Positions 1-38,832 of a DNA stretch of 38,832 bases are shown here, piece by piece. The DNA is taken from contig CALWGV010000050.1 in the NCBI GenBank assembly GCA_944380185.1, positions 1-38,832 of the forward strand, given 5' to 3'. A program made the translations under genes and the position numbers. This DNA comes from an uncultured Lachnospiraceae bacterium (lineage in GTDB: Bacteria; Bacillota; Clostridia; Lachnospirales; Lachnospiraceae). The number at the start of each line of letters is the position of its first letter. The stretch's first letter is position 1. The notes beneath the pieces were generated by a model that ran no database searches, had not been told where the DNA came from, and saw only the letters and a program-made list of their open reading frames with translations.

Positions 1-631
1 CCCAGATATGCCGCCAGTATTTCAGGTTCAGCACGCAGAGGCAGATGATGATAGAAATGTCTCCTATCACCAGGTTGAAGCCGTAGGGCAGAAAGCCAAG
101 CAGCCTCTTCAGATAGAAGATGGAAAAGAGCAGCAGACCGCCAAACAGCACCTGGAGGCCGGTGAGCTTATGCCTTTTTGCCATATCGATGGAAGTAATA
201 AGCAGAAGTACCAGCCCCACCGCCATAATTACCATCCAATAAGCGTAGGGCACTGTATCCCCCTCTACCGTCAGCACGCCGGAATAGCCCACGGCGGCGG
301 CATTTATCATAATATAGCCCATCCATCTCCCCAGCAGAAATTTTGCGTTTCTCTTTCTCTCCCTCTCTTTTTTCTGCTCCTGTCTGGCAGATTTCTCCGC
401 CTCCTGCTCATTCTCCCGGCGTACCTCGGCATACCCCCTGGGATCGGTCAGCTCCTCCATGCTAAGTTCCAGCAAGGCGGAAAGCTCCGACAGGTTCACC
501 GGAGTCGGCTCGCTCTTTCCCGCCTCCCATTTGGCCACGGCCTGCCTGCTGATCCCCAACTGATCCGCCACATATTCCTGGGACATTTTCAGCTGCGTCC
601 TGCGTGCCTTGATATTCTCTCCGATCGTCAT
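1..631 (-). CDS. XRE-family transcriptional regulator with C-terminal membrane segments (3' partial)
   Basis: The gene starts at an ATG preceded by GGAGG and runs off the left edge after 210 codons. Residues about 3-60 form a Cro/C1-type helix-turn-helix (MSQEYVADQLGISRQAVAKW). A charged, probably coiled linker rich in Glu, Lys and Arg follows (about 66-96). After it come several hydrophobic segments, such as YWMVIMAVGLVLLLITS and LQVLFGGLLLFSIFYL. DNA-binding proteins anchored by a short membrane domain are common in Clostridia and often control a neighbouring transporter. Here the gene lies 90 bp downstream of the ABC exporter pair on the same strand, so it may be co-transcribed or use its own promoter in the gap. 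Its ligand is unknown and the C-terminus is missing. Confidence 0.85.
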   Translation of the reverse strand, partial: MTIGENIKARRTQLKMSQEYVADQLGISRQAVAKWEAGKSEPTPVNLSELSALLELSMEELTDPRGYAEVRRENEQEAEKSARQEQKKERERKRNAKFLLGRWMGYIMINAAAVGYSGVLTVEGDTVPYAYWMVIMAVGLVLLLITSIDMAKRHKLTGLQVLFGGLLLFSIFYLKRLLGFLPYGFNLVIGDISIIICLCVLNLKYWRHIW

Positions 632-654
632 TTTCAAGACCTCCTTCCGCCCCT

Positions 655-688
655 ATTATATACGAAGAGGGCGGTTGCGCGCTGTCAA
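655..688 (-). promoter_or_regulatory. Possible promoter of the XRE regulator
   Basis: On the minus strand there is a perfect TTGACA (683-688) and a perfect TATAAT (655-660). They are 22 bp apart, well beyond the usual 17, so any activity would probably need a DNA-bending regulator. The -35 box lies inside the loop of the upstream terminator-like hairpin. Weak call. Confidence 0.3.
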
Positions 689-705
689 CTAACCGGCAAC
701 CGCCC
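669..705 (-). terminator. Terminator-like hairpin after the ABC exporter genes
   Basis: GGGCGGTTGC (669-678) and GCAACCGCCC (696-705) form a perfect 10-bp GC-rich stem with a 17-nt loop, just after the stop of the second exporter gene. On the minus strand only a weak TCTTCGTAT tract follows, so termination would be partial and could let some transcription reach the XRE gene. Confidence 0.5.
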
Positions 706-721
706 CGGGTTTATTCGCCGG

Positions 722-2497
722 TCAACGGCGGCTGGCCGCCCGGTGCAGCTGATAATAGAGTCCTTTCTTTCGCAGCAATTCCTCATGAGTGCCCTCCTCC
801 TGGATTCCCTGCTGGTCCACCACAAAAATGCGGCTGGCCTGTTTGATGGTCGAGAGCCTGTGGGCAATGACAAAGGAGGTGCGTCCCGCCAGAAGGGCCG
901 CAATCCCCCGCTGCACCAACCGCTCCGTATGGGTGTCGATGTTGGCTGTGGCCTCGTCGAGAATCAGAATCCGCGGGTGTTTGAGCAGAGTCCTGGCAAA
1001 GGCGATCAGCTGCCTCTGACCGGCCGACAGACCGGAGCCGCCCTGCAATTCTGTGTCGTATCCCTTCTCCAGTTTCATAATGAAATCATGGGCCCCCACA
1101 GCCTTGGCCGCCTCCTCCATCTCCTCTTCGGTGGCATCCAGCTTTCCATAACAGATATTCTCCCTTATGGTGCCGGTGAAGAGGAAATTGTCCTGGGTCA
1201 TCACGCCCATCTGGCTGCGCAGGCTCTCTATGGTCACCGACTCCACCGGATAGCCATCGACGCGGATCTGCCCGGCCGTCGCATCGTAGAAGCGGGCAAT
1301 CAGGTTGACGATGGTGGTCTTTCCCGCCCCAGTAGGTCCCACCAGGGCGATGGTTTCGCCGGGCCGAATGTCAAAGCTCACATCGGAGAGAACCGCTCTC
1401 TCCGGCTCGTCGGGATAGGCAAAGCTCACATGTTCAAACTCCACCCATCCCTCGATGGGCGGAATCTCCTGAGCCCCTGCGGCGTCGCCGATTTCCGGCT
1501 CCGTATCCAGGATATCGAAGATTCTCTCCGCACCGGAGATGTTGTTGACAATTTTATTATAGAGGCTGGCCAGATTGCGGATCGGGCTCCAGAACATGCT
1601 CAGATAGGTGGCGAAGGCCAGAAAAGTACCCACATCGGCGCTGCCCATATGGAGCATGCGGATACCGATATAGTACAGCAGGAAACTTCCCAGCCCCCAG
1701 GTCACATCGATCACCGGCCCGAAGGAATCCGCCAGCCGCACCGCCCGGACAAAGGCGTTCTGATGCTCGGCCAAAACCTGCTCAAAGGCAGCCTCTGATT
1801 CCTTTTCCGCTGAAAAGCTCTGCACCACCCGGATCCCGGAAAAATTTTCATGAACATAGGCGTTGATATTGGAGGTCTTCTGCCGCACGGCCTGCCAGCG
1901 CTTATGGCCCAGGATCATAACCAGATAGACGCCCAGCCCCAGAACCGGCAGAGTAGCCAGGGCCGAAAGGGCCAGCCACGGACTTTTCACCACCATAATG
2001 GCGATAACCGCTATGACCGTGAGGGCATCGGGAATCAATATGGTTACACTGTCAGACATCATATCCTTCAGCGAATTGACATCCCCGATAATCCTGGCCA
2101 GTATCTTGCCGGTGGGGCGGCTGTCAAAGAAGGCGAGCCCTAATGTCTGGATATGGGTATAGAGCTCCTCCCGAATTTTCAGCACAATCTGATTGGAGAC
2201 CCTTCCCATGATCAGCATCCGCGCCTTGACGCCGGCAAGCCAGATCACATTGAGAACAAGGGCAGACAGTGCCAGCTTTATCAATCCTTCCACATCGCGG
2301 CCGGCCACATGGACATTGATCGCCCTCTCGATGATCAGCGGGTTTAACAGGGCTATGGTCACCGTCACCGCCATGATTGCCGACACAATTATAATCTCTT
2401 TTTTAAAATCAAACAGGTAGCGGTACAGCCGCATCAAGGTCACCCGCCGCGGCACATCCCGCTGCACCTCGTCCTGCCGAAACGAATTTACAGCCAT
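722..2497 (-). CDS. ABC exporter half-transporter, catalytic-site subunit
   Basis: This 591-residue protein has an N-terminal type IV exporter membrane domain (about six helices, residues 35-310) and a C-terminal ATPase domain. Visible motifs are Walker A (GPTGAGKTT), Walker B with the catalytic glutamate (ILILDEAT), a degenerate signature (LSAGQ instead of LSGGQ) and the H-loop (IAHRLS). The partner gene has the mirror-image defects, so the two should form a heterodimer with one active and one degenerate ATP site, as in BmrCD/YheIH and TM287/288. The ATG follows GGAGGAG and overlaps the partner's end by 10 bp, which implies translational coupling. The likely role is export of drugs, lipids or peptides; the substrate cannot be read from the sequence. 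Confidence 0.93.
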   Translation of the reverse strand: MAVNSFRQDEVQRDVPRRVTLMRLYRYLFDFKKEIIIVSAIMAVTVTIALLNPLIIERAINVHVAGRDVEGLIKLALSALVLNVIWLAGVKARMLIMGRVSNQIVLKIREELYTHIQTLGLAFFDSRPTGKILARIIGDVNSLKDMMSDSVTILIPDALTVIAVIAIMVVKSPWLALSALATLPVLGLGVYLVMILGHKRWQAVRQKTSNINAYVHENFSGIRVVQSFSAEKESEAAFEQVLAEHQNAFVRAVRLADSFGPVIDVTWGLGSFLLYYIGIRMLHMGSADVGTFLAFATYLSMFWSPIRNLASLYNKIVNNISGAERIFDILDTEPEIGDAAGAQEIPPIEGWVEFEHVSFAYPDEPERAVLSDVSFDIRPGETIALVGPTGAGKTTIVNLIARFYDATAGQIRVDGYPVESVTIESLRSQMGVMTQDNFLFTGTIRENICYGKLDATEEEMEEAAKAVGAHDFIMKLEKGYDTELQGGSGLSAGQRQLIAFARTLLKHPRILILDEATANIDTHTERLVQRGIAALLAGRTSFVIAHRLSTIKQASRIFVVDQQGIQEEGTHEELLRKKGLYYQLHRAASRR

Positions 2498-4266
2498 ACA
2501 TTCTCCTCCTCCATAATTTCCTCTTGCAAACGCTCTGCGTCTTCTTCGGCTCCCTGCGGCTCCTCATACTGAGCCATATAAGTGTCATAATAAATTCCCT
2601 TTTGCTGCAGAAGCTCTCCGTGAGTTCCCCGCTCGGCCACCCTGCCTCCGTCCAGAACGATGATTTCATCGGCCTGGCGGACGGCGGAAATCCGGTGGGT
2701 GATGATCAGTTTGGTTACAGAGGTGAGGGAGGCAAGCTCCCGCTGCACCTCCTCTTCCGTCTCCGTATCCAGGGCCGAGGTGGAATCGTCCAGAATCAGG
2801 ATCGGCGCCTTCTTTGCCAGAGCTCTGGCGATACTGAGCCGCTGCTTCTGTCCGCCGGAAAGACCCACGCCTTTTTCGCCGATCACCGTCTCATATCCCT
2901 CCGGCAGCTCGGAGATGAACCCGTGGGCCCTGGCCATGACGGCGGCTCCCTCCATCCGCTCCGTCTCCATCTGGTCCCGGCTGCCAATCCGCAGGTTTTC
3001 TTCCACCGTATCGGAAAAGAGAAATACATCCTGCATCACCACAGACATGCTTCCCCGCAGCTGTCCAAGATCCAGACGCCGCACATCCACCCCGTCCAGC
3101 AGAATTTCCCCCTCTGCCGCGTCATAGAACCGTTCGGCCAGGTTGACGATGGAGGTCTTGCCGGAACCGGTCACTCCCATGATTCCCAACGTCTTTCCGG
3201 CAGGCAGGGTAAAGCTCACATCCGTCAGAATCTTCTGTCCGCCCAGGGTAAGGCCCACATGGCGAAATTCCAGATTTCCCTCCACCTTTTCAAGCCGCAC
3301 CGGTTCCTGCGGGGAGACAATCTGGGGAGCCTCGTCGAGAATCCGATTGATCTTTTTGTTGGAGGCCACGGCAGCCGCCATGCTGTTGGTCACCCAGCCC
3401 AGAATCTCCATGGGCCAGACAATATTGTTGGCATACTCGATAAAGGCTCCCAGCTGGCCCAGGCTGATTCTCCCCTGCACGACAAAGACGCCGCCGACAC
3501 AGACGCACAGAAGCAGCAGAGTCTTGGTCAGGAAAGAAATATTCGGGTTGTACTTAGCCATCAGCTTTGCCAGGGCCATGTTCAGACTGTAGTATTTCCC
3601 GTTGTGCCGGCGGAACTTCTCGATCTCGTAGCGCTCCCTGGAAAAGGCCTTGACTGTGCGAACCCCGGTCAGGTTTTCTTGGGCCACCGTATTGAGGAGG
3701 GCATTCTCCTCACTGATCTCATCGTATATCTTATCCAGCCCCTTTTCCAGGCGGATAGCCACGTATCCCACCAGAGGCATAATGCACAGGGGAATCAGCG
3801 TCAGGAGAGGGCTGATTCGCACCATACAGACGATGACGATCACCGTGTGAACCAGAGCCTCCACACAGAGCATCCCCACATAGCCCACCGCGTCCCAGAT
3901 TCTCTCCACGTCGTCCTTGACGCGGGCCATCAGCTCTCCTGTATTGTTTTTCTCAAAAAATCCCACGCTCATCCGCTCAATATGGGCAAACAGCTTTCTT
4001 CGGATATCGCGGGCAATCCGCACGCCGATCACGTCGGCCGTAAATTCCTGCAGATACTTAAAGATTCCTTTGCCCGTTCCCAATAAAAACAGCGCCATCA
4101 AAAGACCCAGCAGAATCTCCTGCTGCCCGCCGACCACCACATCATCGATAATCCGTTCGATCACGCCAGGCACCGCCACGTCCATCAGGATGCCAATGAC
4201 CAGGCAGATTATGGCAAACAAATAGAGATACCAGTATCTCACCATATATTTTCCCAGATTTTTCAT
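2488..4266 (-). CDS. ABC exporter half-transporter, degenerate-site subunit
   Basis: This 592-residue protein has the same architecture: six membrane helices (about residues 10-300) followed by an ATPase domain. Walker A is GVTGSGKTS and the signature is canonical (LSGGQKQRLSIARAL). Walker B ends in Asp instead of the catalytic Glu (ILILDDST), and an H-loop is present (ITHRIS). Because the two ATP sites are shared, its intact signature completes the partner's active site, while its own Walker B pairs with the partner's defective signature. The start is supported by GGAGGAG six bases upstream. It is the first structural gene after a long attenuator-type leader. The C-terminus is acidic. BmrC-like multidrug exporters are the closest familiar family; this is inferred from motifs, not from an alignment. 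Confidence 0.93.
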   Translation of the reverse strand: MKNLGKYMVRYWYLYLFAIICLVIGILMDVAVPGVIERIIDDVVVGGQQEILLGLLMALFLLGTGKGIFKYLQEFTADVIGVRIARDIRRKLFAHIERMSVGFFEKNNTGELMARVKDDVERIWDAVGYVGMLCVEALVHTVIVIVCMVRISPLLTLIPLCIMPLVGYVAIRLEKGLDKIYDEISEENALLNTVAQENLTGVRTVKAFSRERYEIEKFRRHNGKYYSLNMALAKLMAKYNPNISFLTKTLLLLCVCVGGVFVVQGRISLGQLGAFIEYANNIVWPMEILGWVTNSMAAAVASNKKINRILDEAPQIVSPQEPVRLEKVEGNLEFRHVGLTLGGQKILTDVSFTLPAGKTLGIMGVTGSGKTSIVNLAERFYDAAEGEILLDGVDVRRLDLGQLRGSMSVVMQDVFLFSDTVEENLRIGSRDQMETERMEGAAVMARAHGFISELPEGYETVIGEKGVGLSGGQKQRLSIARALAKKAPILILDDSTSALDTETEEEVQRELASLTSVTKLIITHRISAVRQADEIIVLDGGRVAERGTHGELLQQKGIYYDTYMAQYEEPQGAEEDAERLQEEIMEEENVWL

Positions 4267-4319
4267 ACTCTCCTCCCTCTTTCACCTCTTTACTTCATAA
4301 GCCTCACTGTCTGCTGCAT

Positions 4320-4354
4320 AAAAAAAGGCCCAGGCCTTTACGCGGACCCGGACC
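4320..4354 (-). terminator. Intrinsic terminator T2 in the ABC exporter leader
   Basis: Read on the minus strand, GGTCCGGGTC and GGCCTGGGCC can form a 10-bp stem (three G-U pairs) with an 8-nt loop, followed immediately by seven T. A shorter alternative stem (AAAGGC/GCCTTT) also ends at the T run. It lies about 50 bp upstream of the first exporter gene and downstream of its promoter, so it should act as an attenuator. Confidence 0.7.
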
Positions 4355-4391
4355 ATACAAGCCGAATATTTCCCAGATATCTCAGGACGCG

Positions 4392-4420
4392 AAAATGCCG
4401 CAGTCAGACAGACTGCGGCA
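4392..4420 (-). terminator. Terminator-like hairpin T1 in the ABC exporter leader
   Basis: TGCCGCAGTC and GACTGCGGCA form a perfect 10-bp stem with a 5-nt loop, followed on the minus strand by TTTT and then CGCG. It begins 30 nt after the leader-peptide stop codon, where ribosome position could influence folding. The short T tract makes it a weaker terminator than T2. Confidence 0.6.
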
Positions 4421-4449
4421 CACGGTCACATTACACAAACTCTGTGAAT

Positions 4450-4557
4450 CTATTCCATGCAGACGGTGAGGCAGACTGTCGATTTTTTCCATTTTTTGTC
4501 GTTATTTACGCTTGCGTTAATTCCCATTGCTCTGTTCACACGAATCTTCATCGACAT
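4450..4557 (-). CDS. Leader peptide of the ABC exporter operon, 35 aa
   Basis: This small ORF has a perfect AGGAGG ribosome site seven bases before its ATG and starts roughly 40 nt after a strong promoter. The peptide begins MSMKIRVNRAMGINASVNND, is basic in the middle (DKKWKKS) and ends CLTVCME. Two terminator-like hairpins lie between its stop codon and the exporter genes. This matches ribosome-mediated attenuation as known for Bacillus subtilis bmrB-bmrC-bmrD, where a ribosome slowed on the leader ORF lets transcription continue into the exporter genes. The ORF, ribosome site and hairpins are visible; translation and regulation are inferred. Confidence 0.65.
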   Translation of the reverse strand: MSMKIRVNRAMGINASVNNDKKWKKSTVCLTVCME

Positions 4558-4600
4558 GTTGCTGCCTCCTTTCTCCTTTCTGAATCTTTAATCTTTTTCT

Positions 4601-4629
4601 ACTATACAGCCTGTAATAGATTTTGTAAA
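4601..4629 (-). promoter_or_regulatory. Sigma-A promoter of the exporter leader and operon
   Basis: TTTACA (4624-4629) and TATAGT (4601-4606) are separated by exactly 17 bp on the minus strand. Transcription would start near 4594, giving a leader of about 330 nt before the first exporter gene. Confidence 0.75.
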
Positions 4630-4720
4630 GTATTTTTTCACATTTTAATAATACTCACCAAATCTAATGGGGAATTTTGACTTTCTATTGGGCAATCTTC
4701 CTGCATTTCCTATAAATTCC

Positions 4721-4749
4721 TTGCAAAGATTCAGGAAAATAAATATAAT
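4721..4749 (+). promoter_or_regulatory. Sigma-A promoter of the two-HTH regulator
   Basis: TTGCAA (4721-4726), a 17-bp spacer and a perfect TATAAT (4744-4749) lie about 60 bp before the regulator start. The promoter diverges from that of the ABC exporter. Confidence 0.75.
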
Positions 4750-4808
4750 AACTATACGCTGTTGCGAACAGTTTGCCGCCTGCTTGAAAGATACACTCGG
4801 AGGTTCGT

Positions 4809-6005
4809 ATGGACTATATCACTGTGCGGGAAGCCGCCCGGAAATGGAATATTTCAGACCGGCTGGTACAGAAATACTGCGCGGAGGGCCGGATCGAAGG
4901 AGTCCGAAGATTCGGAAGATCCTGGGGGATTCCCTTCGACGCAGCCAAACCGCTGGATCCGCGAAAGGAGCAGCCCCTTTTCCCTTTTTCTTCCCGTCCG
5001 CGGCCGGAGGATTTTCTTGGATTTATGCCGCTTATGAACACCCCCTTTGAACCGGGCCGCTGCGCGGACTGCATCCGCGAAATGGAGGACGGGCCCAGGA
5101 AGAGGATCGCCCTTGCCGAATACCATTATTTCAGCGGCCATCCCGAAAAAGCCATACGGGAAGCGGAGCTGTACCTGACCTGTCCCGACGAGGCGTACCG
5201 TTTTTCCGCCTGTCTGCTCTACGCCTATGCCAATTTATCCGTCGGCCAAATCCACCACGCCCGGTATGCCCTGACAGAAATCAAAAACACCCTGTCCAGC
5301 CATGCCGGCAAAGCCCCCTGCGTCCGCGCCATCGAAGCTTTTGTGGCCTTTGCCTCCTCTGTGCTTCTGCATCTGCCGCTGCCGGAGGAAATGCCCCCGA
5401 CCCAGGAGTTTCTGCCTCTCCTGCCCCCTGGCCTGCGGGCCTTTGCCCTGTACGTCCAGGCGCACTACCTCTATCTGCGGAAGGATTATGGAAAAAGCGC
5501 AGGCATCGTAGAGGCAACCTTGGACATGGGGGCATCTCTCTACCCCATCCCCTCCATTTATCTGCATCTGGTTGCCGTGATGGACTATATGAGCCTGAGA
5601 CAGACCGAGCAGGCGCAGAAACACCTGCTGGCAGCCTGGGAAATAGCCCGCCCCGACGACCTGATCGAAGGCTTCGGAGAACATCACGGACTTCTGGGCG
5701 GAATGCTGGAGGCTGTTATCAAGCCGGGCTGGCCCGATGATTTCAAGCGGATTATCGCCATCACCTATCGTTTTTCCGCCGGATGGCGCAAAATACATAA
5801 CCCGGAAACCGGCCACACCGTCGCGGACGACCTGACCACCACAGAATTTGCCGTCGCCATGCTGGCAGCCAGAGGATGGACCAACCCGGAAATCGCGGCC
5901 CATATGAATGTATCCGCCCACACCATCAAGCGGCATGTCTCCGCCGCCCTGCGAAAGCTGGGCATCGGCCAGCGCCAGGAATTAAAAAAACATATGTTAA
6001 AGTAA
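4809..6005 (+). CDS. Transcriptional regulator with N-terminal HTH_17-like and C-terminal LuxR-type DNA-binding domains
   Basis: The protein has 398 residues. Residues 1-50 (MDYITVREAARKWNISDRLV...) resemble the helix-turn-helix of MerR/excisionase-type proteins. The middle 280 residues are helical and repeat-like (for example PEKAIREAELYL), suggesting TPR-type packing as in MalT/LuxR-family sensors. Residues about 343-398 form a LuxR/GerE domain (GWTNPEIAAHMNVSAHTIKRHVSAALRKLGI, quoted in part). No response-regulator receiver domain is visible. The ATG follows CGGAGG. Its strong terminator makes it a single-gene unit, directly upstream of the giant surface protein gene, which it may control. 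Two DNA-binding domains in one chain suggest bridging of two sites, but this is inference. Confidence 0.85.
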   Translation: MDYITVREAARKWNISDRLVQKYCAEGRIEGVRRFGRSWGIPFDAAKPLDPRKEQPLFPFSSRPRPEDFLGFMPLMNTPFEPGRCADCIREMEDGPRKRIALAEYHYFSGHPEKAIREAELYLTCPDEAYRFSACLLYAYANLSVGQIHHARYALTEIKNTLSSHAGKAPCVRAIEAFVAFASSVLLHLPLPEEMPPTQEFLPLLPPGLRAFALYVQAHYLYLRKDYGKSAGIVEATLDMGASLYPIPSIYLHLVAVMDYMSLRQTEQAQKHLLAAWEIARPDDLIEGFGEHHGLLGGMLEAVIKPGWPDDFKRIIAITYRFSAGWRKIHNPETGHTVADDLTTTEFAVAMLAARGWTNPEIAAHMNVSAHTIKRHVSAALRKLGIGQRQELKKHMLK

Positions 6006-6023
6006 TCGGATTTCTCCAAAAAC

Positions 6024-6083
6024 CGGCTCCGCCATCACCCGTTTTACCCCTCGTAACGGGCGATGGCAGAGCCGTTTTTTTTT
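6024..6083 (+). terminator. Strong intrinsic terminator after the two-HTH regulator
   Basis: CGGCTC pairs with GAGCCG and the inner arm GCCATC.CCCGTT pairs with AACGGGCGATGGC, giving about 18 pairs with two mismatches, followed by nine T. Confidence 0.9.
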
Positions 6084-6151
6084 GCTACGATGATAAAGCA
6101 GCAGAAGGTTTCACGTTTTAAAGTGGATTGTAATACAGGAGGAACAGGAAA

Positions 6152-9100
6152 ATGAAAAAACGGATTGTAAGCCTGATACTAACTTTCAGTATTCTGCTTT
6201 CCATCACTCCGGCGGATATCCGTACAGCTCTCGCCCAGGATAATAACATCCTGTACGGCGACGCCGACGGAAACGGCCGGGTGGAACTGCTGGATGTCAA
6301 CCTGATGGAGCGATATATCGAAAACGATGCAGAAGCGGCCGCCAGCATTCATTTCACCGAAGCCGATGTGAATGCGGATGGGATTGTGGATGACATTGAC
6401 GTACAATTAGTCAAGGACTATCTGGTCGGGAACCTGACCAGTCTGGCGCCGCTGCTTGCCACCCTTACCTTTGAGACCGACGGCGGCGGGACCATAGGCC
6501 CGGTCCAGGCCGGCGTCGGATACCCTTACCGTGGGGAAATTCCGGATCCATCCAAGGATAACTACATATTCGTAAACTGGCAGAAGGAGGACGGCAGCGT
6601 CTGGTATCCGCTAAGCGACGTGATCGCCGCCGATATGACGCTGACTGCCGTTTATGAGCCGGTGCCCTCTTCCCGTGAGCTGAGCATCACCTCCTTCAGC
6701 CTGGCGGACCAGCCGGCAGACGTTTCCTTTTCTGTCACCGGCAATTTCACCGACCCCCAGGAGGTAAAGCAGCTGGTTACCCTCCTGCCCAAGGACGGTT
6801 CCGAACCGGTCGCCTTTGATGTCCGCGAGAACGGAGACGGCAGCTTTACCATCTATGCTCCCGATGGCTTCACGCCGGGCAGCACCTATGAGCTTACGCT
6901 GGGGAACGGCCTTTTCTTTACAGACAAAGAGGAAATGTACCGCACAGCCTATTTTGCCATTGCCAAAGATGAGGTCGACAATCTCCAGTATAATGCAGAC
7001 ATGATTTTCATCCAGGATACGGAGGAAATGCGCTACACCGTCGGCGGCCAGACGACGGACGTGCTGGAGTCCGCCCTCTTAAGCAACGATGAAAGCACCG
7101 AAGCCATCGCCGGCAGCTTTACGATGAGCGCCGGACCCGCCCTGCAGACAGACGACATCGTCTGCATTTACGAAAACACGGATCCCAGAAAACGCGACTA
7201 TACTCAGAACGATTACGAGGACGACGCCCTGGCCTATATCCGCATTACCGGCGTAAATGGAAGCACCTATCAGTTCGAGAGCCTGAACGAGGAAGACGCG
7301 GGGGAAGTGCTGGCCATGCCGGACACTATTCCTTATCAGGTGGCGAGCCTGCCCGCGGCGGATGGCACAGTCAACCGCAACGACTACGACGCCCTTGCCA
7401 GAAATATGCTGGGCATGGATACGGCCCCGGCCTTTGCGATCAGCGACTTTCTCGTATTCTACACGGAGGATTTCGGAAGCCTTAACGCGGGCAGCTCCTA
7501 TGCCTACGGGCAGATCACGGCCGTATCCGGCGACACGGTTTCCTACCGTCTGGTGAGCCGCCGGGATATCGAGGATTTCATGGGAATGTTCGTCACCCAG
7601 GAGGTAGACGGCAAGTCCCTGGTGGATGAAGAGCAGCAAAAGGAAATCCTGGAAAGCGTAAAGCAGCAGGCAGTGGAAAGCGGCTTTGCCGAGGAAGTCG
7701 CCAACCGGATGATAGCCTCCGCCCTGCAGACGGAGGATATACAGCAGCGGCTGATGGATATCGGCATGACAGAGGCGGAAATACAGGCAATGAGCCTGGC
7801 CTCCATCTCCTCCATCACGTCGCAGCAGCCCTTCGGCAAACGGACCAAATTCATAATAGACGGGATCGACATTGTCCCCACCTTTATTTACGAAGGCCAT
7901 TTTGACAACGGCGTCGGCATTGCGCTGGAATTCTGCCTCAGCATGCATGCGGAAAGAAGGATGCCCAACAACCAGGTCAGCCAGGTGCAGATCGAGCTGA
8001 ACGCCTATCTGGAGCAGGAGGTCTCCCTGGGCTTTGACGTAAGCGTCGAAGACCGCTGGAAATGGTATCTCTTTATCCCGGTGCTGGAGGATCTGGACGT
8101 CACGATCTCCGTGGATATCCAGGACTATACCGCCATGTCCGTCAGTGCCGTCGTCTATACGCTGCGGGATGAAGTGGTCAAGAAAAAATGGAAAGAGCTT
8201 TCGGAGACGATCACCGGCCCGAACGCTTCGCCCGAGATGAGGGCCGCCATACGCAAGATCAATACCATAGCCGCCAAGATCAAAAAGATAGCGGTAAAAG
8301 GCCAGAATAAGATGGAAGAAAGCCTCGATGTGCTCGAGCAGTCGCTCGCCGCGCTGAAAAGCACTCTTCCCGGCGTAACCGTCGACGGGGTGACTTACAG
8401 CTTCGACGAGATTATGGACAGCCTGGAGGCTGAGGACGTCAGCGAAGCCTTTGATGAGATGTTCCAGGCTTCTGACGATGCAGAGACGAGGACCGGCCTA
8501 GATAACCTGATCGAACGCTACCAGGAGATGCTGAACCAGGAATGCGACTGGATTGACTTATTCAATCTGCAGCTGTATGAGCATGAATTTCATATCAAAA
8601 TCGTTGCCGTCAAGGTGGGCGTAAACCTGGTTGTCCGTGGAAACGTCAACCTGGCCATGGGAGCGGATCTGGAATACCAGGTGGGAAAACGCTATGTTTT
8701 CTGGCTCCATATCATGGATCTGGAGTCCGGCTCTAATGAGATCGACCTGATCGATGAAAGGTTTGGCTTCCAGTTCTACATCATGGGCACCCTCGGCCTG
8801 AAAGCGGGAATCAAGGCGGAAATTGCCTTCGGCCTGATCAGTACCAGCATAGCCAGCATCGGCGCGACAGTGGAATTCGGCGCCTATCTGAAGCTGTACG
8901 GATACTTCATCTATTACTTTGAGAGGCTGCGACAGGCAGGCTCCTCGGTATGGGAGGAAACGGAGGAAATGATGGGCGCCCTCTATGTCGACTTCGGCCT
9001 CTATGTCACGGTCAATTTCAAGGCGCAGGTTCTGGGCCTTCTCAAATACGAACCGACGCTCTACAATGGAGAGTTCCCGCTGGTCACCGTCGGGGATCCG

Positions 9101-12100
9101 CTGTCCGCCTACGATTTTGCCCTGGTTCCCGATGAAGACGATGTCCTGTATATCCAGGACGACGATATCGACAGCTCCAATGGGATCGCCATGACAATGC
9201 CCGGCATTTATCTGACGATGAAAACCATTCATCTGGTCAGCGGTGAGATGAGGCAGCAGCGCTATGACGGCGATCAATTTATTATTACTTTTACCGATTC
9301 CCGGTTCCGTTTTGAAGACGGGAAGATCGTGGTCGACGTGCCGGCCGGCGCCCGCTATATGGAATGCGATATGCGCATCGTATGGAAAACCGGCAAGCTG
9401 GCCTTCAGCAAGTTTGACACCGATATCACGGTTCCGGTGGTCTGGACGAATATGAGCGGCTCGGAGCTGAACGAAAAATTCACTGCAAGCGCAGAGGTAG
9501 GCAATCTCACCGACGGCTACGAACTGGTGTGGAGCCGGCGCTACAGCCGTGTCCAGACCTTTGACCTCCCCGCCGAGGAGGAAATTCTGGAGCTCATCCA
9601 TTACTACGGCTACGAGACTGACAACGGCAACCTGAAATACGAATCCGTCGGCGGCTATCAGGAAGAGACCACAGGGCTGAGCCTGACCACCGACCGAACC
9701 TGGCGCTTCGAGATTACGCCGAAGAAATACACCGTTACGGTAAACGGGGTCCAGAACGCGGACGGCACGACGGAAACGAGGACGTACACGGCCCTTTACG
9801 GAGAAAGCTTTGACTTCTCCGACCTCCGGGATACCGGCACGAACAATCCGGAGACCAATACCTATACCTCTTTCTTTAGCCTCACGGATGCAGGCGGCGG
9901 GGAAATAACCGGCGGACTGACCGTGGATATGGCTTTCGCGGAAGACTACGGCAGCGGCCTTACCCTGACGGCAAACTACCGAAGCGAGGCCCTGACCGCC
10001 ACCTATCGTTTCATCGGCCTGGGCAATCAGGCGGATATAGAGGTGCCGTTTAAGAGGGGCACGACCCCGTATCTGCCCAACCTGGATGAAATCGTGGGAG
10101 ACGCCAGCTATGAAATCACCCCGACTCCGGCTCCGTCCGAAAGCTCGGTCACTTACACCGTAATCTGCACGACCGTACAGGATCCGGACTCCATCCATAC
10201 GCTGACCTTCCATACCAACGGCGGCAGCGCGATCAAAGCCCAGCGCTACGCGGAAGGAAATATCATTTACCGGCCCACCGACCCGGTGCGAGACGGCTAT
10301 ACCTTCAGCGGATGGTTCTCCGACGAATCCTTGATCATTCCCTTTGATTTCACCGGTGCGCGGATGCCGAACCAGGATATGGCCCTCTACGCCAAATGGG
10401 AACCAAGAAGCTATACGGTCAGCTTTGACGCCATAAACGGAGACGATCCTTCCCCTATCACCGTTCGGTACGGCGAGAAATACGGGGAGCTCCCGACGCT
10501 GACAAACCCTACCCTCCGTTTTCTGGGCTGGTTTACGCAGGCGGAAGGCGGGGAGGAAATCACGGCGGACACTGTTTATTCCCTCACGGAGAATCAGACC
10601 CTATATGCCCGCTGGGCGGAAAAGATAGAGGTCCAGAGCAGCTGGTTTACCGTTACGCCGCAGACATACGATTATGACGAGACGGAACCCGGTTTTCCCG
10701 TTCAATTTACCTTCGATGCATCGGAGAATCCGGAAGTCGGCCTGACAGCGGAGGATTTCACCGTCACTTATCTGTGGGAAGGATCCGGCTCGGAATGGAC
10801 GGAAGATCTGCCGGTCAATGCAGGCGGCTACCTGGTCAAATTCAGCCGGGCAGCGGATGATACATACCGGGCCTTTGAATATACCACCGATGCCGCAGTC
10901 GTGTCGGTCAATAAGATTTCCATGGTCGAGCCGGGCACAAGGTATGGGTACTTTAATGGTCCTTCCCTCTCCGTCAGCAACTGGGTCATAACAGTCGACA
11001 CTCGCTATTGCGGAATCAAGGGGGACGGAGCTGTTACCTATGAACTGCAAAAGGAGAAGAATCTCGTCCTGAACACTGTGGAATCTGGCAACACTACCGG
11101 AGAGTTTAACGTAAAGGACTACGGTGCCGGAGCATACGTGGTAATCGTCCATGTTGCAGAAGGCACAAACTATACAGCGGCAAGATCAGAAGCGGCATCT
11201 ACCGCGATAAACGACCAGGGCGAATTCGATCTGACAGCGGCCGCAAACAGTACCCCACCCCACCTGGCAGCAGAACCGGCCGAGCCGGCCGGCCAGACTC
11301 CTGCCCCCACTGTGCTGTACCGCATTGCGCCGGCTATCTATTTACCTGGCTCGGCCCCTGTACCGGTCAGCCTGCCAGAATCAAAATCCGCAGCAAATGC
11401 AGTGATGACTCTTTCACCGGAAGAAATTGCCCTCAACCGCGGCAAGGAATTCGAGATCGCGGTGGGTCTGGATCAGACGACAGAGCTCTGGGGCATCCTG
11501 GCGGCTGTCAGCTATGACTCCGCTTCTCTGGAACTGCTGGGCTACACCTGCGGCGATATTTTTACGGAAAGCCAGTTTACCGTACAGGAAAAACTGACGG
11601 CAGAGCCCTATCGGCTGCTGGCCACATTGGATGAAATATCGACCACCTTTGCCAAAGGGAATTTTATCGTCCTGAAATTCAAGGTCAGCGATAATGCGGC
11701 AGAAAAAGAAACATCCATATCTCTGGAAATGCTAGAAGTCATCGGTGAGACGGCGCCAGTTGCGGTTAATCCAGGAACCGCTGCCCGCCTGACAGTTGAC
11801 AACACCGCCCCGGTCATAAGCGGTATTCAGGATGGAGGAACTTACTATGGAGATACGATGGTGACCGTTGACGAAGAAAATCTTGTCTCCGTCACGGTAA
11901 ATGAGAAAACCATAACCCTCACCGATGGAAAGTTCACTCTCCATCCTGCCGAGGGCAGACAGATTATCACAGCCGTCGACAAAGCCGGAAACAGCGTCAC
12001 GATCACTGTCACGGTTAAGCAGAAACCGATTCCCGAACCGGCACAGCCGGGAACAGCCGACGGCGGTTCCGGTACCGGCGACAGCAGCCCCTTCGGATTC

Positions 12101-12184
12101 TGGCTCATTCTGCTCCTTGCCGCCGGCGGGATTTTAGGCACGCTGTTCATTCAAAGCATGCGCAGAAAGCGCAGACAAAAATAA
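6152..12184 (+). CDS. Giant secreted, membrane-anchored protein with dockerin, InlB-type repeats and a cohesin-like domain
   Basis: The 2010-residue protein begins with a signal peptide (about 1-29, ending TALAQ). Residues 33-95 form a type I dockerin with two calcium-loop repeats (GDADGNGRVELLD and ADVNADGIVDDID). An InlB/Flg_new-type beta repeat follows (about 103-170), and two more lie at about 1351-1416 and 1419-1489 (FSGWFSDE, FLGWFTQAEGG). The 500-1300 core is unrecognised, apart from a helical Lys-rich stretch near 680-760. Residues about 1751-1870 resemble a cohesin domain (VGLDQTTELWGILAAVSYD), followed by an Ig-like domain (about 1880-1955). The C-terminus has a TGD-containing linker, one membrane helix and a RRKRRQK tail. 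No clear LPXTG is present. AGGAGG precedes the ATG. No catalytic domain was recognised; a scaffold or adhesion role is inferred. Confidence 0.85.
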   Translation: MKKRIVSLILTFSILLSITPADIRTALAQDNNILYGDADGNGRVELLDVNLMERYIENDAEAAASIHFTEADVNADGIVDDIDVQLVKDYLVGNLTSLAPLLATLTFETDGGGTIGPVQAGVGYPYRGEIPDPSKDNYIFVNWQKEDGSVWYPLSDVIAADMTLTAVYEPVPSSRELSITSFSLADQPADVSFSVTGNFTDPQEVKQLVTLLPKDGSEPVAFDVRENGDGSFTIYAPDGFTPGSTYELTLGNGLFFTDKEEMYRTAYFAIAKDEVDNLQYNADMIFIQDTEEMRYTVGGQTTDVLESALLSNDESTEAIAGSFTMSAGPALQTDDIVCIYENTDPRKRDYTQNDYEDDALAYIRITGVNGSTYQFESLNEEDAGEVLAMPDTIPYQVASLPAADGTVNRNDYDALARNMLGMDTAPAFAISDFLVFYTEDFGSLNAGSSYAYGQITAVSGDTVSYRLVSRRDIEDFMGMFVTQEVDGKSLVDEEQQKEILESVKQQAVESGFAEEVANRMIASALQTEDIQQRLMDIGMTEAEIQAMSLASISSITSQQPFGKRTKFIIDGIDIVPTFIYEGHFDNGVGIALEFCLSMHAERRMPNNQVSQVQIELNAYLEQEVSLGFDVSVEDRWKWYLFIPVLEDLDVTISVDIQDYTAMSVSAVVYTLRDEVVKKKWKELSETITGPNASPEMRAAIRKINTIAAKIKKIAVKGQNKMEESLDVLEQSLAALKSTLPGVTVDGVTYSFDEIMDSLEAEDVSEAFDEMFQASDDAETRTGLDNLIERYQEMLNQECDWIDLFNLQLYEHEFHIKIVAVKVGVNLVVRGNVNLAMGADLEYQVGKRYVFWLHIMDLESGSNEIDLIDERFGFQFYIMGTLGLKAGIKAEIAFGLISTSIASIGATVEFGAYLKLYGYFIYYFERLRQAGSSVWEETEEMMGALYVDFGLYVTVNFKAQVLGLLKYEPTLYNGEFPLVTVGDPLSAYDFALVPDEDDVLYIQDDDIDSSNGIAMTMPGIYLTMKTIHLVSGEMRQQRYDGDQFIITFTDSRFRFEDGKIVVDVPAGARYMECDMRIVWKTGKLAFSKFDTDITVPVVWTNMSGSELNEKFTASAEVGNLTDGYELVWSRRYSRVQTFDLPAEEEILELIHYYGYETDNGNLKYESVGGYQEETTGLSLTTDRTWRFEITPKKYTVTVNGVQNADGTTETRTYTALYGESFDFSDLRDTGTNNPETNTYTSFFSLTDAGGGEITGGLTVDMAFAEDYGSGLTLTANYRSEALTATYRFIGLGNQADIEVPFKRGTTPYLPNLDEIVGDASYEITPTPAPSESSVTYTVICTTVQDPDSIHTLTFHTNGGSAIKAQRYAEGNIIYRPTDPVRDGYTFSGWFSDESLIIPFDFTGARMPNQDMALYAKWEPRSYTVSFDAINGDDPSPITVRYGEKYGELPTLTNPTLRFLGWFTQAEGGEEITADTVYSLTENQTLYARWAEKIEVQSSWFTVTPQTYDYDETEPGFPVQFTFDASENPEVGLTAEDFTVTYLWEGSGSEWTEDLPVNAGGYLVKFSRAADDTYRAFEYTTDAAVVSVNKISMVEPGTRYGYFNGPSLSVSNWVITVDTRYCGIKGDGAVTYELQKEKNLVLNTVESGNTTGEFNVKDYGAGAYVVIVHVAEGTNYTAARSEAASTAINDQGEFDLTAAANSTPPHLAAEPAEPAGQTPAPTVLYRIAPAIYLPGSAPVPVSLPESKSAANAVMTLSPEEIALNRGKEFEIAVGLDQTTELWGILAAVSYDSASLELLGYTCGDIFTESQFTVQEKLTAEPYRLLATLDEISTTFAKGNFIVLKFKVSDNAAEKETSISLEMLEVIGETAPVAVNPGTAARLTVDNTAPVISGIQDGGTYYGDTMVTVDEENLVSVTVNEKTITLTDGKFTLHPAEGRQIITAVDKAGNSVTITVTVKQKPIPEPAQPGTADGGSGTGDSSPFGFWLILLLAAGGILGTLFIQSMRRKRRQK

Positions 12185-12212
12185 CAATACGCAAAAAGAA
12201 CACTACATAAAA

Positions 12213-12256
12213 GAGGAGCTGCAGCCAACGCACATGGTCGCAGCTCCTCCTTCTTT
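12213..12256. terminator. Bidirectional terminator between the giant surface gene and rubrerythrin
   Basis: GAGGAGCTGC (12213-12222) and GCAGCTCCTC (12240-12249) form a perfect 10-bp stem. It is followed by CTTCTTT on the plus strand and by TTTT on the minus strand, so it can end both convergent transcripts. Confidence 0.8.
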
Positions 12257-12264
12257 ATCTCTCC

Positions 12265-12861
12265 TTATTTCGTCCAGGGCGCTTCCTCCAGGCGCACAAA
12301 ATATCCCTGCTCATGCTTGCAGACCGGGCAAAGTCCCGGGGCCTTGGGTCCTTTGTGAATATGACCGCAATTTAAGCACAGCCAATAGGTCTCCCCGTCG
12401 GAGGAAAAAAGCTCCTCGTTCTCCATCCATCTGGCATAACGGCCAAAGCGATCCCCATGGGTCTTCTCGATCTCGGCAATCTGATAGAAAGCCTGGGCCA
12501 CCGCTGCAAAGCCTTCCTCCTTCGCCTTGTCGGCGAAGGCTTTGTATACCGTGCCGTACTCTTCCATCTCATTATGCTGGGCCATACGCAGAATTTCCGC
12601 CATGCTTTCGGAGATATCCACCGGATAGCCGCCGTCGATCTGGATGGTCTCTCCGGCAGCCTCCTTCAGAAAATTGTAGAAAATCTCCGCGTGCTCCTTC
12701 TCCTGATCGGCCGTATACTGAAAAATCTTTTCCAAAACATAGAGCTTCTGCTGCCTGGCCTGTCCGGCGGCAAAGGTATAGCGGTTGCGGGCCTGGCTCT
12801 CGCCGGCAAAGGCCCGCATCAGGTTGCCCTTCGTCTCACTGTTCATAAAATCCACTGCCAT
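12265..12861 (-). CDS. rbr: Rubrerythrin
   Basis: This 198-residue protein combines a ferritin-like diiron domain with a rubredoxin-like C-terminus. Likely iron ligands are E21 (AGESQARNRY), E54 and H57 (EKEH), E101, and E130/H135 (AEIEKTHGDR). The rubredoxin knuckles are C162-x2-C165 and C178-x2-C181. Rubrerythrins reduce hydrogen peroxide in the cytoplasm of anaerobes, with electrons arriving through the rubredoxin centre. The ATG chosen has GGAGG seven bases upstream; an in-frame ATG two codons earlier is too close to that site. The gene is monocistronic, flanked by a terminator and a long divergent gap. No clear PerR box was found upstream. Confidence 0.95.
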   Translation of the reverse strand: MAVDFMNSETKGNLMRAFAGESQARNRYTFAAGQARQQKLYVLEKIFQYTADQEKEHAEIFYNFLKEAAGETIQIDGGYPVDISESMAEILRMAQHNEMEEYGTVYKAFADKAKEEGFAAVAQAFYQIAEIEKTHGDRFGRYARWMENEELFSSDGETYWLCLNCGHIHKGPKAPGLCPVCKHEQGYFVRLEEAPWTK

Positions 12862-13034
12862 AATCATTCCTCCAGAAATTATTTTCCCGCTCACCGGGCG
12901 GGTTTCGTCTGTTAGTATGGCAGATTCTTCCGGTTTTATGCAGACGATCGCTTGCATCCATTCCAAGTGTTCCCGTTTCCTCCCATTTGTTCTTTGCTTT
13001 AGTGCGCAAAAGCGTTACGCTATAAAGCCTGTGT

Positions 13035-13063
13035 TTGCCTGTATCGGCAAATCATATTATACT
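13035..13063 (+). promoter_or_regulatory. Sigma-A promoter of the hydroxyacid dehydrogenase gene
   Basis: TTGCCT (13035-13040), a 17-bp spacer and TATACT (13058-13063) lie about 100 bp upstream of the dehydrogenase start, in the gap shared with rubrerythrin. The rest of this gap shows only AT-rich DNA and a GGAGA ribosome site. Confidence 0.6.
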
Positions 13064-13160
13064 GATTCTGCTGATTTTAAGTCCGGATTAATTTTTAATT
13101 TCTGCTTTAAGATGAATTGCAGACCCAAAAAAAGGAAAAAGAAAAGGAGAATGATCTGTT

Positions 13161-14162
13161 ATGGAAAGCCCCTATTCTATCGCCGTTTTTGAAGCCAGAG
13201 AGGATGAGATGTCCTCCTTCGCCCATGCAGAACGTACCTATCCGGTCCGTCTGACCTACCGCCGGGATCCCCTTTCTCTCGATACCCTGAATCTGACTGC
13301 TGGCTGTCAGGCTGTCACAACCCTGGGCGAAAGCCATCTGGACGCCGCCCTTCTCGCGGCTCTGGCCGACAGGGGCATCCGCTATCTGTCCACCCGCACC
13401 GTAGGCTACAACCACATCGATATAAAAGCCGCCGGACGTCTGGGCATCCGCATCGCCCACTCCGACTATGACCCCGGCAGCGTGGCCGACTTCACTCTGA
13501 TGCTGATCCTCATGTCACTGCGCCATTACAAGCAGGCTCTGTTTCGCGGCAATGCCAACGACTACTCTCTGGCCGGCCTGCAGGGCAAGGAGCTGCGCAC
13601 CCAGACGGTGGGTGTAGTAGGCACCGGAAATATCGGGCAGGCCGTAATCCGCCGCCTGTCGGGCTGGGGCTGCCGCATACTGGCCTGCGGTCACCCCAAA
13701 AAGGAGATGGAAGGGCTGGCCACTTACGTGTCCAGAAAAGAGCTGTTTCAAAACAGCGATATCATCACCTTCCACGTGCCTCTGGCCGAAAACACCTACC
13801 ATCTGGTAAACACCGAATCCCTCTCCTGGATGAAAAAGGGCGTAATCCTAATCAACACCGCCCGGGGCGAGCTGATGGATACGGAGGTGCTGATCGACGG
13901 CATTGAGAGCTGCAAAATCGGCGCCCTGGGTATCGATGTTCTGGAACATGAAAATGGTATCTATCACCAGGATCTGCGCTCCAACATCATCCGCAACCGT
14001 TCCATGGCCTATCTGCGCCAGTTTCCCAATGTCACCATGACCCAGCATATCGCTTTCTATACCGAGGAAGCCGTCGCAGGCATGGTGGACGGGGGCGTCC
14101 GCTCCCTGGTGGAGATGATCGAGGGGAGGCCCTGCTCCCTGGAAATTCCGTCCGATATCTGA
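13161..14162 (+). CDS. VanH-like D-lactate / D-2-hydroxyacid dehydrogenase
   Basis: This 333-residue protein is a NAD-dependent D-isomer-specific 2-hydroxyacid dehydrogenase. The Rossmann motif is GVVGTGNIGQAV (about 151-162). The catalytic triad is visible as R235 (NTARGEL), E264 (VLEHENG) and H296 (MTQHIAFY), in the same spacing as Lactobacillus D-lactate dehydrogenase. The stretches STRTVGYNHID and SVADFTLMLILM closely resemble VanH, which makes D-lactate for vancomycin-resistant cell walls. No vanA or vanX partner is nearby, so ordinary pyruvate-to-D-lactate reduction is the more likely role. The gene ends three bases from the convergent symporter gene. Confidence 0.88.
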   Translation: MESPYSIAVFEAREDEMSSFAHAERTYPVRLTYRRDPLSLDTLNLTAGCQAVTTLGESHLDAALLAALADRGIRYLSTRTVGYNHIDIKAAGRLGIRIAHSDYDPGSVADFTLMLILMSLRHYKQALFRGNANDYSLAGLQGKELRTQTVGVVGTGNIGQAVIRRLSGWGCRILACGHPKKEMEGLATYVSRKELFQNSDIITFHVPLAENTYHLVNTESLSWMKKGVILINTARGELMDTEVLIDGIESCKIGALGIDVLEHENGIYHQDLRSNIIRNRSMAYLRQFPNVTMTQHIAFYTEEAVAGMVDGGVRSLVEMIEGRPCSLEIPSDI

Positions 14163-14165
14163 ATC

Positions 14166-15743
14166 TTAATCCTGATCCTGCACCGCGTCTGCATCCGACT
14201 CCGTTTCATCGGTATCCGGCCAGCAGCTGCACTCCCGTCCAATAACCGCACCGGTGAAGGCCGTCCCGTCCTTCGCCTTGTAATGTTCAGTGGCCTGGAA
14301 CACATATCGTGCGCCCAGGTACAGAAGAGGCAGGTTGGCAAAGACAATCAGGATATTGCCCAGATCGGAGATATACCACAGGTTGGACAGCTCCAGCCCT
14401 GCCAGCACACAGAGAACCCCAAAGGGAATAAAGACAAAAGCTCCCACAGCCCGAACACCGCCTATAAAGCTTCTCTTCCTGCTGATACGGTTGGCTGCAA
14501 TCTCCGCAAAGGAAAGCATGCCCAAAAGAGTGGTATAGGCGAAAAGCCCGTAACACAGGCATATGAGAAAAGTCACCGCCCCATCCAGAGCGCTCCCGGG
14601 GATCAGGGAGGACAGTGAGGTCAAAAACAGAGAGAAGCTATCCCCGCTTGCAGCTGCCCACGCCGCGCTGTCCATGCCGTTCCATGACTGAGCCATAATC
14701 ACCACAAAACCGGTCAGGGTGCAGATCACCAGCGTATCCAGAAAGACGCCCACCGACTGCACACATCCCTGCTCACAGGGGTGTTCCGCCTGAGCGGCCG
14801 CCGCCGACATGGTGATCGTCCCCTGGCCTGCCTCGTTGGACATCAGCCCCCTCTTGACCCCCTGAGCCAGGGCCGTCCCCATAGCTCCGCCGAACAAGGC
14901 TTCCGGGCGAAATGCCCCGCCAAACACCGAAGCAAAAAAGGCAGGCAGACGATCCAGGTTAAAAAGGATCATTAAAATAACGATTCCGCAGTAGAGCACG
15001 GCCATCACCGGCACGCAGAAGTCGGTCACACGGGTCACCTTGCGGATTCCGCCAAAGGCCACGGTGGCCGTTCCTGCAATCAGAACGATCCCGATGACAT
15101 AGTACAGGACCGAAGTCGTCTCATAGGTATTCCCCGTCACAATCCCAGCCATCTGCCCCACGCTGGAAAAGACATTGAAAGCTTGGGCGGGCAGACAGAA
15201 AAAAGCATAGGTGATAAAGAGAAAAGACAGCGCCACCCCCACAGAGGCGCGGTTGCGCAGCAGTTTTTTGCCGTAAAACGGAAGGCCGCCCACATACTCC
15301 CGGTCCTTTTTCTCCTTGAAAATCTGCGCCAGCACTGCCTCCACATAGGCCGTGGCCATGCCGAAAAAGGCGCTTACCCACATCCAAAACAGGGCGCCGG
15401 GACCGCCCACGGCGATGGCTCCGGTCACACCGACGATATTTCCCGGCCCCACCCTCATAGCCGAGCTCAGAAAGAAGGCCGCCCGGGGCGAAATTCCTGT
15501 GGAGGCCGATTTTTCCCGCATAATCGCGCGAATCCCATCTCGAAAATGTGTCACCTGGATAAAGCCGGTGCGCACAGTAAAATAAATCCCCGACCCCACC
15601 AGAAGAAGGACGGCAAAAGTCAAATTCCCGATAACTGGTATCCTGCTCCACCAGCTGAAGTTAGTCGGAAAATCCCACAGAAAATCCGCCACCGGAACCA
15701 CAAAAGCAAACACTCTGTTGACTGCTGCAAAAATTTCATCCAT
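14166..15743 (-). CDS. Sodium:alanine symporter, AGCS family
   Basis: This 525-residue polytopic membrane protein has the AGCS landmarks: GSGIYFTVRTGFIQVTHF near residue 50, PGNIVGVTGAIAVGGPGALFW near 100, and GLMSNEAGQGTITMSAAAA near 290. It should import alanine or glycine with sodium across the cytoplasmic membrane. The ATG chosen has GGAGGAG just upstream; an in-frame extension further upstream would run through a hairpin and lacks a good ribosome site. The gene is divergent from an AraC regulator, which may control it. The C-terminus (DTDETESDADAVQDQD) is acidic. Confidence 0.93.
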   Translation of the reverse strand: MDEIFAAVNRVFAFVVPVADFLWDFPTNFSWWSRIPVIGNLTFAVLLLVGSGIYFTVRTGFIQVTHFRDGIRAIMREKSASTGISPRAAFFLSSAMRVGPGNIVGVTGAIAVGGPGALFWMWVSAFFGMATAYVEAVLAQIFKEKKDREYVGGLPFYGKKLLRNRASVGVALSFLFITYAFFCLPAQAFNVFSSVGQMAGIVTGNTYETTSVLYYVIGIVLIAGTATVAFGGIRKVTRVTDFCVPVMAVLYCGIVILMILFNLDRLPAFFASVFGGAFRPEALFGGAMGTALAQGVKRGLMSNEAGQGTITMSAAAAQAEHPCEQGCVQSVGVFLDTLVICTLTGFVVIMAQSWNGMDSAAWAAASGDSFSLFLTSLSSLIPGSALDGAVTFLICLCYGLFAYTTLLGMLSFAEIAANRISRKRSFIGGVRAVGAFVFIPFGVLCVLAGLELSNLWYISDLGNILIVFANLPLLYLGARYVFQATEHYKAKDGTAFTGAVIGRECSCWPDTDETESDADAVQDQD

Positions 15744-15792
15744 ATTCTCTCCTCCATCCACAGCCCTGATTGCCGTGTCTCTCTTTCCATCT

Positions 15793-15823
15793 CTCGCGCT
15801 TACGATTCCATCGTCAGCGCGAG
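15793..15823. promoter_or_regulatory. Long hairpin in the symporter 5' leader
   Basis: CTCGCGCT pairs with AGCGCGAG, and the inner ACGAT pairs with ATCGT, around a 3-nt loop: 13 pairs with one mismatch. It lies about 50 bp upstream of the symporter ATG. No T run follows on either strand, so it is not a terminator; an mRNA structure or an operator are both possible. Confidence 0.45.
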
Positions 15824-15886
15824 CAATACATTTCATCCACTACCATTATAATGTGCATTTTCTGCCCTGCACACGGCACAGGAAAC

Positions 15887-15915
15887 TTGAAATCTTGCAA
15901 AAAATGCTGTATTCT
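15887..15915 (+). promoter_or_regulatory. Sigma-A promoter of the AraC regulator
   Basis: TTGAAA (15887-15892), a 17-bp spacer and TATTCT (15910-15915) lie about 70 bp before the regulator start. Confidence 0.6.
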
Positions 15916-15983
15916 TGATTTATAAAAAATCCGCAGATCGTCTCAGCAGAGCTGAGAAGCAATTCTGCAGACAGGAGAAAAGC

Positions 15984-16853
15984 ATGAATGAACAGGTAAG
16001 ACGAGGCTATCTGTCCGAAAATTATCGGCTTTTTCACATCGCCGACGTGCGCTCATCGGTCCACCGCTTCCACTTTCATGATTTTGACAAAATTGTGATC
16101 CCTCTCTCGGGAAATGTAACCTATATCATGGAGGGCAAAACCTACCTGCTTCGCAAGGACGATATCCTCTTGGTCCCTCACCATGCCGTCCATCAATCCG
16201 TGATCCGGGACGATTCCCCCTACGAACGCGTCATCCTATGGGTAAATTCCTCCTTCTTAGCCTCCCAGGGAACGGACGACCTGGGCGATCTGTTCTCCCG
16301 GGCCAAGGACAGCCGCCTGTGTCTTTTGCGCCTGGGACCGGAACAGCAGAATCTGTTTGTGCGGCTTCTGCGCCAGCTGGAGGAGACGCTGGGCGCCGAG
16401 GACTTTGGCTCCGGTCTCATGGCCGATACTCTTTTTCTCCAGCTGATGATCTACCTGAATCGCTGGTATCTGTCCCAAAGCCCGGAGAATGCCGCCCTCT
16501 GCCGTCAGGATATCCGCTACGACCCCAGGATTGAAAATATTCTGCGCTATATCGAGTCTCATCTGGCTGAGGAGCTGACCGCAGACTCCCTGGCCTCCCG
16601 TTTTTTCCTCAGCAAATCCTATCTGATGCACCGGTTCCGGGAACAGACCGGCTGTCCTCTTCATCGCTATATCCGTCAAAAAAGGCTCCTGTACGCCAGA
16701 GACCTTTTGATGCGTCAGGTCCCGGTGACAGAAGCCTGTATATCCTGCGGATTTCAGGATTATTCCGCCTTTCTGCGCGCCTTCAAATCCATGTTCCGCT
16801 GTCTTCCCAGCGAAATCCATGCAGTCAGCGCAGGCTCTGGGCTTTCGGAGTAG
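15984..16853 (+). CDS. AraC-family regulator with N-terminal cupin domain
   Basis: This 289-residue protein has an N-terminal cupin-like sensing domain (HFHDFDKIVIPLSG, about residues 30-100, with VPHHAVHQ) and a C-terminal pair of helix-turn-helices over the last 100 residues (LASRFFLSKSYLMHRF and ITEACISCGFQDYSAFLRAF-like, ending FRCLPSEI). The ATG is preceded by AGGAGAAA; an in-frame ATG 69 bp upstream has no ribosome site. The gene is divergent from the alanine symporter, which is its most likely target. Its 3' end overlaps the convergent serine dehydratase gene by 29 bp. Confidence 0.88.
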   Translation: MNEQVRRGYLSENYRLFHIADVRSSVHRFHFHDFDKIVIPLSGNVTYIMEGKTYLLRKDDILLVPHHAVHQSVIRDDSPYERVILWVNSSFLASQGTDDLGDLFSRAKDSRLCLLRLGPEQQNLFVRLLRQLEETLGAEDFGSGLMADTLFLQLMIYLNRWYLSQSPENAALCRQDIRYDPRIENILRYIESHLAEELTADSLASRFFLSKSYLMHRFREQTGCPLHRYIRQKRLLYARDLLMRQVPVTEACISCGFQDYSAFLRAFKSMFRCLPSEIHAVSAGSGLSE

Positions 16854-17679
16854 CAGCCAGACCGCCCAGGCCCGTCTCCTTTAGGGAGACATCCATCTTT
16901 TCTCCCACTTCCCTCATGGCGTCGATGACCTGATCGGCGGGAATGAAGCTGTGAATTCCTGCCAAAGCCTGATCCGCCGCCGTCATCGCCCCCACTGCTC
17001 CAATTACATTGCGCTTGACGCAGGGCACCTCTACCAGGCCTGAGACCGGATCACAGACCAGCCCCAAAAGCGCTTTGATGGCAATGGCTGCGGCATCGCA
17101 GATCTGTTCTTCGCCGCCGCCCTTTATATAGACCAATGCTCCGGCAGCCATGGCGCTGGCCGATCCGATCTCCGCCTGGCATCCGCCCAGGGCCCCGGCA
17201 ATAAAAGCGCGGGAGGCGATAACCTGGCCGATGCCGGCCGCCACATAGAGAGCTTCCTCTATCTGCCGATCCTCCAGCCCGAATCTGCGGTGGCAGGGAA
17301 TCAGTACAGCCGGAAGGACGCCGCAGGAGCCCGCCGTCGGAGCCGCCACGATCCGGCGCATGCAGGCGTTGGACTCACCCATCTGAATTGCACAGGTTAC
17401 TACCTCGCCGATGAAATCACCGCAGAGGGAATCGCCGGAGGCAAAATACCTCTCAGCTTTTCCTCCGTCGCAGCCGGAGAGACCGCTGGAAGATTTGAGG
17501 GAGGGATCGTAGTCCGCCGCCGCCTGGCACATGGCCTGCCATATCCCGTTCATTCTGCGGTGAGACTCCTCCTCACTCACCTCTCTCTCTTTCAGATCAT
17601 CTTCCAAAACCACCCGGTAAAAGCTTTTATTTTCCTCTCTGCACAGCCGGCAGATCTGTTCCAACGAATGAAAAGCCAT
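16825..17679 (-). CDS. sdaAA: L-serine dehydratase, iron-sulfur-dependent, alpha subunit
   Basis: This 284-residue protein is the catalytic subunit of the enzyme that deaminates L-serine to pyruvate and ammonia. The three cysteines expected to hold the 4Fe-4S cluster are visible at C167 (GGCQAE), C209 and C220 (CDPVSGLVEVPC). Their spacing of 42 and 11 residues matches the Legionella enzyme. The family motif APTAGSCGVLPA is also present. The ATG overlaps the beta-subunit stop codon (TGATG), with AGGAGG inside the beta gene, so the subunits are translationally coupled. A GTG one codon earlier is a less likely start. Confidence 0.95.
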   Translation of the reverse strand: MAFHSLEQICRLCREENKSFYRVVLEDDLKEREVSEEESHRRMNGIWQAMCQAAADYDPSLKSSSGLSGCDGGKAERYFASGDSLCGDFIGEVVTCAIQMGESNACMRRIVAAPTAGSCGVLPAVLIPCHRRFGLEDRQIEEALYVAAGIGQVIASRAFIAGALGGCQAEIGSASAMAAGALVYIKGGGEEQICDAAAIAIKALLGLVCDPVSGLVEVPCVKRNVIGAVGAMTAADQALAGIHSFIPADQVIDAMREVGEKMDVSLKETGLGGLAATPKAQSLR

Positions 17680-18347
17680 CACAGTTCCTCCTCTGACGCA
17701 ATGCGAATCACCTTCAGCACACCTTCCATCTCACGAAGCTCGGCCAACACGCTTTCACCGATATCTGAATCCGTCTCGGCAATGGTAAAAGCATACCCGC
17801 CCCGTCTGTTGCGGTATAGCTGCAGAGTGGCAATATTTACATCCTGGGCAGACAGGGCGTAGGTAATGGAGGCCAGCACGCCCGGCCTGTCTTCGTTCTG
17901 CACAATCAGCGTGGGCTTTTCACCGGTGAAATCCACCCGGATATCATCGATCTTATTGACCATGATCCGGCCGCCCCCCAGAGAAGACGCCTGAACTTTT
18001 ACGCTGCGTCCGCCCTCTCCCCACAGCGTGAGAACTGCCGTATTGGGATGAGCGTCCCGCAGATTGACTGATGCAAAGCTGTAGTCGAGGCCGGCTCTGC
18101 GTGCCTCCTCTCGACTGTCAGGAATCCTGCTGTCATCGGGCTCCATACCCAAAAGTCCGGCAAGGAGCGCCCGGTCCGTGCCATGGCCGCTGCCTGTGGC
18201 CGCAAAGGAGCCATGCAGCAGTATCTCTGCCCTCACCGGGGCCTCCCCCAGTATCCTTCTCGCCATGTAACCGATCCGTACGGCCCCAGCCGTATGGGAA
18301 CTGGACGGCCCGACCATCACCGGACCCAGTATCTCAAAAATATTCAT
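17679..18347 (-). CDS. sdaAB: L-serine dehydratase, iron-sulfur-dependent, beta subunit
   Basis: This 222-residue protein begins with the family hallmark GPVMVGPSSSHTAGAVRIG and contains GSFAATGSGHGTDRALLAGLLG. Its last 75 residues form an ACT domain (PTLIVQNEDRPGVLASITYAL), which usually binds serine as a regulator. It works with the alpha subunit encoded immediately downstream. GGAGGAG precedes the ATG. The 89-bp gap to the upstream lipoprotein gene has no convincing terminator, so read-through is possible. Confidence 0.95.
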   Translation of the reverse strand: MNIFEILGPVMVGPSSSHTAGAVRIGYMARRILGEAPVRAEILLHGSFAATGSGHGTDRALLAGLLGMEPDDSRIPDSREEARRAGLDYSFASVNLRDAHPNTAVLTLWGEGGRSVKVQASSLGGGRIMVNKIDDIRVDFTGEKPTLIVQNEDRPGVLASITYALSAQDVNIATLQLYRNRRGGYAFTIAETDSDIGESVLAELREMEGVLKVIRIASEEEL

Positions 18348-18436
18348 TGTCTCCTCCTGTGCGGGCAGCTATCCCTGCCTGCCAGTCCATCGCCGGACGG
18401 CAGACATCTTCGCTTTTTCCCCTCGTCTGAGCGTTT

Positions 18437-19222
18437 TTATCCCAGCATGGATGCGTCGATCTCAATATACTCAGAGGCGTCCGGCACTTCAATCGTCACG
18501 TCCTGACCGGGATTGTTATAGGTAATCCCCATCTGCAGCTCAAAATCAACCGGCGTTCCCTCCACATCCACGGTGCCTGCCATAGACATATTGTTGGAAG
18601 TCATATAGCCGTCCTCATTGACCGTCATCGTACCGGACATGGAATCATAGGTCATATCGGAATCCCCCATCATATCCGCCAGCCCCATGCTCTCCAGAAT
18701 GGACATATACTCCTCGGCGGTGCTGGCATCTCCCAGCTTGGCCACGTCCACTGAGTAGGACAGGGTGCGTACGCCGCCGCTCTCCTCCATGGTCAGGTTC
18801 TCCAGCACCTCATCGCTCAGCTCCTGGGTCAGCGACACCTGTCCCAGCGCATCCTCCATGGACATGGCGTATTTTACTTTCTGTCCCATCAGATCCATCA
18901 TATAATAGCCATCGGCATAGTAGGTCTGTACCTCCATACTCGTGCCCATAATATCCATGTTCATGAGCACATCCATCTTCATGCTTTCACTGTCTACATC
19001 CTGCGCCTTCACCGCCGCACTCAGGCCGATTTCCATACTCGTACTCTCGTCAGACATGGTCATCGTCATATCCATGTCGGCATCCATCCCAGTCGCCGCG
19101 TTCAGATTTTCGATGGCCTGATCATAGATCTCCTGGGGCGTAGGATTACTGCTGCAGGCTGCAAGGCTCAGCATCAGCACAAGCGCAAGCAAAATTCCCC
19201 CCATTCTCCTCATTTTTCTCAT
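18437..19222 (-). CDS. Methionine-rich lipoprotein, DUF6612-like
   Basis: This 261-residue protein has a lipoprotein signal (LALVLMLSLAACSS, cleavage before the cysteine near residue 23) and should sit on the outer face of the membrane. The mature part is rich in Met, Asp and Ser (DMDMTMTMSDESTSMEIG) and predicted to be mostly beta strand, like LolA/LppX-type carrier folds assigned to DUF6612 in Firmicutes. The ligand is unknown. AGGAGG lies eight bases before the ATG. It is upstream of the serine dehydratase genes on the same strand, with no obvious functional link. Confidence 0.75.
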   Translation of the reverse strand: MRKMRRMGGILLALVLMLSLAACSSNPTPQEIYDQAIENLNAATGMDADMDMTMTMSDESTSMEIGLSAAVKAQDVDSESMKMDVLMNMDIMGTSMEVQTYYADGYYMMDLMGQKVKYAMSMEDALGQVSLTQELSDEVLENLTMEESGGVRTLSYSVDVAKLGDASTAEEYMSILESMGLADMMGDSDMTYDSMSGTMTVNEDGYMTSNNMSMAGTVDVEGTPVDFELQMGITYNNPGQDVTIEVPDASEYIEIDASMLG

Positions 19223-19375
19223 TCTGTTTCCTCCTCTTCTCCGGCGCCCTGTGCCCTTTATTGGGATTCTCCCTATACTATATCGCCAGAACCTTGCGGT
19301 TCAGAGCTTCCCCTGGCCTGTGCCGGATATAGCCTAACCCACGCCAGACACCCTATGCCAGATACCGTACTGCAG

Positions 19376-20011
19376 TTAAAAACGACTTCCCTGTCCGCTG
19401 TGATAGCGCGGCTTTACAATCGTCTCCTTCACCAGGCGAAAGGTTTCTCTCTCGCCTTTTTCCGCCAGCCATGTGAGCATTTTTACCAGCAGCGCTGCCG
19501 AATCGGGATGAATCGTCACGTAGGGAATATTTCTCTCATAGTATTCCAGAGGACTGGCATTCTGATACTGATCTTTCATATATACTTTACAGGCAGCAAT
19601 ACGGTCACAGAACATTTCCACCACATAGCGGGTCGGCATCGGCATACCCACCAAGGTGCCGTCTCCCTTGCCCCGGATATCGATCCAATATTCAAAATGA
19701 TGCTTATTGCGCCCCTTGTGGTGAAGCCAGGCAGTCGAATACCCCTCGGCATCTCTTTCCGCCGAGTTAGGGCTTTTAAAGCCCTGGTAATAGCGGATTC
19801 CCGTGATAAACTCCGTCGGAGAATACTTGGAAAGATCATGAAGCAGCCCCTGTTTATACAGGCCCACTTGAAAGCAGTAGCGCATCACCAGCATTTTATG
19901 ATGGGTGATCGTCAAAAAATGATGCCAGGCATTGTAGAGATGGCCGTGTACCGCCGATCTGCACCCTCTCTCGCATCCGCCGGACGCAGTCCCTCCCACA
20001 GCGTTATGCAT
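19376..20011 (-). CDS. DUF5662 family protein
   Basis: This 211-residue protein contains the conserved core HHKMLVMRYCFQVGLYKQGLLHDLSKYSPTEF (quoted as HHKMLVM...HDLSKYSPTEF) and WLHHKGRNKHHFEYWID. These His/Asp clusters suggest a metal-binding HD-like fold, but no activity is established for the family. The start is uncertain: the chosen ATG has only a weak GGCGGG upstream, and the first 25 residues are not typical of the family, which usually starts close to WHHFLTITHHK. It is the last gene of the methyltransferase-hslO-thioesterase operon, 19 bp after the thioesterase stop. Confidence 0.82.
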   Translation of the reverse strand: MHNAVGGTASGGCERGCRSAVHGHLYNAWHHFLTITHHKMLVMRYCFQVGLYKQGLLHDLSKYSPTEFITGIRYYQGFKSPNSAERDAEGYSTAWLHHKGRNKHHFEYWIDIRGKGDGTLVGMPMPTRYVVEMFCDRIAACKVYMKDQYQNASPLEYYERNIPYVTIHPDSAALLVKMLTWLAEKGERETFRLVKETIVKPRYHSGQGSRF

Positions 20012-20030
20012 AATCAATCTTCCCGCCTTT

Positions 20031-20534
20031 CTATTCGCTCACCATATAGCTGCCCTGGGCAGTTACCGCTGTTTTGCCGTCGCTTCTGCGCCGTCCCTCC
20101 GCCTGGATGAAGCAGACGCGCCGTCCGCTGTGCACTATCTGGGCCGTGACTTCCAGCACATCGCCGGCAAATACTGGCTTAATATAGTTGATATTCATAC
20201 TGATAGTCGGTGTAAAAGGGCAATCGCTGAAATAGTGAGAGGCCAGTCCCATCACCGAATCCACTGCCGTGGCAATCATGCCGCCGTGCATCGTGTTCCC
20301 CGGATTCAGCTCCCACTCCTCCACCGGGAAACCCATCGTAAGACTTTTCTGCGCCTCACAGCAATCTACATACTTTATATGCATCAAGCCGATAATCCTT
20401 GACTTCCCGCCAAAATCATTTGCTCCCGTCTCCACATCCCGGAGGCACAATTCCATCATTCGCTGGCGCTCTCGTCCGTCCGCATCCGGCGCAAGCTCCT
20501 GTTTTCTCGGAAAAAAAGTCTTCTTCTCATCCAT
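20031..20534 (-). CDS. PaaI-type hotdog thioesterase
   Basis: This 167-residue protein carries the hotdog thioesterase signature NPGNTMHGGMIATAVDSVMG, with the Asn/Gly-His loop and the Asp expected at the active site. The family hydrolyses acyl- or aryl-CoA thioesters in the cytoplasm. The N-terminal 45 residues are an unrecognised extension. The ATG overlaps the end of hslO by eight bases (ATGGATGA), so translation is coupled. The substrate cannot be inferred from its neighbours. Confidence 0.88.
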   Translation of the reverse strand: MDEKKTFFPRKQELAPDADGRERQRMMELCLRDVETGANDFGGKSRIIGLMHIKYVDCCEAQKSLTMGFPVEEWELNPGNTMHGGMIATAVDSVMGLASHYFSDCPFTPTISMNINYIKPVFAGDVLEVTAQIVHSGRRVCFIQAEGRRRSDGKTAVTAQGSYMVSE

Positions 20535-21519
20535 TGTTTTCGTCCCCGCCTTCTGCCGTGCCCTTCCGGCGGCTGCGCTCCAGGATCGCCTTCATCTCTT
20601 CAGGAGAAAACTCATAGTTTGTATTGCAGAAATGGCAGTTCACCTCGACGGGCTTATCTCCCTGAGCAAGCTCCGTCAAATCCTTTTCTCCCAGGCTCAC
20701 GATGGCCTTCTCCACCCTCGCCTTGCTGCAATCGCAGTGGAAACGGGCAGGAATCTTCTCCAGAACCGTCAGGCCAAAATCTCCCAGGAGCTCTGCTAAA
20801 ATATCCTCCGGCCTCATCCCTCTGTCCAGCATATCGGTAACAGAGGTCACATGGGAAAGTTTTTCCTCCAGCTGGTCAATCACCTCATCCTTCGTATCCG
20901 GCAGAAGCTGAATGATGAAGCCTCCCGCCTGCTTTACCGTATTATTGCGGTTCATCAGCACACCCAGGGCCACGGAAGACGGGGTCTGCTCGCTGGCAGC
21001 ATAATAATAAGTCAGGTCCTCTGCGATCTCCCCGCTGACCAGGGCGATCTGCCCCACATAGGGCTCCCGCATTCCGATATCCCGGATCACCTGCAGCATG
21101 CCGGCCCCGATGGAACCGGACACATCCAGCTTGCCCTGAGCATTGGCGTGGAGCAAAACCTCCGGATTGTATACATAGCCTTTGACGTCGGCGCGGGAAT
21201 TGGCCGTCACCACAATACCGCCAATAGGGCCGGTGCCCTCGATCTTTAAGGTCAGAACATCGTCGTCCCCCTTCATCATGCTGCCCATCATCGCCCCTGC
21301 CGTCAGCAGACGGCCCAGGGCGGCCGTCGCCACCGGGCTTGTATTGTGGGCGGCTCTGGCATATTCCACCAGATTTCTCGTTGTGGCCGCATAGGCGCGG
21401 ATCTGGTCGTCCGCCGCCACCGCCTTTACAATATAATCGTTCGCAGGACTGTTTTCCTTAAAGTTATTTTCCATAGAATTGGTTTCCATGTGATTATTTT
21501 CCGTGTGATTCATTTCCAT
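20527..21519 (-). CDS. hslO: Hsp33 redox-regulated chaperone
   Basis: About 330 residues. From NDYIVKAVAADDQIRAYAATTRNLVEYAR onward (given here in part) it matches Hsp33, a cytoplasmic holdase switched on by oxidation. The C-terminal zinc motif is intact: CDC followed by CHFC. The start is ambiguous. Family members usually start at the DYIVKA segment, but here about 25 Asn/Met/Glu-rich residues precede it, encoded by a 15-bp tandem repeat. Candidate ATGs are at 21519, 21513, 21489 and 21474, none with a good ribosome site, so coupling to the overlapping methyltransferase gene is likely. Confidence 0.92.
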   Translation of the reverse strand: MEMNHTENNHMETNSMENNFKENSPANDYIVKAVAADDQIRAYAATTRNLVEYARAAHNTSPVATAALGRLLTAGAMMGSMMKGDDDVLTLKIEGTGPIGGIVVTANSRADVKGYVYNPEVLLHANAQGKLDVSGSIGAGMLQVIRDIGMREPYVGQIALVSGEIAEDLTYYYAASEQTPSSVALGVLMNRNNTVKQAGGFIIQLLPDTKDEVIDQLEEKLSHVTSVTDMLDRGMRPEDILAELLGDFGLTVLEKIPARFHCDCSKARVEKAIVSLGEKDLTELAQGDKPVEVNCHFCNTNYEFSPEEMKAILERSRRKGTAEGGDENNG

Positions 21520-21525
21520 GTGATT
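21451..21525 (-). repeat. 15-bp minisatellite, five degenerate units, in the methyltransferase/hslO overlap
   Basis: Five consecutive 15-bp units share a core AATYACAYGGAAAAT-like pattern on the minus strand (unit ends at 21525, 21510, 21495, 21480 and 21465). They encode MExNx-type pentads at the N-terminus of Hsp33. In a second frame they encode the methyltransferase C-terminus HESHGNESHGK and its stop codon. Confidence 0.8.
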
Positions 21526-22291
21526 CGTGCATTTCCTTTCTATTCTTTCCCTGCTCTCGCAAAACAACGGTGATTCTCTCGCTGTCCTCCCGCACCGGCT
21601 CTTTCGTATAGCCGTCGTAAGCCGCCTCGAAACAGAGGCCTCCGGCGCTGGCCGCGGCCTTAATCTCGTCCAGGCTGTAGCTGCGCTGGTAATGGCTCTC
21701 CGAAAACCTGCGGTAAAGCCCGTCCCTCTCCCGGATAAACAGAGTAAGATCGTATTCGTTGATTTTGTCCTCCGGGTCATAGAAATTTTCCCAGATAAAG
21801 CTGCTTTCTTCCCTCACCTCGGCAAAGGTTCGGTCTGCCAGCAGCGTCTCATATTTCCAGGGCGTATTCATATCAAAAATAAATACGCCCTCCGGATCCA
21901 GATAATTATTGACCAGGCGGAACAACTCTGTAAGGTCCTCGAGTTCTGTCATATAATTCAGGCAGTCGCATACGCTCACCGCCGCAGCCACCGTCCCGTA
22001 CAGCTCAAAGCTTCGCATATCCTGGCACAGATAAAGAATGCAGTCATTCTCCCGCCTCTTCTGTGCGGCGATCTCCAGCATCTCCTCCGATCCGTCCACT
22101 CCAATCATATCAAAGCCCCGGTCCGCCAGCAGTCTGGTCATGCTGCCGGTCCCGCAGCCCAGATCCAAAAGAATGCCTCCCTGGACGTCATACTCCGCCA
22201 GCAGGGAAACCAGATAGTCCGCCCATTCTCTATAAGGTACATTGTCCTGAAACAGATCGTAGACCTGTGCAAAGCTGGTGTATGCTTCCAT
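21494..22291 (-). CDS. Class I SAM-dependent methyltransferase
   Basis: This 265-residue protein has motif I (ILLDLGCGTGSMTRLLADRG, about 50-69) and the acidic loop of motif II (GVDGSEEML), typical of the Methyltransf_25/11 group. The substrate is not known. The ATG chosen has AGGAG seven bases before it; ATGs further upstream lack a ribosome site. Its C-terminus ends inside the 15-bp repeat and overlaps the hslO start region by 26 bp. The first 94-bp repeat copy lies just 24 bp upstream, so it is in or near the 5' untranslated region. In many Clostridia this gene is found next to hslO. Confidence 0.88.
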   Translation of the reverse strand: MEAYTSFAQVYDLFQDNVPYREWADYLVSLLAEYDVQGGILLDLGCGTGSMTRLLADRGFDMIGVDGSEEMLEIAAQKRRENDCILYLCQDMRSFELYGTVAAAVSVCDCLNYMTELEDLTELFRLVNNYLDPEGVFIFDMNTPWKYETLLADRTFAEVREESSFIWENFYDPEDKINEYDLTLFIRERDGLYRRFSESHYQRSYSLDEIKAAASAGGLCFEAAYDGYTKEPVREDSERITVVLREQGKNRKEMHESHGNESHGK

Positions 22292-22314
22292 GGCTGTCTC
22301 CTTCTTCATCGCTG

Positions 22315-22408
22315 CGCCCACGGGCTTTCGCCCTATCCGCAGCTACTCATCCGTGCACTGACTCATGCCTTCGGCATGGCCGTTCTCTCCTTCGTATCTG
22401 CGGGCACG
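22315..22408. repeat. 94-bp direct repeat, copy 1
   Basis: This copy differs from copy 2 at one base (A for G in GCACTGACTCATG). It contains small palindromes: CATGCC-TTC-GGCATG, GGGCTTTCGCCC, and CCGCAG/CTGCGG near its ends. Such features suggest a mobile palindromic intergenic element rather than a gene. Confidence 0.85.
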
Positions 22409-22464
22409 CATCCTCTGTCCTCGCATTGAACCGTGCCCCAGCTCGATTCCGCTCCGCTCCATCT

Positions 22465-22558
22465 CGCCCACGGGCTTTCGCCCTATCCGCAGCTACTCAT
22501 CCGTGCACTGGCTCATGCCTTCGGCATGGCCGTTCTCTCCTTCGTATCTGCGGGCACG
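22465..22558. repeat. 94-bp direct repeat, copy 2
   Basis: Near-perfect second copy, separated from copy 1 by 56 bp of unrelated sequence. The following 150 bp up to the zinc-ribbon gene show no recognisable feature. Confidence 0.85.
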
Positions 22559-22707
22559 GCTCAATGCTTACGTGCACATTATACCATTGAAAGGGTGGTT
22601 CGTCATTTATTTTTTTATGCTGCTATGCTGTGGTCGGGGTTCTTTTGGAGGGATGCGCAGAATACTGCCAAAAATAGAAGCCCAAAAAATGCTGCAACTC
22701 CTCGCAA

Positions 22708-23013
22708 TCATTTTTCGATTTCTTTTCCGCAATGAGGGCAGTATTTTCCTTCCTGCAATATTATTTTTCCGCAGTAGGGGCATCTGCAATTAAGCAGCTT
22801 ATAAATTGGGCCGCCCACTATAACAATCACCCAGCAAACAATTCCAACATAAACTCCCACTTGAATTTCATAATTGCCCTTTAACAGAGACAGTCCCACA
22901 ATTCCCCAATCAATAAAAAACACGATAACGGAAATAACCCATATCGCAGTCAACATTTTCTTCATGCAAGTTTCCCCAACCTTTAAGGCCTTTTTTACGC
23001 AGTATGCTGTCAT
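22708..23013 (-). CDS. Small zinc-ribbon membrane protein
   Basis: This 101-residue protein has two membrane segments (ISVIVFFIDWGIVGLSLL and VGIVCWVIVIVGGPIYKLL) and ends in a zinc ribbon with two CxxC knuckles (CPYCGKII and CPHCGKEI). The chosen ATG has AAAGGA six bases upstream. An internal ATG at 22965, with GGGGA before it, would give an 85-residue form starting directly at the first helix and is equally plausible. The function is unknown. It stands alone between two repeat families. Confidence 0.65.
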   Translation of the reverse strand: MTAYCVKKALKVGETCMKKMLTAIWVISVIVFFIDWGIVGLSLLKGNYEIQVGVYVGIVCWVIVIVGGPIYKLLNCRCPYCGKIILQEGKYCPHCGKEIEK

Positions 23014-23086
23014 TATACTGTTCCTTTCTCCCAGAATCAACCCTTTATCCACTCAGGCTTGCCTGCAGGAGCACGCAGTGTGGAGT

Positions 23087-23215
23087 TCTAAAGAGCTAGC
23101 GACGGCACTTCAGTGCCTAGTCCTCTTGAGGACTTCGCGTCGCCCTAAAGGACTAGCTTCGCGTCGCCCTAAAGGACTAGCTTCGCGTCGCTCTAAAGAG
23201 CTAGCTTCGCGTCGC
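23087..23215. repeat. 24-bp tandem palindromic repeat array
   Basis: Two identical 24-bp units (23144-23167 and 23168-23191) are followed by a variant unit (23192-23215) and preceded by a 23-bp degenerate unit and an edge copy. Each unit has a small hairpin around TAAA followed by the constant part AGCTTCGCGTCGC. Outer units contain AGTCCTC/GAGGACT and GGCACT/AGTGCC palindromes. There are no spacers. Confidence 0.8.
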
Positions 23216-23336
23216 AATTTGGTATTATAATCGTGATAACAACCTTGAAAACAGCGTTTTTCTTGCTGGATTTTAAATCTTTTCGGGCGAGTCAGTTGTT
23301 AATACTATATATAAGGTGCTTTACGGCAGAGAGCAG

Positions 23337-23888
23337 GTGACCAATATAGAAGATTACATTTTGATAAGGCGCATACAGAATGGAGATCCCGAAGCTTTTG
23401 AAGCATTGGTGCGGAAATACTATCAGAACATCTATCAGTTTTGTGTTCGCCGCTGCAATGGAGATACGGCGCTTGCGGCCGATCTGACGCAGGATACTTT
23501 TCTGAAGCTGATCGAGCATATTCATCAATACAGGCTGACGGGAAAGTTCATTAACTTTCTGCTGACGATCGCGGTGAATACCTGCAATAACCATTTCAAA
23601 AAGAAAGCTCCCGATCTGGCGGACATGGACAGGCTCTCTGCCGTTGTGGATCCTCTGAATGTTTCGGAAGAAATCCTGCGGCAGGAGAACGCCAGAATCA
23701 TACAGCAGGCCATTGACCGGCTCCCGGATATGCAAAAAGAGGCTGTCATTTTACGGTTTTACCACGACCGGAAACTAAAAGAGATTGCAGCCATCACAGG
23801 GGTAAGCTTGCCGACGGCAAAATCACGGCTGAAGCAAGGGCTTGATAAACTGAAACGATACTTGGACAAGGAGGATTTTAAGGCGTGA
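23337..23888 (+). CDS. ECF-type RNA polymerase sigma factor
   Basis: This 183-residue protein has sigma region 2 (DPEAFEALVRKYYQNIYQFC through DLTQDTFLKLIEHI) and region 4 (LPDMQKEAVILRFYHDRKLK with the helix-turn-helix ITGVSLPTAKSRLKQGL). It should direct RNA polymerase to a small regulon, probably including this operon. The GTG start is chosen because VTNIEDYILI matches the usual MTNIEDYxLI start of relatives; another GTG 21 bp upstream is possible. The next gene starts at an overlapping GTGA. Confidence 0.9.
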   Translation: MTNIEDYILIRRIQNGDPEAFEALVRKYYQNIYQFCVRRCNGDTALAADLTQDTFLKLIEHIHQYRLTGKFINFLLTIAVNTCNNHFKKKAPDLADMDRLSAVVDPLNVSEEILRQENARIIQQAIDRLPDMQKEAVILRFYHDRKLKEIAAITGVSLPTAKSRLKQGLDKLKRYLDKEDFKA

Positions 23889-24649
23889 GAAATCAGGACA
23901 GATATTTGAAAAAGATATTAGGGACATATGCGGTTGCGCCCGCCGGGGAAGCGAACATGCAAAAAACCATTTCCGCCGGGGAACAGCTTCTGATGCAAAA
24001 TCCGCCGCAGGAATTGCGCTGGTACAGGAGAATTGTCAATCAGTTCAGGTATATATCCCCCCTTTTGTGGCTTTCTCAATTACTGGCAGTCGGGCTGTGC
24101 ATGCTGCTCATTCATCGAATGGGAAACGACGCCGATATGACCGCAGTCCTGTCGGCCATTTCCTTTATCGTGGCGCTGCTTGGCGTAATCGGCTTTCCCG
24201 AGGTATGCAAAAGCTTCTCCTGCCAGATGTGGGAATTGGAGCAAAGCTGTAAGTATAATCTCCGGCAAATCACGGCAATCCGGCTTTCTATCATCGGGAC
24301 GATAGATCTAATTGTCCTTTTGACAATTACGCTTTTCACAAGCCTGCAGACGAAACTTCCCGCGTGGGAAATGGCCTTGTATTTATTCGTTCCCTTTAAC
24401 CTGGCCTGCATCGTATCTTTTTTTGCTGCAAGCCTTGCGAGAAATAGGAATTCCGCACTCCCCCTGTTTCCCGCGGGCTTTGGGTTTGCTTTTCTTATGC
24501 TGCTTTGCATCAATCGGTTTTCTTTATATCAGAGCATTTCCATTCCGGTTTGGCTCATCCTCTGCTTTGGCACTTTCGTGATTCTCATTTGGAAAACCGC
24601 GCAGTTTATAAAAGGCATGGACGAAGGAGGTTTGACCGTATGCAACTGA
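23885..24649 (+). CDS. Membrane protein of the sigma/ABC operon, possible sigma regulator
   Basis: This 254-residue protein has a soluble N-terminal region of about 55 residues and roughly six membrane segments (for example LWLSQLLAVGLCMLLIH and AVLSAISFIVALLGVIGF). It is not recognised as a known family. Its overlap with the sigma gene (GTGA) suggests it could be a membrane-bound anti-sigma partner, but the usual zinc-binding anti-sigma motif (HxxxCxxC) is missing. It overlaps the ABC ATPase gene by 10 bp, so a part in the transporter is the alternative. Confidence 0.7.
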   Translation: MRNQDRYLKKILGTYAVAPAGEANMQKTISAGEQLLMQNPPQELRWYRRIVNQFRYISPLLWLSQLLAVGLCMLLIHRMGNDADMTAVLSAISFIVALLGVIGFPEVCKSFSCQMWELEQSCKYNLRQITAIRLSIIGTIDLIVLLTITLFTSLQTKLPAWEMALYLFVPFNLACIVSFFAASLARNRNSALPLFPAGFGFAFLMLLCINRFSLYQSISIPVWLILCFGTFVILIWKTAQFIKGMDEGGLTVCN

Positions 24650-25506
24650 CATTAGATCGGCTGACAAAGCAATATGGCGATAAAACAGCGTTGGATCGGA
24701 TTGACGCCGTTTTTCGGCCGGGGATTTATGGCCTGCTGGGGGCAAACGGCGCAGGCAAGACAACCCTGATGCGGCTGGTCTGCGACATATTAAAACCCAC
24801 ATCGGGGGAAGTAGCCTTTAACGGCACAAACATTCGCGACCTGGGAGAGCGCTACCGCTCTGTGATCGGCTATCTCCCGCAGGACTTCGGATATTATCCA
24901 AACTTTACGGCGATGAACTTTCTTCTCTACATGGCCTCCCTGAAAGGGCTGAACGCCGGATACGCAAAGAAGAAATCCTTGGAACTCCTGGAAACATTCG
25001 GCCTTTTCGCCGTAAAGGATAAAAAAATCAAGACCTTTTCGGGCGGCATGAAGCGGCGTCTGGGGATTGCGCAGACCCTTTTGAACAACCCGCAGATTTT
25101 AATCCTCGACGAGCCGACAGCCGGGCTGGATCCAAAAGAACGGGTAAAATTCCGCAGCCTGCTTCGTTCCTTTGCCGAAGATAAAATCGTCATCCTGTCC
25201 ACCCATATTGTTACGGATGTGGAATATATTGCAGATGAAATCCTTGTGATAAAGGGCGGCACGCTTCTCAAAAAAGGGGCGGAGAGCACGATCCTGCAAG
25301 AAATAGCCGGCAAGGTATGGGAATGCCGCGCAGCCGGGCAGGAGGCAGAGCGGCTGGAAACCCGCTTTGCCGTATGCAGCAGGAAAAGAGAGAACGGCGA
25401 AGCCGTTTTGAGGATCGTTTCAGACGAGAAGCCTTGCGCTGCAGCGGTATCGGCGGCCCCCTGCCTGGAGGATCTGTATTTGTATTACTTTCAGCGGGAG
25501 GTGTGA
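24640..25506 (+). CDS. ABC transporter ATP-binding protein, BcrA-like
   Basis: This 288-residue ATPase has Walker A (GLLGANGAGKTTLMRLV, about residue 31), the signature FSGGMKRRLGIAQTLL, Walker B ILILDEPTAGLDP and an H-loop (LSTHIVTDVE). The type fits ATPases of peptide-antibiotic or ABC-2 exporters. The ATG has GAAGGAGG nine bases upstream; upstream in-frame codons belong to the previous gene's region. The permease follows after three bases. Confidence 0.93.
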   Translation: MQLTLDRLTKQYGDKTALDRIDAVFRPGIYGLLGANGAGKTTLMRLVCDILKPTSGEVAFNGTNIRDLGERYRSVIGYLPQDFGYYPNFTAMNFLLYMASLKGLNAGYAKKKSLELLETFGLFAVKDKKIKTFSGGMKRRLGIAQTLLNNPQILILDEPTAGLDPKERVKFRSLLRSFAEDKIVILSTHIVTDVEYIADEILVIKGGTLLKKGAESTILQEIAGKVWECRAAGQEAERLETRFAVCSRKRENGEAVLRIVSDEKPCAAAVSAAPCLEDLYLYYFQREV

Positions 25507-25509
25507 GCC

Positions 25510-26709
25510 ATGCTCCGTATGATAAGATTTGAACTCAAAAAGATCTGCTCGGACTCCGTTGTGATCGGATCCATCGCGGTGCTGCTGCTTATCTGCTTTC
25601 TTATTTTGCAGGCGTACTGCTTTGGCAGCTCGGCCGCCTCTGCTATTACTCCGGACGGCACGCGATTATCCGGCAGAGAAGCAATCGCCTTCCACCAGAG
25701 TATTGCCGAGAAATATGCCGGGGACTTTACCGACGATACGATTGCGGAAATGGTTTCCGATTTCTCGGCAGCTTATCCGGCCGAATATGCCAAAATGACA
25801 GAAGGCGGCTCGGTCAGTTCCTGGCTCCCCTCCAGCTACTTATACCTTGCCATGTTTATCCCGCCGGCAAACTACGATGAAATCGCGCAGGACGCGCTTG
25901 CGGAGGGAACCTCTATCCCGCCCCTGACGGAGGACGGGCTGGTGAGCATCCGGGATTATGGAGCCGCCTATGCCGATAAGCCCCTGCAGTATGGCTACGG
26001 CGACAGCTGGGCGTACTTTTTTATGGGGTTCTGCGGCCAGACGATTGCCATAGCCTTTCCCGCGCTTATTGTTATCATAATCGCTGTATCCGCCGTATTT
26101 GCAAGCGAGTACAGCGCAAAAATGGACGCGCTTATATTAATCGCCCGCCATGGAAAAAATCGGCTGATCTTGGCAAAATTGCTTGCCGCCATGATTTTTG
26201 CGACTGGGATAATCGGCGGGCTGTTTATTCTCTTTAGCATTGCCTTTGGGCTGCAGTACGGCGCTGTCGGCTGGAACGCCGATATGCAGACAAACCTGGG
26301 GCTTTCTCTTATGGGAGTAAATCTGCCCTTAAATAATCTGCAGCTTATTCTCTTTGGTTTCGGTATCGTATGGTCAGCCGGGATTTTTACAGCCGCCGTT
26401 ACGGCTATGATTTCAGCCGTCTCAAAGACTCCCTTTTCCTCTTTGATTGTGTCTTTTGCAGTCTTTATGGCTCCCTGGATGATCCGCCGGCTGCTGCCGG
26501 AGGGCGCTCTGCGCGATCTGCTGCTCGTCTTCCCGGCGAACGCAGTCAATGCGGCAGAAGTATTGAGACTGCCTGTCAGCGCCGCATCCATTTATTACGA
26601 TCAGCCGCTGGCTCCTGCGTTATGTATTGCGTTTGCCGCCGTCGTTGCGGTTCTTATTGCAGGCACCCTGGCATATAGGGCCTTTAAAGATCATCAGGCC
26701 GCAGGTTGA
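25510..26709 (+). CDS. ABC transporter permease, ABC-2-like
   Basis: This 399-residue membrane protein has one N-terminal helix (VVIGSIAVLLLICFLILQAYC), a large extracellular loop of about 150 residues, and five further helices from about residue 175 on. That layout is typical of ABC-2-type permeases that pair with BcrA-like ATPases. The start has GGGAGG upstream and follows the ATPase gene closely. Control by the ECF factor suggests response to cell-envelope stress or a peptide; the substrate is unknown. It ends 19 bp from the convergent HAD gene. Confidence 0.85.
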   Translation: MLRMIRFELKKICSDSVVIGSIAVLLLICFLILQAYCFGSSAASAITPDGTRLSGREAIAFHQSIAEKYAGDFTDDTIAEMVSDFSAAYPAEYAKMTEGGSVSSWLPSSYLYLAMFIPPANYDEIAQDALAEGTSIPPLTEDGLVSIRDYGAAYADKPLQYGYGDSWAYFFMGFCGQTIAIAFPALIVIIIAVSAVFASEYSAKMDALILIARHGKNRLILAKLLAAMIFATGIIGGLFILFSIAFGLQYGAVGWNADMQTNLGLSLMGVNLPLNNLQLILFGFGIVWSAGIFTAAVTAMISAVSKTPFSSLIVSFAVFMAPWMIRRLLPEGALRDLLLVFPANAVNAAEVLRLPVSAASIYYDQPLAPALCIAFAAVVAVLIAGTLAYRAFKDHQAAG

Positions 26710-26728
26710 TTGCTGACAGTCCAGCCTT

Positions 26729-27540
26729 TCAGCTTGTAAGGGAAAATAGTTTCTCCAGTGTAACCAGTACGCCGTCCTCTTCATTGGAAGGGCAGACATA
26801 CTTTGCCGCATTTTTGACATTTTGTGGTGCGTTATCCATTGCATAGCTGTGGGCGCAGTAGCGCAGCATTTCAATATCGTTTCCGCCGTCTCCAAAGGCG
26901 GCGCACTCTTGAGGGGTGATCCCCCACCGGCTCACAAGGCGTTTGAGTCCGGATGCCTTGTGACAGCCCGGCATAATCAGGTCGATAGAACCATGACCGC
27001 TTGTGGTAGGTTCCACTTTTCCCTTCAGCCGTTCCTGAAAAATATTGTAATACGCATATGTTTTTCTTCCGGCACGGTAGGGGCGAACTTCAGTATCTGG
27101 TCTTTTACTTCCTTAAAATCACCTATCCACTGCAGGCGATGGTAATAAATGCGGGTCAGGTCAAAGAAATCCTGACTGACAGCGCCGCGCTCGCAGTATG
27201 CGCTGCTGACGCCGCACATCACATTTAGTACATCGGGATATTCACGACATATGTCGATCACGAAATCCACCGTTTCCTTTGGCATATTCGCCGCGAATAT
27301 CAGCTCCTTCCGATCCTTTACAAAGGCCCCGTTTTCCGCTACGAAGGATAATTCATCATAATAGCCGGGGAACAGATCCCTTAATTGATAGTATTGGTTC
27401 CCGCTTGCCACCACAAAGCGGCAGCCGACGCTTTCCATCCTGGCCAATATGCGTTTAAAGCGCGGTACATCGTAAGTATAATCAGAGCGTACAAAGGTTC
27501 CATCCACATCCACGGCAACCATTTTTATAGTATGTTCCAT
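26729..27540 (-). pseudogene. Cof-type HAD-superfamily phosphatase, frameshifted
   Basis: The N-terminal part (MEHTIKMVAVDVDGTFVRSD) carries HAD motif I, DVDGT. The C-terminal part in another frame carries motif IV (FGDGGNDIEML) and the family stretch SGHGSIDLIMPG. The frame changes at a run of five A on the minus strand (27061-27065). One more A would restore a continuous 270-residue protein reading PEEKTYAYYNIFQERLKG. Everything else looks intact, so this is a recent mutation, a sequencing error or, less likely, -1 slippage on A-AAA. The family dephosphorylates sugar phosphates. The ATG has GGGGAT upstream. It is the last gene of the HD / small ORF operon. Confidence 0.85.
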
Positions 27541-27564
27541 TTTATCCCCTTTCTTCATTCCCTT

Positions 27565-27717
27565 TCAAATGTTGGAATGAAACAGTAATTCTGCTATATG
27601 CCGTCCGTTGACATCGCCCTGCAATAGGTCCCAGACAGTAATGGCAATAGCAGAAGTCCGATACTGCCTGCAACAGTCCTGCATGATGGCAATCTGTTTC
27701 TCTTGCATATGGACCAT
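27565..27717 (-). CDS. Small hypothetical protein, 50 aa
   Basis: This short ORF starts at an ATG preceded by AGGGAGG at ideal spacing and fills the gap between the HD and HAD genes, with 17 and 24 bp on either side. The peptide begins MVHMQEKQIAIMQDCCRQYR and ends HIAELLFHSNI. It has no signal or membrane segment and no family was recognised. The strong ribosome site and tight packing support it as a real gene; it could also be the remnant of a longer one. Confidence 0.55.
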   Translation of the reverse strand: MVHMQEKQIAIMQDCCRQYRTSAIAITVWDLLQGDVNGRHIAELLFHSNI

Positions 27718-27734
27718 AAATTTTCCTCCCTCTT

Positions 27735-28317
27735 TTATCTGAAACTGCTTTCGATCACGCCCGGCAGCAGCTGGTAGATGGAGCCATTGACCTTGCGGTC
27801 AAAAAGCGCTTTGATCTCCAGGATCTTTTTCCACCTTTCTACTGTGGGAGGCGGCGTCCCGTAACGGATTGCCACGTCTACAAATCTTTTTTCCAGGAGA
27901 CAGAAGCCCGTCGGGAGCGCCAGCGCATCACATAATTGTACCAGCCGGTCGTAGTCGTCATAAACAGCATTTTTAAAAATAATCTTCCTCGGAAACATCA
28001 AATGTGCCGATGGATGTGCGGATATCTTGGATCATAAAAGCATGGGTAATGCAGATTTGCGCCGTTTTTTCCCATTGACGCTCCATGCAGAAACGATAGC
28101 CGTCGATCAGATGACGTTCTGAACTGACTCCGGCATACCTTCCTATATCGTGCAGTAATCCGAAACAATACACCTGGTCTGCGGATAGATCCTGACATTG
28201 AGCGGCAATGTTTTTACAGGCAAGGGCTACAAAACGGGAGTGCTCGATCCAATTCCCCGGATTTTGCTGCTCGGCCCAAGCCAGCGCCACTTCTGCCGTA
28301 TTGCAATCTAATTCCAA
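27735..28317 (-). pseudogene. HD-domain hydrolase, frameshifted
   Basis: The first 114 residues hold HSRFVALA, the HD motif (LLHDIGRYAG) and ITHAF. The remainder (KNAVYDDYDRLVQLCDALAL) is in the next frame. The break is at a run of five T on the minus strand, where GATTATTTTTAAAAAT gives Asp-Tyr-Phe-stop. Removing one T restores a 193-residue protein. The TTT-TAA context could also allow +1 slippage at a stop codon, as in the release-factor-2 gene, but a simple indel is more likely. The start is TTG with AAAGGAGGG upstream. HD proteins of this type hydrolyse phosphate esters or nucleotides. Confidence 0.82.
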
Positions 28318-28343
28318 AGCGAGCCCTCCTTTCCTTCGCTATC

Positions 28344-28372
28344 ATTATACTGTCCGGGATGAAAATAAAATA
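28344..28372 (-). promoter_or_regulatory. Possible promoter of the HD / small ORF / HAD operon
   Basis: A perfect TATAAT (28344-28349) lies 26 bp before the TTG start, but at 17 bp spacing the -35 position reads only TATTTT. A weak -35 fits an activator-dependent promoter. The rest of the 226-bp divergent gap shows nothing else recognisable. Confidence 0.4.
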
Positions 28373-28543
28373 TCTGTATCCCGCCATTTTTTGTTCCTAT
28401 CCCGCCATCCGAAGGCATTGGATAGAGTTTGGCGGCATCTCCGAAAATGGATTGTCCGGACGGCCGCAGGAAGATATAATGGATATAAGGCTATTGGCAT
28501 AAGGAATACGGAGCCATTCCGCAGGAACGGAGGAGATGACAGA

Positions 28544-29437
28544 TTGGAAAATATACGCAGCCTACAGTTCAAAAACCCGAGTCGCGAACAATTTCATCCG
28601 GACTTGGAAGAAGATTTCCCGTGTGTGACGTCACAGGTAAAAATAAATGAATACAAGGACGGTATTGTTCCCTGGCATTGGCATGAAGAAGTGGAATTAT
28701 TTTATATAGAGAACGGTGTACTGGAGTATGATTTCCCCAAAGGCAAAATAATTTTCCCGAAAGGCTCCGGGGGACTTGTCAATTCCAACTTGATCCATAA
28801 AACGCAGTCCCATGCCCCCGATACGATCCAGGATCTGCATATTTTTAATGTTTCGCTGATCGGAGGGAATCCGGGGAGCCGGATCGAAAGAAAATTCATT
28901 GCACCCATCGTCAATGCTCCGCAAATTGAGATCGTTTCCCTGTTTCCTGACGTTCCAGAGCAGACGGAACTATTAAATGAGATCCGGGATTCGTTTTATT
29001 TAAGAAGGGATGCGGCCGACTATGAGATGGTCCTGCGGAATACCCTTTCAAAGATATGGTGTGGGATTTTAGCGCTTGCAGCCCCCGCATTAGCGGTTCC
29101 CATAACGGCGGATAAGGCCAACAACAAACTAAAAGCAATGATGATTTACATCCATGAACATTACGCAGAGAGGCTTTCCGTCAGCCAAATCGCCTCCGCT
29201 GCCTTTATCAGTGACCGCGAATGCTTCAGGGTATTTAAGAGCTATCTTCAATCGACGCCCGTGGAATATTTGAGAAATTACCGAATACAGAAAGCCTGCC
29301 ATTTGCTGCTGAAAACTTCCGAAACGATCACCTCCGTCGGGCTTAACTGTGGCTTTGAAAACAACAGCTATTTTATCAAAACATTTCGGGAAAAGATGGG
29401 GTGCACACCAAAAGAATACCGAAAGCTGGCGGAATAA
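28544..29437 (+). CDS. AraC-family regulator
   Basis: This 297-residue protein has a cupin-type N-terminal domain (IVPWHWHEEVELFYIENG) and a C-terminal double helix-turn-helix (LSVSQIASAAFISDRECFRVF and ITSVGLNCGFENNSYFIKTF, ending MGCTPKEYRKLAE). The start is assigned to a TTG with CGGAGGAG eight bases upstream. A nearby ATG belongs to a different frame, and upstream in-frame codons overlap the divergent gap without a ribosome site. It lies between the HD/HAD operon and a PTS permease gene and could control either. Confidence 0.85.
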   Translation: MENIRSLQFKNPSREQFHPDLEEDFPCVTSQVKINEYKDGIVPWHWHEEVELFYIENGVLEYDFPKGKIIFPKGSGGLVNSNLIHKTQSHAPDTIQDLHIFNVSLIGGNPGSRIERKFIAPIVNAPQIEIVSLFPDVPEQTELLNEIRDSFYLRRDAADYEMVLRNTLSKIWCGILALAAPALAVPITADKANNKLKAMMIYIHEHYAERLSVSQIASAAFISDRECFRVFKSYLQSTPVEYLRNYRIQKACHLLLKTSETITSVGLNCGFENNSYFIKTFREKMGCTPKEYRKLAE

Positions 29438-29485
29438 TTACATGATATCGTCATGCCTGGCATATTTATCATCCTGGAAACACGC

Positions 29486-29491
29486 TATAAT
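29486..29491 (+). promoter_or_regulatory. Possible -10 element of the EIIC gene
   Basis: A perfect TATAAT lies about 110 bp before the EIIC start, with no matching -35 box (TATTTA at 17 bp). This would suit activation by the AraC protein encoded immediately upstream. Confidence 0.35.
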
Positions 29492-29534
29492 TATGCCTGA
29501 AAAGGCAGCGGCAGAATCGGGACGCTTGATCGTG

Positions 29535-29564
29535 GCAGTCACTTTTGTGGCTGCTGTTTCATTT
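29535..29564 (+). terminator. Attenuator-like hairpin in the EIIC leader
   Basis: GCAGTCAC and GTGGCTGC form an 8-bp stem (one G-U) around a TTTT loop, followed by TGTTTCATTT. Many PTS genes have such a hairpin controlled by BglG/LicT antiterminators; no clear RAT site was identified. Confidence 0.4.
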
Positions 29565-29600
29565 AAGCGCGATATCTGGGGAAGGGATGGTGAACTTCAA

Positions 29601-30650
29601 TTGAAAAAAGGTATTTTTAATCAGATAATGGATACTATTTCCGGAATATTTCATCCGATCATAAACTTACTGAGTTCGGCCGGTATTTTAAAGGGAATAC
29701 TGGCGATTTTAACGGTGAGTAGATTGCTGTCCGCAGAGGGAGGCACGTATCTGGTCCTGAATGCTATGGCGGACAGTTTGTTTTATTTCCTTCCGATCAT
29801 TCTGGCCTATACGTCGGCCAAAAAATTTGGGACGAATCCCTTTACCGCAATGGTAATAGGGGGAGTTCTTTTATACCCGACGCTGACGGCTGTTTTTGAC
29901 TCCGGAACGGGCATTCTTTTTGCCGGGATTCCCATAAGAGCGGTCACCTATCATTCCAGCGTCATCCCTATTATTCTTGCGGTCGGGCTGCTTGCCCTGG
30001 CAGAAAAATTTTTGGATAGGATTTTTCCGGACACGATCAAGGGGCTCATAACGCCTGTTTTTGGAATTGCGATAGTAGGACTTTTTACTCTGTTTGTTTT
30101 TGGCCCTGCCGGAGCAATGGCGGGGGATGCGCTGGCGAAAGCCTATCAAATGATATATGAAGCGGCGCCTGTGCTTGCGGGAATGATCCTTGGCGCTTTC
30201 ATGCAGCCGATGGTTATCTTTGGGCTTCATTGGAGCTTCGTTTTTATAGCGATGAATAATATTGCGCTGACAGGTTCGGATACGATCCTGGCCTTTATGG
30301 GCCCTCCGGTATTTGCACAGGCCGGCGCGGCGTTGGCCGTTTACTTAAAAAGCAAAGATAAAAAATTCAAATCCACATGTATTTCCGCGGTGTTTTCCGC
30401 CTGCTTTGGGATTACAGAACCGGCGATGTTCGGGGTAAACCTTCCCAGAAAGAAACCGATGATCGCGGTGTGCATAGGCGGCGCTCTGGGCGGAGCGCTG
30501 GCCGGTATATCGGGGGCATCCGCTTTTGCCTTTGCTTTTCCAGGATTGGCAACATTGCCTATTTTTATCGGCGAAGGGTTCGGGCTGTATGTTATAAGCT
30601 GCGCGGCAGCCTTTTTGATCGCATTTTTGCTCTCTATGCTTTTGCAATAA
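29601..30650 (+). CDS. PTS sugar transporter EIIC, beta-glucoside/sucrose type, stand-alone
   Basis: About 349 residues and ten membrane segments. It starts like a family EIIC (FNQIMDTISGIFHPIINLLSSAGILKGIL, quoted in part) and holds the conserved GITEPAMFGVNLP substrate-site motif near residue 255. EIIC moves the sugar across the membrane, while EIIB and EIIA phosphorylate it. Neither B nor A domain is present here, although the family is usually fused as EIIBCA, so partners encoded elsewhere must serve it or the gene is a remnant. The start is uncertain: TTG with GGTGA seven bases upstream is chosen; an in-frame ATG at about 29495 would add 36 residues unlike EIIB. Confidence 0.82.
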   Translation: MKKGIFNQIMDTISGIFHPIINLLSSAGILKGILAILTVSRLLSAEGGTYLVLNAMADSLFYFLPIILAYTSAKKFGTNPFTAMVIGGVLLYPTLTAVFDSGTGILFAGIPIRAVTYHSSVIPIILAVGLLALAEKFLDRIFPDTIKGLITPVFGIAIVGLFTLFVFGPAGAMAGDALAKAYQMIYEAAPVLAGMILGAFMQPMVIFGLHWSFVFIAMNNIALTGSDTILAFMGPPVFAQAGAALAVYLKSKDKKFKSTCISAVFSACFGITEPAMFGVNLPRKKPMIAVCIGGALGGALAGISGASAFAFAFPGLATLPIFIGEGFGLYVISCAAAFLIAFLLSMLLQ

Positions 30651-30693
30651 TATAATGAACTTCCATGAGTATCGGCTATGCAATATTAATTAA

Positions 30694-30739
30694 AAACAGG
30701 ATGCACCACAGATTTTCTGTTCTGCGGCGCATCCTGTTT
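30694..30739. terminator. Bidirectional terminator between EIIC and the hydrolase gene
   Basis: AAACAGGATGC (30694-30704) and GCATCCTGTTT (30729-30739) form a perfect 11-bp outer stem with a further inner CCACAGA/CTGTTCTGCGG pairing. Runs of T follow on the minus strand (TTTTTAATT); on the plus strand TTTA follows. Confidence 0.85.
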
Positions 30740-30810
30740 ATGGATGTCCATTCCTTAATGAACGGTCAGCTGACTATTAAGAGAGCTGCAGGCGCTTAGC
30801 TGCAAAAAAC

Positions 30811-32826
30811 TCAGGCAGGAATATGCAGCATAGAGTTGGCCACATTGATGGTGACGACCAAGAGGCACGTCACGGTGGAGCCAAGCCACAGCTTGCCGGT
30901 CAGTTTGAATAAGAAACGGCTCAGTATCGGGGCAACGAACAGCAGAACCAGCAGCTGGTAGGTCTGAATGCAATTCAGGCACGCAGAACCATAGGGATTG
31001 ATGCCGGGATTGATCACGTATACATTCAAGTACATCACCGCCTGCATCAGCGCCAGGCCGAGGATATTGCCGAATCCGCAGATCAGCAGATTCACGAATT
31101 CATTCTGGCCCGCAATACGGCGGGAGCCGTTGGTGGTCAGGGAAACCATGAAGTAATACGGGAAGAACATAACCGCATAGCTTAATGCATAGACAATGTG
31201 GATCGGCTTAAACACTTTGATGGCCAAAACCCAGATGCGGAAGTCTACGACAAAGAAGTAGTTGGCCAGGAACACGATGCCGAAAAATGTTACCACGATC
31301 ATGAGGGTGAGCAGTAATGTTCTGCCAAGATCCTTGAGGCTGATCTTGAGGCCCCACTGTTCCATGGTCACGCCATTTTTGGAGCCGAAGAATTTATAGG
31401 TTACGAAGAACAGCACCAGACCGACAATCGTATTGAACATAGCCCAAATCCAGATAAAGTTGGTCATGGACTGAGGGAAAAGCCAAGTCAGCGTATTCTG
31501 CCCCTGCTGGGACGGGAATATATCTCTGGCGATATCGATGGCCGGCAGGAAGAACTGCCAGGAGAGGATTGCCGAGATTAGCAGGCCGCCATAGAAGATC
31601 AGTTTGCTCTTGCCGCTCTTGATGGCAGGAAGCTTTTCGGGAACTGCAACGGCCAGTCCCTTGAAGATGCTCAAATTCATAAACAGAGAAGCAATGGGCA
31701 CTACCAGCAGGAACATGCCGATGAGGCCGATGCAGTTGAAGATCTCTTTGATCCTCCAATACTGGTTGTCTGGATCAATAGGGTTCTCCATCTCAAATGC
31801 TGTAGTAAAGAAGTCCGAAATACATGCAGCCTCCGTGGAGGAGAAGCGTTCATAGGCATGGATTTCCGGAGGATTATAGAAAATACGAAGGGTGTGGTCT
31901 TCCGCACTTCCATAGTATGTATCCAGCTCAAAGGCGGCTTCCGGCGTATCGCTGACAGCAATTTTTTCATCGTCGGGCAGAACCTGGTTGAGCAGATGGA
32001 TCATATCTGGATGATAGTTCAGCGGGTATGCAACATCATCTACCTGATAATTTCCTCTGCCGAACTCATCGTTGAAGCCATTATACACAGCGATGCTGGC
32101 ATAAGCCATTCTGGGCATTTCTTTATCATCGGGAGCGCCCTGGATGCCGTGGACGGCAAAGGTATCGTCCCGCTCGCCAAAAGAGATTTCGCTGGTCTGT
32201 ACGCCGGAGGCAAAGGCAGCCATGACCTTATTCTGAGACTCTGCGTAAGCCAGCTCCTCAGCGGTGATCTCTGTGCCGCCATCGGAATCTTCCGCCTGGG
32301 CGTCTTCCAGCGCGTGCTCATAAGCCACACCATAATAGGCAAGGGTATTGGAGATTACACGGCCGCCCAGAGAATGGCCTGTTACGCCGATCTTCGTGTT
32401 ATCGATAAAATCCAGATTGTTATAAGCGTATTCTACAAGGGCAATCATGCCGGCGTCGGTCCAGGCAAATTCGCTGTAAGGTTCAGTACCGCCGCTGGAA
32501 AGGCCGTGCATATACGGGTCAAAGGTGATGACCGCGATGCCGCGCCGAGATAGTTCAATACCGGGAATATCCATCTGTTCCTTGCTGGCATAAGTACCGG
32601 CCATGGCGATGACCAAAGGCACCTTGTTCTCCGCAGATGCCTCAACAGGGCGGTACATGTTGCAGGAAAGATACTTTCCGTCGCTGGTGGGGAGCTTGAA
32701 GGTATAAACCTGCGTTTTTCCAAAATTTGTTTGAAGCAGTGAGGCGCCGATGCAGCTGATCAAAATCAGCACAAGGGAAATAGCAAGCCACCGTACTGCC
32801 CATTTCTTGGTTCTGACTTTCTCCAA
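30811..32826 (-). CDS. Alpha/beta hydrolase fused to a polytopic membrane domain
   Basis: This 671-residue protein starts with a membrane anchor (about 13-31). An alpha/beta hydrolase domain follows (about 38-345), with the nucleophile elbow GHSLGG at Ser152 and FDPYMHGLSSGG near 103-113. After residue 365 come about eight to nine membrane helices (for example IGMFLLVVPIASLFMNL, VFKPIHIVYALSYAVMFF). The hydrolase should face outside. The substrate is unknown. The start is TTG with AAGGAGG nine bases upstream. It lies 84 bp downstream of the LarA-family gene on the same strand and is probably the last gene of that operon, so release of a hydroxyacid from an ester is a possible role. Confidence 0.8.
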   Translation of the reverse strand: MEKVRTKKWAVRWLAISLVLILISCIGASLLQTNFGKTQVYTFKLPTSDGKYLSCNMYRPVEASAENKVPLVIAMAGTYASKEQMDIPGIELSRRGIAVITFDPYMHGLSSGGTEPYSEFAWTDAGMIALVEYAYNNLDFIDNTKIGVTGHSLGGRVISNTLAYYGVAYEHALEDAQAEDSDGGTEITAEELAYAESQNKVMAAFASGVQTSEISFGERDDTFAVHGIQGAPDDKEMPRMAYASIAVYNGFNDEFGRGNYQVDDVAYPLNYHPDMIHLLNQVLPDDEKIAVSDTPEAAFELDTYYGSAEDHTLRIFYNPPEIHAYERFSSTEAACISDFFTTAFEMENPIDPDNQYWRIKEIFNCIGLIGMFLLVVPIASLFMNLSIFKGLAVAVPEKLPAIKSGKSKLIFYGGLLISAILSWQFFLPAIDIARDIFPSQQGQNTLTWLFPQSMTNFIWIWAMFNTIVGLVLFFVTYKFFGSKNGVTMEQWGLKISLKDLGRTLLLTLMIVVTFFGIVFLANYFFVVDFRIWVLAIKVFKPIHIVYALSYAVMFFPYYFMVSLTTNGSRRIAGQNEFVNLLICGFGNILGLALMQAVMYLNVYVINPGINPYGSACLNCIQTYQLLVLLFVAPILSRFLFKLTGKLWLGSTVTCLLVVTINVANSMLHIPA

Positions 32827-32910
32827 TTTTTCTACCTCCTTATTCTTGTGGAATATTGTACAAGACTTCCGCTCTGCCGCTTCTATCTTGACCTGTCAAC
32901 CGCCGGTACT

Positions 32911-34197
32911 TCAGATTTCTTCCATCGCTGAAGAAATGACAGAAACGCCGTCGGGTATGACCACAGTGTCCCAGCTGTCCCGCCCAATAATCTCTTTTGC
33001 CTTTGCGAGAGCCTCCTCCATGGAATGAGCGGGAATAAGCTGGAAATTTTCCGCGACCTCGTCGGGCAGCTCCGATATCAGGATGACGGATGCTTTACAC
33101 AGCACACGGGCAAATATCTGCGACTGCCACTGGTCCACCTTGGTTTTGGTGGGCGGCGTGTCAATAAAGGTCTGAATCATGCGCTTCAGATCTTTTTCTT
33201 CGGCAAAGGTTCTGTAGAAGCTGTCTCCGCCAACACCGTCCTCGCACTTGGCAAGAATAATGATGACTCCGCCCTGCCGGACCAGAGGTTCAGCTCCGGT
33301 CATCCCCTTGACCGCCTGATAGAGATTCTGATCCAGCGGATAACCGCCGTTGGTTGTTACAACCAGATCGGCTGCAGGAGCCTGGACGCCGCACTGATCT
33401 TTTAAAAACTTGCAGCCCGCTGCATGAGCTTCTTCCAGATCTCCGGCAGCAGCAAAGACAACCTGGTGCATTTCGTTGATTACAACATTGCAGATAAAGG
33501 CTAGCTTCGCCTGCCGAGCGGCAAACACCATGTCACGGTGCAGAGGATTGCCCTCCAGGATACCGGCCCGGGCAAAGGGACTGTCAATGAAGCGCCCATT
33601 ATGGTTATAGAGAACGGTTTCCCTGTCCGCGACACCCGGCAGCACGCTTTTCCTGCCTCCGGAAAAACCTGCAAAAAAGTGTGGTTCGATAAAGCCTTCC
33701 GCCACCAGAAGATCGGCGTCTATTGCCAGTTTATTGAGGATCAGTTTCCCGCCGGAGGGAAGAGTGCCAAGGCAGACGACCTCCGATTCGTCGCAGTCAT
33801 GAACGATGATTTTCTCCTTTGCCACAAATTCTTCCCCGAACTTTGCCGCAAGCTCTTCGCGGGTGGTTCCTCTGTGGCAGCCTGTTGCAATTAAAATGGT
33901 TATGTCCGCTGCCGGATTGCCTTTCCGGATTTCCCGCAGCAGAACGGGCATAATGATCTTGCTGGGAACGGGTCTGGTGTGATCGCTGGCAATAATTACA
34001 ATATTTTGTTTTCCAGCGGCCAGCTCAGCCAGCGGCCTGGAGCCGATGGGATGAAGAACTGCCTGTTCGACGAGCTCCTGTTCAGAAGCTTCGGGCTTAT
34101 ATTTTGTCAGCTTTGATTCCAGAATATCGGGATGCAGCGGCTGGAGTGCCGACCCATCCAGCGTTCCTTTACCATAGTGGAATTGATAATCTCTCAT
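32911..34197 (-). CDS. larA: LarA-family nickel-dependent 2-hydroxyacid racemase/epimerase
   Basis: This 428-residue protein has the residues known from Lactobacillus plantarum LarA at almost identical numbers: D72 and R75 (SDHTRP), H108 (GCHRGTT), H173 (EPHFFAGFSGGRK), K183, which would tether the pincer nickel cofactor, and H199. LarA interconverts D- and L-lactate; relatives act on malate, phenyllactate, gluconate and short hydroxyacids. The glycerate kinase next door hints at glycerate or a related substrate. Cofactor genes larB, larC and larE are not in the window. The ATG has GGGGGT six bases upstream; an upstream ATG 39 bp away lacks a ribosome site. Confidence 0.88.
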   Translation of the reverse strand: MRDYQFHYGKGTLDGSALQPLHPDILESKLTKYKPEASEQELVEQAVLHPIGSRPLAELAAGKQNIVIIASDHTRPVPSKIIMPVLLREIRKGNPAADITILIATGCHRGTTREELAAKFGEEFVAKEKIIVHDCDESEVVCLGTLPSGGKLILNKLAIDADLLVAEGFIEPHFFAGFSGGRKSVLPGVADRETVLYNHNGRFIDSPFARAGILEGNPLHRDMVFAARQAKLAFICNVVINEMHQVVFAAAGDLEEAHAAGCKFLKDQCGVQAPAADLVVTTNGGYPLDQNLYQAVKGMTGAEPLVRQGGVIIILAKCEDGVGGDSFYRTFAEEKDLKRMIQTFIDTPPTKTKVDQWQSQIFARVLCKASVILISELPDEVAENFQLIPAHSMEEALAKAKEIIGRDSWDTVVIPDGVSVISSAMEEI

Positions 34198-34222
34198 ATA
34201 CGACCCCCAATTCTTTGTGATG

Positions 34223-34250
34223 TTAATAAATTTCATATTCCCTTTTTCAA
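34223..34250 (-). promoter_or_regulatory. Promoter of the larA gene
   Basis: On the minus strand TTGAAA (34245-34250) and TATTAA (34223-34228) are 16 bp apart, about 25 bp before the larA start codon. The first predicted operator lies 17 bp upstream of the -35 box. Confidence 0.5.
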
Positions 34251-34266
34251 CAGCAGGTTAAAAAGT

Positions 34267-34280
34267 AATATCATCTTACC
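34267..34280 (-). promoter_or_regulatory. Predicted GntR operator 1, larA promoter
   Basis: On the plus strand AATATCATCTTACC; it shares the core ATCATCTTAC with a site at the gntR promoter. With flanking bases it forms an imperfect palindrome, GTAA-7-TTAC. Confidence 0.5.
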
Positions 34281-34385
34281 TTTAAGAGGAAAACAAACCG
34301 TTCCTGATAGAAAAGTTCAGGATTGCCTATGGGAAATACTGCTTTCAAAATAAGGCATGGGAAGCAAACATTGAGATAAATCCAT

Positions 34386-34399
34386 AATATCATCATACC
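34386..34399 (-). promoter_or_regulatory. Predicted GntR operator 2, distal larA region
   Basis: On the plus strand AATATCATCATACC, 13 of 14 bases identical to operator 1 and in the same orientation, 119 bp away, just after the gntR stop codon. Confidence 0.45.
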
Positions 34400-34424
34400 T
34401 TTTAACTCATAAAATATTGTTCTG

Positions 34425-35153
34425 TTATTCCGATAAATACACGGGTACCTCTTCTGCTTTAATGCGTTCAATAAGGTTATCCCTTACAATTTCAACATGT
34501 TTTTCCATTAACTGTCTGGCCAGTTCACTGTCGTGTTCTTTAATGGCTGCAACAATTTTCTGATGATAGCTCTGGGAGACCCTGACCACTTCCGGTGAAA
34601 GATTACTTTTTGTAATGTATTTTGCTATGATATCCTTAATTGTCCGATAGATAGCAGAAAGAATATAATTGCCTGCGATCTCTGCTAAATATTCATGAAA
34701 CTCAATATCCAGAGCGCTGAATCGCTCCGTATCCCGCGTATAAACCTCTGCATCCATGGCAGTCAGCAGTTCCTCTAAATGAGCCACCTGTTCTTCGGCA
34801 GCGGTATGGGCTGCAAGCCTGCTGATGGCAGACTCTACATACATGCGGGCATCATAAAGTTGGGAAACACTTAAATTGTTCATAATGATCGAGGCAAAGG
34901 CCGGCTGGATAAGCTTGCTGGGGTCCGACTTGGTGACGAATGTCCCCTCACCCTGTTTGATCTGCACAACACCCAGCATGCTCAGCTTTTTAAAGCTTTC
35001 GCGGATCGTAACGCGGCTCATGCCGAAATACTCTACAAAATAGTGTTCCGGGGGCAGCTTTTCCCCCTCTTTATATATACCCTTTGCGATCATTGACAGG
35101 ACCTCGTCAACTACGATATCGCATTTTGTCTTGGTCTGTTTAGGCGCATACAT
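34425..35153 (-). CDS. GntR-family regulator, FadR/FCD subfamily
   Basis: This 242-residue protein has an N-terminal winged helix (KLPPEHYFVEYFGMSRVTIRESFKKL, quoted in part, residues 32-75, with the wing GVVQIKQGEGTFV) and a C-terminal all-helical FCD ligand domain (about 90-225). Residues that bind metal in this subfamily are visible: D and H in LDIEFHEYL, H in SYHQKIV and H in MEKHVEIV. Such proteins often sense hydroxy- or dicarboxylic acids, which fits the neighbouring larA and glycerate kinase genes. The ATG has GAGG seven bases upstream. Two predicted operators overlap its own promoter, implying autoregulation. Confidence 0.92.
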   Translation of the reverse strand: MYAPKQTKTKCDIVVDEVLSMIAKGIYKEGEKLPPEHYFVEYFGMSRVTIRESFKKLSMLGVVQIKQGEGTFVTKSDPSKLIQPAFASIIMNNLSVSQLYDARMYVESAISRLAAHTAAEEQVAHLEELLTAMDAEVYTRDTERFSALDIEFHEYLAEIAGNYILSAIYRTIKDIIAKYITKSNLSPEVVRVSQSYHQKIVAAIKEHDSELARQLMEKHVEIVRDNLIERIKAEEVPVYLSE

Positions 35154-35173
35154 ATGAGAACCTCAATTGATAA

Positions 35174-35187
35174 ATAATCATCTTACA
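35174..35187 (-). promoter_or_regulatory. Predicted GntR operator 3, downstream of the gntR -10
   Basis: On the plus strand ATAATCATCTTACA. It lies 21 bp, two helical turns, from operator 4 in the same orientation and near the expected transcription start. Confidence 0.5.
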
Positions 35188-35192
35188 AAAAG

Positions 35193-35221
35193 ATCTTATC
35201 ATATAACCTTTTGCCTGTCAA
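35193..35221 (-). promoter_or_regulatory. Sigma-A promoter of the gntR gene
   Basis: Perfect TTGACA (35216-35221) and TAAGAT (35193-35198) at exactly 17 bp on the minus strand, about 40 bp before the regulator start. Confidence 0.75.
35195..35208 (-). promoter_or_regulatory. Predicted GntR operator 4, over the gntR -10
   Basis: On the plus strand CTTATCATATAACC, the weakest match to the other three sites (core ATCAT..AACC). Its position over the -10 and spacer would block RNA polymerase. Confidence 0.4.
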
Positions 35222-35305
35222 TTAAGCAGCCTTGTCAAACAGGCCGTCACTTTTTTGTGAAATATGCACAAATAAAGAGAAATGTACAGAAACAAAAGCA
35301 GCAAT

Positions 35306-36547
35306 TTAAACCGGCATTCTGCGAATCAGGACCACCGCTACGTCATTTACATTGGTCCCGGTAGGGCCGGTTCGAATTAGACCGTCTACCTGCTCCAGAG
35401 CGTGGTAAGCATCGTTTTCTGACAGAACCTGATGAATGATCAGGCCGGCCTTTGCAAGTAGGGCTTTGGTATTTCCATCCACAATTCCGCCTGCAGCATT
35501 GGTGGGGCCGTCCGTGCCGTCAGATCCCAGGGAAAAGATCAGGGTATCCTGCAGACCGGAAATACCGTCGGCGGCGGCTAAGGCCAATTCCTGGTTGCGG
35601 CCCCCTTTCCCGTGTCCGGTCAGATGGACAACCGTTTCCCCTCCGGCCAGGAAAGCCAGTGATTTTTCTGTATTTTGATGGGTGCGGGCAATGGAGGCCA
35701 GAAAAGAACCTGCCTCTTTGGCCTGACAGCAAAGCTGATCTGTGAGAAGAATCGGTTCGTATCCCAGCTCTCTGCAGGCGGCACCAGCGGCAGCACAAAG
35801 CTCACGGACGCTGCCGGTTACCACGGTTTCCACATTATCCAGCATCTTGGGCGTTTCTTTCTCCAGCAGTTCCCGGGCCTTTGGCGACAAAGAGAGCTGA
35901 TACTTTTCTGCAATCGCCTTGGCCTGCGCGCAGGTGGTATGGTCAGGATAGGCTGGGCCGGAGGCTATCATATCCAGGGGATCCCCCAAAATATCCGAAA
36001 GAACAATGGAGTATACCTTGGCGGGAGCACATAACAGGGCAAAGCGTCCGCCCTTTACTGCGGAAAGCCGCTTGCGTATGGTATTCATTTCTACAATGTC
36101 TGCTCCGCAAGCCAGTAGCTCCTGAGTTAAGGACATCAGCTCCTCTGCCGGGATCAGGGGGCACTCAAATAATGCAGAGCCGCCTCCGGACACCAAGAAT
36201 ACGACGGTGTCATCGGGCGTGAGATTTTGCACCAAACGCATAGCTGCCCGCGTGCCTTCAAAAGAGCCTTCATCGGGGACAGGGTGCCCGCCTTCATAGA
36301 TTGTGCACCGAGGAATCACTCCCTGACTGTGGTCGTGTTTTGTCACTACAACACCAGCATCCAATCGTTCTCCTAACAGCTGGGCGGCACAATGCGCCAT
36401 CTGCCAGGCTGCTTTTCCGATTGCCACTAAAAGTACGCGGCCGGGAGCGAACGTTTTATCTTCCAGAGCCCGGCGTACGGCCTGATCCGGCAGACAGGCT
36501 TTTATGGCTTGCTGGATGATCGTCTGCGCGTCTGTGTAGATTGACAT
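35306..36547 (-). CDS. Glycerate 2-kinase, MOFRL/DUF4147 family
   Basis: This 413-residue protein has the two domains of the GckA/TtuD-type class II glycerate kinases. An N-terminal DUF4147 domain holds VAIGKAAWQMA near residue 45, KHDHSQG, GGHPVPDEGSFEG and VSGGGSALFECP. A C-terminal MOFRL domain holds GGRNQELALAAADGI and SLGSDGTDGPTNAAGGIVD. It should phosphorylate D-glycerate to 2-phosphoglycerate, feeding glycolysis. AAGGAGG lies eight bases before the ATG. It is upstream of gntR and larA on the same strand but has its own promoter, with no predicted GntR site nearby. Confidence 0.92.
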   Translation of the reverse strand: MSIYTDAQTIIQQAIKACLPDQAVRRALEDKTFAPGRVLLVAIGKAAWQMAHCAAQLLGERLDAGVVVTKHDHSQGVIPRCTIYEGGHPVPDEGSFEGTRAAMRLVQNLTPDDTVVFLVSGGGSALFECPLIPAEELMSLTQELLACGADIVEMNTIRKRLSAVKGGRFALLCAPAKVYSIVLSDILGDPLDMIASGPAYPDHTTCAQAKAIAEKYQLSLSPKARELLEKETPKMLDNVETVVTGSVRELCAAAGAACRELGYEPILLTDQLCCQAKEAGSFLASIARTHQNTEKSLAFLAGGETVVHLTGHGKGGRNQELALAAADGISGLQDTLIFSLGSDGTDGPTNAAGGIVDGNTKALLAKAGLIIHQVLSENDAYHALEQVDGLIRTGPTGTNVNDVAVVLIRRMPV

Positions 36548-36610
36548 AGTAAAGCCTCCTTTCTTTTGGGGGTTGCATATGTTTATTTATTAAATCAAGA
36601 GGATATAACG

Positions 36611-36639
36611 AGTATAAGCAAAAACATTATCTCTGTAAA
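36611..36639 (-). promoter_or_regulatory. Sigma-A promoter of the glycerate kinase gene
   Basis: TTTACA (36634-36639) and TATACT (36611-36616) at exactly 17 bp on the minus strand, about 65 bp before the kinase start. Confidence 0.7.
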
Positions 36640-36683
36640 GCGCAAAATACCACGAGAATTTGTGAATACCATTTTTGCGTCTC

Positions 36684-37916
36684 TTATAAGAGAGCCTCCT
36701 GCTCGACGACTCGCCGGTCGGCGGCCAGGCGGGCAGCCAACTCTCCCAGCTGGGGATCTGTACTGAGGGCGGCAAGCTTCTCAGCCATGGATTCGGAGAT
36801 TTCCTCGGTCAGTTCCCTGGCCAGGCAGTCTTCATAGGTCTCGATATCCATCCGGCATGGCGTGAGCGCGGGAAAGACCTTTTCCCGCAGATGGCGGTAA
36901 ATGCAGATTCCGCCGTAGTCTAAATCCCCGCTGTGCTCATAGCGCACCAAAGCGCCCTGGTCCTGGAGAATCCGGACCAATTCCGTCAGGAAGGCTCTCT
37001 CACAGGGGGAAAGATAGCCGTGGGTAAAAACCACCAGTTTCTCTTCCTCCATCGGCTCCGCCATAAAATTGGCCTTATTCTCGATGGTCAGGATGCGGCG
37101 GATCGTCTGCTTTTCACACAGGCGGGCGCTGCGAATTGTCGGCTCGTTGAGCACCAGCCCATAGGGATAATCGGCTGTGTCCAGGCATTTCCCAGCCAGC
37201 TCGATGCGCAGAGAACCCTTGATGGTGAGTTCCTGAGAGTAGTTGTCAATATGCAAGAGACGAAGAACGGCCCCGTCGTCCATGGCCTCGCTGTCCGCGT
37301 CCGCCTCCGGGTTCAGGCGGCGGGCCATACCGATAATGGTCTTTTCATACTGCCTGTGAAACTCCTTGGAATTTCCCAGATAGTGATTGCTAAACACACG
37401 CAAATACATGGGAAACTGAGGCGAATCCTCCTGGCTGAGACGCTCCAGTTCATCCAGGCCCTGCAGACAGCGGCAGACCCTTTCCCGGTGGGCCCAGTCC
37501 GAAGCGGCAAATACCGTTCCATTGGAAAGCTTTTCTTCCCATTCATCCAGACTTCGGTTGATCCACGGCGTGGCGATCCCTTTTCTCCAACCGGCCAGAT
37601 CGGCCTTCTGCCTCTCCCAGCGCACCCAGATCGGCTCACACCCGGCCAGGCGGTAGACTCCCTCGATGTTTTCCATCCGATAGCGGATTCTGGCCGCGTC
37701 ATAGTTTCTCTCCCGCCAGTCATCGTTTTTGAGAAAAATCAGTCCCTCCCGCTCCAACAGGCGGATATCCTCTAGTATCTCCTCCCGAAACCCTTTCAGA
37801 TAGAGTTCGTCGTCGATCTCCATGCTCTTGCCGCCTGCGGGGAGGGTCGGAAACCGTTTCCAGTTTTTCCAGTTTTTCGTCTCATAGTGCACCAACAGCT
37901 CCTGCAGCAGGATCAT
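36684..37916 (-). CDS. jetD: Wadjet anti-plasmid system nuclease subunit JetD
   Basis: This 410-residue protein has an N-terminal DUF3322-like region (about 1-190) and a C-terminal DUF2220/Toprim-like nuclease domain. Candidate metal ligands are E279 (TIENKANFM) and D331/D333 (HSGDLDYGGICIYRHL), in the arrangement known for JetD. H299 lies in FTHGYLSP. JetD is the subunit that cuts plasmid DNA after the JetABC SMC-type motor has extruded it. The ATG overlaps the JetC stop (ATGA), so the genes are coupled. A short palindrome (TCTCTTATAAGAGA) sits at its 3' end; no classical terminator is seen in the 136-bp gap that follows. Confidence 0.88.
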   Translation of the reverse strand: MILLQELLVHYETKNWKNWKRFPTLPAGGKSMEIDDELYLKGFREEILEDIRLLEREGLIFLKNDDWRERNYDAARIRYRMENIEGVYRLAGCEPIWVRWERQKADLAGWRKGIATPWINRSLDEWEEKLSNGTVFAASDWAHRERVCRCLQGLDELERLSQEDSPQFPMYLRVFSNHYLGNSKEFHRQYEKTIIGMARRLNPEADADSEAMDDGAVLRLLHIDNYSQELTIKGSLRIELAGKCLDTADYPYGLVLNEPTIRSARLCEKQTIRRILTIENKANFMAEPMEEEKLVVFTHGYLSPCERAFLTELVRILQDQGALVRYEHSGDLDYGGICIYRHLREKVFPALTPCRMDIETYEDCLARELTEEISESMAEKLAALSTDPQLGELAARLAADRRVVEQEALL

Positions 37917-38832
37917 GCGCCGCCCTCCTCCCGCTTATCCTCTCGTCCGTTCGCCTCCTGCTCGTCCGTCTCCTGTCCGTCTGTCTCTTTCTCTTTTTCG
38001 TCCGCCTCCTGCTGCTCTTCCTCGTGTCCTTCCAGCAGAGCCTTGAAATGCTCCCGCTCGAACTCCTGGATATAGATGCGGTTTTTTTTCTTTTTTTCAA
38101 AGACGAAGGTCTTGTTGACATTCTCCAGATAATTCTGGATCTTATCGTTGGTGGCGCTGATGATGGCCTGAAAGCCCAGGCTGCGGATCAGCTGGATGCA
38201 GCTGCCCACCTTCTCCGCGTCCATCTGGGAGAAGGCTTCGTCCAGGACCACCAGCCGCAGCGTATCGCGCCGGCGCACCCCGCTTTTTACGTTCATGCGG
38301 TAGACCTGAGCAAAGCTGGCCAGCAATGCCACGTACAAAGGATTCTGCCCCTCGCCGCCGGAGTTTTTCGACAGCATCCGGCTCAGCCTGGCCGGGGCCA
38401 TACCCTCCACCAGCTGCTCCATATCAAAGGAGAGGTAGGTCCGGTAGTCGGCGTATTTTTCCATATTCCGGCGCGCCTCTTCCAACTCCTTCTCCCCCGC
38501 CTCCTCCGGCGGGATAAAATATTCCAAAAGTTCCTGGATCAGATCGCCGTAGCGGTTTTCGTGCTCCATCGTAAACAGGTTCATCTGATTTTCCATCCGC
38601 CCGGTCAGCTGGTTGGGATTGATATCCAGGGCCTCGTCCATAAACAGGTCGTAAAATCTCCCATCCGCTCCCCGGTTCTTCGTGACGATGAAGCGGTAGC
38701 GGTCCTTTCCGAAATCCATCCGGGCCAGGATGCGGTTCATATCGTCCTTCTGCTGCATGGCCTCCTTGATGGCGCTGCGAATCTTGTAGACAAAGTCGTT
38801 TTTAAACTGATCCACGGCGATTTTCGCCAGCT
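37913..38832 (-). CDS. jetC: Wadjet SMC-like ATPase subunit JetC, C-terminal part
   Basis: The gene enters from beyond the right edge; about 306 codons of its 3' end are visible. The fragment has an ABC-type signature region (LSKNSGGEGQNPLYVALLAS) and a Walker B motif (RLVVLDEAFSQMDAEKV), followed by IISATNDKI and FVFEKKKKNRIYIQEFER. This is the head domain of a MukB/SMC-like motor, as in JetC. The last 40 residues are a Glu/Asp/Gln-rich tail (EQQEADEKEKETDGQETDEQ) that looks disordered. It overlaps jetD by four bases. JetA and JetB should lie further upstream, outside the window. Confidence 0.88.
   Translation of the reverse strand, partial: LAKIAVDQFKNDFVYKIRSAIKEAMQQKDDMNRILARMDFGKDRYRFIVTKNRGADGRFYDLFMDEALDINPNQLTGRMENQMNLFTMEHENRYGDLIQELLEYFIPPEEAGEKELEEARRNMEKYADYRTYLSFDMEQLVEGMAPARLSRMLSKNSGGEGQNPLYVALLASFAQVYRMNVKSGVRRRDTLRLVVLDEAFSQMDAEKVGSCIQLIRSLGFQAIISATNDKIQNYLENVNKTFVFEKKKKNRIYIQEFEREHFKALLEGHEEEQQEADEKEKETDGQETDEQEANGREDKREEGGA

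Follow-up and report, generated by a model that had tools for sequence, protein, structure and literature searches.

A predicted ribosome-responsive four-segment leader upstream of heterodimeric ABC exporter genes in Clostridia

One of the systems closest to the leader described here is bmrB-bmrC-bmrD of Bacillus subtilis, where, in the accessible part of the report (PMC4191407), the terminator, the antiterminator and an anti-antiterminator all lie inside the bmrB ORF (nt 60-162); the anti-antiterminator is a proposed element, and its role is stated there as unclear. Another is the cplR uORF of Clostridioides difficile, with the related lmo0919-type leaders. According to the sections available of PMC10201436, a 5' hairpin with an anti-Shine-Dalgarno (anti-SD) sequence sequesters this uORF and ribosome stalling frees an antiterminator; the uORF has three codons (MRI), the regulated gene encodes an ABC-F protein and the terminator occludes the main gene's SD. 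Attenuators have also been predicted before ABC transporters, as the ABC-leaders of Naville and Gautheret (2010; PMC2965389, accessible text), one of which precedes a multidrug exporter of lactobacilli.

The window analysed here, a stretch of 38,832 nucleotides from an uncultured Lachnospiraceae bacterium (contig CALWGV010000050.1), carries on its minus strand, in this order, a sigma-70-type promoter, a strong SD sequence, a leader ORF, the hairpins T1 and T2 and the genes of exporter subunits A and B (Table 1). A sequence-only reading of this DNA had listed a promoter, an AGGAGG-preceded ORF of 35 codons, two hairpins and an exporter pair; all were found on this strand, and the layout upstream of the exporter pair is confirmed in every listed element.

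Table 1. Elements of the leader and exporter locus in the window
Feature	Position	Strand	Evidence
Promoter TTTACA-17-TATAGT	4629-4601	-	10 of 12 consensus positions
Leader SD core AGGAGG	4570-4565	-	Read from sequence
Segment 1, leader Shine-Dalgarno GGAGGCAG, partner of segment 2	4562..4569	-	Alignment; own-versus-cross pairing
Predicted leader ORF, 35 codons and stop	4557-4450; stop codon 4452-4450	-	ORF and SD
Segment 2, GACAGTCTGCCTC, within the last leader codons	4468..4480	-	Alignment; covariation; frame analysis
Anti-SD CTGCCTC, part of segment 2	4474-4468	-	Complementary to SD
Antiterminator strand GACAGTCTGC, part of segment 2	4480-4471	-	Complementary to segment 3, one mismatch
Segment 3, GCAGTCTGTC, 5' arm and part of loop of T1; partner of segment 2 or 4	4407..4416	-	Covariation
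Hairpin T1	4419-4397; stem 4419-4411 with 4405-4397	-	Stem 98.1% paired in 24 sequences
U tail of T1, short, ATTTTC	4396-4391	-	Sequence
Hairpin T2, second intrinsic terminator, tail U7	hairpin 4354-4327; with tail 4320..4354	-	Terminator scan
Post-T2 stretch able to pair with segment 2 (complementary to 4461-4477)	4301..4314	-	Window, L038, L039
Exporter subunit A, 592 aa, BmrC/YheI-like, LDDSTS	4266-2488	-	ORF; domains; structure-database matches
Exporter subunit B, 591 aa, BmrD/YheH-like, LDEATA	2497-722	-	Domains; structure-database matches

Each exporter subunit combines the Pfam domains ABC_membrane and ABC_tran, and the two half-genes overlap by 10 bases. Walker B is followed by Asp in subunit A (LDDSTS), the degenerate-site subunit, and by the usual Glu in subunit B (LDEATA); a heterodimer in which one of the sites is degenerate would be expected to show this pattern. 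In comparison with two-chain bacterial exporters of solved structure, the pair matched BmrCD (A with YheI, 5e-97; B with YheH, 4e-98) and scored slightly better than this with TmrAB in the case of A and with TM288 in the case of B, while the longest-scoring structural matches were P-glycoproteins, which contain two such halves. A homologue of B follows A in all 80 relatives that were compared. The exporter is carried by all seven genomes of the genus and by a minority of the genomes of the family (56 of 299 at E 1e-150).

Four segments of the leader are predicted to engage in two mutually exclusive sets of pairings. In the leader alignment, segment 1, which contains the SD, is complementary to CTGCCTC in the last leader codons; segment 2, of which CTGCCTC is a part, pairs alternatively with segment 3, and segments 3 and 4 together form T1. 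Compensating changes can be read directly from some relatives, for example in Anaerocolumna (L055 and L108), where GAGGTAA occurs with TTACCTC. When segments of 44 representative leaders were paired within their own sequence or across species, the energies were -14.37 versus -11.28 +/- 0.34 kcal/mol for 1:2 and -12.31 versus -9.57 +/- 0.37 kcal/mol for 2:3 (0 of 5000 permutations in both cases), and the control pair 1:3 showed a small effect (-6.32 versus -5.73; 24 of 5000), all of these being permutations that ignore phylogeny.

An alignment of 24 near relatives gave a similar picture at the level of single pairs. The 2:3 helix was paired in 91.3% of cells, compared with 80.9 in shuffles, and had a covariation score of 0.355 as against 0.176 +/- 0.018 in shuffles (0 of 500) and 0.011 to 0.103 in slid versions; two further measures stayed within the range of the shuffles (262 of 500 for pairs changed on both sides and 172 of 500 for additional pair types). 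The 1:2 helix was paired at 81.8% and T1 at 98.1%, and their joint covariation score was 0.203 versus 0.142 +/- 0.009 (0 of 500 shuffles); the pairs scored in this alignment, 2:3 included, were named after reading it, and the controls leave some effect of phylogeny. Alignment pair 127-258, which belongs to 2:3, occurs as GC in 11 sequences, UA in six, CG in five, AU in one and another combination in one. Its T1 base is a loop position, unpaired in the terminator, and the folding of T1 therefore cannot explain its covariation. Judged from these comparisons, both 1:2 and 2:3 covary across species, including at positions of the T1 loop. The sequence-only reading had recognised the ORF and the hairpins of this anatomy; the pairings of the SD with the ORF tail and of the ORF tail with T1, which are its key parts, were absent from it.

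The frequency of the architecture was estimated in 81 loci, namely the window and those of the 80 best subunit A relatives in the named genomes. In 69 of them a small ORF with an SD stands ahead of a terminator-like hairpin, the ORF at each locus being the one picked for the best 1:2 pairing. Under strict limits (1:2 at or below -9.5 kcal/mol and including the SD core, 2:3 at or below -8, not more than 700 nt upstream of the exporter) the full architecture was found at 63 of the 81 loci, as compared with seven strict matches elsewhere in the sequences of these loci and 14 in all of those sequences reversed. At least four of the 18 loci lacking a strict match (L044, L049, L082 and L085) have just 2 to 309 nt of upstream DNA. 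With the first cut-off, a scan of all collected loci (1.0 Mb) returned 76 matches versus 24 in reversed sequence. An absence of leader and stem conservation among relatives had been named beforehand as an outcome that would speak against an attenuator; what is found is conservation at 63 of 81 loci together with the covariation of 1:2 and 2:3.

Taken alone, the promoter match of the window is weak, since the scanned stretch contained seven promoter-like sites versus 4.3 +/- 1.8 in shuffles. Among the 65 loci with enough upstream DNA, a site agreeing with at least 10 of the 12 consensus positions lies within 130 nt before the leader start in 49, versus 2.8 expected from shuffles. Terminator-like sites in the same window stretch numbered seven, versus 5.4 +/- 2.7; the scan detected T2 and missed T1, because the T1 tail in the window is only ATTTTC. 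The fold of the window leader was better than that of 97 of 100 shuffles (z -2.14).

The leader ORF usually comprises 22-43 codons across the loci. Segment 2 precedes the stop codon by a median of 17 nt (quartiles 15-21; 83 leaders), and the base opposite the A of the SD occupies codon frames 0, 1 and 2 in 41, 13 and 29, respectively, of the 83 non-redundant leaders, these registers being derived from predicted duplexes, a few of which (L039, L041 and L228) look shifted. Since segment 2 occurs in each of the three reading frames, its nucleotides and not the peptide are kept; they are read as residues as different as MTLPQ, NNPTS and IPYL. When the 35-aa leader was searched against 61 genomes, the only credibly placed matches were its own and that in a near relative, L032 (E 0.03; L032 and L038 are one sequence); five others had E values of 0.05 to 0.7. 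As a correction to the sequence-only reading, the peptide sequence is not what the leaders conserve. The end of the ORF appears to be positioned relative to segment 2, which fits a role for the position of the ribosome over this segment.

These features probably constitute a four-segment ribosome-mediated transcription attenuator, in which the exporter would be ON when a ribosome is held at the leader start or the first codons. With no ribosome on the leader, segment 1 would pair with segment 2, segment 3 would be free and T1 (3:4) would form, leaving the operon OFF. During normal translation the leading ribosome would stand on segment 2 while T1 is being synthesised, blocking 2:3, and the operon would again be OFF. 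A ribosome held at the start or first codons would cover segment 1 and leave segment 2 free to pair with segment 3 before segment 4 is transcribed; T1 would then fail and the exporter operon would be transcribed. The ON state would thus require a ribosome that is loaded on the leader yet not advancing, as could be caused by inhibitors of initiation or early elongation. The parts, the two alternative pairings and their covariation are demonstrable in the compared sequences, and from them we infer the order of the switching events; the natural trigger would be a translation inhibitor or some other block of initiation or early elongation, and the exporter may accordingly be drug-induced.

For 44 leaders cut off in the T1 loop, which is taken as the moment of decision, partition-function calculations are consistent with this order of events. 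In the absence of a ribosome, 9.1 pairs were expected in 1:2, compared with 4.3 in 2:3; masking of the start region by a ribosome gave 9.6 expected pairs in 2:3, and masking of segment 2 left 1.0 in 1:2 and 0.3 in 2:3. As exceptions, 10 of the 44 ribosome-free leaders had no excess of 1:2 over 2:3, and in four the masking of the start did not raise 2:3. Once all of T1 is included, the terminator is the favoured equilibrium structure in both computed states (10.6 and 9.8 expected pairs); antitermination must therefore be kinetic, with 2:3 formed ahead of the synthesis of the T1 3' arm. Further points against the attenuator model are that transcripts reading through T1 would still meet T2, for which no antiterminator was found, and that the U tail of T1 is weak in the window.

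As in bmrB-bmrC-bmrD, a leader ORF, an antiterminator and a terminator here precede a heterodimeric exporter of the same type with the same gene order (PMC4191407, accessible part): a predicted leader ORF with an SD lies between the promoter and the exporter, and the antiterminator and terminator are mutually exclusive. The terminator does not lie inside the leader ORF, however; in contrast to bmrB as described in that part of the report, T1 is situated beyond the stop codon, the part of the anti-antiterminator is taken by the leader SD, with support from covariation, and a second terminator follows in the lineage of the window. With the cplR/lmo0919-type leaders the locus shares a leader SD sequestered by an anti-SD that doubles as the antiterminator, whereas, relative to the available sections of PMC10201436, it has an ORF of 35 codons with the anti-SD/antiterminator strand in the ORF tail, and ABC_membrane plus ABC_tran exporters in place of an ABC-F protein. 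It most likely follows the switch logic reported there for the three-codon cplR uORF, with the anti-SD shifted into the tail of a longer ORF. The leader fits neither definition, because its terminator is outside the ORF, unlike bmrB, and because it combines a long ORF with an exporter gene, unlike cplR. The examples of Naville and Gautheret come from other bacteria, and the accessible text of PMC2965389 presents them without a switch between SD, ORF tail and T1. Rfam 15 at the gathering score gave no match in the window (the best in 4250-4700 had E 2.6) and, in 20 relatives, one match, outside any leader; a search of open-access papers found no description of the leader switch. The earlier proposal of leader-ORF attenuation before a heterodimeric exporter, bmrB-like in layout and unrelated in sequence, is therefore supported, and within these sources the device is undescribed.

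As in erm leaders, the sensor could alternatively reside in the peptide, which would stall drug-bound ribosomes, for example at Lys/Arg-X-Arg with macrolides. The window leader has MSMKIR as its first residues, its nearest relatives have RVR and RIR there, and in the first set a [KR]-hydrophobic-R motif near the start was found in 13 of 70 leaders versus 7 of 488 other ORFs (Fisher p 2.5e-8), and [KR]X[KR] with its first residue at positions 2-6 was seen in 20 of 72 versus 8.7 +/- 2.5 in shuffles; the motif was noticed and tested on one and the same leader set, however, and 23 new leaders contained the two forms in two and four cases, respectively. As most leaders have no Arg-X-Arg motif, peptide arrest is not a general sensor and is unlikely to explain the locus. 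The early Arg-X-Arg appears to be a lineage feature that could tune drug specificity, and peptide arrest is compatible with the main attenuator model as a tuning feature in some lineages. The spread of segment 2 over three frames, with the peptide sequence not kept, speaks against both an arrest-specific and an exported peptide as the common principle. A small ORF adjoining an ABC exporter, with two cysteines among the last residues of the window peptide, might suggest that a bacteriocin or signal is exported by the pair and that the hairpins merely set stoichiometry, but two RNA pairings covary and no Pfam peptidase domain was matched in either exporter protein, which makes this interpretation highly improbable.

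An amino-acid-specific attenuator of the trp/his kind would likewise have a leader ORF, an antiterminator and a terminator in series. In 72 leaders, however, the codon enrichment for one amino acid that characterises such attenuators was not seen and no single-residue run was shared: there were eight runs of at least three identical residues, five of them of Asn, which is the commonest leader residue (11.8%) in an A-rich ORF body (41% A). With exporters as the downstream genes, this type of control has very little to recommend it. The greater stability of T1 than of 2:3 at equilibrium and the failure to find a switch partner for T2 would both suit an arrangement without a switch, in which two ordinary terminators in tandem shield the exporter from transcription entering from upstream and let a low, constitutive level of read-through pass. 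Both hairpins lie downstream of the promoter, though, with no promoter seen after T2 in the window, and covariation between the T1 loop and leader codons is not expected of a plain terminator; mere insulation is thus rather improbable, and the ribosome-mediated attenuator is the preferred reading.

Second hairpins of this kind are not confined to the window. Of 25 near relatives, 16 have another strong, U-tailed hairpin after T1, with unrelated sequences, as compared with 0 to 10% in shuffles of these stretches; the second hairpin pointed out by the sequence-only reading thus recurs, and no antiterminator was found for it. None of 16 segment pairs tested was supported as a switch for T2. Of these tests, that of the post-T2 stretch against segment 2 alone reached 26 of 5000 permutations; the two are complementary in the window, with matching changes in L038 and L039. 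A relay antiterminator formed by segment 4 and the 5' arm of T2 was rejected, the overall own value being -9.66 versus -9.62 and the pairing strong only in a few loci (L045, L046, L079 and L109). The simplest guess is that T2 acts as a back-stop where T1 leaks, the U tail of T1 being weak in the window.

Outside the immediate relatives, 26 of 50 exporter loci in a sample of the order and class reached loose limits; four of these were judged to be chance matches (L174, L175, L191 and L209), four belong to the family of the window and 18 to six other families. A further set, in which L229 and L269 repeat two loci of the first sample, gave 32 of 49. The R1 search produced matches in 37 of 250 genomes. 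Its 13 highest-scoring loci all precede ABC exporters, and among 29 family loci inspected from it, 14 leaders stand before subunit A, two before a different large ABC pair and 13 without an ABC gene. The same leader architecture occurs at L169 (genome G081) and L170 (G213) before a different large ABC exporter pair with N-terminal extensions. Of 21 homologues of this second exporter type, four reached loose thresholds, of which L270 and L272 were accepted and L276 and L287 judged to be chance; with only two of the 21 having the leader, it probably moved there once. As far as these searches indicate, the leader device is spread over several families of the class and is not limited to one gut species.

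A wider generalisation, for which the chances seem about even, is that of a class-wide Clostridial device in which the leader tail would serve, in any frame, as both anti-SD and antiterminator strand, and would control heterodimeric ABC exporters by gauging, independently of the peptide, ribosomes that are blocked at initiation or close to it; in at least one lineage the device would have been transferred to a second exporter type, and in some a second terminator would back it. For multidrug-type exporters of abundant gut Clostridia, in which little antibiotic-responsive regulation has been mapped, such a leader offers a switch that is defined and testable, and it illustrates how a leader may sense translation without a conserved peptide. 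Its anatomy (SD, anti-SD tail about 17 nt before the stop codon, and a terminator loop complementing the tail) is specific enough for genome searches.

Further copies of the leader were sought in the window's own genome in 14 stretches upstream of other ABC genes, with L167 (only 132 nt) left out; the two loose matches (L162 and L163) were not leader-like. Divergently from the leader lies a regulator gene (4809-6005, plus strand) whose product carries an excisionase-type and a LuxR-type HTH at opposite ends. Control by this gene was considered and rejected, a homologue being located near the locus in just one of the 80 relatives (L038). In relative L171 a Clostridiales-1 RNA (RF01699, 103.5 bits) is situated at the end of the subunit A gene (3205-3379, plus strand). 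Elsewhere in the window, a gene at 6152-12184 (plus strand) encodes a protein of 2010 residues with dockerin, cohesin and at least three Flg_new (InlB-like) repeats, an unusual mixture of cellulosome-type and surface-protein modules, and the region 36684-38815 (minus strand) encodes JetD1 and the C-terminal part of JetC1 of a Wadjet-type system that runs off the end of the window.
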